Below, one piece after another: positions 1-64,000 of a stretch of 64,000 nt of DNA. Position numbers and translations under genes: made by a program. Source of the DNA: Arenimonas sp. Lineage in GTDB: Bacteria > Pseudomonadota > Alphaproteobacteria > Rhizobiales > Rhizobiaceae. The stretch lies in NCBI GenBank assembly GCA_019459145.1, contig JAIBEK010000020.1, positions 1 through 64,000 on the forward strand, written 5' to 3'. How positions within the stretch are numbered: position 1 is the stretch's first letter; each line of letters begins with the position of its first letter. The notes under the pieces were generated by a model, which saw only the letters and a list, made by a program, of their open reading frames with translations, searched no databases and had not been told where the DNA came from.

Positions 1-1
1 A

Positions 2-238
2 TCCTACATCCTGACCTTCATCGCCTATAATGCCGGCCCGAAGCGCGTGCCGGAATGGATCACCCGCTACGGAGACCCGCGCGGCAAGCCGATCGACGAG
101 GTGGTCGACTGGATCGAGCGCATCCCCTTTCCCGAGACCCGCAACTACGTCCAGCGCGTCACGGAAAACTACCAGATCTATAAGAGCCGGCTCGGCCAGA
201 AGGCGGATATCGTCGCCGATCTGCGTTACGGGCGGTGA
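2..238 (+). CDS. slt: Soluble lytic murein transglycosylase, C-terminal 78 residues (cut by window start)
   Basis: The frame is open from the first bases of the window to a TGA at 236-238. It encodes the end of the SLT goose-lysozyme-like domain, including the AYNAGPKRVPEWI core and the IERIPFPETRNYVQR segment typical of Slt. It matches the C-terminus of the complete slt at 6064-8130 at about 71 of 78 residues by eye, on the opposite strand, so it is the left arm of an inverted duplication. The catalytic Glu would lie upstream of the window. Whether the rest of this copy is intact cannot be seen. The family cleaves the MurNAc-GlcNAc bond of peptidoglycan, leaving 1,6-anhydro-muropeptides in the periplasm. 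Confidence 0.9.
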   Translation, partial: SYILTFIAYNAGPKRVPEWITRYGDPRGKPIDEVVDWIERIPFPETRNYVQRVTENYQIYKSRLGQKADIVADLRYGR

Positions 239-248
239 GGTCGGTGGA

Positions 249-280
249 TTGACAACTGCCGACTTTACCTCGACCATAAT
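249..280 (+). promoter_or_regulatory. Possible promoter for the PEBP-like gene
   Basis: A perfect TTGACA (249-254) is followed by CATAAT (275-280), 27 bases before the ATG at 307. The spacer is 20 bases, longer than the usual 16-18, so the pairing is tentative. The position, just after the slt stop, fits a separate promoter for the gene that follows. Confidence 0.3.
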
Positions 281-306
281 GTGACCAGAAGGATGGGGAG
301 CTTAGC

Positions 307-672
307 ATGCGCGGTATAGCCGTTTTAGTGATCCTGTTGGCCAGCACGGTCAATGCTGCGGCTGAGATGTCGGTGAGCTTCGAGTGGGGCCCCACAAAAA
401 AATGCGATACGAAATCACCACCAATCTCAGTCAAAAATGCCCCCGAAGGGACTATTAGGCTCCAGATATCGATGACTGACATCAATGTCCCGGGCTATCG
501 CCACGGTGGCGGCACCGTCGACTACGCCAAATCCGTTCCCTATGGAGCTTTCCGCTATAAAGGCCCTTGCCCGCCATCCGGCAAGCACAAGTATCGCTTC
601 ACCGTAAAGGCGCTAGACGCAAATAAAAAGACACTGGCGACCGCAACGGCGAGCCGCTCCTTTCCGGAGTGA
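307..672 (+). CDS. Small secreted PEBP-like (YbhB/YbcL-type) protein
   Basis: 121 aa with a clear signal peptide: MRG, a hydrophobic run, then cleavage near VNAAA-EMS at about residue 20. The C-terminal half carries the phosphatidylethanolamine-binding-protein signature YKGPCPPSG followed by KYRFTVKALD, as in YbhB/YbcL proteins. The usual central D-P-D ligand-site segment is not recognisable, and the mature protein (about 100 aa) is shorter than normal YbhB proteins of 150-180 aa. Start ATG 307 follows AAGGATGGGG. The base composition is visibly AT-richer than the neighbours, with runs such as ACAAAAAAATG. The gene lies between slt and the hydrolase in the left arm only; the right arm has no counterpart. 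This suggests a later insertion, or loss on the other side. Ligand and role are unknown. Confidence 0.7.
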   Translation: MRGIAVLVILLASTVNAAAEMSVSFEWGPTKKCDTKSPPISVKNAPEGTIRLQISMTDINVPGYRHGGGTVDYAKSVPYGAFRYKGPCPPSGKHKYRFTVKALDANKKTLATATASRSFPE

Positions 673-718
673 TATTGGCCAATAAGGTGAAATATCTTCC
701 TCGAGAGCAGAGGTCGAC

Positions 719-1582
719 GTGCACAAGAACCTCTACATTGACAGTGCCGACGGCCTCTCGCTTCACGTCCGCGTCTACGGCGAACACCTACCGGGCCAGC
801 CGGTGGTCTGCCTGCCGGGCCTGACGCGCAATTCGCGCGACTTTCACCAGCTTGCTCTGATCCTGTCGCAATCCGCCAATCCAATGAAAGTGGTAACCAT
901 CGATTCGCGCGGCCGGGGACTGTCGGATCGCGATGCTGACAAGAGCCGCTACACGCTGGCGGTCGAAGCGCTGGACGTCATCGCCGTACTCGATGCGCTG
1001 GCAATCGACCGCGCTGCCTTCATCGGCACGTCGCGCGGCGGACTGATCCTGCATTTGCTGGCCGTCAGCCACCCCGAACGCCTTGCCGCGGTGATGCTCA
1101 ACGACATCGGCCCGGTCATCGAAGTCGAGGGCCTGAAACAGATCCGGGCCTATCTCGGACGGGAGCGACAGCCGAAGGACTTTGACGAAGCGGCTCTCCT
1201 CCTCAAGCAGGTCCACGGCCCCGGCTTTCCCGCCCTTTCCCCACAGGACTGGCGCGACATGGCGGACGCCATCTACCGCGAGATCGACGGCAAGATCGTC
1301 GCGGATTTCGATTCCGCGATCGCCGAACAGTTCCGCGCTGCGGATCTTGAGCAGCCGCTCCCGGATCTGTGGGCGAATTTCGAGGCCTTCGCCGGCGTGC
1401 GATTGATGGCGATCCGTGGCGAGACGTCCCGCCTGCTGTCGGCGGAGACGCTGGCGGAGATGGGAAGGCGGCATCCAGCCATGGCGTCTATGACGGCTTC
1501 GGGACAGGGACACGCGCCCATCCTGCATCTCGACGGTATTGCCGAGCGCATTCTGGACTTCATTGGCCCGCAACGAGGCTGA
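719..1582 (+). CDS. Alpha/beta hydrolase (left-arm copy)
   Basis: 287 aa, a complete alpha/beta-hydrolase fold. The oxyanion-side motif CLPGLTRNSRDFH is near residues 31-43, the nucleophile elbow GTSRGG places Ser105, and the catalytic His lies in GQGHAP near residue 260. The start is GTG 719, preceded by AGAGG with a 5-base gap; no in-frame ATG fits the conserved N-terminus. It is about 70 % identical by eye to the hydrolase at 5072-5974 on the other strand and forms part of the inverted duplication. The fold resembles 3-oxoadipate enol-lactonase or RutD-like enzymes, but substrate specificity cannot be read from the sequence. No signal peptide, so probably cytosolic. Confidence 0.85.
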   Translation: MHKNLYIDSADGLSLHVRVYGEHLPGQPVVCLPGLTRNSRDFHQLALILSQSANPMKVVTIDSRGRGLSDRDADKSRYTLAVEALDVIAVLDALAIDRAAFIGTSRGGLILHLLAVSHPERLAAVMLNDIGPVIEVEGLKQIRAYLGRERQPKDFDEAALLLKQVHGPGFPALSPQDWRDMADAIYREIDGKIVADFDSAIAEQFRAADLEQPLPDLWANFEAFAGVRLMAIRGETSRLLSAETLAEMGRRHPAMASMTASGQGHAPILHLDGIAERILDFIGPQRG

Positions 1583-1674
1583 AGAGCATCATCCTGCCGA
1601 ACATCGCTGCGCAAGAAGGGCAACGGGAAAGACCTGTTCGCCGCAGCAATCACGAATGTCGTGGTCCAGAACGG

Positions 1675-1704
1675 AAAAAGCCCGGCTTTGCAGCCGGGCT
1701 TTCC
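1675..1704 (-). terminator. Intrinsic terminator of left porin
   Basis: A 9-bp perfect stem (AGCCCGGCT at 1679-1687 and its complement at 1692-1700) with a 4-base loop is followed on the minus strand by TTTTT. It sits 22 bases past the porin stop. The right-arm porin has the same arrangement at 4933-4960, so the terminator was duplicated with the gene. Confidence 0.85.
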
Positions 1705-1725
1705 CTATAAGATCCGAGGATCCTA

Positions 1726-2784
1726 TTAGAACGAACGCTGTACGCGGAAGAAGCCGCTCCAGACTTCCGGTTCGCCATCGGCGTCGGTGTACTGGACGCT
1801 GACCTTGCTGGACAGACCTTCGGCGATTGCGTAGTCGACCGTCAGGCCGGCCTTCCAGGCGTCGGCATTGTCGAACGAATCGCGGGTAACAAGGCCGTAG
1901 TTCCACCAGTACTGGGCACCGGGGGTCAGCTTGAGCTTTTCCGTGACCTTGATGGCGTATTCGGCCGCAACGGTCCATTCTGCCAGGTCGTAGTAGGCGT
2001 TGGCGCCGGAAGAATAAACGCCGGCTACGCCGAGCGTGCCCGGGCCGAGATCGGCTGTTGCCATCAGGCGAACGGCGCCGTTCTCGTCGTCGAAGTCATA
2101 GCCGCCAAGAAGCGCAACGGTAGCCGGGCCGAAGGAGCCGGATACCTGAGCTTCGATGCCGATGTTGTCTGCGCCAGCATAGTTGCCGAAGGCGCGGAAC
2201 GGGCTGACGTCGGAGAGCTGAGTATTGCCAGCGTAGTTGGTGGTCAATTCGTCAACGAATACGCCAACAGTGAACGCATCCGAAGCATATTCGTAACCGA
2301 TCGAGTTGATGCGGTTGGAACCGAGGTTGTCGGTTTCGCCCGACAGGCCGGCATCCCAGTAGTTGTACATGTAACCGACCTTGAAGCCGGCAGCCGTGAT
2401 GTAGGCCTCGTCGACTTCCACCAGCCCGTTGACGTAGTCGCTATCACCCCATCCCTGGAAAGCGATGAACGAACCGATCGTGCCGATTTCCGAATCGTTC
2501 TTGGCTGCGATCGACAGGTAGCCGCGGGTACGGGCGTTCCAGTCGAAGTCGTCAGCGCGAACGCGATCGAAGCTTGCCCAGCCGAGCTCGGCACGAACAT
2601 AGCCGCCGATCTGGAGGCAGGTTTCGGTGCCGGGGATGTAGAAATAGCCGGTGCCGAAAGCGTCGCAAACGCGAACATATTCCATGGGCTCGGGTTCAGC
2701 GGCAACGATGGCGTCGGCAGCCTGTGCGCCGGATACTACAGCGAGAGCTGCAGCGGAGCCGAGAATAAGGCTCTTGATGTTCAT
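1726..2784 (-). CDS. Porin (Porin_2 family outer-membrane protein), left copy
   Basis: 352 aa. It has a signal peptide (MNIKSLILG to GAQAADA, cleavage near residue 22), the rhizobial porin start of the mature protein (VCDAFGTGYFYIPGTETCL), alternating beta-strand segments and a C-terminal Phe (VQRSF), the recognition mark for outer-membrane assembly. The family forms trimeric diffusion channels. The first 57 residues are identical to those of the porin at 3836-4909, while the loops and later strands diverge, for example FDRVRADDFDWNART here. Loop differences would change pore selectivity or surface exposure. Start ATG 2784 follows GGAGG. Related rhizobial porins are called RopA, but orthology is not assigned here. 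Confidence 0.93.
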   Translation of the reverse strand: MNIKSLILGSAAALAVVSGAQAADAIVAAEPEPMEYVRVCDAFGTGYFYIPGTETCLQIGGYVRAELGWASFDRVRADDFDWNARTRGYLSIAAKNDSEIGTIGSFIAFQGWGDSDYVNGLVEVDEAYITAAGFKVGYMYNYWDAGLSGETDNLGSNRINSIGYEYASDAFTVGVFVDELTTNYAGNTQLSDVSPFRAFGNYAGADNIGIEAQVSGSFGPATVALLGGYDFDDENGAVRLMATADLGPGTLGVAGVYSSGANAYYDLAEWTVAAEYAIKVTEKLKLTPGAQYWWNYGLVTRDSFDNADAWKAGLTVDYAIAEGLSSKVSVQYTDADGEPEVWSGFFRVQRSF

Positions 2785-2806
2785 ATTGACCTCCAGTCAA
2801 GTTTCG
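2702..2806. repeat. 105-nt perfect inverted repeat, left copy (porin leader and 5' coding end)
   Basis: By direct comparison the reverse complement of 2702-2806 equals 3814-3918. It covers 22 bases of leader including the ribosome binding site and the first 83 bases of the porin gene. Outside it, synonymous differences appear at once on the coding side. Identity including third codon positions, next to diverged sequence, points to recent recombination or gene conversion between the two porins. Confidence 0.85.
2786..2800 (-). promoter_or_regulatory. Hairpin around the porin ribosome binding site (left)
   Basis: The leader has a perfect 5-bp inverted repeat, TTGAC-TGGAG-GTCAA, ending one base before the ATG, with most of the GGAGG ribosome binding site in the loop and stem. 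The same structure precedes the right porin. It could limit initiation or be a target for a small RNA; this is inference from sequence alone. Confidence 0.45.
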
Positions 2807-2866
2807 AATGAGTCCGGGTTACCACGTTGGGAGACCGCAACCGCGACACATTCCCTTGGTTTTCGA

Positions 2867-2897
2867 GAAGACGGACGATCCACCGTCTCGCTTCCGA
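2867..2897 (-). promoter_or_regulatory. Conserved upstream element of left porin
   Basis: A 31-base block beginning TCGGAAGCGAGACGGTGG on the minus strand matches 30 of 31 bases of 3721-3751, at nearly the same distance from its porin (83 versus 85 bases). The sequence between this block and the leader is not conserved, so the block is probably promoter, transcript start or operator. Confidence 0.5.
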
Positions 2898-3074
2898 CAA
2901 TGACGATACAAAAACGTAGCCGTCATGTAATCGTCAAAAACCACCTTGGCTCACAAAATCGCAGCGTTTCCCATGTGCTGTTGCCGAAAACACGCACAAA
3001 CGGTGCTGCGGCAGTCCGAGGTTAAGGAAGGTTTATGAAAGGTAAATAAAAAGGGGGGCATAAATTGCCTGGAA

Positions 3075-3165
3075 TGGCGGAGAGGAAGGGATTCGAACCC
3101 TCGATACGCTTTTGACGTATACTCCCTTAGCAGGGGAGCGCCTTCGACCACTCGGCCACCTCTCC
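3075..3165 (-). tRNA. tRNA-Ser (anticodon GCU)
   Basis: The minus strand reads 5' GGAGAGGUGGCCGAG, with a 7-bp acceptor stem closed by CCUCUCC, discriminator G and an encoded CCA (3075-3077). The anticodon GCU is at 3131-3129, in loop CUGCUAA on a CCCC/GGGG-type stem. A long variable arm (GUAUACGUCAAAAGCGUAU) and the TψC arm GGGUUCGAAUCCC complete a class II serine tRNA of 91 nt including CCA. It decodes AGC/AGU and lies at the centre of the inverted porin duplication. Confidence 0.96.
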
Positions 3166-3720
3166 GGTGCGGCCTGATTATTTGCTTGATTGGTCGAATG
3201 CAAGACCTTTTCGCCGGACAATGCGTTTTGCGGCCTTGCCGACCGATCGGCAACAGCTGTCGGCACGGCGCCTTTCGCGTTAATCTCTATATATATGAGC
3301 GAGCGTCCGGTCGTGGACGGTCACCGGGTGACCGCAGCCTTCCGCGATTCTCGGGTGCCGCGAGATTCGGGTTTGAGGGCCTTGAACAGGTGCCGGCGCC
3401 CGAATGAGCGATGTGGCGGAGCTCTGGCTCGCTCGGTAATCGGCCTCGAGGAGCGTCGAGTGGCAGGCCGAACGGCCATGAAAGTGCGGCTTTGTGTGTC
3501 GTTTCGGGCCGGTGTCAGGAGAATCGCTTAGCGGCGGTGATCGAGGCGCGGACACTAAGTGCCTTTTTTGTAAGGGCTTTCTTAACAATGCGTAAATATC
3601 GACACCGGCCGCAGGCGGGTTTTGTGTCCTTTCAGCAACAGGGCGTGGGGAAGGGCGCGTGTTTCCCCGCTTTGCGCGGTTTGGTGATTGCATGACCGGT
3701 GGCGTTTTGTATTTTCACTC
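3166..3720. other. Intergenic region between tRNA-Ser and right porin; no supported gene
   Basis: About 550 bases without a convincing gene. A frame from ATG 3295 to the TAG at 3529-3531 (78 aa) has no ribosome binding site, no recognisable domain, and an opposite-strand frame of similar length. A GAGCGA/TCGCTC inverted pair lies around 3404-3433. The tRNA promoter should be just right of 3165. Confidence 0.4.
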
Positions 3721-3751
3721 TCGGAAGCGAGGCGGTGGATCGTCCGTCTTC
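3721..3751 (+). promoter_or_regulatory. Conserved upstream element of right porin
   Basis: Mirror copy (30 of 31 bases) of the element at 2867-2897, located 85 bases before the porin start. See that entry. Confidence 0.5.
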
Positions 3752-3813
3752 TGATAAACCGACGGGGATGGGGCAGGGGATGCTGTCCTTCAGCCAAAGT
3801 ACCCAGACCCATA

Positions 3814-3918
3814 CGAAACTTGACTGGAGGTCAATATGAACATCAAGAGCCTTATTCTCGGCTCCGCTGCAGCTCTCGCTGTAGTATCCGGCGCACAGGC
3901 TGCCGACGCCATCGTTGC
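3814..3918. repeat. 105-nt perfect inverted repeat, right copy
   Basis: Reverse complement of 2702-2806. It starts 22 bases before the right porin ATG and ends 83 bases into the gene. The segment between the two copies, 2807-3813, contains both porin upstream regions and tRNA-Ser. Confidence 0.85.
3820..3834 (+). promoter_or_regulatory. Hairpin around the porin ribosome binding site (right)
   Basis: The same TTGAC-TGGAG-GTCAA inverted repeat as in the left porin leader, ending one base before ATG 3836. Confidence 0.45.
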
Positions 3919-4909
3919 AGCTGAACCCGAGCCGATGGAATACGTTCGCGTTTGCGACGCTTTCGGCACCGGCTACTTCTACATCCCCGGCACCGAAACC
4001 TGCCTCAAGATCGGCGGCTACGTTCGTGCGCAGATCGACATGTCGAACTGGGATCGCCCGGTTGGTGACGAGTTCGACTGGAACATGTTCACCCGTGGCG
4101 CCCTGCGCGTCAGCGCCAAGAACGACTCGGAAATCGGCACGATCGGTTCCTACATCTCGCTTCTCGCCAATGGCGATAGCGACTATGTAAACGGCAATGC
4201 CTACGTTGAAGAAGCCTACATCACCGCTGGCGGCTTCAAGATCGGTTACATGTACAACTACTGGGATGCCGCTCTGTCGGGCGAAACCGACCTGCTCGGT
4301 TCGAACCGTCTGAACGCTATCGGCTACGAATATGCGTCCGACGCCTTCACCGCCGGTATCTTCGTCGATGAACTGACGGCCAACTTCGCAGGCAACAACC
4401 GCCTGAACCCGGCTGACGTCTTCCAGGCCATTCCGGCTTACGGCGGCAACGACAACATCGGTATCGAAGCTCAGGTTGCTGCCAAGTTCGGCGTTGCTTC
4501 TGTCGCCCTTCTCGGCGGTTATGACTTCGCGACTGAAGACGGTGCCGTTCGCCTGATCGCAACTGCCGACCTCGGTCCGGGCAAGCTCGGCATCGCCGGC
4601 ATTTACTCGTCCGGTGCCAATGCCTACTACGACATGGCAGAGTGGACCATTGCTGCTGAATACGCAGTATCGGTCACCGAAAAGCTGAAGCTGACCCCGG
4701 CCTTCCAGTACTTCTGGAACTACGGCCTCGACCTGCCGGCAACCTCCGACTTCCTCGACCTGGAAGCCTGGAAGGCAGGCGTAACCGTCGACTACGCAAT
4801 CGCCGACGGCCTGGCACTCAAGACCACTGTCAACTACAGCGACATCGACGGCGACGGCATCGACAACGATGCATGGACCGGTTTCGTCCGCCTGCAGCGT
4901 TCGTTCTAA
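3836..4909 (+). CDS. Porin (Porin_2 family outer-membrane protein), right copy
   Basis: 357 aa. Signal peptide and first 57 residues are identical to the left porin, the middle is diverged (IDMSNWDRPVGDEFDWNMFT), and the protein ends with LQRSF for outer-membrane insertion. Strand-like repeats such as ASDAFTAGIFVDEL, GVASVALLGGYDFAT and KLKLTPAFQYFWNYG match the left copy. It is a passive diffusion channel of the outer membrane. Codon choice is strongly biased to C-ending synonymous codons, as in highly expressed rhizobial porins. It has its own terminator and faces away from the left porin. The two proteins probably differ in pore or loop properties, but which is the ancestral locus cannot be judged. 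Confidence 0.94.
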   Translation: MNIKSLILGSAAALAVVSGAQAADAIVAAEPEPMEYVRVCDAFGTGYFYIPGTETCLKIGGYVRAQIDMSNWDRPVGDEFDWNMFTRGALRVSAKNDSEIGTIGSYISLLANGDSDYVNGNAYVEEAYITAGGFKIGYMYNYWDAALSGETDLLGSNRLNAIGYEYASDAFTAGIFVDELTANFAGNNRLNPADVFQAIPAYGGNDNIGIEAQVAAKFGVASVALLGGYDFATEDGAVRLIATADLGPGKLGIAGIYSSGANAYYDMAEWTIAAEYAVSVTEKLKLTPAFQYFWNYGLDLPATSDFLDLEAWKAGVTVDYAIADGLALKTTVNYSDIDGDGIDNDAWTGFVRLQRSF

Positions 4910-4960
4910 TAAGATCTCCGGATCTTATAGGGAAAGCCCGGTCGCAAGACCGGGCTTTTT
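4910..4960 (+). terminator. Double hairpin terminator of right porin
   Basis: Directly after the stop is a perfect hairpin TAAGATC-TCCG-GATCTTA (4910-4927). It is followed by AAAGCCCGGTC-GCAA-GACCGGGCTTTTT (4933-4960), a GC stem with a T tract. The left porin has a similar pair, with a less perfect first hairpin. Confidence 0.88.
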
Positions 4961-5071
4961 CCGTTTGGGCCTGAAATTGAACGCCGCCATGTCCGGGCAC
5001 GCTGCGAGCCCTGGCTGTGTGGTAGCTCAGTCGGGAAGATTAAGCCTGCGGTGGCACGCCAGGCTTCGGCC

Positions 5072-5974
5072 TCAGGCCGAAGCAGCGGTGAGGAAATCGG
5101 CGATTCGCGCCGCCAGGCCGTCCAGATGCAGGATCGGGGCATGCCCTTGTCCCTTGGCGATGACGGTGACCAGTCCCGGGTGCCGCAATGCCATTTCCGC
5201 CAGCGTCTTCGGCGACAGCAGCTTCGACGTCTCGCCGCGAATCGCCATCAGCGGCGTGCGGTCGAAGGCCTCGAAATTCTTCCACAGGTCCGGAATCGGC
5301 TGGCTTAGATCGGCGCCGACCATTTGCGCGGCGATGGCCGGGTCGAAATCGGCAACGATCCGGCCGTCGATCTCGCGGTAGATTGCATCGGCCATATCGC
5401 GCCAGTCTTCCGGTCGAAGCGCCGGAAAGGCATCGCCATGGATCGCGCGCAGCATGCCGGCCGCCTCACCCATGTCGCTTGGCGCCTTCTGCTCGCGCCC
5501 GAGATAGGCCTTGATCTGCTCCAGCCCCTCCCGTTCGATCACCGGGCCGATATCGTTGAGAACGACCGCGGCAAGGCGTTCGGGGTGGCTTGCGGCAAGA
5601 AGATGCAGAATCAGCCCGCCGCGCGAGGTGCCGATGAAGGCGGCGCGGTCGACGGCCAGTGCATCAAGCACCGTGACGACGTCGAGCGCCTCGACGGGAA
5701 GCGCATAGCGGCTCTTGTCGCCGTCGCGATCCGACAATCCCCGCCCGCGTGAATCAACGGTTACTACCCGCGACGGATTGGCCGACTGCGAGAGAATCAC
5801 GGCCAACTGGTGGAAATCGCGCGAATTGCGGGTGAGGCCCGGCAGGCAGATCACCGGTATGCCGGACAGGTCTTCGCCATAGATGCGAATATGCAGCGAA
5901 TGACCGTCGGGGGTCTGAATGAAACGGCTAACGAAGTCTTGCCTGTGGGAGTCCTGCCTGTCCTTGCCTGTCAT
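5072..5974 (-). CDS. Alpha/beta hydrolase (right-arm copy)
   Basis: 300 aa from ATG 5974, preceded by GGAGGGCGGG; a longer frame would need a TTG at 6031 and adds residues missing from the paralogue. It carries the same motifs as the left copy: CLPGLTRNSRDFHQLA, nucleophile elbow GTSRGG, DSRGRGLSD and catalytic-His motif GQGHAP. The start lies 89 bases after the slt stop on the same strand, so slt and the hydrolase are probably cotranscribed, as the left-arm order also suggests. Substrate unknown. The shared linkage with slt in both arms hints at a cell-envelope context, but this is only inference. Confidence 0.87.
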   Translation of the reverse strand: MTGKDRQDSHRQDFVSRFIQTPDGHSLHIRIYGEDLSGIPVICLPGLTRNSRDFHQLAVILSQSANPSRVVTVDSRGRGLSDRDGDKSRYALPVEALDVVTVLDALAVDRAAFIGTSRGGLILHLLAASHPERLAAVVLNDIGPVIEREGLEQIKAYLGREQKAPSDMGEAAGMLRAIHGDAFPALRPEDWRDMADAIYREIDGRIVADFDPAIAAQMVGADLSQPIPDLWKNFEAFDRTPLMAIRGETSKLLSPKTLAEMALRHPGLVTVIAKGQGHAPILHLDGLAARIADFLTAASA

Positions 5975-6063
5975 CCCGCCCTCCGGTTCGGTGTCGCAAG
6001 ACAGATCTAGCGCAGTTTTTCCGGTCGCCAAAGCCGCGGTTCAGGCCCCAGCGGCAGCAGACC

Positions 6064-8130
6064 TCACCGTCCGAAGCGCAGATCCGCGACGATATCCGAC
6101 GTCTGGCCGAGCCGGCTCTTGTAGATCTGGTAGTTCTCCATGATCCGCTGCACATAGTTGCGCGTCTCGGGGAAGGGGATGCGCTCGATCCAGTCGACCA
6201 CCTCGTCGATCGGCTTGCCCCGCGGGTCGCCGTAGCGGGCGATCCATTCGGGCACGCGCCGCGGGCCGGCATTGTAGGCGATGAAGGTCAGGATGTAGGA
6301 TCCGCCAAACGCGTCGATCTGCTCGCCGAGATAATGGGCGCCGAGGGTGGCGTTATAGCCCGCATCGCGGGTCAGCTTTTCCGGCGCAAAGGCAAGGCCG
6401 TGGCGCTTGGCCACCGCCTTTGCCGTCCCCGGCATCAGTTGCAGCAGGCCGCGCGCATCGGCCGGCGAGACCGCCGCGGGATTAAACGCGCTTTCCTGCC
6501 GGGCAATCGCATAGGCCAGCGCCTTGCCCGAGCCCTCGATATTGGCCGAGGCGGGAATGACGCCGACCGGGAAGGCCAACGCCGGCACGTTGATGCCGCG
6601 GGCATAGGCGATCTTGCCGATCTGCAGCGACAGATGATGATCGCCCGACCGTTCCGCCTTGGCGGTCAGGAGCGCCAGTTCGCCTGGCCGGTCGATCTGT
6701 TCAGCCAACGCGCGGTAGAGGCTTTCCGCGCGCCAGGCGTGTCCGGCCGCCTCATAGCGGGCGATCGCCTGTACGGCCTCGCGTCGCGCGAAGCTCTGCT
6801 TGTCCTCGTCACTCGGCATCGGATAGGGAATGTCCAGTCGGCTGTTCTTCAGCCGCGCGGCGGCGAGTTGACCGTAGAAGGTGCTGGCAAAGCGCGCCGC
6901 CTTGGCGAAATGGTCCTGTGCCTTGCCGTCTCCGGCGACCTCAGAGGTGCGGCCGAGCCAATACCAGGCACGCGACGCCGACAGCGGCCTGTCGGAGACC
7001 TGCAGGATCTTGGCGAAGTGGCGGGCTGCCGCTTTCGGGTCCTGCAGGTGACGCAGGGCATACCATCCGGCATGGAATTCGGCGTCGACGACGTCGACGC
7101 GATCGGTGGCGGTGTGCCTCGAGGTGATCTCATAGGCCGCCTGGAACTGGCCCCGGTCGGCAAGCCCGCGCGCGACGATGCGCTGCTCGTTCCACCACTC
7201 GCCGGTATTGATGAGCTTCGTCGGATCGCGCGGCGCCGCGGCGATCAGCTTTGCCGCTTCCTCATATTTTTCCTGATGGCGCAGATGTTCGATACGGGCG
7301 AAGAGATAGCCGGGGTCTGAGCGCCAGCGCGGATCGACAGCCGAAAGCAGCGCCGCCGCTTTGGACGATCTGGCCAGCACCGCGACCCAGGCGTTGTAGA
7401 GAGATTGCGCCTCGCCGAGCGAAGAGAAGCGTTTCGCCTGCGCCGTGCGCCCTCGGTAAAGCAGGTAGTTCATCCGCGCCTTATGGTCGGCGACGGTCAA
7501 CAGGTCGGAAAACGCCTTCAGGATGCGGTCTTCCATGGCTGTGTCGAGCAGCTCGGTGCGCCACGGTTTTTGGATGACCTCGGTCGCCCTTGCCTTCTGC
7601 CCGGTGGAAAGCAGCGCGCGGGCAAGCACGATCGCGCCCTCCGCCGTCTCCGGTGCGGTCGCGCCGAAGGCGGCGATCACCTCTTCCGCCGGGGGATCTT
7701 CGCGGTAGAGCGCCCGCTCGGAACCGGCGCGAAAGGCCTTGAGGCCCGGCCAGCCCTGCAGTTCGCGCTGCGCCCTGGCGATCTCGGACGAGGCGACGCC
7801 GGGCAGGCCGGAGACGGCGATCGACCAGGTGAGCATGTGCCTGTCCAGGCCGGCGGGCATGCGGTCTCGGATGGCGAGCGCCTCGGTCGCCTTGCGGTCG
7901 GACAAGGCGTCGAGGCCTGCCTTCAGCATGGGGCTTGCCGAATTGATCCGCGCGCCGCGCGGGATGGTGCCGGTGATCTCCAGCGAGGGCGGCGGGACGA
8001 TGGCGGCCTGGGGCATCAGCGGTTTGGAGGAGGGGACGGGGACGGTTGCGGGGGCAAGCGGCTCGCTGGCGCAGGCGAGCGCCGTCAGGCTGAAACCGAC
8101 GATGGATGCAAGAAGAATGGTTTTCCTCAT
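6064..8130 (-). CDS. slt: Soluble lytic murein transglycosylase
   Basis: 688 aa from ATG 8130. The N-terminal segment MRKTILLASIVGFSL then TALAC is a signal peptide, with a possible weak lipobox at the Cys. A long helical superhelix region (residues about 60-520) resembles the Slt70 U-domain. The C-terminal SLT domain has catalytic Glu546 in ARQESAFNP, followed by GLLQLMPGTA and AYNAGPRRV. It cleaves peptidoglycan in the periplasm. In-frame ATGs at 8166 and 8157 are alternatives (GGAGG lies just before 8157), but the signal peptide begins at 8130. It is divergent from dapA, and a second copy of its 3' end is at the left window edge. Confidence 0.93.
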   Translation of the reverse strand: MRKTILLASIVGFSLTALACASEPLAPATVPVPSSKPLMPQAAIVPPPSLEITGTIPRGARINSASPMLKAGLDALSDRKATEALAIRDRMPAGLDRHMLTWSIAVSGLPGVASSEIARAQRELQGWPGLKAFRAGSERALYREDPPAEEVIAAFGATAPETAEGAIVLARALLSTGQKARATEVIQKPWRTELLDTAMEDRILKAFSDLLTVADHKARMNYLLYRGRTAQAKRFSSLGEAQSLYNAWVAVLARSSKAAALLSAVDPRWRSDPGYLFARIEHLRHQEKYEEAAKLIAAAPRDPTKLINTGEWWNEQRIVARGLADRGQFQAAYEITSRHTATDRVDVVDAEFHAGWYALRHLQDPKAAARHFAKILQVSDRPLSASRAWYWLGRTSEVAGDGKAQDHFAKAARFASTFYGQLAAARLKNSRLDIPYPMPSDEDKQSFARREAVQAIARYEAAGHAWRAESLYRALAEQIDRPGELALLTAKAERSGDHHLSLQIGKIAYARGINVPALAFPVGVIPASANIEGSGKALAYAIARQESAFNPAAVSPADARGLLQLMPGTAKAVAKRHGLAFAPEKLTRDAGYNATLGAHYLGEQIDAFGGSYILTFIAYNAGPRRVPEWIARYGDPRGKPIDEVVDWIERIPFPETRNYVQRIMENYQIYKSRLGQTSDIVADLRFGR

Positions 8131-8349
8131 CTCGATTGCCCGCTGGAAAATGCGCATGTCCTCCATTAGTCATTCGCAAGAACGAATTCCTAGCGCACAG
8201 GCGAAACGTGATCTGCGAAGCGCGGGGGAAACCGAAATAAAAGCCCCGCCACTCGGCTTGTCGCGCCCTTATCCGCCAAGTAATGTGCGCGCTTTCTAGC
8301 CGAGGAATGCGGCCGAAGCATGGATGTCGGCCTTAAGGAGTTTTACTGC

Positions 8350-9234
8350 ATGTTCCAGGGATCCATTCCCGCGCTCGTTACGCCCTTCACCGAAAGCGGC
8401 GCCGTCGACGAGCAATCCTTTGCCGCCCATGTGGATTGGCAGATCACCGAAGGTTCCACCGGCCTGGTGCCGGTCGGCACGACCGGTGAATCGCCGACGC
8501 TCTCCCATGCGGAGCATAAACGGGTCGTCGAACTGTGCATCGAGGCGGCGAACAAGCGCGTGCCGGTCATCGCCGGCGCCGGCTCGAACAATACCCGCGA
8601 AGCGATCGAGCTTGCCCAGCATGCCGAAAAGGTCGGCGCCGCCGCGCTTCTGGTCGTCACGCCCTATTACAACAAGCCGACGCAGAAGGGCCTCGTCGCC
8701 CATTTCGCCGCAATCGCCGAGGCCGTGACGCTGCCGATCTTCATCTACAACATTCCCGGCCGCTCGGTCGTCGACATGAGCCCCGAGACCATGGGCGTGC
8801 TGGCCAAGGCCCACAAGAACATCGTCGGCGTCAAGGATGCGACCGGCAAGCTCGAGCGTGTCTCGGAGCAGCGCATCACCTGCGGCGCCGACTTCATCCA
8901 GCTTTCGGGCGAGGATGCAACCGCGCTCGGCTTCAACGCCCATGGCGGCGTCGGCTGTATCTCTGTCACCGCCAATGTCGCGCCGAAGCTCTGTGCCGAG
9001 TTCCAGGCGGCGACGCTTGCCGGCGATTACAGAAAAGCGCTGGACTACCAGGATCGCCTGATGCCGCTGCACAAGGCGATCTTCCTGGAGCCGGGCCTTT
9101 GCGGGGCGAAGTATGCGCTGTCCAGGATCGGCCGGATGAACCGCGCGGTGCGCCTGCCGCTTCTGCCGACGCTGGAAGCCTCGACCGAGGCCGCGATCGA
9201 CGCGGCGCTCAAGCATGCCGGCCTTCTCGGCTGA
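8350..9234 (+). CDS. dapA: 4-hydroxy-tetrahydrodipicolinate synthase
   Basis: 294 aa, the usual DapA length. The enzyme condenses pyruvate with aspartate semialdehyde, the first committed step to diaminopimelate and lysine. Visible motifs are [12 protein letters not shown] (residues 41-52), YYNKPTQ, Tyr134 in YNIPGRSV and the Schiff-base Lys162 in GVKDATG. Start ATG 8350 is preceded by TTAAGGAG at 8 bases; a longer frame from 8320 adds ten residues not seen in the family. A strong terminator follows. The divergent slt neighbour also acts on the cell wall, which uses diaminopimelate. Confidence 0.97.
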
Positions 9235-9260
9235 GGGCTGCAAGTCCTTGAAATGAACAG

Positions 9261-9292
9261 GCCGGGCGGTTTTCCGTCCGGCTTCTTTTTTT
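9261..9292 (+). terminator. Terminator after dapA
   Basis: A 9-bp stem (GCCGGGCGG / CCGTCCGGC with one G-U pair) and a 4-base loop are followed by TTCTTTTTTT. It separates dapA from smpB. Confidence 0.88.
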
Positions 9293-9387
9293 GCCCGAGG
9301 CGCTATATTACATAATGACGACAAGAGCCGGAGGGATGCCCGCCGCCCGGCCAAGAACAAGCATTCCGGGCGGATCGGATCATCACC

Positions 9388-9867
9388 ATGGCACCCAGAG
9401 GCAGCCAGCGCACCGTCAACAAGATTGTCGCGGAAAACCGCAAGGCCCGCTTCAACTACGAGATCATCGACACCTACGAGGCCGGTCTTGCCCTGACCGG
9501 CACCGAGGTCAAGTCGTTGCGCGAAGGCAAGGCGAACATCGCCGAATCCTATGCCTCGGACGAGGGCGACGAGATCTGGCTGATCAATTCGCACCTGCCC
9601 GAATATCTCCAGGCCAATCGCTTCAACCATGAACCGCGCCGCCGCCGCAAGCTGTTGCTGAACAAGCGCGAGATCAACCGGCTGCGCCAGGCGATCAATC
9701 GCGAGGGCATGACACTGGTCCCGCTCAAGATCTACTTCAACGAGAAGGGCCGGGCCAAGCTCGAACTCGCGCTCGCCAAGGGCAAGAAGCTGCATGACAA
9801 GCGCGAGACGGAAAAGGAACGCGACTGGAATCGGCAGAAGTCGCGACTCTTGAAGACCGGCGGCTGA
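9388..9867 (+). CDS. smpB: SsrA-binding protein SmpB
   Basis: 159 aa. SmpB binds tmRNA and delivers it to stalled ribosomes for trans-translation. The protein has the family landmarks: [38 protein letters not shown], the [14 protein letters not shown] loop, [19 protein letters not shown] and the basic C-terminal tail [18 protein letters not shown] that enters the decoding centre. The ribosome binding site is weak. A DUF3830 gene begins 6 bases after the stop, so the two are likely cotranscribed. The tmRNA gene is not in the window. Confidence 0.97.
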
Positions 9868-9873
9868 GCGAGC

Positions 9874-10290
9874 ATGCCTGATCTGCTGAAAGTCAGTGTC
9901 GGCCCCTTCGTCTTTACCTCGCGCTTCGAGCGGCAGAAGGCGCCGGAGACCTGCCGCATATTCGAGACCTTCTTGCCCTTCGGCAACCAGACGATCCATT
10001 CCCGCTGGAGCGGGGAGGCGGTCTGGGTGCCGCTCGGCGACTTCCAGTTCGCCGCCGGGTATGAGAACCACACCTGCCACCCGTCGCGGGGCGACATCCT
10101 GCTCTATCCGGGCGGCTATAGCGAAACGGAACTGCTCTTCGCTTATGGCAGCTCGCATTTCGCCAGCAAGATGGGCGCGCTCGCCGGGAACCATTTCCTC
10201 ACCGTAGTCGACGGCGGTGAAAAACTGGAAGCCATGGGCCGGATGGTGCTGTGGCAGGGCGCCCAGCCGATCCGTTTCGAAGCGATCTGA
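9874..10290 (+). CDS. DUF3830 family protein (cyclophilin-like fold)
   Basis: 138 aa. Recognised as DUF3830 from the segments AVWVPLGDF, ENHTCHPSRGDILLYPGGYSE, SSHFASKMG and AGNHFLTV, which make up the cyclophilin-like barrel of this family. No catalytic function is established. It begins 6 bases after smpB and is probably in the same transcript. No signal peptide. Confidence 0.8.
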   Translation: MPDLLKVSVGPFVFTSRFERQKAPETCRIFETFLPFGNQTIHSRWSGEAVWVPLGDFQFAAGYENHTCHPSRGDILLYPGGYSETELLFAYGSSHFASKMGALAGNHFLTVVDGGEKLEAMGRMVLWQGAQPIRFEAI

Positions 10291-10366
10291 CAAGCCGCGC
10301 CCCGAGGGAGCACGGCATTGTCTCTGTCTCTTCGGAAGACCGGATCCCGCTTCTCCCCGGTAAGCT

Positions 10367-11881
10367 TTAAGCGGCGTAGCGCGGCCTGTAGTCCTGCGCC
10401 GGTGCAGTCACCGGCATGGTGCGGGAAAGCGTGAAGCGCTGCACCAGAAGATTGAGATCCTGGGAGATCTGCAGGAGCGATTGTGTGGAAGCGTGTGTTT
10501 CCTCCACCATGGCGGCGTTCTGCTGGGTCATCTGGTCCATGCTGTTGATGGCCGTATTGATCTCGGCAATGCCCGCCGATTGCTCCTGTGACGAGGTCGT
10601 GATCGCCGCGATATGGGTGTTGACGGCCTGCACCTGCGTGCCGATCGTTTTCAGCGCCGCGCCCGTCTTGTTGACGAGGGCGACGCCACGGGCCACATCC
10701 TGTGAAGAACGATCGATCAAGACCTTGATCTCCTTGGCCGCGGCCGCGGAGCGCTGAGCCAGTTCGCGCACTTCCTGGGCGACGACGGCAAATCCCCGAC
10801 CGCTTTCGCCGGCCCGCGCCGCCTCGACCCCGGCATTCAGCGCCAGCAGGTTGGTCTGGAACGAGATTTCGTCGATGACGCTGATGATCTGCGTGATCTT
10901 CTTCGATGAGGATTCGATGTCGCCCATGGCCTCGATCGCCTCGTCGACCACCAGACCGGAACGCACCGCTTCGTCCGCCGAGGCCGTGACGGCTTCGCGG
11001 GCTTCCCGCGTGCGTTGCGCGGTCTGCTGGGCAACCGTGGTGATCTCGTCGAGAGCCGCCGCCGTCTGCTCGAGCGCCGCCGCCTGCTGCTCTGTCCGTC
11101 GCGCCATCTCGTCGGTCGCCCGTGTCAGTTCCCGGGTATTGGAGGCCGTGCGGGCGGCTTCGCCGGAAATCTCGCCAAAGGCCGCGCCGAGCGTCTGGAC
11201 GGTCGAATTGAAATTCGTCCGCAACTTGTCGAATCGCGGCGCGAGGTCACCCTCGACGGTGGCCGTCAGGTCATGATTGCTCAGCCGGACGAGCGCGGCA
11301 TCGAGCGCGTCGAGCGCCACGTCCTGCTCATGTTCAAGCCTCTGGCGTTCCGCCTCGGCGCGTGCCCGCTCCTCGGCCAGGGTGTCGAGATAGACCGATA
11401 TGGAATAGTCCATGTCGAGCATGGCGGCCTTGACGATCGTCGTCAGTTTCTCCGCCAGGCGCTTGGCCTTGCGGCCCTGCAGCAGGCCCCGCATCTCGTC
11501 GGCGATCAGGGCTTCCATGATGCCCTCCAGCACCAGGGCATAGGCGCCGATGTACCAGCGCGGTTCCAGCCCCAGCCGTGCATGGGTTCGCCCGATCTTC
11601 GACACCGCCTCGACATAGTGCTCATCGAGCTTGCCGGAACTGATCAGCGCCCAGTGCTCCTCCTGCTTCTGCTTGGAATGGGCGATATGGGCGTCGCTGG
11701 CGAAGAAGCGCGCCGTCTCGGGATGGGATTTCGCCCGGCTGTAGAATGCGTCCAGGGCCGGACCGATGGCCTGCCGGATCATCGGCTGGAGCGTGGCGAG
11801 CCTTTGCCTCTCGGAATTGCCGAGACCGAGGAAGTGCAGGCGCTCGATCAGCTGGGTGGTCTCATGAAGAGAGGAGGACAT
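10367..11881 (-). CDS. Globin-coupled methyl-accepting chemotaxis protein (aerotaxis-type)
   Basis: 504 aa with no transmembrane segment. Residues about 15-165 form a globin-coupled sensor domain, with proximal His100 in the HemAT-like motif KIGRTHARLGLEPRWYIGAY. A coiled coil (170-235) leads to a chemoreceptor signalling domain with the hairpin tip EISFQTNLLALNAGVEAARA (338-357) and GRGFAVVAQEVRELAQRSA. By analogy with HemAT it should bind heme, sense O2 or another gas and control CheA from the cytosol. The C-terminus ends RPRYAA, without the NWETF CheR-binding pentapeptide, so adaptation may need other receptors. Start ATG 11881 with AGGT upstream. It stands alone, away from che genes. Confidence 0.92.
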   Translation of the reverse strand: MSSSLHETTQLIERLHFLGLGNSERQRLATLQPMIRQAIGPALDAFYSRAKSHPETARFFASDAHIAHSKQKQEEHWALISSGKLDEHYVEAVSKIGRTHARLGLEPRWYIGAYALVLEGIMEALIADEMRGLLQGRKAKRLAEKLTTIVKAAMLDMDYSISVYLDTLAEERARAEAERQRLEHEQDVALDALDAALVRLSNHDLTATVEGDLAPRFDKLRTNFNSTVQTLGAAFGEISGEAARTASNTRELTRATDEMARRTEQQAAALEQTAAALDEITTVAQQTAQRTREAREAVTASADEAVRSGLVVDEAIEAMGDIESSSKKITQIISVIDEISFQTNLLALNAGVEAARAGESGRGFAVVAQEVRELAQRSAAAAKEIKVLIDRSSQDVARGVALVNKTGAALKTIGTQVQAVNTHIAAITTSSQEQSAGIAEINTAINSMDQMTQQNAAMVEETHASTQSLLQISQDLNLLVQRFTLSRTMPVTAPAQDYRPRYAA

Positions 11882-12204
11882 GTTATTACCTATAATTAAT
11901 TGCCGGTGGCCCCTGATAGGCTTGTCACAGGCCGTGGTAAATCGATCGGCGCAGCCGCAATCGCGTCGTGTTTAACGAAGGATGAACCGACTAGCCGAAG
12001 TTTATGAACGAATTGGCAACAATCAAAAAATGCGCACGGAAATAGCTTTGAAGCCTGCCGGCATGACGGGAAATCTCGTACGGCGTTTGAAATAAACGAT
12101 AATATTCAATTATTTGTCGGGAACTAAGGGCGCGCGCGTCCTTTTCCAAGGGCGCTCTGGAGCCCTTGGATGTCAGATCCGCCGGCCGCAAGGGCTGACC
12201 TGGA
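11882..12204. other. Intergenic region between chemoreceptor and NYN gene
   Basis: 323 bases, AT-rich in the middle. It must hold the chemoreceptor promoter. A perfect 8-bp hairpin, CCAAGGGC at 12146-12153 and GCCCTTGG at 12162-12169, lies downstream of the NYN gene on the minus strand and may end its transcript, although a T tract is lacking on that side. A 66-aa frame at 11991-12191 shows no ribosome binding site or domain and is not accepted. Confidence 0.4.
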
Positions 12205-12786
12205 TCAGGCTTCGGCGTCCGACGTGGTTACGGGCTCGACCTGGCGCACGGGGCGCTCGCTCGGATCGCGGCCGATCTCGGCCTTGAGCGAAATCAGGTC
12301 GATGAAATGGTCCGACTGCCGGCGCAGGTCGTCGGCGATCATCGGCGGCTGGGTTGCCATGGTGGAAACGACCGAGACCTTGCGGCCTTTGCGCTGCAGC
12401 GCCTCGACGAGGGTGGTGAAATCGCCGTCGCCGGAGAAGATCACCAGGTGGTCGACCGTTTCGGACTGTTCCATGGCGTCGATCGCCAATTCGATGTCCA
12501 TATTGCCTTTGACCTTGCGGCGGCCCATCGAGTCGGTGAACTCCTTCGCCGGCTTGGTGATGACCTTGTAGCCATTATAGTCGAGCCAATCGATCAGTGG
12601 GCGGATCGAGGAATATTCCTGATCCTCGATCAGTGCGGTGTAGTAGTAGGCGCGCAGCAGATAGCCGCGCTTCTGGAATGCCTTCAGCAATTTGCGATAG
12701 TCGATGTCGAAGCCGAGGCTCTTCGATGCCGCATAGAGGTTTGCGCCGTCGATGAAGAGTGCGATTTTTTCCCGGGGATCGAACAT
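12205..12786 (-). CDS. LabA-like NYN domain protein (DUF88, putative RNase)
   Basis: 193 aa from ATG 12786, with AAGGAA upstream. The NYN/PIN-like fold is marked by MFDPREKIALFIDGANLYAA, the central KVKGNMDIELAIDAM with acidic metal-binding residues, and SGDGDFTTLVEALQRKGRKV. The family is related to PIN nucleases and is thought to process RNA with Mg2+, but the substrate is not established. The C-terminal 25 residues are charged and variable. A longer frame to 12834 lacks the family start. It is divergent from rpoZ, an arrangement I recall as common in rhizobia, though no function links them. Confidence 0.85.
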   Translation of the reverse strand: MFDPREKIALFIDGANLYAASKSLGFDIDYRKLLKAFQKRGYLLRAYYYTALIEDQEYSSIRPLIDWLDYNGYKVITKPAKEFTDSMGRRKVKGNMDIELAIDAMEQSETVDHLVIFSGDGDFTTLVEALQRKGRKVSVVSTMATQPPMIADDLRRQSDHFIDLISLKAEIGRDPSERPVRQVEPVTTSDAEA

Positions 12787-13085
12787 CGTGCCAAATTCCT
12801 TTGTCGGAAATACAGAACTAGTGATAAAAGACAATCAAAACAAAACCTTGCCTTTTCACTCATGAATAGTCCACTTAAATTATGAAATATTCATATACGA
12901 TTTATCTAGGGCAGGGAATATAATATTCCAAGCACGCCCAGGTTGAATCGGGGTGGTCCGGCGGTGATTTTTTGCCCGGCGGTGCGGGTGAGTGCGACGC
13001 TTCGGTGACGAAAAACTTGAATTTGCCTTCCATTGATTGTATCGGGCTGCTAAATCCTTAAATTCCCGAGCGCAAAGGACAGGCA
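12787..13085. other. Divergent promoter region, NYN gene / rpoZ
   Basis: 299 bases, AT-rich near the NYN side. The rpoZ side has a plausible sigma-70 promoter (13016-13045). No small gene with a ribosome binding site is seen. Confidence 0.45.
13016..13045 (+). promoter_or_regulatory. Candidate rpoZ promoter
   Basis: CTTGAA (13016-13021) and TATCGG (13040-13045) are separated by 18 bases and resemble the alphaproteobacterial CTTGAC / CTATAT pattern, 40 bases before the rpoZ ATG. No direct evidence. Confidence 0.35.
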
Positions 13086-13487
13086 ATGGCCCGTGTCACC
13101 GTTGAAGACTGCATCGACAAAGTAGATAACCGCTTCGAGCTCGTTCTGCTCGCCAGCCATCGCGCCCGCCAGATTTCGCAGGGCGCGCCGATCACGGTCG
13201 ATCGCGACAAGGACAAGAACCCGGTCGTTGCTTTGCGCGAGATCGCCGACGAGACGCTTTCGCCCGGCGACCTCAAGGAAGACCTGATCCATTCGCTGCA
13301 GAAGCATGTCGAGGTCGACGAGCCGGAACAGGATACCGGTACCCTGATCGGCGCCGGCGCGGTTGCTGCCAAGAGTGATGACGAGGATGAAATGCCGGAG
13401 GCCGTGAGCTTCGACCAGATGTCGGAAGAAGATCTTCTGGCCGGTATCGAAGGGCTTGTTCCGCCGGAAAAGAGCGACGATTACTAA
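13086..13487 (+). CDS. rpoZ: DNA-directed RNA polymerase omega subunit
   Basis: 133 aa. The first 60 residues carry the omega signature: [29 protein letters not shown], then [10 protein letters not shown]. Omega binds the C-terminus of beta-prime, helps assembly and, with beta-prime, contributes a ppGpp site. The C-terminal extension is acidic ([20 protein letters not shown]), normal for rhizobial omega. It is directly upstream of rsh, the conserved pairing of the polymerase subunit with the ppGpp enzyme. AAGGAC ribosome binding site. Confidence 0.96.
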
Positions 13488-13531
13488 TCGTCAAGCAATC
13501 GGGCTTTAAAGTCTCGGAAATCCGTTGTTGT

Positions 13532-13564
13532 GCGCCAATCCCTGTCGATTGGCGCGCTTTTCGT
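13532..13564 (+). terminator. Hairpin terminator/attenuator between rpoZ and rsh
   Basis: A perfect 9-bp stem (GCGCCAATC 13532-13540, GATTGGCGC 13547-13555) with a 6-base loop is followed by GCTTTTCGTTT. It lies 44 bases after rpoZ and just before the rsh start region. It may terminate rpoZ transcripts or reduce read-through into rsh. Confidence 0.7.
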
Positions 13565-13581
13565 TTATGGAGCACTTGGGC

Positions 13582-15804
13582 ATGATGCGGCAATACGAGC
13601 TCGTCGAGCGGGTTCAGAAATACAAGCCCGATGCCAACGAAGCTCTGCTCAACAAAGCCTATGTCTATGCCATGCAGAAGCATGGCAAGCAGACGCGTGC
13701 CAGCGGCGACCCCTATATCTCCCATCCGCTCGAAGTCGCCGCCATCCTGACCGACATGCATCTCGACGAGTCGACCATTGCCGTGGCGCTGCTGCACGAC
13801 ACGATCGAGGACACGTCGGCGACCCGGCAGGAAATCGACGAACTGTTCGGCGAGGACATCGGCCGTCTGGTCGAGGGGCTGACCAAGCTGAAGAAGCTCG
13901 ACCTCGTGTCGAAGAAGGCCAAGCAGGCGGAAAACCTGCGTAAGCTGCTGCTGGCGATCTCTGACGACGTGCGCGTCCTTCTGGTCAAGCTCGCCGACCG
14001 CCTGCACAACATGCGCACGCTCGAGCACATGCGCGACGACAAGCGCGCCCGCATTTCCGAGGAGACGATGGAAATCTATGCGCCGCTTGCCGGCCGCATG
14101 GGCATGCAGGACATGCGCGACGAGCTGGAGGATCTGTCCTTCCGCTACATCAATCCGGAGGCCTACGAGACCGTCACGCAGCGGCTCGCCGAGCTCTCCC
14201 AGCGCAATGAAGGCCTGGTCAAGAAGATCGAGGACGAGTTGCGCGAACTGCTGGTCGCCAACGGACTGCTGAACGCCTGGGTCAAGGGGCGGCAGAAGCA
14301 GCCCTATTCGGTTTTCCGCAAGATGCAGTCGAAGTCGCTGTCGTTCGAGCAATTGTCCGACGTCTACGGTTTCCGCATCATCGTCGACGACATTCCGTCG
14401 TGCTACCGTTCGCTCGGGATCGTCCACACCCGCTGGCGCGTCGTGCCGGGCCGGTTCAAGGACTATATCTCTACGCCCAAGCAGAACGACTATCGTTCGA
14501 TCCACACGACCATTGTCGGTCCGTCGCGCCAGCGCATCGAGCTGCAGATCCGAACCAAGCGCATGCACGAAATCGCCGAATACGGCATTGCCGCGCACGC
14601 GCTCTACAAGGATGGCGAGGGCGGGAGCGACGGCGAGCTTCTGTCGCGCGAGAGCAATGCTTATTCTTGGCTGCGTCACACCATCGAGGCTCTGGCCGAA
14701 GGCGACAGCCCGGAGGAGTTCCTCGAGCATACCAAGCTCGAACTGTTCCAGGATCAGGTCTTCTGCTTCACGCCGAAGGGTAAGCTGATCGCCTTGCCGC
14801 GCGGCGCCACCCCGATCGATTTTGCCTATGCCGTGCATACCAATATCGGCGACACCACGGTCGGCGCCAAGATCAACGGTTCGATCATGCCGCTCGTCAC
14901 CCGCCTGTCGAACGGTGACGAGGTGGAAATCATCCGGTCCGGCGTACAGGTTCCTCCGGCGGCCTGGGAGGAGATCGTCGTCACCGGCAAGGCGCGCGCC
15001 GCCATCCGCCGCGCCACGCGCATGGCGATCCGCAAGCAATATGCCGGCCTGGGTCACCGTATCCTCGAGCGCACCTTCGAGCGTGCCGGCAAGATCTTTT
15101 CGCGCGACGGGCTGAAGCCTGTCCTTCATCGCCTCGGCCAGCGCGACGTCGAGGACGCCATTGCCGCCGTCGGTCGCGGCGAGCTGTCGTCGATCGACGT
15201 GTTGCGCGCCGTCTATCCCGACTACCAGGACGAGCGCGTCACGGTGAAGCCTTCGAGCGACGAAGGCTGGTTCGCGATGAACAGTGCCAATGGCATGGTC
15301 TTCAAGATCCCCGGCAAGGCGCGCCCCGTCGAAGGCGACGCCGCCGACGGTGAGGAGCGCCTGCCGATCCGCGGCCTGGGCGGCAATGCAAGCGTGCATT
15401 TCGGGCCGGCCGGGGCCGTGCCCGGCGATCGCATCGTCGGCATCATGGAGGACGGCAAGGGGATCACCATCTACCCGATCCAGGCGTCCGCCCTGCAGAA
15501 ATTCGACGACGAGCCGGAACGCTGGATCGACGTGCGCTGGGATCTCGACGAAGCCAACAAGTCGCGTTTCATGGCGCGCATCCTGATCAATGCGATCAAC
15601 GAGCCGGGTACACTGGCGACGGTGGCCCAGACGGTGGCGCGGCTGGACATCAATATCCGCACGCTGTCGATGATGCGGGTCGCCACCGACTTCACCGAGA
15701 TGGCGATCGATGTCGAGGTCTGGGATCTGCGACAGCTCAACCAGTTGCTGGTCGAGATGAAGGAACTGGACTGCATTTCGACCGTCAAGCGGGTCTACGA
15801 CTGA
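13582..15804 (+). CDS. rsh: Bifunctional (p)ppGpp synthetase/hydrolase Rsh (RelA/SpoT homologue)
   Basis: 740 aa. The N-terminal HD hydrolase has SHPLEVAAIL, HD at residues 72-73 (ALLHDTIEDT) and ADRLHNMRTL. The synthetase domain has SVFRKMQSK, DVYGFRIIVD, STPKQNDYRSIHTT and ELQIRTKRMHEIAEYGIAAH. TGS (FCFTPKGKLIALPRGATPIDFAYA) and ACT (INEPGTLATVAQTVARL) regulatory domains follow. The intact HD residues support hydrolysis as well as synthesis, so this is the single stringent-response enzyme typical of alphaproteobacteria. The start is taken at ATG 13582, with GGAG upstream at a suitable distance, giving MMRQYELVERV; ATG 13585 is nearly equal. A strong hairpin follows the stop. Confidence 0.96.
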   Translation: MMRQYELVERVQKYKPDANEALLNKAYVYAMQKHGKQTRASGDPYISHPLEVAAILTDMHLDESTIAVALLHDTIEDTSATRQEIDELFGEDIGRLVEGLTKLKKLDLVSKKAKQAENLRKLLLAISDDVRVLLVKLADRLHNMRTLEHMRDDKRARISEETMEIYAPLAGRMGMQDMRDELEDLSFRYINPEAYETVTQRLAELSQRNEGLVKKIEDELRELLVANGLLNAWVKGRQKQPYSVFRKMQSKSLSFEQLSDVYGFRIIVDDIPSCYRSLGIVHTRWRVVPGRFKDYISTPKQNDYRSIHTTIVGPSRQRIELQIRTKRMHEIAEYGIAAHALYKDGEGGSDGELLSRESNAYSWLRHTIEALAEGDSPEEFLEHTKLELFQDQVFCFTPKGKLIALPRGATPIDFAYAVHTNIGDTTVGAKINGSIMPLVTRLSNGDEVEIIRSGVQVPPAAWEEIVVTGKARAAIRRATRMAIRKQYAGLGHRILERTFERAGKIFSRDGLKPVLHRLGQRDVEDAIAAVGRGELSSIDVLRAVYPDYQDERVTVKPSSDEGWFAMNSANGMVFKIPGKARPVEGDAADGEERLPIRGLGGNASVHFGPAGAVPGDRIVGIMEDGKGITIYPIQASALQKFDDEPERWIDVRWDLDEANKSRFMARILINAINEPGTLATVAQTVARLDINIRTLSMMRVATDFTEMAIDVEVWDLRQLNQLLVEMKELDCISTVKRVYD

Positions 15805-15808
15805 TGGA

Positions 15809-15833
15809 GCCGCATCGCCACCCGCGATGCGGC
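15809..15833 (+). terminator. Strong hairpin after rsh
   Basis: A perfect 10-bp stem (GCCGCATCGC 15809-15818, GCGATGCGGC 15824-15833) with a 5-base loop begins 4 bases after the rsh stop. There is no T tract, so it may protect the 3' end or terminate weakly. Confidence 0.5.
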
Positions 15834-15962
15834 AATCGAGAGCGTTTGCGGTCAACGAGGCCAATTGATTGTCCGTCACCAATGGTTCACTCTCACCATG
15901 CGCTGTGGAGTGCCGTGATTGCGGTTCACTCCGCAGCGAAGTCCTTGTGAGGAGTGGCAGCC

Positions 15963-16523
15963 GTGATCAAGGTATTGTCCGTCTTGCTTTTGGTCTTGCT
16001 GGCCGGACCCTTTTCCGGCCGGACCGCTCATGCAGGCGATGTCGAGCAGCGTTTTCTCTATGGCCGCGTCCTTCAAGACCGGGAACTTGGTTGGGCCTGC
16101 TATTCAAGGCGATACGATCCCGTTCATTTGCGCAGCCATCCGGATCAGAACGTCTCGGAAATAGCCATGCTCGCCTATCGTCCCGACTGGCCGGGCGCGG
16201 CGGCGAGCATTCTCAACTTCAAGGCCCGGTTCCGGGACGGAGGATTGGCCGAATTCTCGGGAGAGTGCAAAGAGGGTCGAGGTGATGTGCTGGCCTGCGG
16301 CATGGAATGCGATGGTGGCCAGTTTGCGCTCAGGAAGGCCGGGGGAGGGGCGATCATGGTCGACATGCCCCTGGCACCGATGCTTTGCAACGATGGGGAG
16401 GGTGCGGCTTTTGCTGCCGATGACACGCTCTTCCGCCTTGATCGGACGGATTTGGCCGATTGCCGGGATCTGATCTGGGACGACGAGATCCGTCCGCGAC
16501 TGCTGCAGGCTGCCGGACAATAG
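15963..16523 (+). CDS. Secreted hypothetical protein, cysteine-containing
   Basis: 186 aa from GTG 15963, chosen because GAGGAG lies 8 bases upstream; the GTG at 15954 overlaps that ribosome binding site. A signal peptide (VIKVLSVLLLVLLAGPFSG, cleavage near TAHA-GD) makes it periplasmic or secreted. The mature part has six Cys (W-A-C, GEC, ACGMEC, MLC, DC), an even number compatible with disulfides, and a repeated FRDGG-LAEF / GGGAIMVDMPL strand pattern. I do not recognise the family. It stands alone between rsh and a DUF3563 gene, on the same strand as both. Confidence 0.7.
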   Translation: MIKVLSVLLLVLLAGPFSGRTAHAGDVEQRFLYGRVLQDRELGWACYSRRYDPVHLRSHPDQNVSEIAMLAYRPDWPGAAASILNFKARFRDGGLAEFSGECKEGRGDVLACGMECDGGQFALRKAGGGAIMVDMPLAPMLCNDGEGAAFAADDTLFRLDRTDLADCRDLIWDDEIRPRLLQAAGQ

Positions 16524-16573
16524 AGCCGTCAGGGATTAACGTGGTTTACGGAGACTTAAGCCTTCCTTAAGCC

Positions 16574-16594
16574 GGCATGCAAAGGCCGCATGCC
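16574..16594 (+). terminator. Hairpin after the secreted hypothetical gene
   Basis: A perfect 7-bp stem GGCATGC / GCATGCC with a 7-base loop lies 50 bases after the stop, with TTCCTCTTTC following. Possible terminator; weak T content. Confidence 0.35.
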
Positions 16595-16679
16595 TGCGTT
16601 CCTCTTTCGGATCTGGTCCTTTGTGCGGTGCACAATTATATTCGCCTCAGATAAGAGAAATGATCCGAGGAAAAGAAAA

Positions 16680-16832
16680 ATGTTCAAGCCCCTCCGCAAG
16701 ATTGCCAATGCCTTCCGCGTTCCCACCTCCGCCGAGCGCGAAATGGCCTATCTCAACGGCGCCCGCGACATGGTCGACCTGGAATTTCGCCAGCGCGAAA
16801 TCGAGCGTGGCATGTTCCGCCGCGGTTTCTGA
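16680..16832 (+). CDS. DUF3563 small protein
   Basis: 50 aa, beginning MFKPLRKIANAFRVP at ATG 16680 with CCGAGG about 10 bases upstream. The segment AEREMAYLNGARDMVDLEFR matches the DUF3563 core (a Y-L-x-x-A-x-D-x-x-D-L-E pattern), and the protein is amphipathic and charged, ending MFRRGF. A longer 80-aa frame from 16590 adds an unrelated hydrophobic N-terminus and lacks a ribosome binding site. Function unknown. DUF3563 proteins are short and single-domain. Confidence 0.8.
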   Translation: MFKPLRKIANAFRVPTSAEREMAYLNGARDMVDLEFRQREIERGMFRRGF

Positions 16833-16853
16833 TCGCGAACGCGACCCATAGCT

Positions 16854-16876
16854 GGTGCGCAGGGTTCTTGCGCACC
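16854..16876 (+). terminator. Hairpin after DUF3563 gene
   Basis: A perfect 8-bp stem GGTGCGCA / TGCGCACC with a 7-base loop, 21 bases past the stop; no T tract. Confidence 0.4.
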
Positions 16877-17035
16877 GTTGCGAATGTCTGCGGACGATTT
16901 TCGCCCGCCTGACTTGTCGGAAGATGGGGGCATCCACTACATGTGGTCCATGCTAACCCTTCGCTGCCGGGCTAAAGCCCCTGATCCCCGTTCATCCTGC
17001 CGGTATCCGGCTTCGCCAGAGCATTTGGTGCTGCC

Positions 17036-17047
17036 GGGTGATCACCC
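17036..17047 (+). promoter_or_regulatory. 12-bp palindrome touching the acpS start codon
   Basis: GGGTGATCACCC is a perfect palindrome directly adjacent to ATG 17048, where a ribosome binding site would be expected; none is evident. It could be an operator or fold in the mRNA. The claim rests only on symmetry and position. Confidence 0.3.
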
Positions 17048-17452
17048 ATGATCGTCGGCATCGGCAGCGACCTCATCGACATTCGCCGCATCGAGCAATC
17101 GCTCGAACGCTTCGGCGAGCGCTTCACCCAACGCTGCTTCACCGAGATCGAGCGACAAAGGTCCGATGGCCGAAAGAACCGCGCGGAATCCTATGCCAAG
17201 CGCTTTGCCGCCAAGGAGGCCATGTCGAAGGCGCTCGGGACCGGCATGGCCCAGGGCGTGTTCTGGAAGGACATGGGCGTGGTCAATGCCCGAAGCGGAA
17301 AGCCCACCATGCACCTGACCGGCGGTGCAGCCGAGGTCCTGCAGGGCATGATGCCGGCGGGCCATGAGCCGCTGGTCCATCTGACGATCACCGACGACTA
17401 TCCGCTGGCACAAGCCTTCGTCATCATCGAGGCGCGGCCGCTGCGCGACTGA
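17048..17452 (+). CDS. acpS: Holo-[acyl-carrier-protein] synthase
   Basis: 134 aa, normal AcpS length. It transfers 4'-phosphopantetheine from CoA to acyl carrier protein. The two signature regions are [16 protein letters not shown] (metal ligand Asp8) and [18 protein letters not shown] (catalytic/metal Glu), with the closing [18 protein letters not shown] strand pair. It heads the acpS-lepB-rnc-era run; the gap to lepB is 99 bases. Confidence 0.96.
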
Positions 17453-17551
17453 GGACCCTGCCGGACAGGGCATTTTCCGCGCCTCTGCCGTTGCCGCAGC
17501 GACGCGAACCGACTAGACAGGGCAGGATTTGCCAGAAAAGGAATTGACGGC

Positions 17552-18289
17552 GTGGAAGCTGAAAAGAAGCAGAGTGTTCTTTGGGAGAATATCAAGGTCA
17601 TCATCCAGGCACTGCTCCTGGCCATGATCATCCGCACGGTCCTGTTCCAGCCCTTCACCATCCCTTCGGGTTCGATGATGCCGACGTTGCTGGTCGGCGA
17701 CTACATCTTCGTCAACAAGTTCTCCTACGGCTATTCCAAGTATTCCCTGCCGTTTTCGCCCGACCTGTTTGAAGGCCGCATTTTTGGCAGCGCGCCGGAA
17801 CGCGGCGACATTGTCGTCTTCCGCTTCCCGCCCAACCCGAAGATCGACTATATCAAGCGTGTCGTCGGCCTGCCGGGCGATCGCATCCAGGTGACGGACG
17901 GCGTGCTGAATATCAACGGCAAGCCGGTGCCGCGCGCCGAGGATGGCCGCTTCACCTCGGATTACAGCCTCGATCCGGGCACCGATGTGCCGGTGTTGCG
18001 CGAAACCATGGACAACGGCGTCAGCTACGACACGCTCGACCAGGCGCAGAACACCCGCGGCGACAACACCCGCGAATTCATCGTGCCCGAAGGCCATTAT
18101 TTCATGATGGGCGACAACCGCGACAACTCGCTCGACAGCCGGTTCGACGTCGGTTTCGTGCCGGAAGAGAACCTGATCGGCCGCGCCTCGGTGATCTTCT
18201 TCTCGCTCGGCAACGACACCTCGTTCCGCGAAGTGTGGAAATGGCCGTCCAACATGCGTTGGGATCGCCTGTTCAAGGTGGTCGAATGA
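17552..18289 (+). CDS. lepB: Signal peptidase I
   Basis: 245 aa, GTG start at 17552 with AAAGGA upstream. One N-terminal membrane anchor (residues 12-32) is followed by the catalytic Ser41 in IPSGSMMPTLLVGD, general-base Lys102 in DYIKRVVGLPGD, and box E GDNRDNSLDSR. It removes signal peptides from exported proteins such as the porins in this window, on the periplasmic face of the inner membrane. The last codons overlap the rnc start by 4 bases (ATGA), implying translational coupling. Confidence 0.97.
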   Translation: MEAEKKQSVLWENIKVIIQALLLAMIIRTVLFQPFTIPSGSMMPTLLVGDYIFVNKFSYGYSKYSLPFSPDLFEGRIFGSAPERGDIVVFRFPPNPKIDYIKRVVGLPGDRIQVTDGVLNINGKPVPRAEDGRFTSDYSLDPGTDVPVLRETMDNGVSYDTLDQAQNTRGDNTREFIVPEGHYFMMGDNRDNSLDSRFDVGFVPEENLIGRASVIFFSLGNDTSFREVWKWPSNMRWDRLFKVVE

Positions 18290-19008
18290 GAAGACCGAAG
18301 GGGCTCGGCGAGGATGACCGGACGCGGATCGAAACCGCGATCGGCCACACCTTCGCCGAGAAGGAAAGGCTTGACCGCGCGCTCACCCATTCGAGCGCGA
18401 CGCCCTCTGCCAAGGGCGGCGACTACGAGCGCCTGGAGTTCCTCGGCGACCGGGTTCTCGGCCTGTGCATCGCCGAACTGCTGTTCAAGACCTTCCGCAA
18501 TGCGACCGAAGGCGAGCTTTCCGTGCGCTTCAACCAGTTGGTGAGCGCCGAGGCCTGCGCCGCGATCGCCGACGACCTGGAGCTTCACCGCTTCATCCGA
18601 ACCGGCGCCGACGTCAAGAAACTGACCGGCAAGGCCATGCTCAATGTCCGGGCCGACGTGGTGGAAAGCCTGATCGCGGCGATCTACCTCGACGCCGGAC
18701 TGGAGGCCGCGCGCGGCTTCGTTCTGCGCTTCTGGCAGGAAAAGGCGAGCCGTGCCGATGGCGCACGGCGGGACGCCAAGACCGAGTTGCAGGAATGGGC
18801 GCATGCAAAATTCGCCAAGACTCCGGCTTACCGGATTGCCGAACGCGTCGGACCGGATCATGATCCCCTCTTCACGGTGATTGTCGAAATCCCCGGCATT
18901 GCGCCCGAAAGCGGGGCGGATCGCTCCAAGCGGGCCGCCGAGCAGGTCGCCGCCACCAAAATTCTCGAACGCGAAGGCGTCTGGACGAAGTCTACGGACG
19001 CAGGCTGA
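18286..19008 (+). CDS. rnc: Ribonuclease III
   Basis: 240 aa. The RNase III signature ERLEFLGDRVLGL, the catalytic acidic residues in ADVVESLIAAIYLDAG, and a C-terminal double-stranded RNA-binding domain (KTELQEWAHAK to RAAEQVAATKIL) are all present. It cleaves double-stranded RNA in rRNA and mRNA maturation. The start is ATG 18286, overlapping the lepB stop (ATGA); a longer frame from 18235 would run inside lepB. It ends immediately before era. Confidence 0.96.
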   Translation: MRRPKGLGEDDRTRIETAIGHTFAEKERLDRALTHSSATPSAKGGDYERLEFLGDRVLGLCIAELLFKTFRNATEGELSVRFNQLVSAEACAAIADDLELHRFIRTGADVKKLTGKAMLNVRADVVESLIAAIYLDAGLEAARGFVLRFWQEKASRADGARRDAKTELQEWAHAKFAKTPAYRIAERVGPDHDPLFTVIVEIPGIAPESGADRSKRAAEQVAATKILEREGVWTKSTDAG

Positions 19009-19962
19009 ATGGAAACCATGACTGATACCGAAAACCCCACCGTCGAAGGCGCAGCCGTTGACGACAAGCCCACGCATTCCGGCTTCGTGGCCCTGATCGG
19101 TCCGACCAATGCCGGCAAGTCGACGCTGCTGAACCGCCTCGTCGGCGCCAAGGTGTCGATCGTCAGCCACAAGGTGCAGACGACGCGTGCCATCGTGCGC
19201 GGCATCGCCATCCACGACAATGCCCAGATCGTCTTCATGGACACGCCCGGCATTTTCAAGCCGCGCCGCCGGCTCGACCGCGCCATGGTGACGTCCGCAT
19301 GGGGCGGCGCCAAGGATGCCGACCTGATCCTGCTCCTGATCGACAGCGAGCGCGGCCTGCGCGGCGATGCCGAAGCCATCCTCGAGGGGCTGAAGGACGT
19401 CCACCAGCCAAAGATCCTGGTGCTCAACAAGATCGACCGCGTCCGGCATGAAGACCTCTTGAAGCTCGCAGCCAAGGCCAATGAAGCCATTGCCTTCGAG
19501 CAGACCTTCATGGTCTCGGCGACGACAGGCTCGGGCTGCACCGACCTGATGGACTTCCTCGCCAAGCGCCTGCCGGAAGGCCCGTGGTATTATCCCGAAG
19601 ACCAGATTTCCGACCTGCCCATGCGCCAGCTCGCCGCTGAAATCACCCGCGAAAAACTGTTCCTCCGGCTCCACCAGGAGCTGCCCTATTCCTCGCATGT
19701 CGAGACGGAGAAGTGGGAAGAGCGCAAGGACGGTTCGGTGCGTATCGAGCAGGTCATCTATGTCGAGCGCGACAGTCAGAAGAAGATCGTGCTCGGCAAG
19801 GGCGGCGACGCGATCAAGTCGATCTCGACCGCGTCGCGCAAGGAGCTCTCGGAAATCCTCGAGCAGCCCGTGCATCTCTTCCTGTTCGTCAAGGTGCGCG
19901 AGAACTGGGGCGACGATCCGGAGCGTTTCCGCGAGATGGGCCTAGAATTTCCGAAGAACTGA
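19009..19962 (+). CDS. era: GTPase Era
   Basis: 317 aa. The GTPase motifs are G1 GPTNAGKST, the G2 region KVQTTRAIVRG, G3 DTPG and G4 NKID, followed by SATTGSG. The C-terminal KH domain (SQKKIVLGKGGDAIKSI) binds the 3' end of 16S rRNA. Era assists 30S assembly. ATG 19009 begins right after the rnc stop; ATG 19018 (MTDTEN) is an alternative. It is convergent with the AbrB-family gene, with a 7-base gap and no terminator visible between them. Confidence 0.97.
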   Translation: METMTDTENPTVEGAAVDDKPTHSGFVALIGPTNAGKSTLLNRLVGAKVSIVSHKVQTTRAIVRGIAIHDNAQIVFMDTPGIFKPRRRLDRAMVTSAWGGAKDADLILLLIDSERGLRGDAEAILEGLKDVHQPKILVLNKIDRVRHEDLLKLAAKANEAIAFEQTFMVSATTGSGCTDLMDFLAKRLPEGPWYYPEDQISDLPMRQLAAEITREKLFLRLHQELPYSSHVETEKWEERKDGSVRIEQVIYVERDSQKKIVLGKGGDAIKSISTASRKELSEILEQPVHLFLFVKVRENWGDDPERFREMGLEFPKN

Positions 19963-19969
19963 GGGCGCG

Positions 19970-21070
19970 TTAGCCTTCGATGCGGCGGGCGACGAACTTC
20001 GAGATCGGCCCGCCGAGCAACAGCACCAAGAACAGGCGCGCCGTCTGCAGCGCCATGACGAAGGACAGGTCGACCGGCGTCGAGGCGGCGATGATGGCGA
20101 CCGAATCGAGTCCGCCCGGGCTGGTCGCAAGATAGGCGGTCAGCGGGTCGATGCCGAACTGATGGGTCAGCAGTGCCGCGAGGCCGCCGCAGAAGGCGAT
20201 CAGCACGACGATCGAGGCAAGAATCTGCGGAAGCGCATGCGCGGCATGGCGCAAAATGCGTCGGGTGAAGCTCAGCCCGATCTTCCAGCCGAGCGTGGCA
20301 TAGCCGATCGCCAGCAGCCAGGGCGGCAGGTCGATGGTAATCCAGCCTGCCGCATGTAGCGCCGCCGTGGCGATCAACGGCAGGAGCATGGTGCCGGCCG
20401 GGATTTTCAGCCGCGCGCCAACCGCGCTGGCGGCAAAGGACACCGCCAGCGTCTTGGCGAGTTCGATCGCGTCGACGGGCGGAAACCAGACAATTTCAGG
20501 GGCGGGGCCGCCGCTGGCATGAAAGGCCAGGGCCGCAACGAGCGAGGCGGCGGAGGCGACGCAGACCACCCGTAGATATTGCATGAAGGCGACGAGCCGA
20601 ACGTCGCCGCCGTGGGCTTCGGCCATCAGCATCATTGCCGAGGCGGCGCCCGCCGACGTGCCCCAGATCGCCGTGGTGCCGGGCAAGGTGCCGCCCCTGG
20701 CCATCAGATAGCCCATCACGCTGCTGGCACCGATCACCGCCAGCACGATCGCCAGGAAAATCGGCCAGTCGGCGGCAAAGGTCTTGAGGATCCCGGCATC
20801 AAGTGAGCGCGCGATGACGCAGCCGAGCAGGGAATGGGCGGCGATATAGGGGATGCGGTGAACCGAAAGCCGGGCGCCGTTGGTGGCGACGACGATCGCC
20901 GCGACCATGGGGCCGAGCAATAGCGAGCCCGGCAGGTGGACGAGTTGCAGCAGCAGCGAAAACAGGACCGAGACGCAGACGAGAACCAGCCAGCGCACCG
21001 GAACCCGCAGTTCCGTCAGGAAACCGGGATCGGGCGTGTGGTCGGGAGAGCCGGAGGGCGATGGCTGCAT
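19970..21070 (-). CDS. AbrB family membrane protein (putative permease, PF05145)
   Basis: 366 aa with about ten hydrophobic segments. The AbrB duplication is visible: HLPGSLLLGPMVAAI near residue 46 and the second-half counterpart LKIPAGTMLLPLIATA near residue 220. PGTTAIWGTSAGAASAMMLMAE and YLATSPGGLDSVAIIAA are the paired conserved loops. The family was once labelled ammonia-monooxygenase-related, but substrate and direction are not established. It lies on the opposite strand between era and recO, separating genes that are adjacent in many relatives. Confidence 0.85.
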   Translation of the reverse strand: MQPSPSGSPDHTPDPGFLTELRVPVRWLVLVCVSVLFSLLLQLVHLPGSLLLGPMVAAIVVATNGARLSVHRIPYIAAHSLLGCVIARSLDAGILKTFAADWPIFLAIVLAVIGASSVMGYLMARGGTLPGTTAIWGTSAGAASAMMLMAEAHGGDVRLVAFMQYLRVVCVASAASLVAALAFHASGGPAPEIVWFPPVDAIELAKTLAVSFAASAVGARLKIPAGTMLLPLIATAALHAAGWITIDLPPWLLAIGYATLGWKIGLSFTRRILRHAAHALPQILASIVVLIAFCGGLAALLTHQFGIDPLTAYLATSPGGLDSVAIIAASTPVDLSFVMALQTARLFLVLLLGGPISKFVARRIEG

Positions 21071-21241
21071 GGCGGGAGGCCTGATACGGGGCGGGGGCGG
21101 GAGGCTTGCCCGCCTCGACTATACCGATTCGTCCAGGTCTCGGGCGAAAACTTGGCGACTATCATCTGCGTCTGGCGATCACCGCTCCATGGATCCGCTT
21201 CCAGTCTGTCCGCCAGCGGACAAATCGGCTAGAACAAAACA

Positions 21242-22015
21242 ATGCAATGGACGGACGAAGCAATCTTCCTCGGCGCGCGACGCCACGGCGAGACGAGCGT
21301 CATCGCCGAGGTGATGACGCGCACGCGCGGCCGCCATCTCGGCATGGTGCGGGGCGGGCGTTCGCGCACCATGCAGCCGGTGCTCCAGCCGGGCAATCGC
21401 GTGGAGGTGGTCTGGCGGGCGCGGCTGGAAGACCATCTCGGCGAGTTCCGCGTGGAGCCGATCACCCAGCGCGCGGCGCGGCTGATGGAAAGCGCCACCG
21501 CCGTCTACGGCGTGCAGGCGCTGGCGGCGCTGTTGCGCCTGCTGCCGGAGCGAGAGCCGCATCCGCATCTGTTCGAGGCTCTCGACGTCATCCTGGAACA
21601 TCTCGATGACCCGGCAACCGCCGGCGAATTGTTCATTCGCTTCGAGCTCGCCATCCTGGATGATCTCGGCTACGGGCTGGATCTGGAACGATGCGCCGCC
21701 ACGGGCCAGCGCGAGGACCTGGCTTTCGTGTCGCCCAAGACGGGCCGGGCGGTCAGCCACGATGCCGGGTTGCCCTGGGCGGACAAGATGCTTGCCTTGC
21801 CGACGTTTCTAAGGTCCGGTGCCTCCAAGGCGGCCGACGGCGACAGTCTTGCCGCGGCCTTTCGCCTGACCGGGTTCTTCCTCAACCGCCACGTCTACGA
21901 ACCGCGCGGGCTCGAAGCCGGCGCGGCGCGTGAGGGCTTCTGTCAGGCGGCGCTGAAGACCTTGCGCGCGCCGGACGCCGCCTCGCCATTGGCGGCGACG
22001 CGAAACATGTCCTGA
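21242..22015 (+). CDS. recO: DNA repair protein RecO
   Basis: 257 aa. The N-terminal OB fold ([27 protein letters not shown]) and the helical domain with [34 protein letters not shown] fit RecO. RecO loads RecA with RecR on gapped DNA. The zinc-finger cysteines of some RecO proteins are mostly absent, as in other rhizobial versions. No ribosome binding site is seen before ATG 21242. The last 73 bases overlap, tail to tail, the minus-strand gene at 21943-22194. Confidence 0.93.
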
Positions 22016-22194
22016 TCCTCGCCGGTTTCCTGGATGTGCCGGTGGATGGCGTTCTGCAGTTCGCCGAGATTGCGATAGCTGCCGCCATCCAGCGCGATGA
22101 CCGGATACTTGACGGCGATGAACTTCAGGCGATCACCATCCGGAATGGTGATCCCGACCGGAATCCCGGCATATTCGATGACTTGCTTTTCCAT
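21943..22194 (-). CDS. Small hypothetical protein, convergent with recO
   Basis: 83 aa from ATG 22194 ([19 protein letters not shown]), with GGGGAA at 10 bases. A GTG at 22212 is a less likely start. The composition looks like a real soluble protein ([35 protein letters not shown]), and the third codon position is GC-biased in this frame. The 3' end overlaps the recO 3' end by 73 bases. Function unknown; no domain recognised. Confidence 0.6.
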
Positions 22195-22269
22195 AACGAT
22201 TTCCCCGCCCACGCGGTCGCGCAGACATAAAATAGTGCGTCGATTGTAGAGTTCAGTGCTTGTGAAGCG

Positions 22270-22365
22270 TCACATTCGACAGAAGCGACGGCAGCGATTG
22301 GATGTCGCCACACCGAGCGGGGATTTCTGCCAAGGGCGGGCGGCATGATGGAAAACAACACGCAT
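22270..22365 (-). CDS. Possible 31-aa leader peptide with strong ribosome binding site
   Basis: ATG 22365 is preceded by AAGGAGGTCAGCGAA, a near-perfect ribosome binding site. The frame encodes 31 residues (MRVVFHHAARPWQK start, basic and Cys-containing end) and stops 75 bases before the next gene at 22194. Upstream, CCGGTT-AG-AACCGG and CTCGC/GCGAG inverted repeats (about 22390-22430) could form a structured leader, and a TTGACG lies further upstream. It may be a small protein or a regulatory peptide for the downstream gene; the evidence is only the ribosome binding site and spacing. Confidence 0.35.
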   Translation of the reverse strand: MRVVFHHAARPWQKSPLGVATSNRCRRFCRM

Positions 22366-22519
22366 TTCGCTGACCTCCTTTTTGGCAAGGCCTCGCTTGC
22401 GAGACCCGGTTTCTTCCGGTTCTAACCGGCTGCACAAAGGTAGGTGTGCAGGTCATCTGCGTCAACCGACCTCGAATGAAAAATAAAATAATATTCTGTG
22501 ACGGTTTTAATAAGTGTGC

Positions 22520-22551
22520 ATTGCGGCAAAAATAATCCGTCCTGCCGCAAT
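22520..22551 (-). terminator. Hairpin after the MFS gene
   Basis: ATTGCGGC (22520-22527) and GCCGCAAT (22544-22551) are a perfect 8-bp inverted repeat with a 16-base loop, 28 bases past the MFS stop on the minus strand. It is followed on that strand by an AT-rich stretch rather than a clean T tract. Confidence 0.4.
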
Positions 22552-22579
22552 CGTTAAAAAATGGTGCCGGGCGGGCGGC

Positions 22580-23800
22580 CTACGCCGCAGCCGGAACCGC
22601 CCGCGCGACAGGCTTTTCGCGGATCGGCCAATGGACGATCGCGGCGAAGATGCCGAGCGCCACGCCGAACCACCAGACGCTGTCGTAGGAGCCGAGACGG
22701 TCGTAGAGGTAGCCGCCCATCCACACGCCGAGGAAGGAGCCGATCTGGTGCGACAGGAAGACCAGGCCGCCGAGCAGGCCGAGATGGCGCGTGCCGAACA
22801 TGATGGCGACGAGCGCGTTGGTCGGCGGCACCGTGGAGAGCCACAATAGGCCCATGACGATGGCGAACACGATCACCGAGGTCGGCGACTGGGGCAAAAG
22901 CAGGAACAGCGTCACGGCGATGGAGCGGGCGATATAGATCAGCGCGAGGAAATAGGGCTTTGAATAGCGTTGACCGATCACGCCCGAGGCGAGCGAGCCG
23001 ATGATGTTGAAGAAGCCGATCAGTGCCATGGAGATCACCGCATAGCGCGCGTCGATGCCGATGTCGCCGAGATAGGCGGGAAAATGGGCGGTGATGAAGG
23101 CGACCTGGAAGCCGCAGACGAAGAAGCCGCTGGTCAGCAGAAGATAGCTCTTGTGCGCGAAGGCTTCCTTCAGCGCCTCGCCGACGGATTGCTTGAACTG
23201 GCTCTGCGACTGGCTGCCCGAACTGGCATTGCCGCGCAGCGGGTAGGCGAGCAGCGGCACGAGCAGCATCAATGCGCCCATAGAGACGAGGCTGTCCGAC
23301 CAGCCGAGGGAGGAGATCAAGGCCTGGCTGAGCGGCGCGAAGAGGAACATGCCGGCCGAACCGGCCGCTGTGCCGATGCCAAAGGCCAGCGACCGCTGTT
23401 CCGGCGTCACGTTGCGGGCAAAGGCCGAGAGCACGACGCCGAAGGAACCGGCGGCGATCGCAAGCCCGACCAGCACGCCGCCGCCGATATGCAGCCACAG
23501 CGGCGCTCCGGCATTCGCCATCATCAGCAGCCCGCCCGCATAGAGCAGGCCGGACAGCGTCAGAATACGCGCCGTCCCATATTTGTCGGCTAGCGCCCCG
23601 AAGAGCGGCTGGCCAAGGCCCCAGCACAGGTTCTGCAGCGCCATGGCCAGCGCGAAGGTGGAGCGGTCCCAGCCGGTATCGGCGAGCATCGGCAACTGGA
23701 AGAAACCCATGGCCGATCGCGGCCCGAATGTCAGCATGGCGATCAGCGATCCGCTGATGATGATGAGCCAGGGCATGGGGGTGCGGGCAGTCGTGGCCAT
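22580..23800 (-). CDS. MFS transporter
   Basis: 406 aa, twelve hydrophobic segments, major facilitator fold. The loop 2-3 motif is LFGALADKYGTARIL, and GFGIGTAAGSAGMF-like and GLLGGLVFLSHQIGSFLGVWMGG segments resemble MFS members of the oxalate/formate or monocarboxylate type. The start is ATG 23800 with AGAGGAGACG upstream; the frame open to 23845 has no better start. The C-terminus is Ala/Pro-rich (VARAVPAAA). Substrate unknown. It is a single gene on the minus strand, downstream of the solitary flagellin and 165 bases away. Confidence 0.85.
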   Translation of the reverse strand: MATTARTPMPWLIIISGSLIAMLTFGPRSAMGFFQLPMLADTGWDRSTFALAMALQNLCWGLGQPLFGALADKYGTARILTLSGLLYAGGLLMMANAGAPLWLHIGGGVLVGLAIAAGSFGVVLSAFARNVTPEQRSLAFGIGTAAGSAGMFLFAPLSQALISSLGWSDSLVSMGALMLLVPLLAYPLRGNASSGSQSQSQFKQSVGEALKEAFAHKSYLLLTSGFFVCGFQVAFITAHFPAYLGDIGIDARYAVISMALIGFFNIIGSLASGVIGQRYSKPYFLALIYIARSIAVTLFLLLPQSPTSVIVFAIVMGLLWLSTVPPTNALVAIMFGTRHLGLLGGLVFLSHQIGSFLGVWMGGYLYDRLGSYDSVWWFGVALGIFAAIVHWPIREKPVARAVPAAA

Positions 23801-23965
23801 GGAATCGTCTCCTCTTGGAGGTCGGACGATATGCCGCGGATCCATTGGCGAAAAGCGCCTTTTCGTGAAGCGCCCATCAGCGAAATTGATCGGAGTTGGT
23901 CTTAACCGCAGAAAAACTGAAGGCCTGTGCCGACGACAATCCGGCGGCGCCGACGCGGCCTTGCG

Positions 23966-24973
23966 TTACTGGAACAGCGACAGGATGTTGTGCGAACTGG
24001 AATTGGCGATCGAAAGCGCCTGGATGCCGAGCTGCTGCTGGGTCTGCAGGGCCTTGAGGCGGGTCGATTCCTCGTTCATGTCGGCATCGACGAGACGGCC
24101 GACGCCGGTGTCGATGGTATCGCTGAGATCGGCGACGAACTCGCTCTGCATGGTGATCCGCGAGCTGAGCGCCCCATAGGTGGCCGAGGTGTCGACGGCA
24201 TATTGCAGCATACTGTCGATTACCGAGATCATCTCATCCAGTTGAGCATCGGTGGTAGACGACGACAGCTCCATTTCGGTGACGGACGGATAACCGGCCA
24301 CCGCCGGGCTCGGCGATTTCAGCAGCACCCACCCGGTCGCAAGGCCGGCGTCCCAGGCAAAGTTGGGGCTGGTCACAATGCCGAGGTCGCCAATATGCGC
24401 GGACATGAAATCGATCAGGGCCCAGGTGTCGGACGGTTCCGCCACCTGTGTCTCGTCGCGATAATTGAGCTTGATGGTCTCGATCGAGACGGTGCCGTCG
24501 GCTGCGCGGACGAAGGAACCGACCAGTTCCTTGTCGATGGCGTTGGCATCGTCCTGCGCCGTCTCGAGATAGAGCCAGTTCTGGCCGTTGAAGCTGGCTG
24601 AGGACGATATGCTGATCAGCTGGTCCTTGAGTTCCTCGACTTCGGCATTGATCTTGCTCTTGTCGACACCCGGCTCGCGCGCCGCAACGAATTTCGCCTT
24701 GATCTCGTCGATCACGCCGATCGCGGCATCCATGCCGGTATAGGCCGTGTCGACCTTGGCCGCGCTCATCGCCAGCGCGTCTTCGACCGCCGAAAGGGCC
24801 TTGTTGTCGGAGCGCATGGTGGTGGCGATGGACCAATAGGCGGCATTGTCCGAGGCGGTGTCGACCCGGTAGCCACTCGACACCCGCGACTGGGTCGTGC
24901 CGAGCTGCCCACTGATCGATCGCAAGGTGTCCAGGGCGGCGATCGCCGAGACATTCGTCATGATGCTGGTCAT
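23966..24973 (-). CDS. Flagellin (rhizobial type), solitary
   Basis: 335 aa. The N-terminus MTSIMTNVSAIAALDTLRSI, then TTQSRVSSGYRVDTASDNAAYW, and the C-terminus ADMNEESTRLKALQTQQQLGIQALSIANSSS are the rhizobial flagellin D0/D1 helices. The central part (residues 130-235) is divergent, rich in acidic residues and has no recognisable match, so it probably makes a distinct outer surface. Start ATG 24973; the frame open to 25012 begins at a TTG and is rejected. No other flagellar gene is nearby, so it is either an extra filament subunit or a displaced one. The 214 bases upstream hold its promoter. Confidence 0.88.
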   Translation of the reverse strand: MTSIMTNVSAIAALDTLRSISGQLGTTQSRVSSGYRVDTASDNAAYWSIATTMRSDNKALSAVEDALAMSAAKVDTAYTGMDAAIGVIDEIKAKFVAAREPGVDKSKINAEVEELKDQLISISSSASFNGQNWLYLETAQDDANAIDKELVGSFVRAADGTVSIETIKLNYRDETQVAEPSDTWALIDFMSAHIGDLGIVTSPNFAWDAGLATGWVLLKSPSPAVAGYPSVTEMELSSSTTDAQLDEMISVIDSMLQYAVDTSATYGALSSRITMQSEFVADLSDTIDTGVGRLVDADMNEESTRLKALQTQQQLGIQALSIANSSSHNILSLFQ

Positions 24974-25187
24974 GAACTGGCCCAAACTGAAGGAAAACTC
25001 AATTCGACCCAAGGTCCGGGAACCCCTGCCGTCGGCTCATTACGGATGAAATGTCGATGCCGCAATATGAGTAAAGATCCTCAATAAAGGATGAATCGAT
25101 AGAAGAAGTCGTCCCCAATAAACTACAGATGGCGTAATCATTGTTCAATGATGCCAAGGGTTGTTCATCTCGCGGCGATTGTTGTTC

Positions 25188-26036
25188 TCATCGCGCCTTA
25201 ATTGCCCATGCGGCGGACTTTTCCTCCGTCACATGCACCGTATCCCCAAGCGAGAGCCGGCCTTCGCCGCGCGGCACGGCATTCCAGCCGAACAACGGGC
25301 CGGGGACCCGGCGGTCGGCCGACATGCGGATGCGTCCCATGGCCGGCATGGGATTGGCGACCTCGCGCGAGCCCGTCTGCTGGTCCTGGGTCGTCATGAT
25401 GCAGCGGGCGCAAGGCTTGACCAGATCGAAGCGGATGCCGCCGATCTCGATCGCTGCCCAGCGATCTTCGGCCCAGGGTTCGTCGCTGTCGATGACGATG
25501 TTCGGGCGGAAGCGCTCCATGCCGACGCTCCCTTCGCCGTGACCCGCCATGTCGGCATTGAGCGCGGCAAGTGATCCCGTGGTGGTGACCAAGACCTGGT
25601 AGCCGTCGGTAAAGGTGACCGGCGTGTCGGGGCCAGCCCACTCGCTGCTGGCCGTACGCTCGGCCTCGCCGTCGAAGAAGACGAGCTTTACTGGGCGGCC
25701 AAACCATCCGGAGAGGCGCTCGTTGACGCTGTCCTCCGCGACCGCGACGTCGACGATCGATTTCCAGATTGCCACGCTCATGCGACGCTCGGGATGCGGC
25801 GGGGCAACCATCATCTCGCGGCCGTCGGCAAGCGACAGGTGGAGGTGGGTCGACTGGGGAAGGGCGGTCAGCGTCGCGAGCGCCGGCAGTTCCCGCTGGG
25901 TGATGAAATGCCCGGACGGGTCGGCAAGCATCATCCGCCGGTCACCGACAAGACCGCGCGCGTCGACCTTCGCCGCCGGCAGCGCGATCCCGCGCCCGCT
26001 CTTGAAGGGATAGATGTGAAGTTCGCTGACGTGCAT
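25188..26036 (-). CDS. MOSC domain protein (YcbX-like)
   Basis: 282 aa. The N-terminal MOSC_N beta barrel (MHVSELHIYPFKSGRGI) is followed by a MOSC domain with the conserved Cys pair in DLVKPCARCIMTT, and ERFRPNIVID and GPLFGWNA segments. By family it binds molybdenum cofactor and likely reduces N-hydroxylated compounds together with a ferredoxin-type partner. Unlike E. coli YcbX, no C-terminal 2Fe-2S domain is present (282 aa against about 370), so an external electron donor is implied. It begins 9 bases after the HD gene stop on the same strand, suggesting cotranscription. Confidence 0.88.
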   Translation of the reverse strand: MHVSELHIYPFKSGRGIALPAAKVDARGLVGDRRMMLADPSGHFITQRELPALATLTALPQSTHLHLSLADGREMMVAPPHPERRMSVAIWKSIVDVAVAEDSVNERLSGWFGRPVKLVFFDGEAERTASSEWAGPDTPVTFTDGYQVLVTTTGSLAALNADMAGHGEGSVGMERFRPNIVIDSDEPWAEDRWAAIEIGGIRFDLVKPCARCIMTTQDQQTGSREVANPMPAMGRIRMSADRRVPGPLFGWNAVPRGEGRLSLGDTVHVTEEKSAAWAIKAR

Positions 26037-26045
26037 TTTTTTGCC

Positions 26046-26723
26046 TCAGATCTCGTCGATGAATTGCGTGAGGACGGCCTGCAGCCGTTCGTGGCGCTCG
26101 TGCGCGATCGCGGCGCCGGCAGCGGTCTGGAAATTGTCGGAGAGCTTGAACAGCTTTGCCGCGAAATGGTCGATGGCAAAGGCCCGGTCGTCCAGGGCCC
26201 GACGCTCCGCCAGCGGATCGACGGGGTCATAGAGCGCCGAGCCCATCCGGCCGGCGGTGTAGAAACAGCGCGCCGCCCCGATCATGCCGATCGCGTCGAG
26301 CCGGTCCGCGTCCTGCAGGATCTTTGCCTCCAGCGTTTCCGGCGCAATATTGGCGGAGAAACTGTGGGCGGTGATGGCATGGGCGACGGCGGCGATGTCA
26401 GGTGCTTCCCAGCGGAGGGCGGTGAGCAGGCCGGTCGCCTTGTCCGCCGCAAGCAGTGAAGCCTGAGAGCGAAGCGGCGAGCTCTTTTCCACCGCCACGC
26501 AATCGTGCAGCAGCACCGCAGCGGCCAGAATGCGACGATCGCCGCCCTCCTGCTCGGCAATGCGCATGGCATTGCGGAAAACCCGGTGGATATGGGCAAG
26601 ATCGTGCGACCCGTCGTCGCCGGATATCGCATGCGGCAGGAGCGCTTCGGCAAGCGCCGCCTGCGGCGCGAAATGGGCGGGTTCGAGGGCGGGGGGCGGG
26701 GAACGGTCATTCATGGCGCGCAT
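26046..26723 (-). CDS. HD domain phosphohydrolase (YedJ-like)
   Basis: 225 aa. HD-family residues are visible: SHDLAHIHRVFRNAM (His), AAVLLHDCVAVE (HD), then AITAHSFS and QDADRLDAIGMIG. This order matches YedJ-type metal-dependent phosphohydrolases, whose substrate is unclear. ATG 26723 or ATG 26714 are both possible starts. It lies directly upstream of the MOSC gene and is divergent from nadA, sharing a 200-base intergenic region. Confidence 0.85.
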   Translation of the reverse strand: MRAMNDRSPPPALEPAHFAPQAALAEALLPHAISGDDGSHDLAHIHRVFRNAMRIAEQEGGDRRILAAAVLLHDCVAVEKSSPLRSQASLLAADKATGLLTALRWEAPDIAAVAHAITAHSFSANIAPETLEAKILQDADRLDAIGMIGAARCFYTAGRMGSALYDPVDPLAERRALDDRAFAIDHFAAKLFKLSDNFQTAAGAAIAHERHERLQAVLTQFIDEI

Positions 26724-26878
26724 TCTTGGCGGCGGCCCGGTTCAAGGTCAATGCCCGTCATGACGGCCGCGGCGCCTGCGCGGCATTTTGGCAAGCCGGG
26801 CGGTGGCCCTTGCAATCCGTCACAAAACTTTCTAAATCAACGGCACCGGCAACCGCCGGTTTTCTTTGATCCCATTTT

Positions 26879-26893
26879 TGCTCAATGTGAGCA
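26879..26893 (+). promoter_or_regulatory. Palindromic operator upstream of nadABC
   Basis: TGCTCA-ATG-TGAGCA is a perfect 6-bp inverted repeat, 30 bases before the nadA ATG. A regulator gene of the NadQ type lies 2 kb after nadC. From memory of comparative-genomic work, NadQ sites in Rhizobiales have this TGCTCA-N3-TGAGCA form; the assignment is inference. Confidence 0.6.
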
Positions 26894-26923
26894 TAAGTGG
26901 TGCCCAGTCGGGGAGGGTTCGGC

Positions 26924-28003
26924 ATGGCACATTTCACCCAAGGCGGAGAACTTGCGCAAGCGCGCCTGCCGCAGACCGCAGCCCAGCGTTTCGGTGTCAT
27001 CGAACGCCCCGATCTGACCTTCACGCCGGCCGTCGCCAAGGAAACCGCGCACCACTATGAAAAGGTGAAGGCCTTCATCCCGGCGATCGAATGGCCGGTC
27101 TTCGCGCCTTACATCCATGCGATCAACCGGATCAAGAAAGAGCGCGGCGCGGTCATCCTCGCGCACAATTACCAGACGCCGGAGATCTTCCACTGCGTCG
27201 CCGACATCAAGGGCGATTCGTTGCAGCTCGCGCGCGACGCAACGCGGGTCGATGCCGAGATCATCGTCCAGTGCGGCGTGCACTTCATGGCCGAGACCTC
27301 CAAGCTGCTCAATCCGCAAAAGACTGTGCTGATCCCTGACAGCCGCGCCGGCTGCTCGCTGTCGGAATCGATCACCGGCGCCGACGTGCGGGCGCTGAAA
27401 GCCCGCTATCCCGGCGTGCCGGTGGTCACCTATGTGAACACCTCGGCCGACGTGAAGGCCGAGACCGACATCTGCTGCACCTCGTCCAACGCGGTTGCCG
27501 TCGTCGACAGCTTCGAATCCGACACCGTGCTCTGCATTCCGGACGAATATCTGGCGATGAACGTCGCCAAGCAGACAAGCAAGAAGATCCTCACCTGGCA
27601 GGGCCATTGCGAGGTGCATGAACGGTTCACCGCCGAGGAACTGCTCGAATACAAGGCCGCCGATCCGTCGATCGAGATCGTCGCTCATCCGGAATGTCAT
27701 CCGAGCGTTCTGGCCGTCTCCGACTATGCCGGCTCGACCTCGGGCATGATCGACTATGTCAAGACCAAGCGTCCGGGCCGTGTGCTCCTCGTCACCGAAT
27801 GCTCGATGGCCTCCAATATCCAGGCCGAAGTGCCCGACGTCGATTTCGTCAAGCCGTGCAATCTCTGTCCGCACATGAAGCGCATCACCCTGCCGAAGAT
27901 CCTCGACAGCCTGCTGTTCATGACGGAGGAGGTGACCGTCGATGCGGCGATCGCCGATCGTGCCCGCCTCGCGGTGGAGCGGATGATCAATCTGAAGCAT
28001 TGA
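26924..28003 (+). CDS. nadA: Quinolinate synthase A
   Basis: 359 aa. The enzyme joins iminoaspartate and dihydroxyacetone phosphate into quinolinate using a 4Fe-4S cluster. Motifs: [53 protein letters not shown] and [15 protein letters not shown], which supply the cluster cysteines. Start ATG 26924 has GGGGAGG upstream; the ATG-like starts further up lack it. It heads nadABC, and the gap to nadB is 35 bases. Confidence 0.97.
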
Positions 28004-28038
28004 CGAGGCCCGGCCTCTCGCCGGTGGAGATGGACTGA

Positions 28039-29631
28039 ATGTCGACGAAACTGGAATCCATGCGCCCGCAATCCTGGCAGGGCGTCGATGATATCGTCAT
28101 CATCGGCGGCGGCCTTGCCGGCCTGTTCTGCGCCCTGAAGCTCAGCCCCCGTCCGGTGACGGTGCTTGCCGCAGCCCCGATCGGCCAGGGGGCGTCCTCC
28201 GCCTGGGCGCAAGGCGGCATCGCCGCGGCCATGAGCCCCGGCGACACCTTCGACAAGCATCTCGCCGACACGCTGGCCGCCGGTGCCGGCATTGTCGACG
28301 AACGCATCGCCCGGCTGATGATCTCCGAAGGCCCGGACCGCATCCGCGATCTTCTCGCCTATGGCGTTCCCTTCGATCGCGACCTCGAGGGGCAATTGCT
28401 GCTGTCGCGCGAGGCCGCCCATTCCGAGCGCCGCATCGTCCGCGTCAAGGGCGACCAGGCCGGCCGCGCCATCATGGAAGCGCTGATCGCGACCGTGCGC
28501 AAGACGCCGTCGATCCGGGTCATGGAAGGCTATGTCGTCGAGGAACTGGTTGCCGAGGGGCGCTTCGTCTCCGGCGTGATCGCCCGCCCCGATGCCGGCC
28601 AGTCGAAGACCCGCGTCGCCTTTCCGGCGCGCGCGGTGGTGCTCTGCTCCGGCGGCATCGGCCATCTCTACCAGGTGACCACCAATCCCGCCGAGGCGCG
28701 CGGCGCCGGGCTCGGCATGGCGGCCAAGGCGGGTGCGATGATCGCCGACGCCGAATTCGTCCAGTACCACCCGACCGCCATCGACATCGGCCAGGACCCG
28801 GCGCCGCTGGCGACGGAAGCGCTGCGCGGCGACGGCGCCGTGCTGATCAACCAGGCCGGCCACCGTTTCATGACCGACCTGCATGCCGATGCCGAATTGG
28901 CGCCGCGCGACATCGTGGCGCGTGGCGTCTTCGCCGAGGTCAAGGCCGGCCGCGGCGCCTTCCTCGACTGTACCAAGGCGGTCGGCGCGCATTTCCCCGA
29001 CCTCTTCCCCACCGTCTACGCCTCCTGCATGGCGGCGGGCATCGATCCGGTCACCCAGCCCATCCCGGTCGTGCCGGCGGTGCACTACCACATGGGCGGC
29101 GTTCTGGTGGATGCCGACGGCAAGACCACGGTCGACGGCCTTTGGGCGGCCGGCGAGGTGACCTCGACCGGCGTGCACGGGGCCAATCGCCTGGCCTCCA
29201 ACTCGCTGCTTGAAGCCGTGGTGTTTGCCGCCCGGATCGCCGAGAACATCAAGGGCATGCTGCCCGAATCCTCGCTCTACGAATGGCCGAAGGATGCCGG
29301 AGAGAACGACGAACTGGTGACGCTGGAAGACAGCGCCGAGTTGAAGACCCTCAGGCGGGAGATGTCGGCCCATGCCGGCGTCATCCGCGACGCCGATGGC
29401 CTCAAGGACCTGATCCGCCAGATCGTCCGTCTCGAGGACATCAACAAGCGGGTCCGTTTCTCCAACATGGCGACCGCCGCCAAGCTGGTGGCGACGGCGG
29501 CGTTGCAGCGCGAGGAAAGCCGCGGCGGTCACTATCGCTCGGATTGCCCGGAACCCGTCGAGGCATTGCGCCACCGAACCTTCATGACGCTCAAGGATGC
29601 CGACCGCATCGCCGCCGAGATCGCCGGCTGA
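28039..29631 (+). CDS. nadB: L-aspartate oxidase
   Basis: 530 aa. The N-terminal FAD-binding motif [18 protein letters not shown] is followed by [29 protein letters not shown], the active-site-proximal [15 protein letters not shown], and [19 protein letters not shown]. The helical C-terminal domain ends with [10 protein letters not shown] and RHRTFMTL. It oxidises aspartate to iminoaspartate for NadA. Second gene of nadABC; 15 bases before nadC. Confidence 0.97.
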
Positions 29632-29646
29632 CGCCAATACGAGGAA

Positions 29647-30558
29647 ATGACGATGACCGAGCCCTTTCGCCCCGTTCTGCTGCCCCTGATGGTCGAGGAC
29701 CAGGTGCGGGCGGCGCTCGTCGAGGATCTCGGCCGCGCCGGCGACATCACCACCTATGCGACGATCGGACCGGAAAAGACGGCGCGGGCGGCGCTCAACA
29801 GCCGCGAGGACGGCATGATCGCCGGCATCGAACTGGCGCGCACCGCCTTCCGGCTTGTCGATCCCGCCGTCGTGTTCGAGGCCAGGGTCGCCGACGGCGA
29901 CCGGGTGAGGGCCGGTGACGCGTTGATCCGCGTCGAAGGGCCGGCCCGCTCCATCCTCTCGGCCGAACGGGTCGCTCTGAACTTCCTGATGCACCTTTCA
30001 GGCGTGGCGACCTATACGGCACGCTTCGCTGCCGAAATCGCCCACACCCGCGCTCGCGTCACCTGCACGCGCAAGACACTGCCCGGCCTGCGGGCGGTGG
30101 AGAAATATGCGGTGCGGCTCGGCGGCGGCTCCAACCACCGTTTCGGCCTGGACGATGCCATTCTGATCAAGGACAACCATATCGCTGTTGCCGGCGGCGT
30201 CGCCGCCGCGATCGAGGCGGCCCGTGCCTATGCCGGCCATCTGGTGAAGATCGAGGTCGAGGTCGACGACCTTCGGCAGATGCGCGAGGCGCTGGGCGCG
30301 CGACCGGATGCGATCCTGCTCGACAATATGGGGCCGGACCTGTTGCGCGAGGCGGTCGAGATCAACCGCCAGCATCACGGGCTCTCCGGTGCCGACTATC
30401 CGTCGGCCGTCGGTCGCGTGATGCTGGAAGCATCCGGCAATGTGAACATCCAGACGATCCGTGCGATTGGCGAATCGGGGGTCGATTACATCTCCACCTC
30501 CAAGGTGACCATGGCGGCGCCGACCCTCGATATCGGGCTGGATGTGGTCATCGACTGA
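29647..30558 (+). CDS. nadC: Nicotinate-nucleotide pyrophosphorylase (carboxylating)
   Basis: 303 aa. Quinolinate phosphoribosyltransferase motifs: DLGRAGDITTYA near the N-terminus, ERVALNFLMHLSGVAT, TCTRKTLPGLRAVEKYAVRLGGGSNHR (split over the active site), DDAILIKDNHIAV, KIEVEVDD, LLDNM and LEASGNVN. It converts quinolinate and PRPP into nicotinate mononucleotide. ATG 29647 follows GAGGAA; ATG 29653 is possible. No clear terminator is seen. Confidence 0.97.
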   Translation: MTMTEPFRPVLLPLMVEDQVRAALVEDLGRAGDITTYATIGPEKTARAALNSREDGMIAGIELARTAFRLVDPAVVFEARVADGDRVRAGDALIRVEGPARSILSAERVALNFLMHLSGVATYTARFAAEIAHTRARVTCTRKTLPGLRAVEKYAVRLGGGSNHRFGLDDAILIKDNHIAVAGGVAAAIEAARAYAGHLVKIEVEVDDLRQMREALGARPDAILLDNMGPDLLREAVEINRQHHGLSGADYPSAVGRVMLEASGNVNIQTIRAIGESGVDYISTSKVTMAAPTLDIGLDVVID

Positions 30559-30803
30559 CGAAAATCAGTTCTTTGGTCGCGGTCCCTCCCGGTGGGCTCG
30601 GCGTGCGCTTCGTCACACCGGCCGTGGGAAACGCCATGCGTTCAAGCAGTTGAATTATGTTAGGAAGTACGCAAACTACTTATCGTAGATCATTATTGGC
30701 TTTTGACCGGTTTCCGCGAATCCCGTAGCCCGAAGACATCCCGCTGATTGAGTATTGCGTCCTGGGACACACCCATACTCAGCCGATACTTGAGGGGATT
30801 TGC

Positions 30804-31433
30804 ATGACCAGTATATCTTCGTCGCTCAGCGGCAGCTCTCTATATTCCACATCGCTTTCCAGCCTCGACATCAATGGAGACGGAATCGTCAGCGCGGAGG
30901 AGTTGGCCGCCGCGGAAAAGGCGACCGGCACGCAGCGCACCCAGGACCCGACGGTCGAGAACGAGAACGCCGCAAGCGGCCTCTCCTCCCAGGTGGCCGG
31001 CGGCGTCATGGCCATGCTGCTTGCCAATTCCGGCGATGAAGCCAATGCCCAGGCGGATGATCGCCAGTTCGCGGCCGATCTGTTCGCAAGGCTCGATGCC
31101 GATGGTGACGGCAAGGTGAGCCAGTCGGAGTTCGTGGCAAGCCGGCCCGACGCCATGAGCGAGGAGGAGGCGACGGCGCTCTTTGCAAAGTTCGACGGAG
31201 AAGGCACCGGATCGCTGACGGAAGACCAGTTCGTCAGCGCGATGGAGGAACTGCGATCCGAAGGCCCGCCGCCTCCGCCGCCGGTCGATGACCACTCGGC
31301 CGAGGACGACGACACCGTCAGCCTGTTCGATGTGCTGGAAGAGATGAAGCAGGTCATCGCGGCCTACTCGGCCTTTACGGAGCAGCAGGAGAGCGAAGCC
31401 GAGGCACCGTCAGACATCAGGCTCACCATCTGA
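30804..31433 (+). CDS. EF-hand protein
   Basis: 209 aa. Three EF-hand loops: D22-E33 (DINGDGIVSAEE), D98-E109 (DADGDGKVSQSE) and a degenerate third at 131-142 (DGEGTGSLTEDQ), which has Gln instead of Glu at loop position 12. The N-terminus is Ser-rich (MTSISSSLSGSSLYSTS) without a normal signal peptide. A polyproline stretch (155-160) precedes an acidic segment and a C-terminal helix. It should bind calcium. Start ATG 30804 with GAGGGG. It follows a 245-base gap after nadC and is convergent with the MscS gene. Similar Ser-rich EF-hand proteins occur in rhizobia, with role unknown. Confidence 0.85.
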   Translation: MTSISSSLSGSSLYSTSLSSLDINGDGIVSAEELAAAEKATGTQRTQDPTVENENAASGLSSQVAGGVMAMLLANSGDEANAQADDRQFAADLFARLDADGDGKVSQSEFVASRPDAMSEEEATALFAKFDGEGTGSLTEDQFVSAMEELRSEGPPPPPPVDDHSAEDDDTVSLFDVLEEMKQVIAAYSAFTEQQESEAEAPSDIRLTI

Positions 31434-31486
31434 GCGCGACTTTACCCGCTATTGTGCCCGCTCGGTGTCCGCTCTTGCCCCGATAA

Positions 31487-32371
31487 CTATGCGTCTTCCT
31501 GCTCCGCACCGGCGGTAGGCAGCGCGAGGCCAGCCACGCGGGCATTGTAGGTCACCTGCGGGAACGGGATGGAGATCCCGTTCCTGTCGAAGGCTTGCTT
31601 GACTGACTTGATCATGTCGCGCGAGGTCGGCCAGAAATCCCCGGCAGCCGTCCAGTACCACAGTGTCAGCACCACGGCGCTGTCGGCCAGTTCATCGACG
31701 AAGGTGTCGACCGACGGTTGCTTCAGAACACGCCGGTCGTTCTCCGCCAGTTCCCGCATCAGCCGCTGGGCAAGATCGATATCGTCGTCGTAGCCGATGC
31801 CGACCTTCAACTCGAAGCGGCGCGTGCTTTCGCGGCTGAAATTGGTGATCGGCACGTTCCACAAGGTCGAGTTCGGCGCCAGCCGGTAGAGGCCGTCGGG
31901 CGTCTTGAGTTCCGTGGCGAACAGGCCGATCTCGCGGACCGTCCCGGAGATATTGCCCGTATCGATATACTCGCCCACCCGGAACGGCCGAAGCACCAGC
32001 AGCATGATGCCGGCGGCGATGTTTTGCAGCGTGCCCTGCAGGGCAAGGCCGATGGCAAGACCCGCCGCACCCAGCGCGGCAATGATCGATGCGGTCTGGA
32101 CGCCGAACTGGCCCAGCACCGTGACGAACACCAGCAGCAGCGCGGCATAGCGGATGACATTGGCGAAGAAGCGGGCAAGCGTCTCGTCAATGCCCCTGAC
32201 ACGCAGCAGTCCTTCATGCGCCCAGCGGCTGAGGAGCGAGGCGAGCGTCCAGCCGACGACCAGAAGCAGCAGGGCGCCAACGATCGAGAACGAATACTGC
32301 ACGGCAAGCGCGCTTGCCTGGCTGAGCGCCGTGCGCGTCGCGATGATGAATTCACTGGCCTGCTGCTCCAT
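31487..32371 (-). CDS. Small-conductance mechanosensitive channel (MscS family)
   Basis: 294 aa. Three hydrophobic segments in the N-terminal 120 residues end in the pore helix GAAGLAIGLALQGTLQNIAAGIM, the MscS TM3 pattern of packed Gly and Ala. Next come the beta domain (RPFRVGEYIDTGNISGTVREIGLFAT) and an alpha/beta C-terminal domain. It opens on membrane tension to release solutes. ATG 32371 was chosen, with AAGGAG upstream; a GTG at 32383 overlaps that ribosome binding site. The end TAGAEQEDA is acidic. Confidence 0.93.
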   Translation of the reverse strand: MEQQASEFIIATRTALSQASALAVQYSFSIVGALLLLVVGWTLASLLSRWAHEGLLRVRGIDETLARFFANVIRYAALLLVFVTVLGQFGVQTASIIAALGAAGLAIGLALQGTLQNIAAGIMLLVLRPFRVGEYIDTGNISGTVREIGLFATELKTPDGLYRLAPNSTLWNVPITNFSRESTRRFELKVGIGYDDDIDLAQRLMRELAENDRRVLKQPSVDTFVDELADSAVVLTLWYWTAAGDFWPTSRDMIKSVKQAFDRNGISIPFPQVTYNARVAGLALPTAGAEQEDA

Positions 32372-32477
32372 CGAATGGGTCACTCCTTCACGTCAAGTTT
32401 CGTCAAGGGGCTAGATGGGGCAGGGCGCCTCGGGGTCAACCGCAGCAGGAGTCATTGCATAGTCGGATGAAAGGCTC

Positions 32478-33449
32478 TCAGCGGCCGCCGAGCTTCAGGC
32501 CCGGCGCCGGCCTTTCCTCGAGAATCTGCCGGCGGAAGCGGAAAAGCGCGGCGGGCCGTCCCCCGGTCGCCAGCGTCTCGCCGGTCGGTTCGACCAGTTC
32601 GGCGCCCTCGACCAGTCGACGGAAATTCTGCTTGTGCAGGTGGCGGCCGGAGATCGCCTCGACGGTCGCCTGCAATTCGGTGAGGGTGAACTCCGGCGCC
32701 ATCAGTTCGAAGACCACCGGGCGATACTTGATTTTGCCGCGCAGCCGCGCGAGCGCGGTCGCGGCGATCCGCCGATGGTCGGCGAGCATGGCAATGCCGA
32801 GCGGCGCCGAAACGCGCCGGGCCGCGACCCGGCCGTCCAGCACCGCTTCCTCTACCAGTCCCGCCTCGTAGAGCAGTTCATAGCGTTCCAGAACCCGCTC
32901 CTCGTCGAAGGGGAAATCATCGAGACCGAAGGCGAGCTTCAGCCGCGAACGGCGCGACGGCCGCATCTCCGCCTTGTCCTCGGCGGGGTTTTCGCCCGCC
33001 CATTGCGTCAGCGCCGGCAGGATGACCCGGTCGATCACCGCCGGGCGGCCGTGGCGCCAATCCTCCCACGGCAGATAGCCGTACCAGTCGCGCCAATGCA
33101 CGCCGGCGGCATCGAGGCCCGCCTCGCGCGCCGGGTCCATGCGGGTCAGCGCCAGATAGCCGACCGAGACGACATGCGGCCCGACATCGCCGGCCATCTT
33201 GTGCCGGCCCCGATCGCCGAAAGTGTAAAGCTGCTCGATATAGCCCATGTGCAGTTCGGTCTGGGCGGTCACCGTGGTGCGCAGCGACATTTCCATCGTC
33301 CGGTGCCGGACGGGGTCGAAAGGGCCAAACGGCAGGCTTTCCAGGCTGCTCGTCGGATCGCTGACCACCAGGATGCGCGGTGTGCCGCCGGTGACCGCGA
33401 CGATCGCGGCATTGAGGCCGATCTCGACGGATGTGGTACGATTGGTCAT
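32478..33449 (-). CDS. nadQ: NadQ-like regulator of NAD biosynthesis (Nudix-like domain plus winged helix)
   Basis: 323 aa. The N-terminal half is Nudix-like without a complete catalytic box: IGLNAAIVAVTGGTPRILVV, PFGPFDPVRHRTMEMSLR, LYTFGDRGRH, HVVSVGYLALTR. The C-terminal half has the NrtR-type winged-helix segment FTLTELQATVEAISGRHLHKQNFRRLVE (two pieces). This is the alphaproteobacterial protein group I recall as COG4111, annotated as NAD regulator or NadQ. A matching palindrome lies before nadA. Its start overlaps the phosphatase stop by 4 bases (ATGA), placing it last in the ygfZ-HD-phosphatase operon. Confident as an NrtR-like regulator, less so on the name. Confidence 0.78.
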   Translation of the reverse strand: MTNRTTSVEIGLNAAIVAVTGGTPRILVVSDPTSSLESLPFGPFDPVRHRTMEMSLRTTVTAQTELHMGYIEQLYTFGDRGRHKMAGDVGPHVVSVGYLALTRMDPAREAGLDAAGVHWRDWYGYLPWEDWRHGRPAVIDRVILPALTQWAGENPAEDKAEMRPSRRSRLKLAFGLDDFPFDEERVLERYELLYEAGLVEEAVLDGRVAARRVSAPLGIAMLADHRRIAATALARLRGKIKYRPVVFELMAPEFTLTELQATVEAISGRHLHKQNFRRLVEGAELVEPTGETLATGGRPAALFRFRRQILEERPAPGLKLGGR

Positions 33450-33979
33450 GGGGTCTGCGCCGCGTTCGGCAGATGAAGGACGAAGGGCGCGTCGCCGTCG
33501 GCATCCGCCCCACGGCCGATCGCCTTGACGGCGGCCTTCAGCCGCCCCCCGCGACCAAGCAGGCTGTCGCCGATCTCCACCAGCCGGGAATTGGGCGTGG
33601 CAAAGGGCGAAGCGGCCCGTAGCCGCCGTGCCAGCGCCTCGTCGTCGTCATGCGGGGCGACGGCGAGGCTGGCGATCAGCGCCGCCGCCGGCGAACGCGA
33701 CACGCCCATCCAGCAATGGATCAGCAGCGGCGCGCTCTGGTCCCATGTGCGAGCAAAATCGATCACCTGCTGCACATGCCGCTCCTGCGGCGCGATCAGG
33801 TTTCCGGTGCCGGCAAAGGAGATGTCATTGACGCCGAGCTTCAGGTGCCGGTCCGCCGAAATTACCGCCGGGCGGTGGAAATCCTGATTCTCGGCCATCA
33901 GCGTGATCATCTCGCGCGCCTTGTGGCGGACGGCGATTTCGGCGATGCGCGACAGCGGCGAAACGACGATCAGGCTCAT
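33446..33979 (-). CDS. Tyrosine/dual-specificity phosphatase-like protein
   Basis: 177 aa from ATG 33979, which overlaps the upstream HD gene stop by 4 bases. The phosphatase loop is HCWMGVSRS, with catalytic Cys89 and Arg95, in a compact DSP fold; ERHVQQVIDFARTW precedes it. A candidate general-acid region (VNDISFAGTG) lies at 50-58. Both ends are translationally coupled (ATGA with the HD gene and with nadQ). Substrate is unknown; small phosphatases of this type in alphaproteobacteria have not been assigned a clear role. The frame continues upstream to 34009 inside the HD gene and is rejected. Confidence 0.82.
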   Translation of the reverse strand: MSLIVVSPLSRIAEIAVRHKAREMITLMAENQDFHRPAVISADRHLKLGVNDISFAGTGNLIAPQERHVQQVIDFARTWDQSAPLLIHCWMGVSRSPAAALIASLAVAPHDDDEALARRLRAASPFATPNSRLVEIGDSLLGRGGRLKAAVKAIGRGADADGDAPFVLHLPNAAQTP

Positions 33980-34605
33980 GACGCCACTCTGGAGCGCACG
34001 GCGCGGCAAGCCTCGATGGCGTCGAAGCGCTGCAGGAACAGCGCCTGCGCCTGAAGGGCCGGCAGCGGCGCCGTCGGCAACATGTCGCGGGAAATGCCGC
34101 GCGGCTTGCCGAAGAACTTGCGGGCCTCCGCTTCGGAAAAGCCGGCGAGTTCGGTCGCCTCGAAATAGGCGGAAATCCTGTCGGCCTTCTTGATCTGGTC
34201 TTTGAGTGTCCGGCTCGGATGGGCCGGCAGACCGAATCGCAGGTGTATCGCCGCCTCCAGCCGTTTCTCCACCAGCTTGTAGCCACCGCCGACCACCGCC
34301 TTGAACGGCGAAATCATGTCGCCGATCACATATTCCGGGCCGTCGTGCAAAAGCGCCATCTGCAATTCCTCGGCACTCGCCTTGGGATTGAGACGGCGGA
34401 AGACGTCCTCGACCATCAGGCTGTGCTGGGCGACCGAAAAGGCATGGTCGCCCGAGGTCTGGCCGTTCCAGCGGGCGACACGCGCCAACCCGTGGGCGAT
34501 GTCGGAAATCTCCACGTCGAGCGGCGAGGGATCGAGCAGGTCGAGACGCCTGCCGGACAGCATGCGCTGCCAGGCGCGGCCTGGCGGCGGGGCGGCTTCA
34601 GCCAT
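33976..34605 (-). CDS. HD-domain 5'-nucleotidase-like hydrolase (YfbR type)
   Basis: 209 aa. The HD motifs are FSVAQHSLMVEDV (His61), MALLHDGPEYVIGDMISPFK (His87-Asp88) and IKKADRISAYFEATELAGF. This matches YfbR-type deoxynucleoside-5'-monophosphatases. It begins 3 bases after the ygfZ stop and ends overlapping the phosphatase start. An enzyme acting on nucleotides next to a NAD regulator is suggestive, but no substrate is shown. Confidence 0.85.
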   Translation of the reverse strand: MAEAAPPPGRAWQRMLSGRRLDLLDPSPLDVEISDIAHGLARVARWNGQTSGDHAFSVAQHSLMVEDVFRRLNPKASAEELQMALLHDGPEYVIGDMISPFKAVVGGGYKLVEKRLEAAIHLRFGLPAHPSRTLKDQIKKADRISAYFEATELAGFSEAEARKFFGKPRGISRDMLPTAPLPALQAQALFLQRFDAIEACRAVRSRVAS

Positions 34606-34608
34606 GGC

Positions 34609-35460
34609 TCAGCTCTCCTCGGCGGCGTTGCTGGGAAAGGACAGCCCGGACCAGCCGGGAAGCGCAAGGCTGAGCTCGGTGTCCCCGGTGCGGATCGCGG
34701 TGCCCGCCGCGATGGCCTCTCCGGCACGGTCGATGCGCACGATCGCCAGACCGCGATTGCCGACGACCGTCCCCAGCGTGCCGATCGGCTTGCCTTCGGC
34801 GACGATCTCGGCTCCGGTTGCGGGCAGAGCGGTTTCGGCCGTGACCAGAACCAGCCGACGCCGCGCCGTGCCGCGATGCTGCATGCGCGACACCACTTCC
34901 TGGCCGACGTAGCAGCCCTTCTTGAACGAGACACCGCCCGCAAGGTCGAATAGGACATCATGGGGAAAGGCGTCCTGGAGGGCAAAGTCGGCGCCGGATT
35001 CGGCAATGCCGGCAAGCACGCGCAACGCGTCGTAGCCGAGCGGTAATCCCGCCTCCGCGTTACCGGGCTTGCGCGTCACCGGGATACCGGCGACGGCAAA
35101 GCGGTGGTCGACGACGCCTGTCTCGCCCACATCCCGGCCCGCATCCTCGCCCCAGCAGACGGTTACGCCGGTCGGTTCGATCGGCGAAATCTCGACGGCG
35201 GCGCGCAGCTTGTACATGGAGAGACGCCTCACCAGCGCGTCGCGCTGGCCAACGGACGTGTCCAGTACGAAGCCGTCGCCGTCGCGCCAGACGAGGAAAT
35301 CAAACAGGATCTTGCCCTGCGGCGTCAGGAGCGCGCCGGGCCAGGCCTCGCCTTGCGGCAGGGCGGCGATGTCGGTGGTCACCAGATTGTGGAGGAAGTG
35401 CTCGGCGTCGGCACCGGACACCCTGATCAGGGCGCGGTCGGGCAAGGCGGCTTCTGGCAT
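34609..35460 (-). CDS. ygfZ: Folate-binding protein YgfZ (GcvT-like)
   Basis: 283 aa. The signature K-G-C-Y-V-G-Q-E (residues 181-188, Cys183) identifies the YgfZ/IBA57 family, which uses tetrahydrofolate in maturation or repair of Fe-S clusters in some enzymes. The N-terminal GcvT-like fold has HFLHNLVTTDIAAL and LLTPQGKILFDFLV. ATG 35460 with GGAAGGG was chosen; the frame running to 35622 adds a non-family N-terminus. It heads the four-gene coupled operon. The 4Fe-4S enzyme NadA in this window is a possible client, by inference only. Confidence 0.9.
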   Translation of the reverse strand: MPEAALPDRALIRVSGADAEHFLHNLVTTDIAALPQGEAWPGALLTPQGKILFDFLVWRDGDGFVLDTSVGQRDALVRRLSMYKLRAAVEISPIEPTGVTVCWGEDAGRDVGETGVVDHRFAVAGIPVTRKPGNAEAGLPLGYDALRVLAGIAESGADFALQDAFPHDVLFDLAGGVSFKKGCYVGQEVVSRMQHRGTARRRLVLVTAETALPATGAEIVAEGKPIGTLGTVVGNRGLAIVRIDRAGEAIAAGTAIRTGDTELSLALPGWSGLSFPSNAAEES

Positions 35461-35594
35461 CGTCGGTCCCTTCCGGTTGGTCGATGCCGAAGAGTTAGAA
35501 CATCGCATCGAAAAAGGGAATCGTTTCCGATCGGCAGGGGATGAATGATCCACCGTGAAGACCTGCCGGCGCCGGCAGGCCGGGCTGCGAGAGG

Positions 35595-36356
35595 TCAGTC
35601 GCCGGCGGTCAGGAACTTCCACTGTCCGTCGGGCGAAATCCCCAGGCGGAAGAAGTTGTAATTGCCCAGTTCCTGCATTTCGGCGACATCGCCGGCCGTG
35701 ACGATACGCAGCAGTTCCACCTTCTCCGGCAAGGTAAGCAGCGCCAGCGGCTTTTCGGCGAAGTAGGGCCAGACATAAGCCTCGTCCGGCGTGCCGGCAT
35801 CGACCCTGACAAAGCCGGTCGACAGGATGTCGATCAGGATCGCGAGAATCTCGATCCCTTCCTCGTCCCCCGACAATTGCTTGAGCGCGGCGACCGGATC
35901 GGCATCGCTGCTTTCCAGAACGATACGCGTCTGATTCGGACCGGGATTCATCAGTATGCGCAGGCGTTCGATATCGCCGGAAGTCGCGGCCTCGATCAGC
36001 AGCTCCCGCATGCGCCGCACCGGCTCCGGCACCTTCGACAGGTCGTAAATGACCTCCGGCGGCGGTTGGTCGGGATCGGCCTGCGCGTCGACGGGAGGCA
36101 GGTCATTGGCCGGCTTGTTGATCAGCGGATCGGGATCGGGAATACCCATCGGTCCGGGATCGGCAAGATCCTCGGTCTCCTCGCCCTCGACCGGCTGTTG
36201 CGGCGCGGCGGGATCCTGCTGCGGAGCGGGGAGCGGCGGGATGTCGGAAAGCGCCAAGGCGGGACCGGCAGCGCCCAACGTCAAGCCGAGTGCCAGGGCA
36301 ATGGATGAAAGGTGCGCGAGACGGGCGCGCCACGAGGACTTGTGCGTAGTTGGCAT
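35595..36356 (-). CDS. Exported hypothetical protein, Pro/Asp-rich linker
   Basis: 253 aa from ATG 36356 (AGGGG upstream). A signal peptide (residues 1-38, ending PALA-LSD) is followed by a proline- and acid-rich stretch (40-115, PPLPAPQQDPAAPQQPVEG and similar). A globular C-terminal domain follows (VPEPVRRMRELLIEAATSGDIE, NYNFFRLGISPDGQWKF). The helix pair AATSGDIERLRILMNPG looks like a single ankyrin-like unit. The protein type is familiar from Rhizobiales but has no known function. The longer frame to 36593 overlaps the next gene and is rejected. The gap to the upstream small gene is 19 bases. Confidence 0.72.
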   Translation of the reverse strand: MPTTHKSSWRARLAHLSSIALALGLTLGAAGPALALSDIPPLPAPQQDPAAPQQPVEGEETEDLADPGPMGIPDPDPLINKPANDLPPVDAQADPDQPPPEVIYDLSKVPEPVRRMRELLIEAATSGDIERLRILMNPGPNQTRIVLESSDADPVAALKQLSGDEEGIEILAILIDILSTGFVRVDAGTPDEAYVWPYFAEKPLALLTLPEKVELLRIVTAGDVAEMQELGNYNFFRLGISPDGQWKFLTAGD

Positions 36357-36375
36357 CACAGCCCCTGATGTCTCG

Positions 36376-36633
36376 TTATTGCATACGCCGTTCGGGCGAG
36401 AACTCGCCGGCCAGCATGCGGCTGCGCAGGGAATCGAGGATCGCTTCCGCTCCACCCTCGCCATGAATGCGAATGGTCTCGCGCATCGCCAGCGCAAAGG
36501 CCGCGTCTGCGATGATTTCCGGTTCGATGCCATCCGCGATGCCGTCGGCCCAGGCTTCGTTCTGGTATTCCAGCGCGGCCTGCGTCTTTTCATGCACGAT
36601 CATGTCGTCGATCTCGTTGCGGCGCGGTTCCAT
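36376..36633 (-). CDS. Conserved small hypothetical protein (rhizobial)
   Basis: 85 aa from ATG 36633 (GGGGA 7 bases upstream); ATG 36639 is the alternative. It is a charged, helical, soluble protein: MEPRRNEIDDMIVHEKTQAALEY begins it, with AWADGIADGIEPEIIADAAFALA in the middle (each under the length of a helix pair). No domain recognised. It sits 19 bases upstream of the exported protein gene and is probably cotranscribed. Confidence 0.75.
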   Translation of the reverse strand: MEPRRNEIDDMIVHEKTQAALEYQNEAWADGIADGIEPEIIADAAFALAMRETIRIHGEGGAEAILDSLRSRMLAGEFSPERRMQ

Positions 36634-36732
36634 GGTCATTCCCCGAAGCGTAGTCCTTACTCACCTGTTAATGACACTATCAGCCTTTTATCAAAACGAC
36701 ACGGCCCGAGACCAAAACAGGTGAATTTATCG

Positions 36733-37170
36733 TTAATTTCCATAGCGGGCGGCGATTTCGACGGCCAGTGTTGCGCCTTCGTTACGGTAGAGCCCCTCCG
36801 CCGCGACCGCCGATGTGGTGCAGGTCGTATAGACGGAGGCAAAGGATCGGTAACCGCGATTATAGGCGGCGACCATGCGCGCGCGCCGTTTCGGCTCGCT
36901 CGCCGTCTCCGCGTCGATCAGCGCCTGCATGGCTTCACGCCATCCCGGCTCGCCGTCCTTGTTGCATAGATTGCGCAGGTAATGCACCGCGCCCAGGATC
37001 TCCGACAGCCGGGCGAGCTTGTCGTCGTAGGGCGCCGGTTTTTCCGCCGTTTCCGGAACCGGCTCCTGTGTCGCGGGGGCATCGGCCGATTGTGCCATTG
37101 CCGAGGCCGGGCCGAGCGCGAACAGGGCTAAGGCGAAGACTGCCGTGGCAAAAGATCCTGTCGCGCGCAT
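36733..37170 (-). CDS. TIGR02301 family exported protein
   Basis: 145 aa from ATG 37170. Signal peptide MRATGSFATAVFALALFALG with cleavage near SAMA-QSA. The mature part matches the TIGR02301 pattern: YDDKLARLSEILGAVHYLRNLC, then GWREAMQALIDAE, RRARMVAAYNRGYRSFA, YTTCTTSA and GATLAVEIAARY. Two Cys could form a disulfide. Function unknown; the family is limited to alphaproteobacteria. The longer frame to 37344 has no signal at its start. Confidence 0.85.
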   Translation of the reverse strand: MRATGSFATAVFALALFALGPASAMAQSADAPATQEPVPETAEKPAPYDDKLARLSEILGAVHYLRNLCNKDGEPGWREAMQALIDAETASEPKRRARMVAAYNRGYRSFASVYTTCTTSAVAAEGLYRNEGATLAVEIAARYGN

Positions 37171-37228
37171 GCCTTGCCTTGTCGTCGCTTCCGTCACGTG
37201 TTGGGCGATCGATGCGCCATGTGATTGT

Positions 37229-37648
37229 TTAACCCGCTTCGCCGGCCCTGACCAGTCTCTCGATACAGGCGCGCACGCTGTCTGGAACCGGCAGTCGGCT
37301 GATCTCCTCCGGCAGGAACCACCCTGCCTCAAGTGCGTCGTCATCGGCGACCGCGACCGTCTCCGGCTCTGCCTCGACGCGAAACACCGAAAGCAGGAAA
37401 TGGCTTTCCGGTGTTCCGTCCTCGGGAAAGAGTTCGACCGTTTCGAACAGGCGGGGTCCGCGTCCGAGTAGACCGGTTTCCTCGAACAGTTCCCGGATCG
37501 CCGTTTCCTCCGGTGTTTCGCCGGGTTCCGCCCTGCCGCCGGGAAAGGCGAACAAATCGGCTGCCGGCGGATTGCGGCGGCGCACCAGCAGGAACCGGCC
37601 GTCGCGTTCGACGATGGCGGAGGAGGCGAGGCGCGGGCGGGTCTGCAT
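37229..37648 (-). CDS. Nudix hydrolase
   Basis: 139 aa. A complete Nudix box is present: GGRAEPGETPEETAIRELFEE-TG (G-x5-E-x7-REUXEE-x-G-U), flanked by RRRNPPAADLFAFP and a C-terminal EAGWFLPEEISRLPVP. It hydrolyses a nucleoside diphosphate linked to another group; the likely substrate (ADP-ribose or an oxidised nucleotide) cannot be told. Start ATG 37648, ribosome binding site AGGAGATCC. Divergent from the SRAP gene. Confidence 0.9.
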   Translation of the reverse strand: MQTRPRLASSAIVERDGRFLLVRRRNPPAADLFAFPGGRAEPGETPEETAIRELFEETGLLGRGPRLFETVELFPEDGTPESHFLLSVFRVEAEPETVAVADDDALEAGWFLPEEISRLPVPDSVRACIERLVRAGEAG

Positions 37649-37802
37649 GATGGAGCGGATCTCCTGATGGGTCTCGTCGGCAGGCAGGTCGCCGGTTGAG
37701 AATCGACCAGGGGACTATCGACAGCTTTGCCGTCGGTCGCAAGGACCGGGCACCCGCGTCAGCGGCTTGACCGGTACGGCATCAGGTGCGATGCAGATCG
37801 TC

Positions 37803-38567
37803 ATGTGCGGACGCTTTTCACTGACGGCGACACCCGAAGAGGTTCGGGATTTCCTCGGGCTTCTGGAGCTCGATGGTTTTCCGCCGCGCTACAATATCGC
37901 TCCGACGCAGCCGATCCTGGTCGTCGTCGCCGGCGATCGGCACGAGCCCGGCAGCAATCTGCCGGACCGCAAGGCGGTTCTCGTCCGCTGGGGGCTGATG
38001 CCGTCCTGGGTCAAGGATCCGAAGGAGTTTCCGCTGCTGATCAACGCCCGCGCGGAAACGGCGATCGGCAAGGCCTCGTTCCGGGCCGCCATGCGTCACC
38101 GTCGTGTGCTGGTCCCCGCTTCCGGTTTCTATGAGTGGCACCGGCCGGCGAAAGACAGCGGCGAGAAATCGCAGGCCTACTGGATCAGGCCGCGCCATGG
38201 CAGGATCGTCGCCTTTGCTGGCCTGATGGAGACCTGGGCGTCGGCGGACGGTTCCGAAGTCGATACCGGTGCTATTCTCACGGTGAATGCGAACCGCACG
38301 ATCGGACAGATCCACGACCGCATGCCGGTTGTCATCAAGCCGGAGGATTACGAGCGCTGGCTCGACTGCAAGAGCACCGAGCCTCGGCATGTCGCCGATC
38401 TTCTGACATCTGCCGAGGAGGATTTCTTCGAGGCGGTGCCCGTTTCCGACCTCGTCAACAAGGTCAAGAATACCGGGCCGGAGGTGCAGGCACCGATCGC
38501 GGACAGTCTGGCGGTGGCCAAGCCGAAGAAGACATCATCCGGCGGTGGCCAGATGAGCCTGTTCTAG
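37803..38567 (+). CDS. SRAP domain protein (YedK/HMCES-like)
   Basis: 254 aa from ATG 37803, which puts the catalytic Cys at position 2 (MCGRFSL), as required for SRAP proteins. Other active-site elements are RYNIAPTQP, WGLMPSWVKD, Asn81 in NARAET, Glu111 in SGFYEW, and His in IHDRMPVVI. These proteins cross-link to abasic sites in single-stranded DNA through Cys2 and protect them. The C-terminus (SSGGGQMSLF) resembles a beta-clamp-binding-like QMSLF peptide. No LexA-type GTTC or GAAC pair was seen upstream. The frame to 37767 would bury Cys2 and is rejected. Confidence 0.92.
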   Translation: MCGRFSLTATPEEVRDFLGLLELDGFPPRYNIAPTQPILVVVAGDRHEPGSNLPDRKAVLVRWGLMPSWVKDPKEFPLLINARAETAIGKASFRAAMRHRRVLVPASGFYEWHRPAKDSGEKSQAYWIRPRHGRIVAFAGLMETWASADGSEVDTGAILTVNANRTIGQIHDRMPVVIKPEDYERWLDCKSTEPRHVADLLTSAEEDFFEAVPVSDLVNKVKNTGPEVQAPIADSLAVAKPKKTSSGGGQMSLF

Positions 38568-38570
38568 CGT

Positions 38571-38708
38571 TCAGGCGGTGGCCTTCTTGGCCGGCTTGCG
38601 CTTCAGCATCAAGGCTGCGGCAAGGACCGCCTTGAGGCCGAGCGGCCGATAGTAGGAATCGAGATTCTGGGGCGCCGGCTTAGGCTCGGCGGGGGTCTTG
38701 GTGGTCAT
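38571..38708 (-). CDS. 45-aa small basic protein
   Basis: ATG 38708 has an excellent ribosome binding site (AGGAG, 5 bases upstream) and reads 45 codons to TGA at 38573-38571. The N-terminus is flexible (MTTKTPAEPKPAPQN), the centre has YYRPLGLKAVLAAALML, and the end is Lys-rich (KRKPAKKATA). Codons show high GC at third positions. The hydrophobic run is about 10 residues, too short for a firm membrane helix. It lies three bases past the SRAP stop, tail to tail, and downstream of pssA on the same strand. No known family recognised. Confidence 0.65.
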   Translation of the reverse strand: MTTKTPAEPKPAPQNLDSYYRPLGLKAVLAAALMLKRKPAKKATA

Positions 38709-38790
38709 CTGATGCTCCTGCAGCGTTTCCCTGATATTTTCTTCTTTTTGTTTTTCGCTCTATTTGAGCAGATCATGACAAAAGCGTGAC

Positions 38791-38829
38791 GCTGGCTTCG
38801 GCGCAAATCAATTTTGATCAGAAGCCAGC
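38791..38829 (-). terminator. Nested hairpin downstream of pssA
   Basis: GCTGGCTTC (38791-38799) and GAAGCCAGC (38821-38829) form a perfect 9-bp stem, with an inner ATCAA-TT-TTGAT hairpin in the loop. It lies 64 bases past the pssA stop and upstream of the 45-aa gene. CTTTTG follows on the minus strand, so weak termination is possible. Confidence 0.45.
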
Positions 38830-38893
38830 ATATTTCGCGAGCTCAGAGCCATTTTTCGCGGGAAGATGGGCCGCCGGGTGGCGAAATCGGGCC

Positions 38894-39745
38894 CTAGAGG
38901 CCTCGATCGATCTCGGAGAGACCCTTTTCCGGAGCTTCCTCGCCGATTGTCAGCGTGCCGTAGCGCCGGTGCCAGGAGCGGGCACCGAAGGGCAGGGAGA
39001 GAATATAGCCGAGGACGGTCAGCGACAGCACTTCCCATGTAAAACTCATCAGCAGGGCCACGTAGAGCACCACGCCGAGAATCATCGGCAGGACGAGATC
39101 CCGGCGAATGCGGCTGGTCTCCGACTTGCCCGACCAGACGGGCAGCCGGCTGACCAGCAGATAGGCGATCAGGATGGTGTAGACGGAGCCGGCAAAGGCC
39201 ACCGGCGCGCTCGGCGGCACGCCGAGGAAGCCGAGATAGACCGGCAGCAGGACAAGCATGGCGCCGGCCGGGGCCGGCACGCCGACGAAGAACTCCGACT
39301 GCCATGGAACCTGGGTCTCGCGCTCGGCCATGACATTGAAGCGGGCAAGGCGCAGCCCCGCCGCGATCGCGTAGATAAGCGCGGCGATCCAGCCGAAGGA
39401 GCGGGCCTGGTCGAGGATGAAGACGTAGAGCACCAGGGCGGGGGCGACACCGAAATTGACGATGTCGGCAAGCGAATCCATCTGCGCGCCGAACTTCGAC
39501 GTCGCCTTCATCATGCGGGCGATTCGCCCGTCGATGCCGTCGAGGAAGGCTGCGGCCAGCACCATCATTACCGCCAGTTCATAGCGGTTCTCGAAGGCCA
39601 GGCGAATGCCTGTCAGGCCGGCGCAGATCGCCAGCACGGTGATGAGGTTGGGCACCAGCAAGCGCATCGGAATTTCGCGGAGACGAGGTCCGCGGGCGCG
39701 ATCATTGTTGCCATTCTCTTCGGCCGGCGGCTTTGGCGTCTGCAT
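38894..39745 (-). CDS. pssA: CDP-diacylglycerol-serine O-phosphatidyltransferase
   Basis: 283 aa, polytopic. The CDP-alcohol phosphotransferase motif is D-G-x2-A-R-x8-G-x3-D-x3-D: DGRIARMM, then FGAQMDSLAD, after the first hydrophobic helix (LLVPNLITVLAICAGLTGIR). It transfers phosphatidyl from CDP-diacylglycerol to serine at the inner membrane. The upstream neighbour psd decarboxylates the product, so the two genes (24-base gap) give phosphatidylethanolamine. The C-terminus after RSWHRRYG is soluble. Confidence 0.95.
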   Translation of the reverse strand: MQTPKPPAEENGNNDRARGPRLREIPMRLLVPNLITVLAICAGLTGIRLAFENRYELAVMMVLAAAFLDGIDGRIARMMKATSKFGAQMDSLADIVNFGVAPALVLYVFILDQARSFGWIAALIYAIAAGLRLARFNVMAERETQVPWQSEFFVGVPAPAGAMLVLLPVYLGFLGVPPSAPVAFAGSVYTILIAYLLVSRLPVWSGKSETSRIRRDLVLPMILGVVLYVALLMSFTWEVLSLTVLGYILSLPFGARSWHRRYGTLTIGEEAPEKGLSEIDRGL

Positions 39746-39769
39746 GGTGCTCCCTTGTCCTTCTTCGCC

Positions 39770-40468
39770 TCAGCTGCGGCGGCTGACGACGGGCCCCTTG
39801 GTCGAGCCGAACTCGGCGATCACCGTCTCGCCGGCAATGGCGGTCTGGCCGATCGACACCCGCGGTTCGGCTCCGGCAGGCAGGAAGACATCAAGACGCG
39901 AGCCGAAGCGAATGAGGCCGAAGCGTTCGCCGGCGGCCAGCGGATCGTTGGGATTGGCCCAGCAGACGATGCGGCGCGCCACGAGCCCGGCGATCTGCAC
40001 GACGCCGATCTTTCCGTGGCCGGTCTCGATGACCAGGCCGTTGCGCTCGTTGTCTTCGCTCGCCTTGTCCAGCTCGGCATTGAGGAAGCTGCCTTCGCGA
40101 TAGACGATGTTGTCGATTCGGCCGCGCACCGGCGAGCGGTTCACATGGCAGTTGAACACGTTCATGAAGACCGAGATGCGCAGCATCGGCTCGTTGCCGA
40201 GGTGGAGTTCCTCGGGCGGAACGGTCATCTGGATGGCGGAGACGCGGCCGTCGGCCGGGCTGACGACGAGGTCGTCGTCCTGCGGCGTGACCCGCTCCGG
40301 ATCGCGGAAGAAATAGGCGCACCACAGGGTCAGCACCATGCCCACCCAGAACAGCGGCTCGAAGATCCAGCCGAGGATCAGCGAGGCGACGAAGAATATG
40401 GCGACGAAGGGATAGCCTTCCTTGTGCACAGGCACGATAGCCTTACGGATACTCTCGAACAGATCCAT
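39770..40468 (-). CDS. psd: Phosphatidylserine decarboxylase (short, soluble-type proenzyme)
   Basis: 232 aa. The proenzyme self-cleaves at Gly189-Ser190 in [14 protein letters not shown] to create the pyruvoyl group. Other motifs are [26 protein letters not shown] and [21 protein letters not shown]. An N-terminal double hydrophobic segment (residues 22-52) anchors it to the membrane. The length fits the archaeal/rhizobial Psd class, shorter than the E. coli enzyme. Upstream of pssA in the same transcript. Confidence 0.96.
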
Positions 40469-40709
40469 GAAAAACCTCGTTTCGCTGCAAAGGATCGACG
40501 TGGCTGACTAACCCGAAAGCGTGCCAGGGGCAATGCTCTCGCGTCGGAAACAAACGCCGCAGCGAACGGGCGCAGGTCCGACCATTTTTGGTAGGTGGGG
40601 CCGCGTGCACCATCCGTCAATATTTCCCCCCTAGAACGACAGGTAAAAACTTGTAGTCGCCCCTTGTGGAAAGTTCTCCGCCGGCATGCTGAAGAATATG
40701 GAAGCGTAA

Positions 40710-41996
40710 TTGTCCAATCGTGAACAAAGCTCGATACGGCAGCCCGATGCCCGGGCGCTCCGGGAAATCCTCTGGCTTGCCGTCGATGGCCGTCCGATGC
40801 CGCGGCTCCTTGCTGCCAATGGCGTGATCGCGCCGCAATCCTTCGAGGTCCCGAAGACGCCGTTGGCCTGTTTCGTCCCGGTCGAGGCTGCAAGATTGGG
40901 CAGCGCCGTAGGTGAATTGCGCCGGACCCTGGGCGAACAAGCCTATATCGTGATTGCCTGCGATCGGCTGAGCCCCGCCTGGGTCCAACGCGCGATCGCG
41001 CTCGGCGCCGACGATGTCGTCGATCCGACCTCGGCGGAGGACGTCGCCATCTGTCTCGCCCGCACGCGTCGCGCGATCGAGCGGGCACGCGGCGCACAGA
41101 CCGAACACGCCTGCCTCGCCATGGAACGGGACTATCTGCAGGCCTGCATCGACAACCTGCCGGCGCCGATCTTCTTCAAGAATGCCGACGGGATTTATGT
41201 CGGCTGCAATGGCGCCTTTGCCGAATTCATCGGCAGCCCGCCGGACGGCGTGGTCGGCCGCTCCGTCTTCGATATTGCGCCCGAAGCACTGGCCCACCGT
41301 TATCAGGCGGCCGACGACGAGCTTCTCCGGCGTGGCGGCACCCAGGTCTATGAAAGCGAGGTCTGCCATTCGGGCGGAACGCGCCGCCATGTCATGTTCC
41401 ACAAGGCGGCGATCAAGGGCGGGGACGGGCGGGTCCGCGGCATTGCCGGCGCCATCCTCGACATCACCGAGCGCAAGACGCTCGAAGCCCGCCTGACCGA
41501 AGCCGCCGAACGCGATCCGCTGACCAATGCCTATAACCGCCGCAAATTCTTCGATCTGGCCGAGCAAATGGCCGAGCAGGCCCGCAAGGACGACAAGCCC
41601 CTGGCGGTAGCCATCATCGATGTCGACCACTTCAAGCTGATCAACGACCGGCTCGGCCATGCCGAAGGCGACAATGCGCTGCGAATGATCGCCGGCACGC
41701 TGGAGGAGACGATCGGCAAGGGCAATGTCATCGCCCGCGCCGGCGGGGAGGAGTTCTACGCGCTGTTCACCGACGGATCGATCGCCGAGGCGAAGCGTGT
41801 CGCCGAACGCATGCGGGTGGAAGTCGAGCGTATCTGCCAGACGACCGCCCTGGCGGCGCTGGCCGGCACGGTCAGCATCGGCCTTGCCGGCTTCCTGCCC
41901 TTGGAGGAGGATCTGGACGAGGCCCTCAAGCGCGCCGATGATGCGCTGTACCGGGCCAAGAACAGCGGCCGCAATCGCCTCTGCGTCGCGGCCTGA
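40710..41996 (+). CDS. Diguanylate cyclase with receiver-like, PAS and GGDEF domains
   Basis: 428 aa if the TTG at 40710 is used, which has GGAAG 6 bases upstream. The first ATG in frame is at 40797 (residue 30), so the start is uncertain. Residues about 30-120 look like a receiver-type fold without a confirmed Asp site (ALGADDVVDPTSAEDVAICLARTRRA). A PAS domain (145-265; NLPAPIFFKNADGIYVGCN, closing GAILDITERK) is followed by GGDEF with RDPLTNAYNRRKFF, IDVDHFKLINDRLGH and the active motif AGGEEF. No EAL domain. It should make cyclic di-GMP. It stands alone, convergent with the ABC exporter. Confidence 0.9.
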   Translation: MSNREQSSIRQPDARALREILWLAVDGRPMPRLLAANGVIAPQSFEVPKTPLACFVPVEAARLGSAVGELRRTLGEQAYIVIACDRLSPAWVQRAIALGADDVVDPTSAEDVAICLARTRRAIERARGAQTEHACLAMERDYLQACIDNLPAPIFFKNADGIYVGCNGAFAEFIGSPPDGVVGRSVFDIAPEALAHRYQAADDELLRRGGTQVYESEVCHSGGTRRHVMFHKAAIKGGDGRVRGIAGAILDITERKTLEARLTEAAERDPLTNAYNRRKFFDLAEQMAEQARKDDKPLAVAIIDVDHFKLINDRLGHAEGDNALRMIAGTLEETIGKGNVIARAGGEEFYALFTDGSIAEAKRVAERMRVEVERICQTTALAALAGTVSIGLAGFLPLEEDLDEALKRADDALYRAKNSGRNRLCVAA

Positions 41997-42030
41997 ACCG
42001 AGGCCGAACGCTCCGACCAAGGTCCGTGAC

Positions 42031-43917
42031 TCAGACCGCCGGCGGCTTGCGCACCACGATCCCCAGTTCGTCGCTCTCGCGCACCTGGCGCAGGTGTTCC
42101 TCCGCCTGGGTCGCCTCGCGCTGACGGTTCCACATCGAGGCATAGAGCCCGCCCATGTCGAGCAACGCCGCATGGGTGCCGCGCTCGGCGATCTCTCCGC
42201 CCTTCAGCACGATGATTTCGTCGGCATCGACCACGGTCGACAAGCGGTGGGCGATGACCAGTGTCGTGCGGTTCTTCGACACGATGTCGAGCGCCGCCTG
42301 AATCTCTTGCTCGGTCGTGGTGTCCAGCGCCGAGGTCGCCTCGTCGAGGATCAGGATCGGCGGCGCCTTCAGCACGGTGCGGGCAATCGCCACGCGTTGC
42401 TTTTCCCCGCCCGAGAGTTTCAGCCCGCGCTCGCCGACCTTGGTCTGGAAGCCGTCCGGCAGGTCGGTGATGAAGTGGCCGATCTGGGCGATGTCGGCGG
42501 CTTGGGTGATCTCGTCGTCGCTGGCTGACGGGCGCCCGTAGCGGATATTGTAGGCGATCGTGTCGTTGAACAGCACTGTGTCCTGCGGCACCATGCCGAT
42601 GGCTGTGCGCAGGCTCTTCTGGGTGACGTCGCGCACGTCCTGACCGTCGATGGTGATCGATCCCTGCTGAATGTCGTAGAAGCGGTAGAGAAGGCGTGAA
42701 ATGGTCGATTTGCCGGCGCCGGACGGTCCGACCACGGCGACCGTCTTTCCGGCCGGCACCTCGAACGACACGCCCTTGAGGATGGGGCGCTGCGGGTCGT
42801 AGGCGAAATGCACATCCTTGAAGACGATGGCGCCCTGTCCGATGACGAGGTCCGGTGCTCCGGGCTTGTCGACCACCTCGGCCTGAACCTCGAGCAGGTC
42901 GAACATTTGTTCGATGTCGGTCAGGCCTTGGCGGATTTCCCGATAGACGAAGCCGATGAAATTGAGCGGCACGGCGAGTTGCAGGAGCATGGCGTTGACG
43001 AAGACGAAATCGCCGATCGTCTGCTCGCCACGGCTGACCGCCATGGCTGACATCACCATCATCACCGTGGTTCCGAGGCCGAAGATCACGCCCTGGCCGA
43101 AGTTGAGCCAGCCGAGCGAGGTCCAGACCTGGGTCGCCGACTTCTCGTAGCGCGCCATTGACTGGTCGAAGCGGCTCGCTTCCATGTCTTCATTGCCGAA
43201 ATACTTGACCGTCTCGAAGTTAAGCAACGAATCGATCGCCTTGGTGTTGGCGTCCGTGTCGCTGTCGTTCATCGACCGGCGGATGCCGATGCGCCAGTCG
43301 CTGGCGCGGATGGTGAACCAGATATAGGCCCAGACCGTGATGGCGGTGACCGCCAGATAGGAGAAGCCGTAGCCCCACCAGAAGATCGCCGCGGTCAGCA
43401 GGAATTCGATGAAGGTCGGAACCGAGTTGAGAATGGTAAACCGAACGATCGTCTCGATGCCCTTGGTGCCGCGCTCGATGATGCGCGACAGGCCGCCGGT
43501 CTTGCGCTCCAGGTGGAAGCGCAGCGACAGCTTGTGCATGTGCACGAAGGTCCGGTAGGCGAGCTGGCGCACCGCATATTGCCCGACGCTGGCAAACAGG
43601 GCGTCGCGCAGCTGGTTGAGGCCGACCTGGGCGATGCGGGTGAGATTGTAGACGATGACCAGCGCCACGGCGCCGAGCAGGAAGACCGGCAGGATGCCGG
43701 CCATGTCGAGCTTGCCGTTGAGCGCGTCGGTCGCCCATTTGAAGAAGTAGGGGACGAGGATGAGAACCAGCTTCGAGATGAGCAGGAAGACGGTGGCCCA
43801 GACGACCCGCATCTTGAGGTCCAGCCGGTCCCGCGGCCACATATAGGGCCAGAGGTTGACGAGCGTATCGAGGGGATTGCTGCTGTCCGCCGAAATCGTC
43901 TTCTTGTTGCCAGCCAT
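42031..43917 (-). CDS. ABC exporter half-transporter, ATM1/HMT1 type
   Basis: 628 aa, six membrane segments followed by a nucleotide-binding domain: Walker A GPSGAGKST, Q-loop GMVPQDTVLF, signature LSGGEKQR, Walker B ILILDEATSALD, and switch His in IAHRLSTV. The transmembrane part has the ATM1 pattern (LRFHLERKTGGLSRIIERGT, NTKAIDSLLNFETVKYFGNE). Relatives export glutathione-linked sulfur or metal species and help in cytosolic Fe-S supply or metal tolerance. Start ATG 43917 (MAGNKK); the long frame to 44235 starts with a non-family segment. C-terminus KPPAV. Confidence 0.92.
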   Translation of the reverse strand: MAGNKKTISADSSNPLDTLVNLWPYMWPRDRLDLKMRVVWATVFLLISKLVLILVPYFFKWATDALNGKLDMAGILPVFLLGAVALVIVYNLTRIAQVGLNQLRDALFASVGQYAVRQLAYRTFVHMHKLSLRFHLERKTGGLSRIIERGTKGIETIVRFTILNSVPTFIEFLLTAAIFWWGYGFSYLAVTAITVWAYIWFTIRASDWRIGIRRSMNDSDTDANTKAIDSLLNFETVKYFGNEDMEASRFDQSMARYEKSATQVWTSLGWLNFGQGVIFGLGTTVMMVMSAMAVSRGEQTIGDFVFVNAMLLQLAVPLNFIGFVYREIRQGLTDIEQMFDLLEVQAEVVDKPGAPDLVIGQGAIVFKDVHFAYDPQRPILKGVSFEVPAGKTVAVVGPSGAGKSTISRLLYRFYDIQQGSITIDGQDVRDVTQKSLRTAIGMVPQDTVLFNDTIAYNIRYGRPSASDDEITQAADIAQIGHFITDLPDGFQTKVGERGLKLSGGEKQRVAIARTVLKAPPILILDEATSALDTTTEQEIQAALDIVSKNRTTLVIAHRLSTVVDADEIIVLKGGEIAERGTHAALLDMGGLYASMWNRQREATQAEEHLRQVRESDELGIVVRKPPAV

Positions 43918-44048
43918 TCCTGATCCACCTCGGAAGTCTCTGTAGCGCCAAAAAAGCGGCGACCCCTTGGGAGCCGCCGCCTGTACTCGCACATAGGGCC
44001 TCGCCTTGCGCAATACAATGTCGTGGCGGAGAAAACTCCCCGCCGAAC

Positions 44049-46097
44049 CTAGTTGCCGGTCCCGCCGCTCAGGCGTTTGCGGTGGATCTCTTCCGCATCG
44101 GGCAGCGCCTCGCTCGGAACCTCGAACACCTGGCCCGGCTCGATCAGGTCCGGATTGTTGATGAGATTGGAATTGGCGAGGTAGATCGTCGTATAGCGCA
44201 CGCCCTGGCCGTAGACGCGGCGCGAGATCTGCCACAGCGTATCGCCGCGACGGATGATCACGCTGTTGCGGCTTTCGGTCAGCGGCGCCTGCTCTATCGT
44301 CTTCGGCGCGGCGGCCGTTGCCTGAGGTGCAGCGGGTTCAGCGGGCGCGGTGCCCGGCGTGGCCACGGCTTCCGCCGGGGGCAAGGCGAGGTCCGGCGTC
44401 GGTGCCTTAGGCGAAAGGACCTCCTCGACCAGGACGGCGATCTTCGGCAGTTCGGCGCCGACCGCCTCGATATCGTTCGGCAGGCCCTGCAGGGCCGTAT
44501 GGGCCTTGCCGGCCTTCGCCGCCGTTGCCGCGACGAAATCGACAATCGGCTTGGCTGCCACGGCCGCGGGGCGGAAATCGGCGATCGACTTCAGGCTGAT
44601 TTCGCTTGCCGAGCGGGCGGCCGCGAGCTCCTCGAGCACCGGCTTCTTGCCGTCGGCATAGAGACCTTGCAGCAGGGCGAAAGCCTGGCCGAGCGAGCCG
44701 CGCAGCTTTTCAAACGCGGCGAGATCGACCGGCACCATGGCGCCGCCCTGTCCCGAGGCCGTCTGGCTGTTCTGCGCGACGACGGACACCTGTTCGCCTT
44801 CGGGGCGATTGAACGGCACCGAGGTCCTGACGACCACCTGGCCGGCGGCATCGAGCAGTTCGGCATGAATGACATGGGCGCCGACCGAAAGCGTGATCCG
44901 CCCTTCGACGACGAAATTGCCGCTCGCGTCGGCCACGGCATTGCCGATGACCGTGTCGTCGGCAATGCCCCGGACAGCGCTGCCGACCGGCGCCTTGCCG
45001 GCGATGAAGATGCGGTCACCCTCGATCTCCACGGCGGACACCTGGATTTCCGGATTGACGGATTTGGCTTCGACGCTGGCTGCCGGCTGGTCGGCTATCG
45101 GCGCCGTGGCGGTCTCGCCACTCTCGGGCGTAGCCGGGACTGCCGGCGCGTTGGCGTTATCGGCCGCCGCGACGCGCTCCTGCTTGGCCGCGGAATTGAC
45201 GCTTTCCGGCAGGGTGATCAGCCGGCTCGCTTCGCCCGGTTTGGATACCATGGCCAGCAGCTTGCCGTCCGCATTTGCGGGAACCGAGATCGTCGCGACT
45301 TCCTCCGACGTGACGGACTTTCCGTCGGTGTCGGTCGCCTTGAGCTGCAGGCTGTGGTCGCCGGGCGGCAGCGGCTGGTCGAGGACCGCGGCAAAATCGC
45401 CGCTCGGTCCGACGTCGAGCGAGGCGATCACCTTGTCCCCGGCGATGATCTCGAGCTTGGAGCCCGCGGCCGCATTGCCGGCGATCACGGTCGAACCATC
45501 GGGCTCGACGCGCAGGACGTCGAAGCGCGGCAAGGCGGCGTCGGCCGCGTTGTCGGGAGAGGCAGCGGGGGCGCTCGGTGTCGCCTCCGGTGTTGCTGTC
45601 CCCGTCAGCGCGCCTTCGATCGCAGCAATCAGCCCCGCAGCCTTGGCCGGATCATCCGGCAGCGCCTCGATCAGGCCGAGCGCCTTGGCAGCGCCGTCGC
45701 GGGCAGTCTTCATCGCCATGTCGAGCGTCGCATCAATGCCGGCCGGAATGTCGAGGGCGACGATCGCCTGGACGGCAGCCCTTGCCACGGCCTTGGCCGT
45801 GGCGAATGCGTCGGCCGCCGGCGTGCGGCCCTCGGCGAACAAGGCCTTCATGCCGGTCACCGCGGTTACGGCCTCGGCCTTCAGCCGGTCCATCTTTTCA
45901 GCTGCCACCTTGGCGGCATCCGCCACTGCTTTATCCGCCTGTCCCGCCACGTCCTTGGCCGTGTCGACGGCCGGGCTCGCGACCTTCGACGCGTCCTCCT
46001 GGACCGGCGAGACGCGCGGCAGGACGAAGAACACCATCAGCAGGGTCGAAACGCCGAGAACCAACAGGGCGACCCAAAGGGCGCGGTTTTTCATCAT
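44049..46097 (-). CDS. LysM-domain protein with Ala-rich and Ig-like segments
   Basis: 682 aa from ATG 46097 (GGAG upstream). An N-terminal membrane anchor (ALWVALLVLGVSTLLMVFFVL) is followed by an Ala/Lys/Asp-rich helical region (40-180) and Ig-like repeated units (FDVLRVEPDGSTVIAGNAAAG and VSAVEIEGDRIFIAGKAPVGS). An Ala/Pro-rich linker and a C-terminal LysM domain (VIIRRGDTLWQISRRVYGQG, then NLINNPDLIEPGQVFEVP) complete it. It is anchored in the inner membrane with the LysM in the periplasm, binding peptidoglycan. The Ig-like modules of rhizobial LysM proteins have this form; the exact role is unknown. Confidence 0.85.
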   Translation of the reverse strand: MMKNRALWVALLVLGVSTLLMVFFVLPRVSPVQEDASKVASPAVDTAKDVAGQADKAVADAAKVAAEKMDRLKAEAVTAVTGMKALFAEGRTPAADAFATAKAVARAAVQAIVALDIPAGIDATLDMAMKTARDGAAKALGLIEALPDDPAKAAGLIAAIEGALTGTATPEATPSAPAASPDNAADAALPRFDVLRVEPDGSTVIAGNAAAGSKLEIIAGDKVIASLDVGPSGDFAAVLDQPLPPGDHSLQLKATDTDGKSVTSEEVATISVPANADGKLLAMVSKPGEASRLITLPESVNSAAKQERVAAADNANAPAVPATPESGETATAPIADQPAASVEAKSVNPEIQVSAVEIEGDRIFIAGKAPVGSAVRGIADDTVIGNAVADASGNFVVEGRITLSVGAHVIHAELLDAAGQVVVRTSVPFNRPEGEQVSVVAQNSQTASGQGGAMVPVDLAAFEKLRGSLGQAFALLQGLYADGKKPVLEELAAARSASEISLKSIADFRPAAVAAKPIVDFVAATAAKAGKAHTALQGLPNDIEAVGAELPKIAVLVEEVLSPKAPTPDLALPPAEAVATPGTAPAEPAAPQATAAAPKTIEQAPLTESRNSVIIRRGDTLWQISRRVYGQGVRYTTIYLANSNLINNPDLIEPGQVFEVPSEALPDAEEIHRKRLSGGTGN

Positions 46098-46254
46098 CGT
46101 CAGTCTCCGGGCGGAACAGCCGCCATGATCTTTCAAAAACTGCTAGCCCCATATCTCGACTTTCACAAGCGTTCTCAAGGGATTCGGGATTGTGGCAAAC
46201 AGCTTTCCGTCAATTTTGTTGACCTCGCCGTCGCTCCACGGTCATGTTTCGGAC

Positions 46255-46875
46255 ATGAGTGAAAAAGCATCTTCGATTCGATCCGTCTGCGTCTATTGCG
46301 GTTCCCAGCCCGGACGCGACCCGTCTTACCTCGCAGCGGGCCGCGCGCTCGGCCGCTCGATCGCAGCGCACGGTCTGCAACTCGTCTATGGCGGCGGCAC
46401 CAAGGGGATCATGGGCGCCGTCGCCAGCGGCGTCCTCTCGAACGGCGGGAAGGTGACCGGCATCATCCCCGAATTCCTCGTCGACATGGAAGCCACGCGC
46501 CATTCGCTGGGCCAGCTCGACGAACTGATCGTCACCAGGGACATGCACGAGCGCAAGCACGCCATGTTCGAGCGCGCCGATGCCTTCGTCACCCTGCCGG
46601 GCGGGATCGGCACTCTGGAGGAGATCGTCGAGATCATGACCTGGGCACAGCTGGGCCGCCATGAGAAGCCGATGGTCTTCGCCAATGTCAACGGCTTCTG
46701 GGATCCGATGCTCGAACTGGTGCGCCACATGCGCGAGCAGGGCTTCATCCACACTGCCCACCGGGTCCAGCCGATGGTGATCGCCGAGATCGACGACATC
46801 GTGCCGGCGATCCTCGAAAAGCTCGAGACGGTCACCGACCTCGACGGGGCCGACGAGGTCATCTCCCGGCTTTGA
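46255..46875 (+). CDS. LOG family nucleotide 5'-monophosphate nucleosidase (cytokinin-activating type)
   Basis: 206 aa from ATG 46255. The Rossmann-like LOG fold has VCVYCGSQPGRDPSY, LVYGGGTKGIMG and the active motif PGGIGTLEE (residues 115-123), with the arginine-containing MHERKHAM. It releases the base from AMP-like nucleotides; in plants and some bacteria this frees cytokinin. A GTG at 46192 would add 21 residues that are not family-like. It is convergent with the cupin gene, 12 bases apart. Confidence 0.9.
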   Translation: MSEKASSIRSVCVYCGSQPGRDPSYLAAGRALGRSIAAHGLQLVYGGGTKGIMGAVASGVLSNGGKVTGIIPEFLVDMEATRHSLGQLDELIVTRDMHERKHAMFERADAFVTLPGGIGTLEEIVEIMTWAQLGRHEKPMVFANVNGFWDPMLELVRHMREQGFIHTAHRVQPMVIAEIDDIVPAILEKLETVTDLDGADEVISRL

Positions 46876-46887
46876 GGCCGGCGCCGA

Positions 46888-47217
46888 TCAATCGACGATG
46901 AACAGCCTGGCTCCGACCTTTGTGGAGGAGCGGTGCGGTTCGGCATTATCCGCCACCTGATAGCTCATGCCCGGCTTCAGCACGAAGACGCGGCCGTCGG
47001 CAAGCTCGGTCGTCAGTTCGCCTTCCAGGCACAGCAGGACATGTCCCTTGACGCACCAGTGATCGGCCAGGTAGCCGGGCGTGTATTCGACCATCCGAAC
47101 CCGAACCGGGCCGAATTGCCGTGTGCGCCAGGTGGCTGCGCCTGTCTCGCCCTTATGCTCCGTCGTCTCGACCATGCTCCAGTCGGTGGTGCCGAAGGGG
47201 ATCTCCGTCATCTGCAT
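46888..47217 (-). CDS. DHCW-motif cupin protein
   Basis: 109 aa, a single beta-barrel cupin domain. The motif GYLADHWCVKGHVLLCLEGEL is split over two strands and includes the DHWC residues that name this family; the second cupin motif is ELADGRVFVLKPGMSYQVADNAEPHRS. A metal site through His and Glu is likely. Function not established. It begins MQMTEIPFGTTDW at ATG 47217. Confidence 0.83.
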   Translation of the reverse strand: MQMTEIPFGTTDWSMVETTEHKGETGAATWRTRQFGPVRVRMVEYTPGYLADHWCVKGHVLLCLEGELTTELADGRVFVLKPGMSYQVADNAEPHRSSTKVGARLFIVD

Positions 47218-47268
47218 CTGCTGTCTCCGGTGGGTTCTGGCCGAGCGGTCGCGCGCTCGAGCTCGCTG

Positions 47269-48180
47269 TCAGCGGTTGCGATAGTCGCGGATCATCGGCC
47301 AGGAATAGGTGACCAGGCCGGCCCAGATGAACAGGAAGGCGATGAACTGCGTCCGGCCGAAAGGCTCGTGGAACACGAAGACCGCGGTGATGAACACCAT
47401 GGTCGGCGCGATATACTGCATCATGCCGATCGTCGACAGCCTGAGCAGCTTTGCCCCGTTGGCGTAGCTCATCAGCGGGATGGCCGTGGCGATGCCGCTG
47501 AAGAACAGCAGGCCCACGTCGCTTGCGCCCGAGCCGTTGGACAGATGCCCTGTGCCGTTCCATTCAATGAACAGGATATAGAGGCAGGCCGGCAGCGAGA
47601 GGATCAGGATCTCGAGGAAGAAACCCTGGTTCGGCCCGATCGGCAGCGTCTTGCGGAAAAAGGCGTAGAACCCCCAACTGAATGCCAGGGCCAGCGAAAT
47701 CCACGGTAGCCCGCCGGCGTCATAGCTGAGGATGGCAACAGCGATCGCCGCCAGCAGGACAGCGATCTTCTGCGGCAGCATCATCCGTTCCTTGAGCAGG
47801 ATGGCGCCGATCAGCACCGAGATCAGCGGGTTGATGTAGTAGCCAAGAGCGCCCTGCAAGGCATGGCCGGAGGTGATCGCATAGACATAGACCAGCCAGT
47901 TGATGGTCACCAGCGTGGCCGTTACCAGCGCCATGGCAAGCATGGACGGGGTGCGGATCGCCTTCCACACATCCCCGCCGCGCTTGAGGAAAAGCAGGAT
48001 GACGCCGGTGATCGGCAAGGACCAGACGATGCGGTTGGCAACGACCTCCATCGGCGGAATATGCGCCACCAGCTTGAGATAGAGCGGCAGGAAACCCCAC
48101 ATGAAATAGGCCGCGAAAGCGAAGGCGAAGCCGCGCGCGCTGTCCTCGTTCTTCACCGCAGGTGCAATCTGTTCGGTCAT
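47269..48180 (-). CDS. rarD: RarD-type EamA transporter
   Basis: 303 aa from ATG 48180, ten membrane segments in two EamA halves. The RarD-specific start is AYFMWGFLPLYLKLVAHIPP, followed by NRIVWSLPITG. It probably exports small metabolites; the E. coli RarD link to chloramphenicol is not a substrate assignment. The frame to 48201 begins at a TTG and is rejected. The gap to the upstream methyltransferase gene (divergent) is 149 bases. Confidence 0.88.
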   Translation of the reverse strand: MTEQIAPAVKNEDSARGFAFAFAAYFMWGFLPLYLKLVAHIPPMEVVANRIVWSLPITGVILLFLKRGGDVWKAIRTPSMLAMALVTATLVTINWLVYVYAITSGHALQGALGYYINPLISVLIGAILLKERMMLPQKIAVLLAAIAVAILSYDAGGLPWISLALAFSWGFYAFFRKTLPIGPNQGFFLEILILSLPACLYILFIEWNGTGHLSNGSGASDVGLLFFSGIATAIPLMSYANGAKLLRLSTIGMMQYIAPTMVFITAVFVFHEPFGRTQFIAFLFIWAGLVTYSWPMIRDYRNR

Positions 48181-48329
48181 GATGGACGAATTCCCGGTCA
48201 ATATCTCGGCATGCGGTTAGCGGATGGCTTGCGAATGGGCAAATTCATTCGGGTGAACAATGGTCGATTGCTTTTGATGCGTGCACACGGCAAATTTGCA
48301 ATCGGGGGCCATGCAGATGGAGGCGGATC

Positions 48330-49220
48330 ATGCTGGCCGGTTCGACCATGGAGCAGCGTCGGCACTATGCGGTGCGGATGCTGCAGAAGGCGGGTGTCCT
48401 GTCGGATGACCGCCTGGCGGATGCATTTTCTAAAGTACGACGCGAGGATTTCCTCGGTCCGCCGCCCTGGCTGATACAGGAGCGTGGTGGCTATCGTGAG
48501 GCGCCGTCGCATGACGTGGCGACGCTCTATGAAGATGTGCTGGTGGCACTCGACGCCTCGCGCGGCGTCAACAATGGCAGCCCCTCGCTGCACGCGCTGG
48601 CCCTTCATTCGCTGGCGCCCCAGGCGGGCGAAACGGTGGTCCATGCGGGTGCCGGAACAGGCTATTACACCGCCATCCTGGCTGAGCTCGTCGGCGCGCA
48701 GGGGCGTGTGCTTGCCGTCGAATACGATGCCGTGCTTGCCGACCGGGCGCGGACCTGCCTGGCCGGCCACCTCAACGTCGAGGTTATCTGCGGCAATGCC
48801 CTGGAATGGCCGAAGCACGAGGCCGACATCGTCTACGTCAACTTCGCCGTCGACCGGCCGGCCGAGGCCTGGATCGAACGGCTAAAGCCGGGTGGACGGC
48901 TGCTGTTCCCGCTGGGCGTCCCCGTCTTCGAGGGGCGCAACAAGGGGCCGGAATACACCGCCATGGCCGGGTTCCTGCTGGTGCGATGCGAAGCCGGAGG
49001 CTACTCCGCCCGCTTCATCGAGGGTGTCTCGTTCATCTGGGGCGAGGGGGTGACCCCGTCCGACTGGGCCTGCCATGCCCGGCTACGAGCCGCCTTCGCC
49101 GACAACTGGCGGGCGGTCCAGAGCCTGCGCTGGAAGGGCATACCGGCGGAGGACGAATGGTATTCCGAGCCGGACTGGGGCCTTTCCACTCATCCGCTGG
49201 CCGTTGCCGCGGCGGAGTGA
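48330..49220 (+). CDS. Protein-L-isoaspartate methyltransferase-like protein
   Basis: 296 aa. A SAM-dependent methyltransferase core is shown by VVHAGAGTGYYTAILAELV (motif I), LAVEYD and NVEVICGNALEWP. The N-terminal segment FSKVRREDFLGPPPWL resembles PCMT, but the usual substrate-binding GQTISQP-like signature is not present, so its substrate may differ from isoaspartyl residues. The C-terminal 80 residues (after FEGRNKGPEY) form an extension. ATG 48330 with GGAGG upstream. Convergent with cimA (5-base gap). Confidence 0.8.
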   Translation: MLAGSTMEQRRHYAVRMLQKAGVLSDDRLADAFSKVRREDFLGPPPWLIQERGGYREAPSHDVATLYEDVLVALDASRGVNNGSPSLHALALHSLAPQAGETVVHAGAGTGYYTAILAELVGAQGRVLAVEYDAVLADRARTCLAGHLNVEVICGNALEWPKHEADIVYVNFAVDRPAEAWIERLKPGGRLLFPLGVPVFEGRNKGPEYTAMAGFLLVRCEAGGYSARFIEGVSFIWGEGVTPSDWACHARLRAAFADNWRAVQSLRWKGIPAEDEWYSEPDWGLSTHPLAVAAAE

Positions 49221-49225
49221 CGCCG

Positions 49226-50842
49226 CTATTCTGCGGCGATCCTGCCCGCCAGTTGGCGGTTCTTCATCAGTTTGTAGACGACCGAATCCATCAGCGCCTG
49301 GAACGAGGCGTCGATGATGTTTTCCGAAACGCCGACGGTCCACCAGCGCACGCCGGTGTCGTCGGTGGATTCGATCAGGACGCGGGTGATGGCTTCCGTG
49401 CCGCCGTTGAGGATGCGCACCTTGTAGTCCGCAAGCTCGAGGTCGGCGATCTCGGCCTGGAACTTGCCGATATCCTTGCGGAGCGCCAGGTCGAGTGCGT
49501 TGACCGGCCCGTCGCCTTCGGCGACCGACATGACGGACATGCCGTCGATCGCCATCTTCACCACGGCCTCCGACACCGTCTTCAGCCGGCCATGGCTGTC
49601 GAAGCGGCGCTCAACCATGACGCGGAAGCTTTCGACCGAGAAGAAGTCCGGCACGGTGCCGAGCGTGCGGCGCGCCAGAAGCTCGAAGCTCGCATCCGCA
49701 CCCTCATAGGCATAGCCCGACGCCTCACGCTCCTTGACGATCGAGATCAGCTTGTCGAGCCGCGGATCCTGTTTGTCGACCTCGATGCCGCGGCGCTTCA
49801 GCGCATTGATGAAATTGGCCTTGCCGCCCTGGTCGGAGACCATGACCTTGCGGAAATTGCCGACGCTTTCCGGGACGACATGTTCGTAGGTCCGTGGATC
49901 CTTCAAGAGCGCCGAGGCATGGATGCCGGCCTTGGTGGCAAAGGCAGACGCCCCGACATAGGGCGCCTGATGGTCGGGCGAGCGGTTGAGCAGCTCGTCG
50001 AAGGCGTGCGACAGCCGGGTGAGTTCGACCAGCTTGTCGGTGTCGATCGCGGTTTCGAAGCGCGACGCATAGGTGTCTTTGAGACAGAGCGTCGGGATGA
50101 TCGTCACCAGATTGGCATTGCCGCAGCGCTCGCCGATCCCGTTCAGCGTGCCCTGGATCTGGCGCACGCCGGCCTCGACGGCGGTGAGCGAATTGGCGAC
50201 CGCCTGGCCTGTGTCGTTGTGGGCATGGATGCCAAGCGAGGAGCCCGGAACGCCGGCGGCGATCACCGCCTGGACAATGTCGCGGATTTCCGGCGGCTGA
50301 GTTCCGCCATTGGTGTCGCACAGCACCACCCAGCGCGCGCCGGCCTCGTAGGCCGCCTTGGCGCAGGCCAGCGCGTAAGCGGGATTGGCCTTGTAGCCGT
50401 CGAAGAAATGTTCGCAATCGACCATCGGCTGCTTGCCGGCGGCGGCGACCGCCTCGACGCTCTCGCGGATGCTGTCGAGATTCTCGTCGTTGGTGCAGCC
50501 GAGCGCGACCTCGACGTGATAGTCCCAGGTCTTGGCGACCAGGCAGACCGCGTCGCTCTCGGTTTGAAGCAATTGCGTCAGGCCGGGATCGTTGGAGGCC
50601 GAGACGCCGGCCCGCTTGGTCATGCCGAAGGCGACGAAGGAGGCCCGGCTGGTGCGCTTCTTCGTAAAGAAGGCGGTGTCGGTCGGATTGGCGCCCGGAT
50701 AGCCGCCTTCGACATAGTCGAGGCCGAAATCATCGAGCATGGCGGCGATGGCGATCTTGTCCTCGACCGAGAAATCGATGCCCGGCGTCTGCTGGCCGTC
50801 GCGCAGCGTGGTGTCGAAGAGGTAGATCTTTTCGCGTGTCAT
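49226..50842 (-). CDS. cimA: (R)-citramalate synthase
   Basis: 538 aa. The alpha-IPM-synthase-like barrel has FDTTLRDGQQTPGIDFS, DYVEGGYPGANPTD, DCEHFFDGYKANP, LCDTNGGTQPPEI, GIHAHNDTGQAVANSL with the metal-binding His pair, and GIGERCGNANL. A C-terminal regulatory domain follows (DYKVRILNGGTEAITRVLIE). It condenses pyruvate with acetyl-CoA, opening the threonine-independent route to isoleucine. In rhizobia the same family is also annotated as 2-isopropylmalate synthase-like. GGAGG ribosome binding site. Last gene of the cysS-gfa-pip run. Confidence 0.93.
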   Translation of the reverse strand: MTREKIYLFDTTLRDGQQTPGIDFSVEDKIAIAAMLDDFGLDYVEGGYPGANPTDTAFFTKKRTSRASFVAFGMTKRAGVSASNDPGLTQLLQTESDAVCLVAKTWDYHVEVALGCTNDENLDSIRESVEAVAAAGKQPMVDCEHFFDGYKANPAYALACAKAAYEAGARWVVLCDTNGGTQPPEIRDIVQAVIAAGVPGSSLGIHAHNDTGQAVANSLTAVEAGVRQIQGTLNGIGERCGNANLVTIIPTLCLKDTYASRFETAIDTDKLVELTRLSHAFDELLNRSPDHQAPYVGASAFATKAGIHASALLKDPRTYEHVVPESVGNFRKVMVSDQGGKANFINALKRRGIEVDKQDPRLDKLISIVKEREASGYAYEGADASFELLARRTLGTVPDFFSVESFRVMVERRFDSHGRLKTVSEAVVKMAIDGMSVMSVAEGDGPVNALDLALRKDIGKFQAEIADLELADYKVRILNGGTEAITRVLIESTDDTGVRWWTVGVSENIIDASFQALMDSVVYKLMKNRQLAGRIAAE

Positions 50843-50888
50843 GTCCGTGCCTCCCGAGGCATATGTCGTGTCATCTCGTCTACGTTGC

Positions 50889-50952
50889 CCCCTTCATCCG
50901 GCGGCACGGTCCTTCTCCCCGCAAGCGGGGAGAGGGGCAGGGTGAAGGGCAA
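50889..50952. repeat. Palindromic intergenic repeat (CTCCCCGC type)
   Basis: CTCCCCGC-AA-GCGGGGAG (50915-50932) is a perfect hairpin inside a segment flanked by CCCCCTTCATCCGGC and GGGCAGGGTGAAGGGC, which are themselves complementary. This is the form of a dispersed repeat common between rhizobial genes. It lies between cimA and pip. Confidence 0.65.
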
Positions 50953-50955
50953 TCC

Positions 50956-52392
<1,437 letters not shown>

Positions 52393-52500
52393 CTAGAGCA
52401 TTTCCAGCCGATGCGTGATCGCTTCGGCGTTGGACAATGCGACAAAATCAAAAGCTAGAGCATTTCCGGTGAACCCGTGTTCACCGGAAATGCTCTAGCT
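52393..52500. repeat. GAGCATTTCC-type palindromic repeat element
   Basis: A 21-bp perfect inverted repeat: AGCTAGAGCATTTCCGGTGA(A) at 52453-52473, a CCCGTG loop, and the complement at 52480-52500. A further direct CTAGAGCATTTCC copy lies at 52393-52405. Similar dispersed elements are well known in rhizobial genomes. The element provides the stop codon (TAG) of the 39-aa gene and the edge of the ribosome binding site of copy-1 gfa. On the minus strand it could act as a transcript stem. Confidence 0.8.
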
Positions 52501-52614
52501 CAGCGCCACATAGGCGACGACGCCGACGGTGATGAGGACGACCACGATGCCCTTGCCGATCAGGCCATAGAGCAGCCATTTGGGCATCTGCGTATTGGGG
52601 TTCTTCTCGGTCAT
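52495..52614 (-). CDS. 39-aa membrane peptide coupled to gfa
   Basis: Starts at ATG 52614, overlapping the gfa copy-2 stop by 4 bases (ATGA). The N-terminus is hydrophilic (MTEKNPNTQMPKW) and the rest is one hydrophobic helix (LLYGLIGKGIVVVLITVGVV and AYVALS). The TAG stop falls inside the palindromic repeat, so the element may have trimmed or extended the gene. Translational coupling and a normal membrane helix support it; no family known. Confidence 0.7.
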   Translation of the reverse strand: MTEKNPNTQMPKWLLYGLIGKGIVVVLITVGVVAYVALS

Positions 52615-53096
52615 TGATCGTTCTCCTTCGGCCAGGCGCCGTCGGTATCGTGGTCGGGATGCTGATAGGAGACGATCTCCAGCACGAAGGGTGCCTCGTC
52701 GGCATCCTCTTCCGTGCGGTGGCCGGGCAATTTGTGCAAGCGGTCGACGAAGTCGATCTTGCACTCGATCCCGAACTGCACGACCGGCGGCAGGGCCGAT
52801 GGATCGTCGAAGGCACCGGCCGCGATCGCCACGCCGTCGGGTGCCTCATAGGTCAGCGGCGTACCGCAATTGTCGCAAAAGCCGCGACTGGCGAAATTCG
52901 ACGACCGGAAGGTCTTCGGGCTTCCACGCGTCCATTCGAGGTCCGCCCCGCGGGTCGAGACGAGCGGCGCGTAATAGGCGCCGAAGGCCTTCTGGCACAT
53001 GCGGCAATGGCAGATCGACGAATCCTTGAGGACGCCACTGACCCTGAAGCGGATCGCGCCGCACTGGCAACCGCCGGTGTAGATGGCATCGGTCAT
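52611..53096 (-). CDS. GFA family (CENP-V/GFA) zinc protein, copy 2
   Basis: 161 aa, start ATG 53096 with AAAAGGAG. Cysteine sets: [23 protein letters not shown] and GFCDNCGTPL; the end QHPDHDTDGAW matches copy 1. The intervening part (YYAPLVSTRGADLEWTRGSP) differs. Two paralogues with a short membrane peptide between them suggest a tandem duplication. The neighbour cysS gives no functional clue. Confidence 0.88.
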   Translation of the reverse strand: MTDAIYTGGCQCGAIRFRVSGVLKDSSICHCRMCQKAFGAYYAPLVSTRGADLEWTRGSPKTFRSSNFASRGFCDNCGTPLTYEAPDGVAIAAGAFDDPSALPPVVQFGIECKIDFVDRLHKLPGHRTEEDADEAPFVLEIVSYQHPDHDTDGAWPKENDQ

Positions 53097-53138
53097 GATT
53101 TGTCTCCTTTTGGGGCATGTCGCGCCAGCGCAAACATC

Positions 53139-54623
53139 CTATCGCTTGACCTCCCAGGTGGTCACCCGCTCGCCGCTTTCCTTGTCCTTGCCGTCCTTGA
53201 GCTGGATGCCCTTGGCCAGAAGATCGTCGCGGATCTTGTCGGCCTCAGTGAAGTTCTTCGTCTTGAGCATTTCCAGACGCATGGCGACGAGCGCCTCGAC
53301 GGCGGCGGTGAGGTCGTCGCTCAGCGCTGCCTTCTTCGGCACAATGCCGAGGAGGGCGGCGCTGGCGGCAAACACGCCAAGCCTGGACGCATCGGCATTG
53401 GCGGCCTGCGCAAGCGCATGCAGCGCCTGGACCGCCGCGACCGTGTTGAGGTCGTCGGCCAGCGCGTCGATGATCGTGGCTTCGGGCGCCGCGTCACCGG
53501 CATCCGCCATTGGCCATTTGGCGAGAAGCCTCTCGGCCTCCTCCAACCGCTTGACCGAAAAGTCGATCGGCTCGCGGTAATGCGTCATCAGCATGGCAAG
53601 CCGCAACACTTCGCCCGGCCATTTGCGGCCGCCGAACTTTTCCGTCTCCAGCAATTCGTTGATCGTGACGAAATTGCCCTCCGACTTCGACATCTTGCGG
53701 CCCTCGACCTGCAGGAAGCCATTGTGCATCCAGACATTGGCCATGATGTCGGTGTCGAAGGCGCAGCACGACTGGGCGATTTCGTTTTCGTGATGCGGGA
53801 AAATCAGGTCCAGCCCGCCGCCATGGATGTCGAACTGGTGCGGACGCGCCTTGGCGCGCGGCGAAAGCCGGTCCTTGATCTCTTCCCAGAGATAGCGATC
53901 CGACATGGCCGAGCACTCGATATGCCAGCCGGGACGGCCGTGGATCGCGATCCTCTTGCCCTCGAAGGCGAAGTCGGCGTTCCAGCCCGGTTCGGTGTCG
54001 GCCGATTGCTTCCACAGAACGAAGTCGCCGGGGTTCATCTTGTGCGCCTCGACGGCGATGCGGGCGCCGGCCTGCTGGTCTTCGAGCTTGCGCTTGGAGA
54101 GTTGGCCGTAATCGGCCATGGAGGCGGTGGCAAACAGCACCTCGTGACCCTCGGAGCCGGAGGCGACATAGGCGTGGCCCTGGTCGAGCAGCCGCTGGAT
54201 GATGACGATCATCTGGGCGATATTGTCGGTGGCGCGCGGCTCGACCGTGGGTTTGAGGCAGCCCAGCGCCGAGACGTCGACATGGAACTGGCTCTCGGTC
54301 TTTTCCGTCACGGCGCGGATCGCGTCGTTCAGCGACATCGAGCCATCGGCGATCCGCGCGCCGAAGTCGCGCAGCGCCCGGGCGTTGATCTTGTCGTCGA
54401 CGTCGGTGATGTTGCGCACATAGGTGACGTGGCTTTCGCCATAAACGTGCCGCAGCAGCCGGTAGAGCACGTCGAAGACGATCACCGGGCGCGCATTGCC
54501 GATATGGGCGAAATCATAGACGGTCGGGCCGCAGACATACATCCGCACATTGTCGGGATCGATCGGTTGAAAATCGACCTTGTCGCGCGTCAGCGTGTTG
54601 TAAAGCTTGAGGCTCGTCGCCAT
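53139..54623 (-). CDS. cysS: Cysteinyl-tRNA synthetase
   Basis: 494 aa class I aminoacyl-tRNA synthetase. Zn-binding Cys31 in [10 protein letters not shown], the HIGH-type motif HIGN (40-43), [32 protein letters not shown], and KMSKSEGNF. The C-terminal helical domain ends in VTTWEVKR. It charges tRNA-Cys. It heads the minus-strand run cysS-gfa-peptide-gfa-pip-cimA. No T-box or other leader was seen in the 205-base gap to the next gene. Confidence 0.97.
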
Positions 54624-54828
54624 TCCTGTCTCCCGATAGCCAACCCGTCCGGCTGGACCGGGGCGTTTGTCATCTGGGACTTGGGTCGGGAGACGAAAAC
54701 GGCCGGGCCAGCGCTGACGCTAGCGAATAATGATCCCGCAGATAATGCAGATGGTCGTTTTCATGGGGCGAGTTATGGCGTGGGCCAGAGGCGAGGTCAA
54801 GGGGGAGGTCCCCCATCGCGCGGCAATC

Positions 54829-55254
54829 TCAGGGATAGACGTAGGTGTAGAGCGCACACATGCTGTCGTTGCGTGTCGGCCCCTCCACCGTCTCGAACAC
54901 GGCGACCATGGTCACGTCGCTGTCCAGCCAGGAGGCAAGATAGGTGACCGGGCTTTCGCCGCAGAGGCGGTTGCCGTTCAGCAGTACCGGATTGCCGGGC
55001 GCCTTTACGCTGTAGACGGAGGCCGGCACGTCCTTGCCGTCCACCGTGAAGTGATCGGCGATCAGGTCCTCGAACTCGATCCTTTCGCCGTTTTCGAAAA
55101 CCATCTCGAAATCATCGAAACTGATGTCGCCGGTGATTGCGGTCGCAGTGGTGCTCAAGGCGACGAGGTCGTCGGCAAGGCTCGGGCTGGCGCCAAGGAG
55201 AAAGGCCGTGGTTGCATAGCGTAGGAGGGTGATGGCGAAGAGTTCCCGACTGGA
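54829..55254 (-). CDS. Exported hypothetical protein without an evident start codon
   Basis: The frame is open well upstream, and the segment 55254-54829 encodes 141 residues. A hydrophobic stretch resembling a signal peptide (LFAITLLRYATTAFLLGASP, then SLADD) is followed by a soluble domain (TGDISFDDFEMVFENGERIEF, LCGESPVTYLASWLD, ETVEGPTRNDSMCALY). No ATG, GTG or TTG in frame lies close to the signal segment; the nearest ATG is at 55467 and gives an implausible N-terminus. Either an unusual start (ATC or CTA) is used or the 5' end is damaged. The coordinates mark the part that reads as a gene. Confidence 0.5.
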   Translation of the reverse strand, partial: SSRELFAITLLRYATTAFLLGASPSLADDLVALSTTATAITGDISFDDFEMVFENGERIEFEDLIADHFTVDGKDVPASVYSVKAPGNPVLLNGNRLCGESPVTYLASWLDSDVTMVAVFETVEGPTRNDSMCALYTYVYP

Positions 55255-55449
55255 GATGCAACAGAATAGCTTCGCCCTGATCGGGAAGGAAGGATAGGAG
55301 CGGCGCGGAAAGGCCCGGTGGAGTGGGAAAGAGGCATTGCTGCAAGACCAATTTTGGGTGTTCCCGTTGATGCCGTGTAAGGGTTCTGAAAGGCAAGATG
55401 CGCCATCATCCAGAAAATTCAGTCGCGCGATGGACGCTCTTACACTCCC

Positions 55450-56706
55450 ATGGATCAATTGCTGCATCTTCCGACGATTTTTGTGTTCCACGCCTGCTCG
55501 ACGCTGATCTCCGCGTTGTTGGTCGGCACGCTCTGGCGCCGGCGTCGCGGCAGCATCCTCCTCGGCATCCTGACCATGGCGGCCACGGTCGGCTTCGTCG
55601 GGACGATTCTGCACGCGATGCGCGGCGCTTTACCCTTCCCGGTCTCCTCCGGCCTCGGCCTCGGTGCCGGCATGCTCTCGATGGGCCTGTTCTGGCAGGC
55701 AATCGTCGTTTTCGAAGGGAAGAGGCCCCGCTACCTGCATGCTGCTGCCGGTGCGATCATCTGGGCCTGCCTGTTTTTCACGCCGCTGTTTCAGTCATCC
55801 ATCAATGTACGCACGACTGTTCTCGGCTTGATCATGGGCACATATTCCCTGCTCGGCGCGCTGGAGATCTGGCAAGGCAGGCTGAGGGAGCCCTTGCCTT
55901 CCCGCAAGCTGGCGGCCGGCGTGCATTGTGCCCGCGCCGTCGTCTGGTACCTGGTGCTCGTCGGCACCTTCGCCTTCGGACCGGTCTATACCGTTCAGGG
56001 TCCGTATCCGACGTGGTTCGTCCTTGCCTCCCTCGCGCAGACGCTCCTGATCATACTTTCCGTCATCACCTTGATGATCCTGGCTCTGGAACGCGATGAG
56101 CGCAGAAGCCGTCTCATGTCCGAACGGGATCCGTTGACCAATGTCCGCAATCGCCGTTCGTTTGTCGCCGAGGCCGAGGCGACGCTGTCCCGCCAATCCG
56201 CGCCGGCCACGCTCCTGCTCTTCGACATCGATCATTTCAAACAGATCAACGACACCTATGGCCATGCCGCCGGCGACAAGGTGCTGATGGAGTTCTCGGC
56301 CTTGTTGGAAGGACGGATGCAGTCCGACTGGCTCCTCGCTCGTATCGGCGGAGAAGAATTCGCCTGCCTGATCCCGAATGCCGGGATCTCGGAAGGTGCC
56401 GACATTGCCGAAACCATGCGCAGGGCCGTCGAACGCCTGCGCACGATGGTCGATGGACGCGCCGTTCTGGTGACGGTCAGTATCGGGGTCGCCGCGACCG
56501 ACGAGGCGGCATCGAGGCTCGATCCGCTGCTCGCCGCCGCCGATGTCGCGCTCTATCAGGCCAAGGCCGAAGGTCGAAACCGGGTGCGCAGGCACGTGCC
56601 GGGTTTTGCTCGGCGGGCCATGCTCGCAAACGACCATGCGCACCCGAACGCCGCCAATCAGCCGCTGGGGCACAAGCGGGCCACGCGGGCCGATGGCCGC
56701 AATTGA
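55450..56706 (+). CDS. Membrane-bound diguanylate cyclase (GGDEF)
   Basis: 418 aa. Six or seven N-terminal hydrophobic segments (residues 8-215) anchor it, followed by a GGDEF domain: RDPLTNVRNRRSFV, FDIDHFKQINDTYGHAAGD, and the active motif IGGEEFACL. The C-terminal tail after RVRRHVPGF is basic and disordered. It should make cyclic di-GMP in response to a membrane or ligand signal. Followed by the GH25 gene in the same direction. Confidence 0.92.
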   Translation: MDQLLHLPTIFVFHACSTLISALLVGTLWRRRRGSILLGILTMAATVGFVGTILHAMRGALPFPVSSGLGLGAGMLSMGLFWQAIVVFEGKRPRYLHAAAGAIIWACLFFTPLFQSSINVRTTVLGLIMGTYSLLGALEIWQGRLREPLPSRKLAAGVHCARAVVWYLVLVGTFAFGPVYTVQGPYPTWFVLASLAQTLLIILSVITLMILALERDERRSRLMSERDPLTNVRNRRSFVAEAEATLSRQSAPATLLLFDIDHFKQINDTYGHAAGDKVLMEFSALLEGRMQSDWLLARIGGEEFACLIPNAGISEGADIAETMRRAVERLRTMVDGRAVLVTVSIGVAATDEAASRLDPLLAAADVALYQAKAEGRNRVRRHVPGFARRAMLANDHAHPNAANQPLGHKRATRADGRN

Positions 56707-56806
56707 GATCGGCCATATTTTGTCCAGCCTTGCGCTGGATATCCAATCTGCACGGCGATGACACCGTCTGGTCCTATACCGTTCACGGGTGGAAAGGAGC
56801 GCCGTC

Positions 56807-57556
56807 GTGAGGAATTCGATCAAGGCGATCATCATCGGTGCGGTGATTCTGGCGACTGCGGGAACGGTCCAAATCTGGTACAGAAATGGAATGACCTCCT
56901 TCGAACCTCCGACCCTCGAGGACTACCCGATCCAGGGGATCGACGTCAGCCATCACCAGGGCGACATCGATTGGTCAAGGCTTGCCGTGCAACAAGAGGT
57001 GCGCTTCGCCCTCATCAAGGCGACCGAGGGCGGCGATTTCCGCGATCGCAAGTTCACGGAAAACTGGCAGGGCGCCAAGCATGCCGGCATCGTGCGCGGC
57101 GCCTATCACTTCTTCACCTTCTGCCGGCCGGGCAGGGATCAGGCGCGAAATGTAATCGCCACGGTGCCGCGCGAGCCGGATACGCTTCCGATCGCGGTCG
57201 ACATCGAGTTCCACGGCAATTGCGACAAGGTGCCGACAGTGGATGAATTGGCCGCAGAACTCCACGCCTTCATGGATGAGCTCGGCGCGGTGTTTCCGGG
57301 CAAGCCCATCTTCTACGTCGACGAGGATTTCCACGATCGCTACCTGAGGGGAAACGAGGCGGTCTTTCCGGAGCACTTTCTCTGGCTCCGCAGCATCGCC
57401 CGCGAGCCGAAGCAGCAGGACTGCCGTCGCTGGTCGATCTGGCAGTTTGCCGATAACGGCTCCCTGGACGGCATTCAAGGCCCCGTCGACCTGAATGCCC
57501 TGTGTCCGTCCGAGGAGGGGTTCGCTAGCCTTTTCCCAACAGGGCCAGAAAACTGA
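56807..57556 (+). CDS. Glycoside hydrolase family 25 lysozyme-like protein
   Basis: 249 aa from GTG 56807, with AAAGGAG 9 bases upstream. A short N-terminal membrane anchor or signal (IKAIIIGAVILATAGTVQIW) precedes the GH25 barrel, with GIDVSHHQGDIDW, FALIKATEGGDF, GAYHFFTF and the catalytic AVDIEFHGNC (Asp/Glu pair). It cleaves beta-1,4 bonds in peptidoglycan. Possibly cotranscribed with the preceding GGDEF gene. Convergent with the SDR gene. Confidence 0.92.
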   Translation: MRNSIKAIIIGAVILATAGTVQIWYRNGMTSFEPPTLEDYPIQGIDVSHHQGDIDWSRLAVQQEVRFALIKATEGGDFRDRKFTENWQGAKHAGIVRGAYHFFTFCRPGRDQARNVIATVPREPDTLPIAVDIEFHGNCDKVPTVDELAAELHAFMDELGAVFPGKPIFYVDEDFHDRYLRGNEAVFPEHFLWLRSIAREPKQQDCRRWSIWQFADNGSLDGIQGPVDLNALCPSEEGFASLFPTGPEN

Positions 57557-57565
57557 CCGTCCCGA

Positions 57566-58306
57566 TCACTCCGGCATCCGGTAGTCGACCAGCTTGTCGT
57601 CGCGCACGACGAACAGCTTGCCGGTTTCCGTCAAGGCGGTACCGCAGAGCGGCAGGAGCCTTGCGGCGACTTCGGACGGATGCGGGACGGTGCTCGGATC
57701 CTCGCCCGGCATGGCCTGCGCGCGCATCGCGGTGCGGGTCGGGCCGGGGTCGATCGAGACGATCCGCAGCGGCAGGCGCTGGGTTTCGCCGGCCCATGTG
57801 CGGGCGAGCGCCTCGACGGCGGCCTTCGACGCCGAATAGACGCCCCAGAACGGTCGGCACTTGTGGGCGGCGGCCGAGGACAGGATCAGCGCCCGGCCCT
57901 GGTCCGACTTGACCAGCAGCGGTTCGAGCGAGCGGATCAGGCGCCAGGTGGCGGTGACGTTGATGGTCATGACCTTCTCGAACACCTTGGCCTCGATGTG
58001 TCCGATCGGCGAAATCACGCCGAGAATGCCGGCATTGGCGACCAGGATGTCGAGCTTGCCCCAGCGCTCGTCGATCGATGCACCCAGTGCGTCGATGGCG
58101 TTCATGTCGGCCAGATCGAACGGCACGAGGGTGGCGCTGCCGCCGACCGCCTTGATCGCGTCGTCGAGTTCTTCCAGGCCGCCGACCGTGCGGGCGCAGG
58201 CGATCACATGGGCGCCCGCCTTGGCGAGTTCGAGGGCGGTGTAATAGCCGATACCGCGCGAGGCGCCGGTGACGAGCGCGATACGGCCCTTAAGGTCAAC
58301 AGTCAT
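57566..58306 (-). CDS. Short-chain dehydrogenase/reductase
   Basis: 246 aa from ATG 58306 (GAAGGA upstream). Classical SDR motifs: TGASRGIGYYTA (cofactor), VANAG, catalytic Ser in LILSSAAAH and YSASK. The segment RIVSIDPGPTRTAMRAQAMPG fits the SDR C-terminal loop. NAD(P)-linked, substrate unknown. It lies 17 bases downstream of the purF stop and is on the purF strand. Confidence 0.92.
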   Translation of the reverse strand: MTVDLKGRIALVTGASRGIGYYTALELAKAGAHVIACARTVGGLEELDDAIKAVGGSATLVPFDLADMNAIDALGASIDERWGKLDILVANAGILGVISPIGHIEAKVFEKVMTINVTATWRLIRSLEPLLVKSDQGRALILSSAAAHKCRPFWGVYSASKAAVEALARTWAGETQRLPLRIVSIDPGPTRTAMRAQAMPGEDPSTVPHPSEVAARLLPLCGTALTETGKLFVVRDDKLVDYRMPE

Positions 58307-58323
58307 GATTTTATCCTTCAAGC

Positions 58324-59814
58324 TCAGCCGTTGGTGGCCAGCATGGAGACCTTGCGGCCCATCTTCTCGCCTTCCTTGTCGAGCAGACGTGTCGGATAGT
58401 CGCCGGTGAAATAGTGGTCGGTGAACTGCGGCGCGGCATTATCGCGCGGCTTGCCGCCGACGGCCTGGTAGAGCCCGTCGATCGACAGGAAGGCAAGCGA
58501 GTCGGCGCCGATATATTTGGCCATCGCATCCACGCCGGAATGCTGGTTGGCCAGAAGTTTGTCGGCGTCCGGCGTGTCGATGCCGTAGAAATCGGGGTGG
58601 AAGATCATCGGCGAGGCGACGCGGATATGCACTTCCTTGGCACCGGCATCGCGGATCATCTGGATGATCTTGACCGATGTCGTGCCGCGCACGATCGAAT
58701 CGTCGACGAGCACGACACGCTTGCCCTCGATCATCGCCCGGTTGGCGGAATGCTTGAGCTTGACGCCGAAGGCGCGGATCTGCTGGGTCGGCTCGATGAA
58801 GGTGCGGCCGACATAATGATTGCGGATGATGCCGTATTCGAACGGAATGCCGCTCGCCTGGGCATAGCCGAGCGCCGCGGGTGTTCCGCCATCGGGAACC
58901 GGCACGACGACATCGGCGTCGCAGGGAGCTTCGCTGGCGAGATTCATGCCCATCGCCTTGCGCGTCTGGTAGACGTTGCGGCCGCCGACAACGCTGTCGG
59001 GCCGGGCGAAATAGACATATTCGAACAGGCAGAGCCGCTCCGGCTGTGGCTTGGCCGGCTTGCGGGCGTCGATGGTGATCGAGCCGTCCGGTTGGATTTC
59101 GCAGATGATGACTTCACCATTCTCGACGTCCCGGACGAATTTGGCGCCGATGATGTCGAGCGCGCAGGTTTCCGAGCAGAAGATCGGCTTGCCGTCGAGA
59201 TCGCCCATCACGAGCGGGCGGATGCCGATCGGGTCGCGCGCGGCAATCAGTTTGGTGCGCGTCATCGCCAGCATCGAATAGCCGCCTTCCATCTGGCGGA
59301 TGGCGTCGATGAAGCGGTCGGCCGTCGAGGAATGGCGCGAGCGGGCGATGAGGTGCAGCACGACTTCGGTGTCCGAGGTCGACTGACAGATGGCGCCGGT
59401 GGCGATGATCTGCCGGCGCAGGGTCAGCCCGTTGGTGAAATTGCCGTTATGGGCAATGGCGATGCCGCCTTCCTCGAGTTCGGCAAACAGCGGCTGCACG
59501 TTGCGCAGCGCCACTTCGCCGGTGGTCGAGTAGCGGGTATGGCCGATCGCCGCCGAACCGGGCAGCTTCGCCAGCGTCGCCGGGTTGGTATAGTGGTCGC
59601 CGACCAGGCCCATGTGCTTCTCGGTGTGGAACTGCCGCCCGTCGAACGAGACGATGCCGGCCGCCTCCTGGCCGCGATGCTGGAGTGCATGTAGGCCAAG
59701 CGCGGTCAGGGTTGCCGCGTCGGTGTGGCCCAGAATGCCGAACACCCCGCATTCCTCATGGAGCGTGTCGTCTTCGAGACTCCATTGGGAACCGGAAAAA
59801 TCAGTCTGAGACAT
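58324..59814 (-). CDS. purF: Amidophosphoribosyltransferase
   Basis: 496 aa from ATG 59814. The glutaminase nucleophile is Cys22 (HEECGVFGILG), exposed after removal of a 21-residue propeptide. Other sites are QHRGQEAAGI, IGHTRYSTTG, IAHNGNFTN, and the PRPP loop VVLVDDSIVRGTTS. It makes phosphoribosylamine, the first step of purine synthesis. It follows cvpA (126-base gap), the usual pairing. A frame running to 59865 is not family-like. Confidence 0.97.
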   Translation of the reverse strand: MSQTDFSGSQWSLEDDTLHEECGVFGILGHTDAATLTALGLHALQHRGQEAAGIVSFDGRQFHTEKHMGLVGDHYTNPATLAKLPGSAAIGHTRYSTTGEVALRNVQPLFAELEEGGIAIAHNGNFTNGLTLRRQIIATGAICQSTSDTEVVLHLIARSRHSSTADRFIDAIRQMEGGYSMLAMTRTKLIAARDPIGIRPLVMGDLDGKPIFCSETCALDIIGAKFVRDVENGEVIICEIQPDGSITIDARKPAKPQPERLCLFEYVYFARPDSVVGGRNVYQTRKAMGMNLASEAPCDADVVVPVPDGGTPAALGYAQASGIPFEYGIIRNHYVGRTFIEPTQQIRAFGVKLKHSANRAMIEGKRVVLVDDSIVRGTTSVKIIQMIRDAGAKEVHIRVASPMIFHPDFYGIDTPDADKLLANQHSGVDAMAKYIGADSLAFLSIDGLYQAVGGKPRDNAAPQFTDHYFTGDYPTRLLDKEGEKMGRKVSMLATNG

Positions 59815-59940
59815 GGAAGCAGGCCTTTGCTCGATCGGACAGATGTGCCGGGACGGCTTTAACACGGAAGCCGCCGGTCTGTCCTGATCCGGCGGCGTCC
59901 GCTTGGGAATTGCAGGGCGCGGCCCAAGGCCGCAGCCCGG

Positions 59941-60552
59941 TCAGTTGTTGGCGGCCGGCGCGTCTTCGGCCGGTGCCTGTTCTGCTGGCGCCTGATCTGC
60001 GGGTGCCTGGTCGGCGGGCACTTCCGCGGCGGGTTCCTGCTTGCCAAGAATGCGCGAGCGGATCTGCGGCTCGATGTCTTCCGGCAGGACGGCCTCGAGC
60101 TTCAGCACCAGCGTGTCGAGGAAGGGCTTCGACTTGGCATTGTTGACCCAGTCCGGCCGGTGCTTGATGTCGACCAGCCAGTTCCAGAAGGCGACGGCCA
60201 CGACCAGAAGCAGGATGCCGCGTGCCGCGCCGAACAGGAAGCCCAGCGTGCGGTCGAGCGCGCCGATGCGGCTGTCGATGATGAAATCGGCGATCCGGCT
60301 GGTGATGAACGAGATGACGATCAGCGCGACCAGGAAGATGATGCCGGCCGAACCGGCAACCGCGATGCGGTCGTCGCTCGTGTAGTTCTTCACGTAAGGG
60401 ACGAGCATCGGATAGAGATAATAGGCGGCGGCAACCGCGCCGGCCCAACTGGCGATCGAAAGGACTTCGCGCGAGAAACCGCGCACCATGGCGAGCACGG
60501 CCGAGAACAGCACGACGCCGATGACAATACCGTCAAAAATCGTAATGGGCAT
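59941..60552 (-). CDS. cvpA: CvpA family membrane protein
   Basis: 203 aa from ATG 60552 (GGAG upstream). Four hydrophobic segments in the N-terminal 130 residues, with the CvpA motif FDGIVIGVVLFSAVLAMVRGF and SREVLSIASWAGA. The C-terminal tail is a short imperfect repeat (APADQ, APADQ, APAEQ, APAED), likely unstructured. CvpA is linked to colicin V export and envelope stress in enterics; its molecular role is unclear. Its place next to purF is conserved. Confidence 0.93.
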   Translation of the reverse strand: MPITIFDGIVIGVVLFSAVLAMVRGFSREVLSIASWAGAVAAAYYLYPMLVPYVKNYTSDDRIAVAGSAGIIFLVALIVISFITSRIADFIIDSRIGALDRTLGFLFGAARGILLLVVAVAFWNWLVDIKHRPDWVNNAKSKPFLDTLVLKLEAVLPEDIEPQIRSRILGKQEPAAEVPADQAPADQAPAEQAPAEDAPAANN

Positions 60553-60641
60553 AAATACCAACTCCAAGACTTGCCGGCCAACGCCTGCATGATTGCCATC
60601 GCGACCGCTGCCGCCTTAAGCCGGCGGCGCGCCGGATTGGA

Positions 60642-62045
<1,404 letters not shown>

Positions 62046-62145
62046 GCCGTGGAGTCCGTAACCGCGCAAACGCGGAACAAAGAGTGAATATCGTTCTCTC
62101 AGTTAGGAGAAAACGCCACAAGAGGCAAGCGGCTCGCTCAAGTCT

Positions 62146-63306
62146 TCAGAGCGCGTCGATATAGCGCCGCTCGTAGCGCAGGCCGAGACCGGTCAGCAAT
62201 TCGTAGCCGATCGTGCCGGCGGCACGCGCGACATAGTCGAGCGGCATGTTGGCGCCGAACAGTTCGATATAGTCGCCGGCTGAAATCGCGCCGGCCGGCA
62301 CGTCCGTCACGTCGAAGATCGTCAGATCCATGGTGATGCGGCCGACGACCGGCACCTTGTGTCCGGCAATGAAGCCGAAGGCGCCGTGAATGCCGGTCTC
62401 GCGCAACGGCACACCGCTGCCTGAAAGGGCGCGCAGATAGCCGTCGGCATAGCCGGCCGAGACGATGGCCAGCCGGCTGTCACGGCTGAGCGTGGCGGTG
62501 CCGCCATAGCTGACCGATTCCCCGGACCGCGCTTCGCGGATCTGCAGGATGCGGGCCTCGGCCGTCACAGCGGGACGCATCGGATTTTCCATCCCGTTGA
62601 CGGCTTCGCCGCCATAGAGCGCTATGCCGGGACGGGTGAGATCGAAGCGGTAGTCGGACCCGAGAAAAATCCCGGCAGATGCCGAAAGGCTTGAATCAAT
62701 GCCTTCGAAGGCGGCGCTAACCCTGCGGAATGATTCCAGTTGCCGAAGGTTCATCGGCGACGACGGATCATCGCCGCAAGCGAGGTGGCTGAGCACCAGC
62801 ACGGGAGAGAAGCTGGCCGGCCGCGACACGTCGTCGGCCAGCGCCAAGGCATCCTCGAGCGGCAGGCCGAGGCGGTTGAACCCGGTGTCGACATGCAGGG
62901 CGCAAGGGTGATCGCCATGCTCGGCGACGACCGACATCCAGAAGACAAGCTGCTCCTGCGAGGCGATGACCGGAACAAGATCATGTTCGAAGAAGGTCGC
63001 CTCCATGCCCGGCCAGATGCCGGAGAGAACGAAGATCCGCGCCTCGGGCGCATAGGCCCTGAGCGTCGCGCCTTCGGCAGGCACAGCGACGAAGAAATCA
63101 CGCGCGCCGGCATGGTAGAGCGTCTGGCCGACATCCTCGATACCCAGGCCATAGGCATCCGCCTTGACCACGGCCGCCGTGCGCGCCTTGCCGGAGCGCC
63201 GGGCCATGTCGCGCCAATTGTCGGCAATGGCGGAAAGATCGATGGTCAGACGCAGCGGAGCGGCGAGGAATTCATCGGAGGCGTCGGTAAGATCGAAGGC
63301 GGTCAT
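62146..63306 (-). CDS. alr: Alanine racemase
   Basis: 386 aa from ATG 63306 (MTAFDLTDASDEF). PLP-binding Lys48 lies in AAVVKADAYGLG, the catalytic Tyr in the SYGGTATLSRDSRLAIVSAGYADGY region, and RPGIALYGG is present. It makes D-alanine for peptidoglycan. ATG 63354 is a possible alternative start. It lies between dnaB and radA, an order I recall from other rhizobia. Confidence 0.95.
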   Translation of the reverse strand: MTAFDLTDASDEFLAAPLRLTIDLSAIADNWRDMARRSGKARTAAVVKADAYGLGIEDVGQTLYHAGARDFFVAVPAEGATLRAYAPEARIFVLSGIWPGMEATFFEHDLVPVIASQEQLVFWMSVVAEHGDHPCALHVDTGFNRLGLPLEDALALADDVSRPASFSPVLVLSHLACGDDPSSPMNLRQLESFRRVSAAFEGIDSSLSASAGIFLGSDYRFDLTRPGIALYGGEAVNGMENPMRPAVTAEARILQIREARSGESVSYGGTATLSRDSRLAIVSAGYADGYLRALSGSGVPLRETGIHGAFGFIAGHKVPVVGRITMDLTIFDVTDVPAGAISAGDYIELFGANMPLDYVARAAGTIGYELLTGLGLRYERRYIDAL

Positions 63307-63475
63307 TTTCTGGGTGCACCACTCGGCTGAAGATACTGGCAGTGACCCTAGCATTTTTCGAGTCTTAGTGAACGCGGGGTCTATCAAATTTTCGCAACGC
63401 ACAATTGTTTACACAGCAGGCCGACCATGCCGGTCTGCGGTGGCGTCGTGGGCGAACCGCGCCCGATGCCTTCGC

Positions 63476-64000
63476 TCAAGGCTCCTGATATTCGACGAAG
63501 CTCGGATCGGCGAGGTCGGCGAAGCGGGTGAACTCGGACTGGAAGGCGAGCTTGACGGTGCCGGTCGGTCCGTGGCGCTGTTTGGCGATGATGACGTCGG
63601 CCGTACCCTTGACCTTGTCCATCAGCGCTTCCCATTCCGGATATTTCGGGTCGGCGAGGTCGCGCGGTTCGCTGTTCTTCACATAGTATTCCTCGCGGAA
63701 CACGAAGAGCACGACGTCGGCGTCCTGTTCGATCGAGCCCGATTCGCGAAGGTCGGAAAGCTGCGGACGCTTGTCTTCGCGGCTTTCGACACCGCGCGAC
63801 AGCTGCGACAGCGCGATGATCGGAACGTGGAGTTCCTTGCCGAGCGCTTTCAAACCGGTGGTGATCTGGGTAATTTCCTGCACGCGGTTCTCGCCCGATT
63901 TGCCGGAGCCGGTCATCAGCTGGATATAGTCGACCACCAGGCAGTCGAGGCCGCGCTGGCGCTTGAGGCGGCGGGCGCGGGCGGAGAGCTGGGCGATCGA
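63476..64000 (-). CDS. dnaB: Replicative DNA helicase, C-terminal 174 residues (cut by window end)
   Basis: The frame remains open to the last base. Walker B and following motifs are present: [77 protein letters not shown], which are DnaB motifs H2 to H4. DnaB unwinds DNA at the replication fork as a hexameric ring. It lies upstream of alr on the same strand, with a 169-base gap. Confidence 0.97.

Follow-up and report, generated by a model that had tools for sequence, protein, structure and literature searches.

The genes for slt, an alpha/beta-hydrolase and a porin lie in mirror order around a tRNA-Ser gene at 1–8166 of the window (the whole 64,000-nucleotide stretch of DNA analysed, from genome G000). 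The mirror arrangement does exist. It consists, however, of two layers of different origin, a porin core (1726–4909) and a left arm (1 to about 1737), and is probably not one duplicated block. It is likely that the locus combines two features, a core carrying the tRNA gene and a conserved upstream region, P_L, that flips between two old opposed porin genes, and a left arm of foreign DNA. A plain duplication is replaced by a testable account in which one conserved upstream region is passed between two diverging porins. Features are given in Table 1.

Table 1. Features of the mirror locus (window coordinates)
Feature	Position	Strand	Remarks
slt 3′ end, last 78 codons	2..238	+	truncated by contig end; left (putatively foreign) arm
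PEBP/YbhB-like gene (orf307)	307..672	+	PF01161; left arm only; G060 has one at the same place
left alpha/beta-hydrolase, most likely xenologous copy	719..1582	+	PF00561; tree and AU test
porL terminator-like hairpin	1677..1702	-	putatively foreign stretch stops within about 1670–1740
porL, outer porin, Porin_2	1726..2784	-	PF02530
porL head, arm of inverted repeat	2605..2784	-	97.2% to porR head
porL upstream region, P_S side	2785..2934	-	partly P_L-like: 75.5% to P_L, 79% to C. selenitireducens P_L
tRNA-Ser(gct), within putatively invertible segment	3075..3165	-	
P_L, conserved upstream region, faces porR here	3686..3835	+	
porR, inner porin, Porin_2	3836..4909	+	PF02530
porR head, second arm of inverted repeat	3836..4015	+	
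porR terminator-like hairpin	4933..4958	+	
right alpha/beta-hydrolase, native copy	5072..6031	-	sister to G012
full slt, native copy	6064..8166	-	PF01464; 95% to G012

Genomes compared

The locus was compared across 61 genomes of the genus, all but G015 and G017 of the 63 available. The inverted-pair set comprises 34 genomes with two intact porin open reading frames on opposite strands and the tRNA gene between them, and the tandem set 15 genomes with two porins on one strand. Twelve genomes belong to neither set: G067 (four porins) and G057 (porin reading frames missed by the script), both with the tRNA gene in the minus orientation, and ten in which the porin reading frames are broken or the number of full ones is zero, one or three (G001, G040, G045, G054, G056, G060, G065, G066, G071 and G072). 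Of 16 genomes of the same order, the four with a porin match supplied the outgroup loci, and 12 had no such match.

The mirror order

An earlier note on this DNA, made by eye, gave the order slt(+), hydrolase(+), porin(-), tRNA-Ser, porin(+), hydrolase(-), slt(-), and its order, strands and coordinates are all correct. BLASTN of 1–3074 against the reverse complement of 3166–8400 confirms the homology of each mirror pair, with bit scores of 338–1010 (top score among 200 order-1 Markov shuffles, 31.9). The matches are 91% over 242 nt for the slt end, 76% over 794 nt for the hydrolases (protein identity 75%) and 78% over 1306 nt for the porins with their terminator and part of the upstream region. 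The unevenness of similarity that had been remarked on is also found, most clearly within the porins, which are 97.2% identical over the first 180 nt and 73.4% over the remainder, and the terminators are duplicated as described, with an 11-bp hairpin 3′ of the stop codon in both porins.

Affinity of the left arm

The same note explained the whole block as one inverted duplication, old and later modified by gene conversion. Mirror order and similarity in all three pairs are what an intragenomic duplication of slt, hydrolase and porin with patchy conversion would leave, but this origin is very improbable in the light of the hydrolases. Forcing the left and right copies together in a quick tree costs 91.8 log units, and the AU test rejects the pair as a clade (p-AU 1.2e-5). 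The left copy groups with that of C. selenitireducens (support 95), to which it is 93% identical versus 75% to its mirror partner, and the right copy groups with that of G012 (support 97); the two therefore belong with different outside relatives. A wider group of the left copy with C. selenitireducens, G060 and G063 has a support of only 19.7. Further points against duplication within the genome are that the hydrolase is single-copy in 61 of the 62 genus genomes that have the gene at E ≤ 1e-40, and that the porin pair occurs widely across the genus in the absence of a second hydrolase.

The left slt end, its affinity judged by identity only, is 96.6% identical at the nucleotide level to that of C. 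selenitireducens, 92.9% to G060 and 90.8% to the right slt, so that neither for this gene nor for the hydrolase is the mirror partner the closest relative. By slt and dapA, the two genes of the 'species' tree and both next to this locus, G000 itself groups with G012. Between the left slt and hydrolase lies orf307, which the earlier note overlooked and which is absent from the right arm. Its protein is 91.7% identical to the G060 counterpart; a gene at this place is otherwise present only in G060, and the order slt-orf307-hydrolase is common to the left arm and G060 and does not match the right arm. Hydrolase affinity, AU rejection and the position of orf307 together argue that the left arm is most likely xenologous, acquired from a related species and joined at the porin terminator. 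What stands of the duplication with gene conversion is its kind, and for the porin pair only, which is old and inverted; it does not hold for the block as a whole.

Junctions of the left arm

Identity to foreign sequences stops within about 1670–1740, a stretch conserved across several porins. Contig C58 begins at position 1, and because of this the left slt consists of its last 78 codons only and the far junction of the arm is not in the assembly. No further piece of the left slt was found in the genome by an slt search, with the first 240 bases or with an 8-kb C. selenitireducens query. The native outer flank is on contig C23, where a decayed porin 3′ end lies at 82269–82391, close to the contig end at 82409. 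This piece is 83.9% identical to porL over 124 nt; the next match by score covers 37 nt at 86%, and longer matches, up to 100 nt, are at 70–74%. Both contigs stop at the unassembled far junction, between C58:1 and C23:82409, and no shared ends linking them were found.

The left 1.7 kb might also be a chimeric contig end, in which reads of another strain resembling C. selenitireducens were assembled, with the true genome having the ordinary order. The location at a contig end is compatible with this, a conserved terminator is the easiest place for a false join, and the 8-kb query did not reveal any further part of the donor locus in second copy. Such an artefact is nevertheless unlikely. The listed contamination is 0.02. 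A further stretch of porin sequence at the site is indicated independently by the native flank on C23, where the terminal sequence is not the continuation of porL but another porin 3′ end, in a decayed state.

Under the preferred explanation, DNA from a relative of the C. selenitireducens/G060 type, bringing the slt end, the PEBP-like gene and the hydrolase, would have become attached where the outer porin ends at its 3′ side. Since the two opposed porins resemble each other at the 3′ end and in the terminator, a donor inner arm could attach to the outer porin, and the result looks mirrored. An insertion that duplicated the target end would be expected to leave a decayed porin 3′ end of the kind seen on the native flank. 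Entry, and with it the far junction, may have been by a merodiploid-type event or by homology-facilitated illegitimate recombination. In Streptococcus pneumoniae, one report describes transformation merodiploids with tandem duplications of about 100–900 kb arising from homologous DNA (PMC3784515). The likeness is in a donor fragment, part repeat and part flank, that pairs at the wrong copy and yields a duplicated region; the differences are the small size of the foreign arm here and its second junction outside the assembly. It should be pointed out that an inverted gene pair can disguise laterally acquired DNA as an inverted duplication, which is a trap for reading by eye.

The porin pair and its heads

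A head-to-head Porin_2 pair around tRNA-Ser(gct) is a common arrangement in the genus; same-strand pairs and single porins are present in other species. Here 1051 bp separate the divergent porL and porR (2784 to 3836). The heads of the two genes, i.e. the first 180 nt or so, together with the 16 nt preceding the ATG, make up an inverted repeat of about 196 bp that is almost perfect, and partner-head matches often start 16 nt before the ATG. The almost identical porin N-termini of the earlier note are thus present, but they are not peculiar to the pair, because heads from other species match about equally well (94–96% for porL; 98.3% for the best head elsewhere to either gene).

Could strong constraint on 5′ coding sequence alone make the heads alike, without any exchange from one copy to the other? 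Similarity between species is as high as within genomes, the best match in another genome having a median of 98.9 over the 34 inverted-pair genomes, and the two heads of a genome are closer to each other than to any outside head in just 11 of 34, with ties in 5. Constraint therefore explains part of the near-identity. As the whole cause it is doubtful: among those 11 the gap can be large (100 vs 95.0 in G048 and 99.4 vs 95.0 in G047), and the within-genome median is 98.9 in the 34 inverted pairs vs 86.1 in the 15 same-strand pairs. Beyond the heads the genes are 60.6–90.8% alike, while the heads stay near-identical. The sequences suggest an old inverted pair, whose head pattern is as would be expected of gene conversion or of exchange by inversion.

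P_L and the orientation of the segment

P_L is defined as the 150 bp upstream region on the tRNA 5′ side and P_S as the 150 bp on the other side. In all 34 genomes the conserved region keeps to the 5′ side of the tRNA gene, regardless of which porin it adjoins. Pairwise identity over the 150 nt has a median of 95.3 (minimum 87.3) for P_L and a median of 58.6 for P_S. Compared with the P_L of G008, the other 33 P_L sequences are 90–100% identical and all 34 P_S sequences 48–76%. A search with P_L of C. selenitireducens gives matches in 55 of the 63 genus genomes, and near-full-length P_L occurs once in each of these except G000, the only genome with a second such match. As P_S of G000 is P_L-like (75–79%), both porins may be transcribed there. 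A structured leader RNA was considered and rejected, as 3716–3838 folds no better than shuffles (z -0.15); a search of 1500–5200 against Rfam gave eight matches at E ≤ 1, with only the tRNA at its gathering score.

P_L faces the inner porin in 14 genomes and the outer porin in 20 (orientation plus in 14, minus in 20), one genome being compared per species. Both orientations occur in assemblies of 1–5 contigs (minus in G042, G013, G058 and G009; plus in G064 and G059). One species pair, C. selenitireducens and G063, is of opposite orientation and displays the swap of P_L directly. In 50-nt blocks, the outer porins of the two are 50–54% identical upstream, 94–100% in the head and 80–100% in the remaining coding sequence, and the inner porin of C. 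selenitireducens against the outer porin of G063 is 99% identical over 150 nt upstream, 80–100% in the head and 44–84% in later coding blocks. The pairwise comparison covers 18 hand-picked pairs. Of nine picked pairs with opposite orientation, this is the only one whose porin bodies are sufficiently alike (93%) for their unchanged position to be recognized.

On the slt and dapA tree, orientation has changed at least six times among 33 genomes (G063, whose fragment has no slt, is not counted). In 300 shuffles of orientation the mean was 10.9 changes (range 6–14), with 1 of 300 at or below 6. Orientation is thus clustered on the tree and flipping therefore slow, unlike rapid phase variation, which is disfavoured.

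We consider that recombination between the near-identical heads would invert a roughly 1-kb segment with tRNA-Ser and P_L, and P_L would thereby be moved from one porin body to the other. Given the repeat length, the recombination is presumably homologous and RecA-type; P_L would be the main promoter, and the choice of the porin facing it would matter. On this last point there is close to an even chance of the opposite, namely that the inversions are neutral accidents of an inverted repeat, with P_L kept for a promoter or leader function and the porin it faces irrelevant. Slow, clade-clustered flipping is in keeping with neutrality, as is the existence of species with same-strand pairs or single porins. 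Less easily reconciled with it are heads that remain near-identical on divergent gene bodies, and the usual single P_L per genome.

Comparison with known systems

By its sequence, the locus resembles a promoter-inversion switch of surface proteins in having one putative promoter region, P_L, and two gene bodies with a shared head that forms the inverted repeat, and both orientations occur, between species. Among the matches listed in searches weighted to non-subscription literature, there was none describing a tRNA or promoter inversion between alphaproteobacterial porins.

In the sap surface-layer system of Campylobacter fetus, one promoter lies in an invertible segment and the gene heads are conserved. 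The porin locus likewise has one conserved upstream region, a putative promoter, in a putatively invertible segment, and conserved heads. Sap inversion is mentioned in PMC11852207 and PMC5634654; unlike the present locus, with two porins and a tRNA gene in the segment, sap has more gene family members, and for sap switching is reported from sheep during infection. In the vsa system of Mycoplasma pulmonis, as outlined in a review (PMC4534519), inversion joins a promoter and the DNA for the amino terminus to a gene that was silent before. An upstream region and gene head moved between bodies by inversion would be common to both, but vsa inversion is site-specific, whereas the porin heads form a repeat of about 196 bp that presumably recombines homologously, and the flips seen are between species only.

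The omp2a and omp2b genes of Brucella are described in PMC7050475 as two related, oppositely directed porin genes separated by about 830 bp, with only omp2b reported expressed and with diversity generated by gene conversion between the copies. The opposed Porin_2 genes with 1051 bp between them are similar to this arrangement, likened by description and not by sequence. They differ in that near-identity is limited to the 5′ heads, in that the spacer has tRNA-Ser and one conserved upstream region, and in a spacer that has probably flipped between lineages. Neither 'tRNA' nor 'inverted' appears as a word in the main text of the omp2 paper, and the Brucella inversion treated in PMC5596481 and PMC4081994 is one of 944 kb and not of the omp2 spacer. 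Tentatively, and with some doubt, the locus may be viewed as a Rhizobiaceae-wide heritable switch of porin expression. A cassette linked to tRNA-Ser and containing the sole strong promoter for porins would flip when the nearly perfect gene heads recombine homologously, and its orientation would decide which porin body is made, similar opposed 3′ ends would let foreign arms attach mirror-wise, and Brucella omp2 would be a related form. This would offer a possible reason for the silence of one gene in such a porin pair.

Gene layout and mirror similarity

The first base of the window is the end of contig C58 in a 70-contig assembly (G000). The nearest named records found for it are C. selenitireducens ATCC BAA-1503, Agrobacterium sp. 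a22-2 and a Rhizobium MAG, which, judging from coordinates and matches, correspond to G053, G062 and G063. The mirror similarity of the window's left end, noticed earlier from the sequence, is far above chance: its bit scores are 338 to 1010, and the highest score among 200 order-1 Markov shuffles was 31.9.

Features at the left end of the window
Feature	Positions	Strand	Remarks
slt 3′ end	2-238	+	last 78 codons
PEBP/YbhB-like gene	307-672	+	small, intact; PF01161 (Pfam); between slt and hydrolase
Left alpha/beta-hydrolase	719-1582	+	
porL, outer porin	1726-2784	-	
tRNA-Ser(gct)	3075-3165	-	
P_L, 150 nt upstream of porR	3686-3835	+	no Rfam family at its cut-off
porR, inner porin	3836-4909	+	
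Right hydrolase	5072-6031	-	
slt, full	6064-8166	-	
ORF	8320-9234	+	presumably dapA

The porin/tRNA-Ser core of the locus is old. The usual order in 62 layouts (that of the window and those of 61 loci from 60 genomes) is dapA, slt, hydrolase, then porin or porins and tRNA-Ser. A relative of the left hydrolase is found at E<=1e-40 in 62 of the 63 genus genomes, as one copy in 61 and as two in G000 alone. Outside the family, four of 16 genomes from the same taxonomic order have a porin match. In G038, slt, hydrolase, porin and tRNA-Ser(gct) are all contained in about 8 kb; a weakly similar porin lies close to slt and hydrolase in G035 and G036, and the porin of G033 is located elsewhere.

Origin of the left arm

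The mirror had been read as an old inverted duplication of slt, hydrolase and porin, but the two hydrolases are not mutual closest relatives. A quick tree built from 62 hydrolases places the left copy as sister to that of C. selenitireducens (support 95) and the right copy as sister to that of G012 (97); constraining left and right to one clade costs 91.8 log units and is rejected (p-AU 1.2e-5). A larger group that adds G060 and G063 to the left copy and C. selenitireducens appears in this tree, unsupported (19.7). The left hydrolase is 93% identical over 277 columns to that of C. selenitireducens, 85% to that of G060 and 75% to its mirror partner, and the left slt end has nucleotide identities of 96.6% to C. 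selenitireducens, 92.9% to G060, 90.8% to its partner and 89.0% to G012. An slt+dapA tree, built on two genes that adjoin the locus and not genome-wide, groups G000 with G012 (100).

The 480 nt between left slt and hydrolase match only G060 among five sequences compared (88.9% over 476 nt). Of 199 family genomes, 27 have a match to the PEBP/YbhB-like gene, G000 itself included; among the 62 layouts the gene is present at the locus only in the window and G060, with 91.7% protein identity between the two. It is absent from C. selenitireducens at the corresponding place, and a relative of both G060 and C. selenitireducens is thus the probable donor of the arm. Taken together, hydrolase tree, gene order and identities make the left arm look foreign. 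The main doubt is assembly, since both contigs concerned, C58 and C23 of the same genome, end at the unseen joint.

The hydrolase-porin gap tracks C. selenitireducens across the terminator and on past the stop codon of the porin, and similarity falls inside the last porin codons. The joint can be placed only roughly, at 1670-1737, because G060, G063, G012 and the right arm likewise share 78-91% identity with this stretch. In G012 the flank after the outer porin corresponds to the end of C23, which stops at 82409, just past a porin 3′ end carrying in-frame stops. This fragment is 83.9% identical to porL over 124 nt; the runner-up in score spans 37 nt at 86%, and longer matches, of up to 100 nt, reach 70-74%. 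A porL-like 3′ end thus occurs twice, intact by the foreign arm and decayed by the native flank. We infer the route of entry: an insertion duplicating the end of its target would predict two such ends. The closest published mechanism found is the merodiploid model for S. pneumoniae (PMC3784515).

Porin heads

Identity between the two heads (first 180 nt of the porin gene) ranges from 93.9 to 100% in 34 inverted pairs (median 98.9) and from 85.0 to 97.2% in 15 same-strand pairs (median 86.1), only G004 and G007 of the latter being above 90. The best head match in another genome has a median of 98.9%, exceeding the partner in 18 of the 34 and tying in five. Since cross-species matches rival partners, heads are conserved between species; some lineages also appear to have homogenised them within the genome. 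The near-identical porin starts of the earlier note hold for the window's pair (97.2%); the local gene conversion it proposed is unnecessary to explain that figure, as the best head elsewhere reaches 98.3%.

A predicted invertible tRNA segment

In 34 genomes the tRNA is flanked on either side by a single intact porin ORF; with slt placed left, tRNA-Ser is directed away from slt in 14 of them and towards slt in the other 20. On an slt+dapA tree of 33 of these, orientation requires at least six changes; 300 orientation shuffles gave a mean of 10.9, with one of the 300 at or below six, and changes of orientation are thus recurrent but slow. Mis-joined drafts do not fully account for this, since both orientations are present among assemblies with 1 to 5 contigs. 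Judged from these 34 genomes, the core is a predicted invertible segment, the tRNA and P_L having inverted repeatedly. Inversion might choose the expressed porin, a hypothesis made plausible by Brucella, where only omp2b is reported expressed (PMC7050475). The slow pace and clade-wise pattern of the changes speak against a fast switch.

In the window and its relatives, P_L, the 150 nt preceding whichever porin lies on the tRNA's 5′ side, shows stronger cross-species conservation than the porin body. Pairwise identity across 34 species has a median of 95.3% for P_L (minimum 87.3), against 58.6% for P_S, the other porin's upstream region. Mean column conservation is 0.94-0.96 up to 150 nt from the ATG and 0.75 in the following 50 nt; that of P_S is mainly confined to the last 16 nt, TTGACTGGAGGTCAAT. 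In nine hand-picked pairs of opposite orientation P_L is 91-99% identical, though facing the other porin; on these comparisons P_L is a region that apparently travels with the tRNA. In the clearest swap, the C. selenitireducens and G063 outer porins share post-head coding blocks (80-100%) and 3′ flank (60-94%) with upstream regions at 50-54%, and the C. selenitireducens inner and G063 outer porins match upstream (150 nt at 99%) and across the head before diverging (44-84%). By eye, P_L shows a putative promoter-like pair, TTGCAT and TATTTT.

The C. selenitireducens P_L has a match in 55 of 63 genus genomes, and in at least five of the eight misses (G001, G040, G056, G065, G071) a contig stops within or next to the porin. 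P_L plus head has a match in 268 of 297 family genomes; among the matches listed, many partner matches start at query base 135, which lies 16 nt ahead of the ATG. The P_S of G000 is P_L-like (75.5% or 79% in two comparisons), the highest of the 34, followed by G012, and both porins may be transcribed in G000.

Variant layouts

Contigs ending inside a porin gene were seen at L046, L047 (G001), L081 (G060), L093 (G065) and L099 (G071), as would be expected from a near-perfect inverted repeat in short-read assembly. In L103, from a single-contig assembly (G072), the two porin matches meet head to head without an intervening tRNA-Ser, and the genome lacks a P_L match; this state is either a segment deletion or an assembly collapse. 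At L055-L057, L109, L110 and L112-L120 both porins are on the same strand and on one side of the tRNA, beside the hydrolase or beyond the tRNA, with heads mostly 85-88% alike. At L085 (G045) the fetched 15 kb, covering about 6.5 kb past the tRNA, has a single porin, and the outer porin seems to have been lost. L104 (G067) has four porins, one same-strand pair on either side of tRNA-Ser, and is possibly intermediate between the inverted and tandem layouts.
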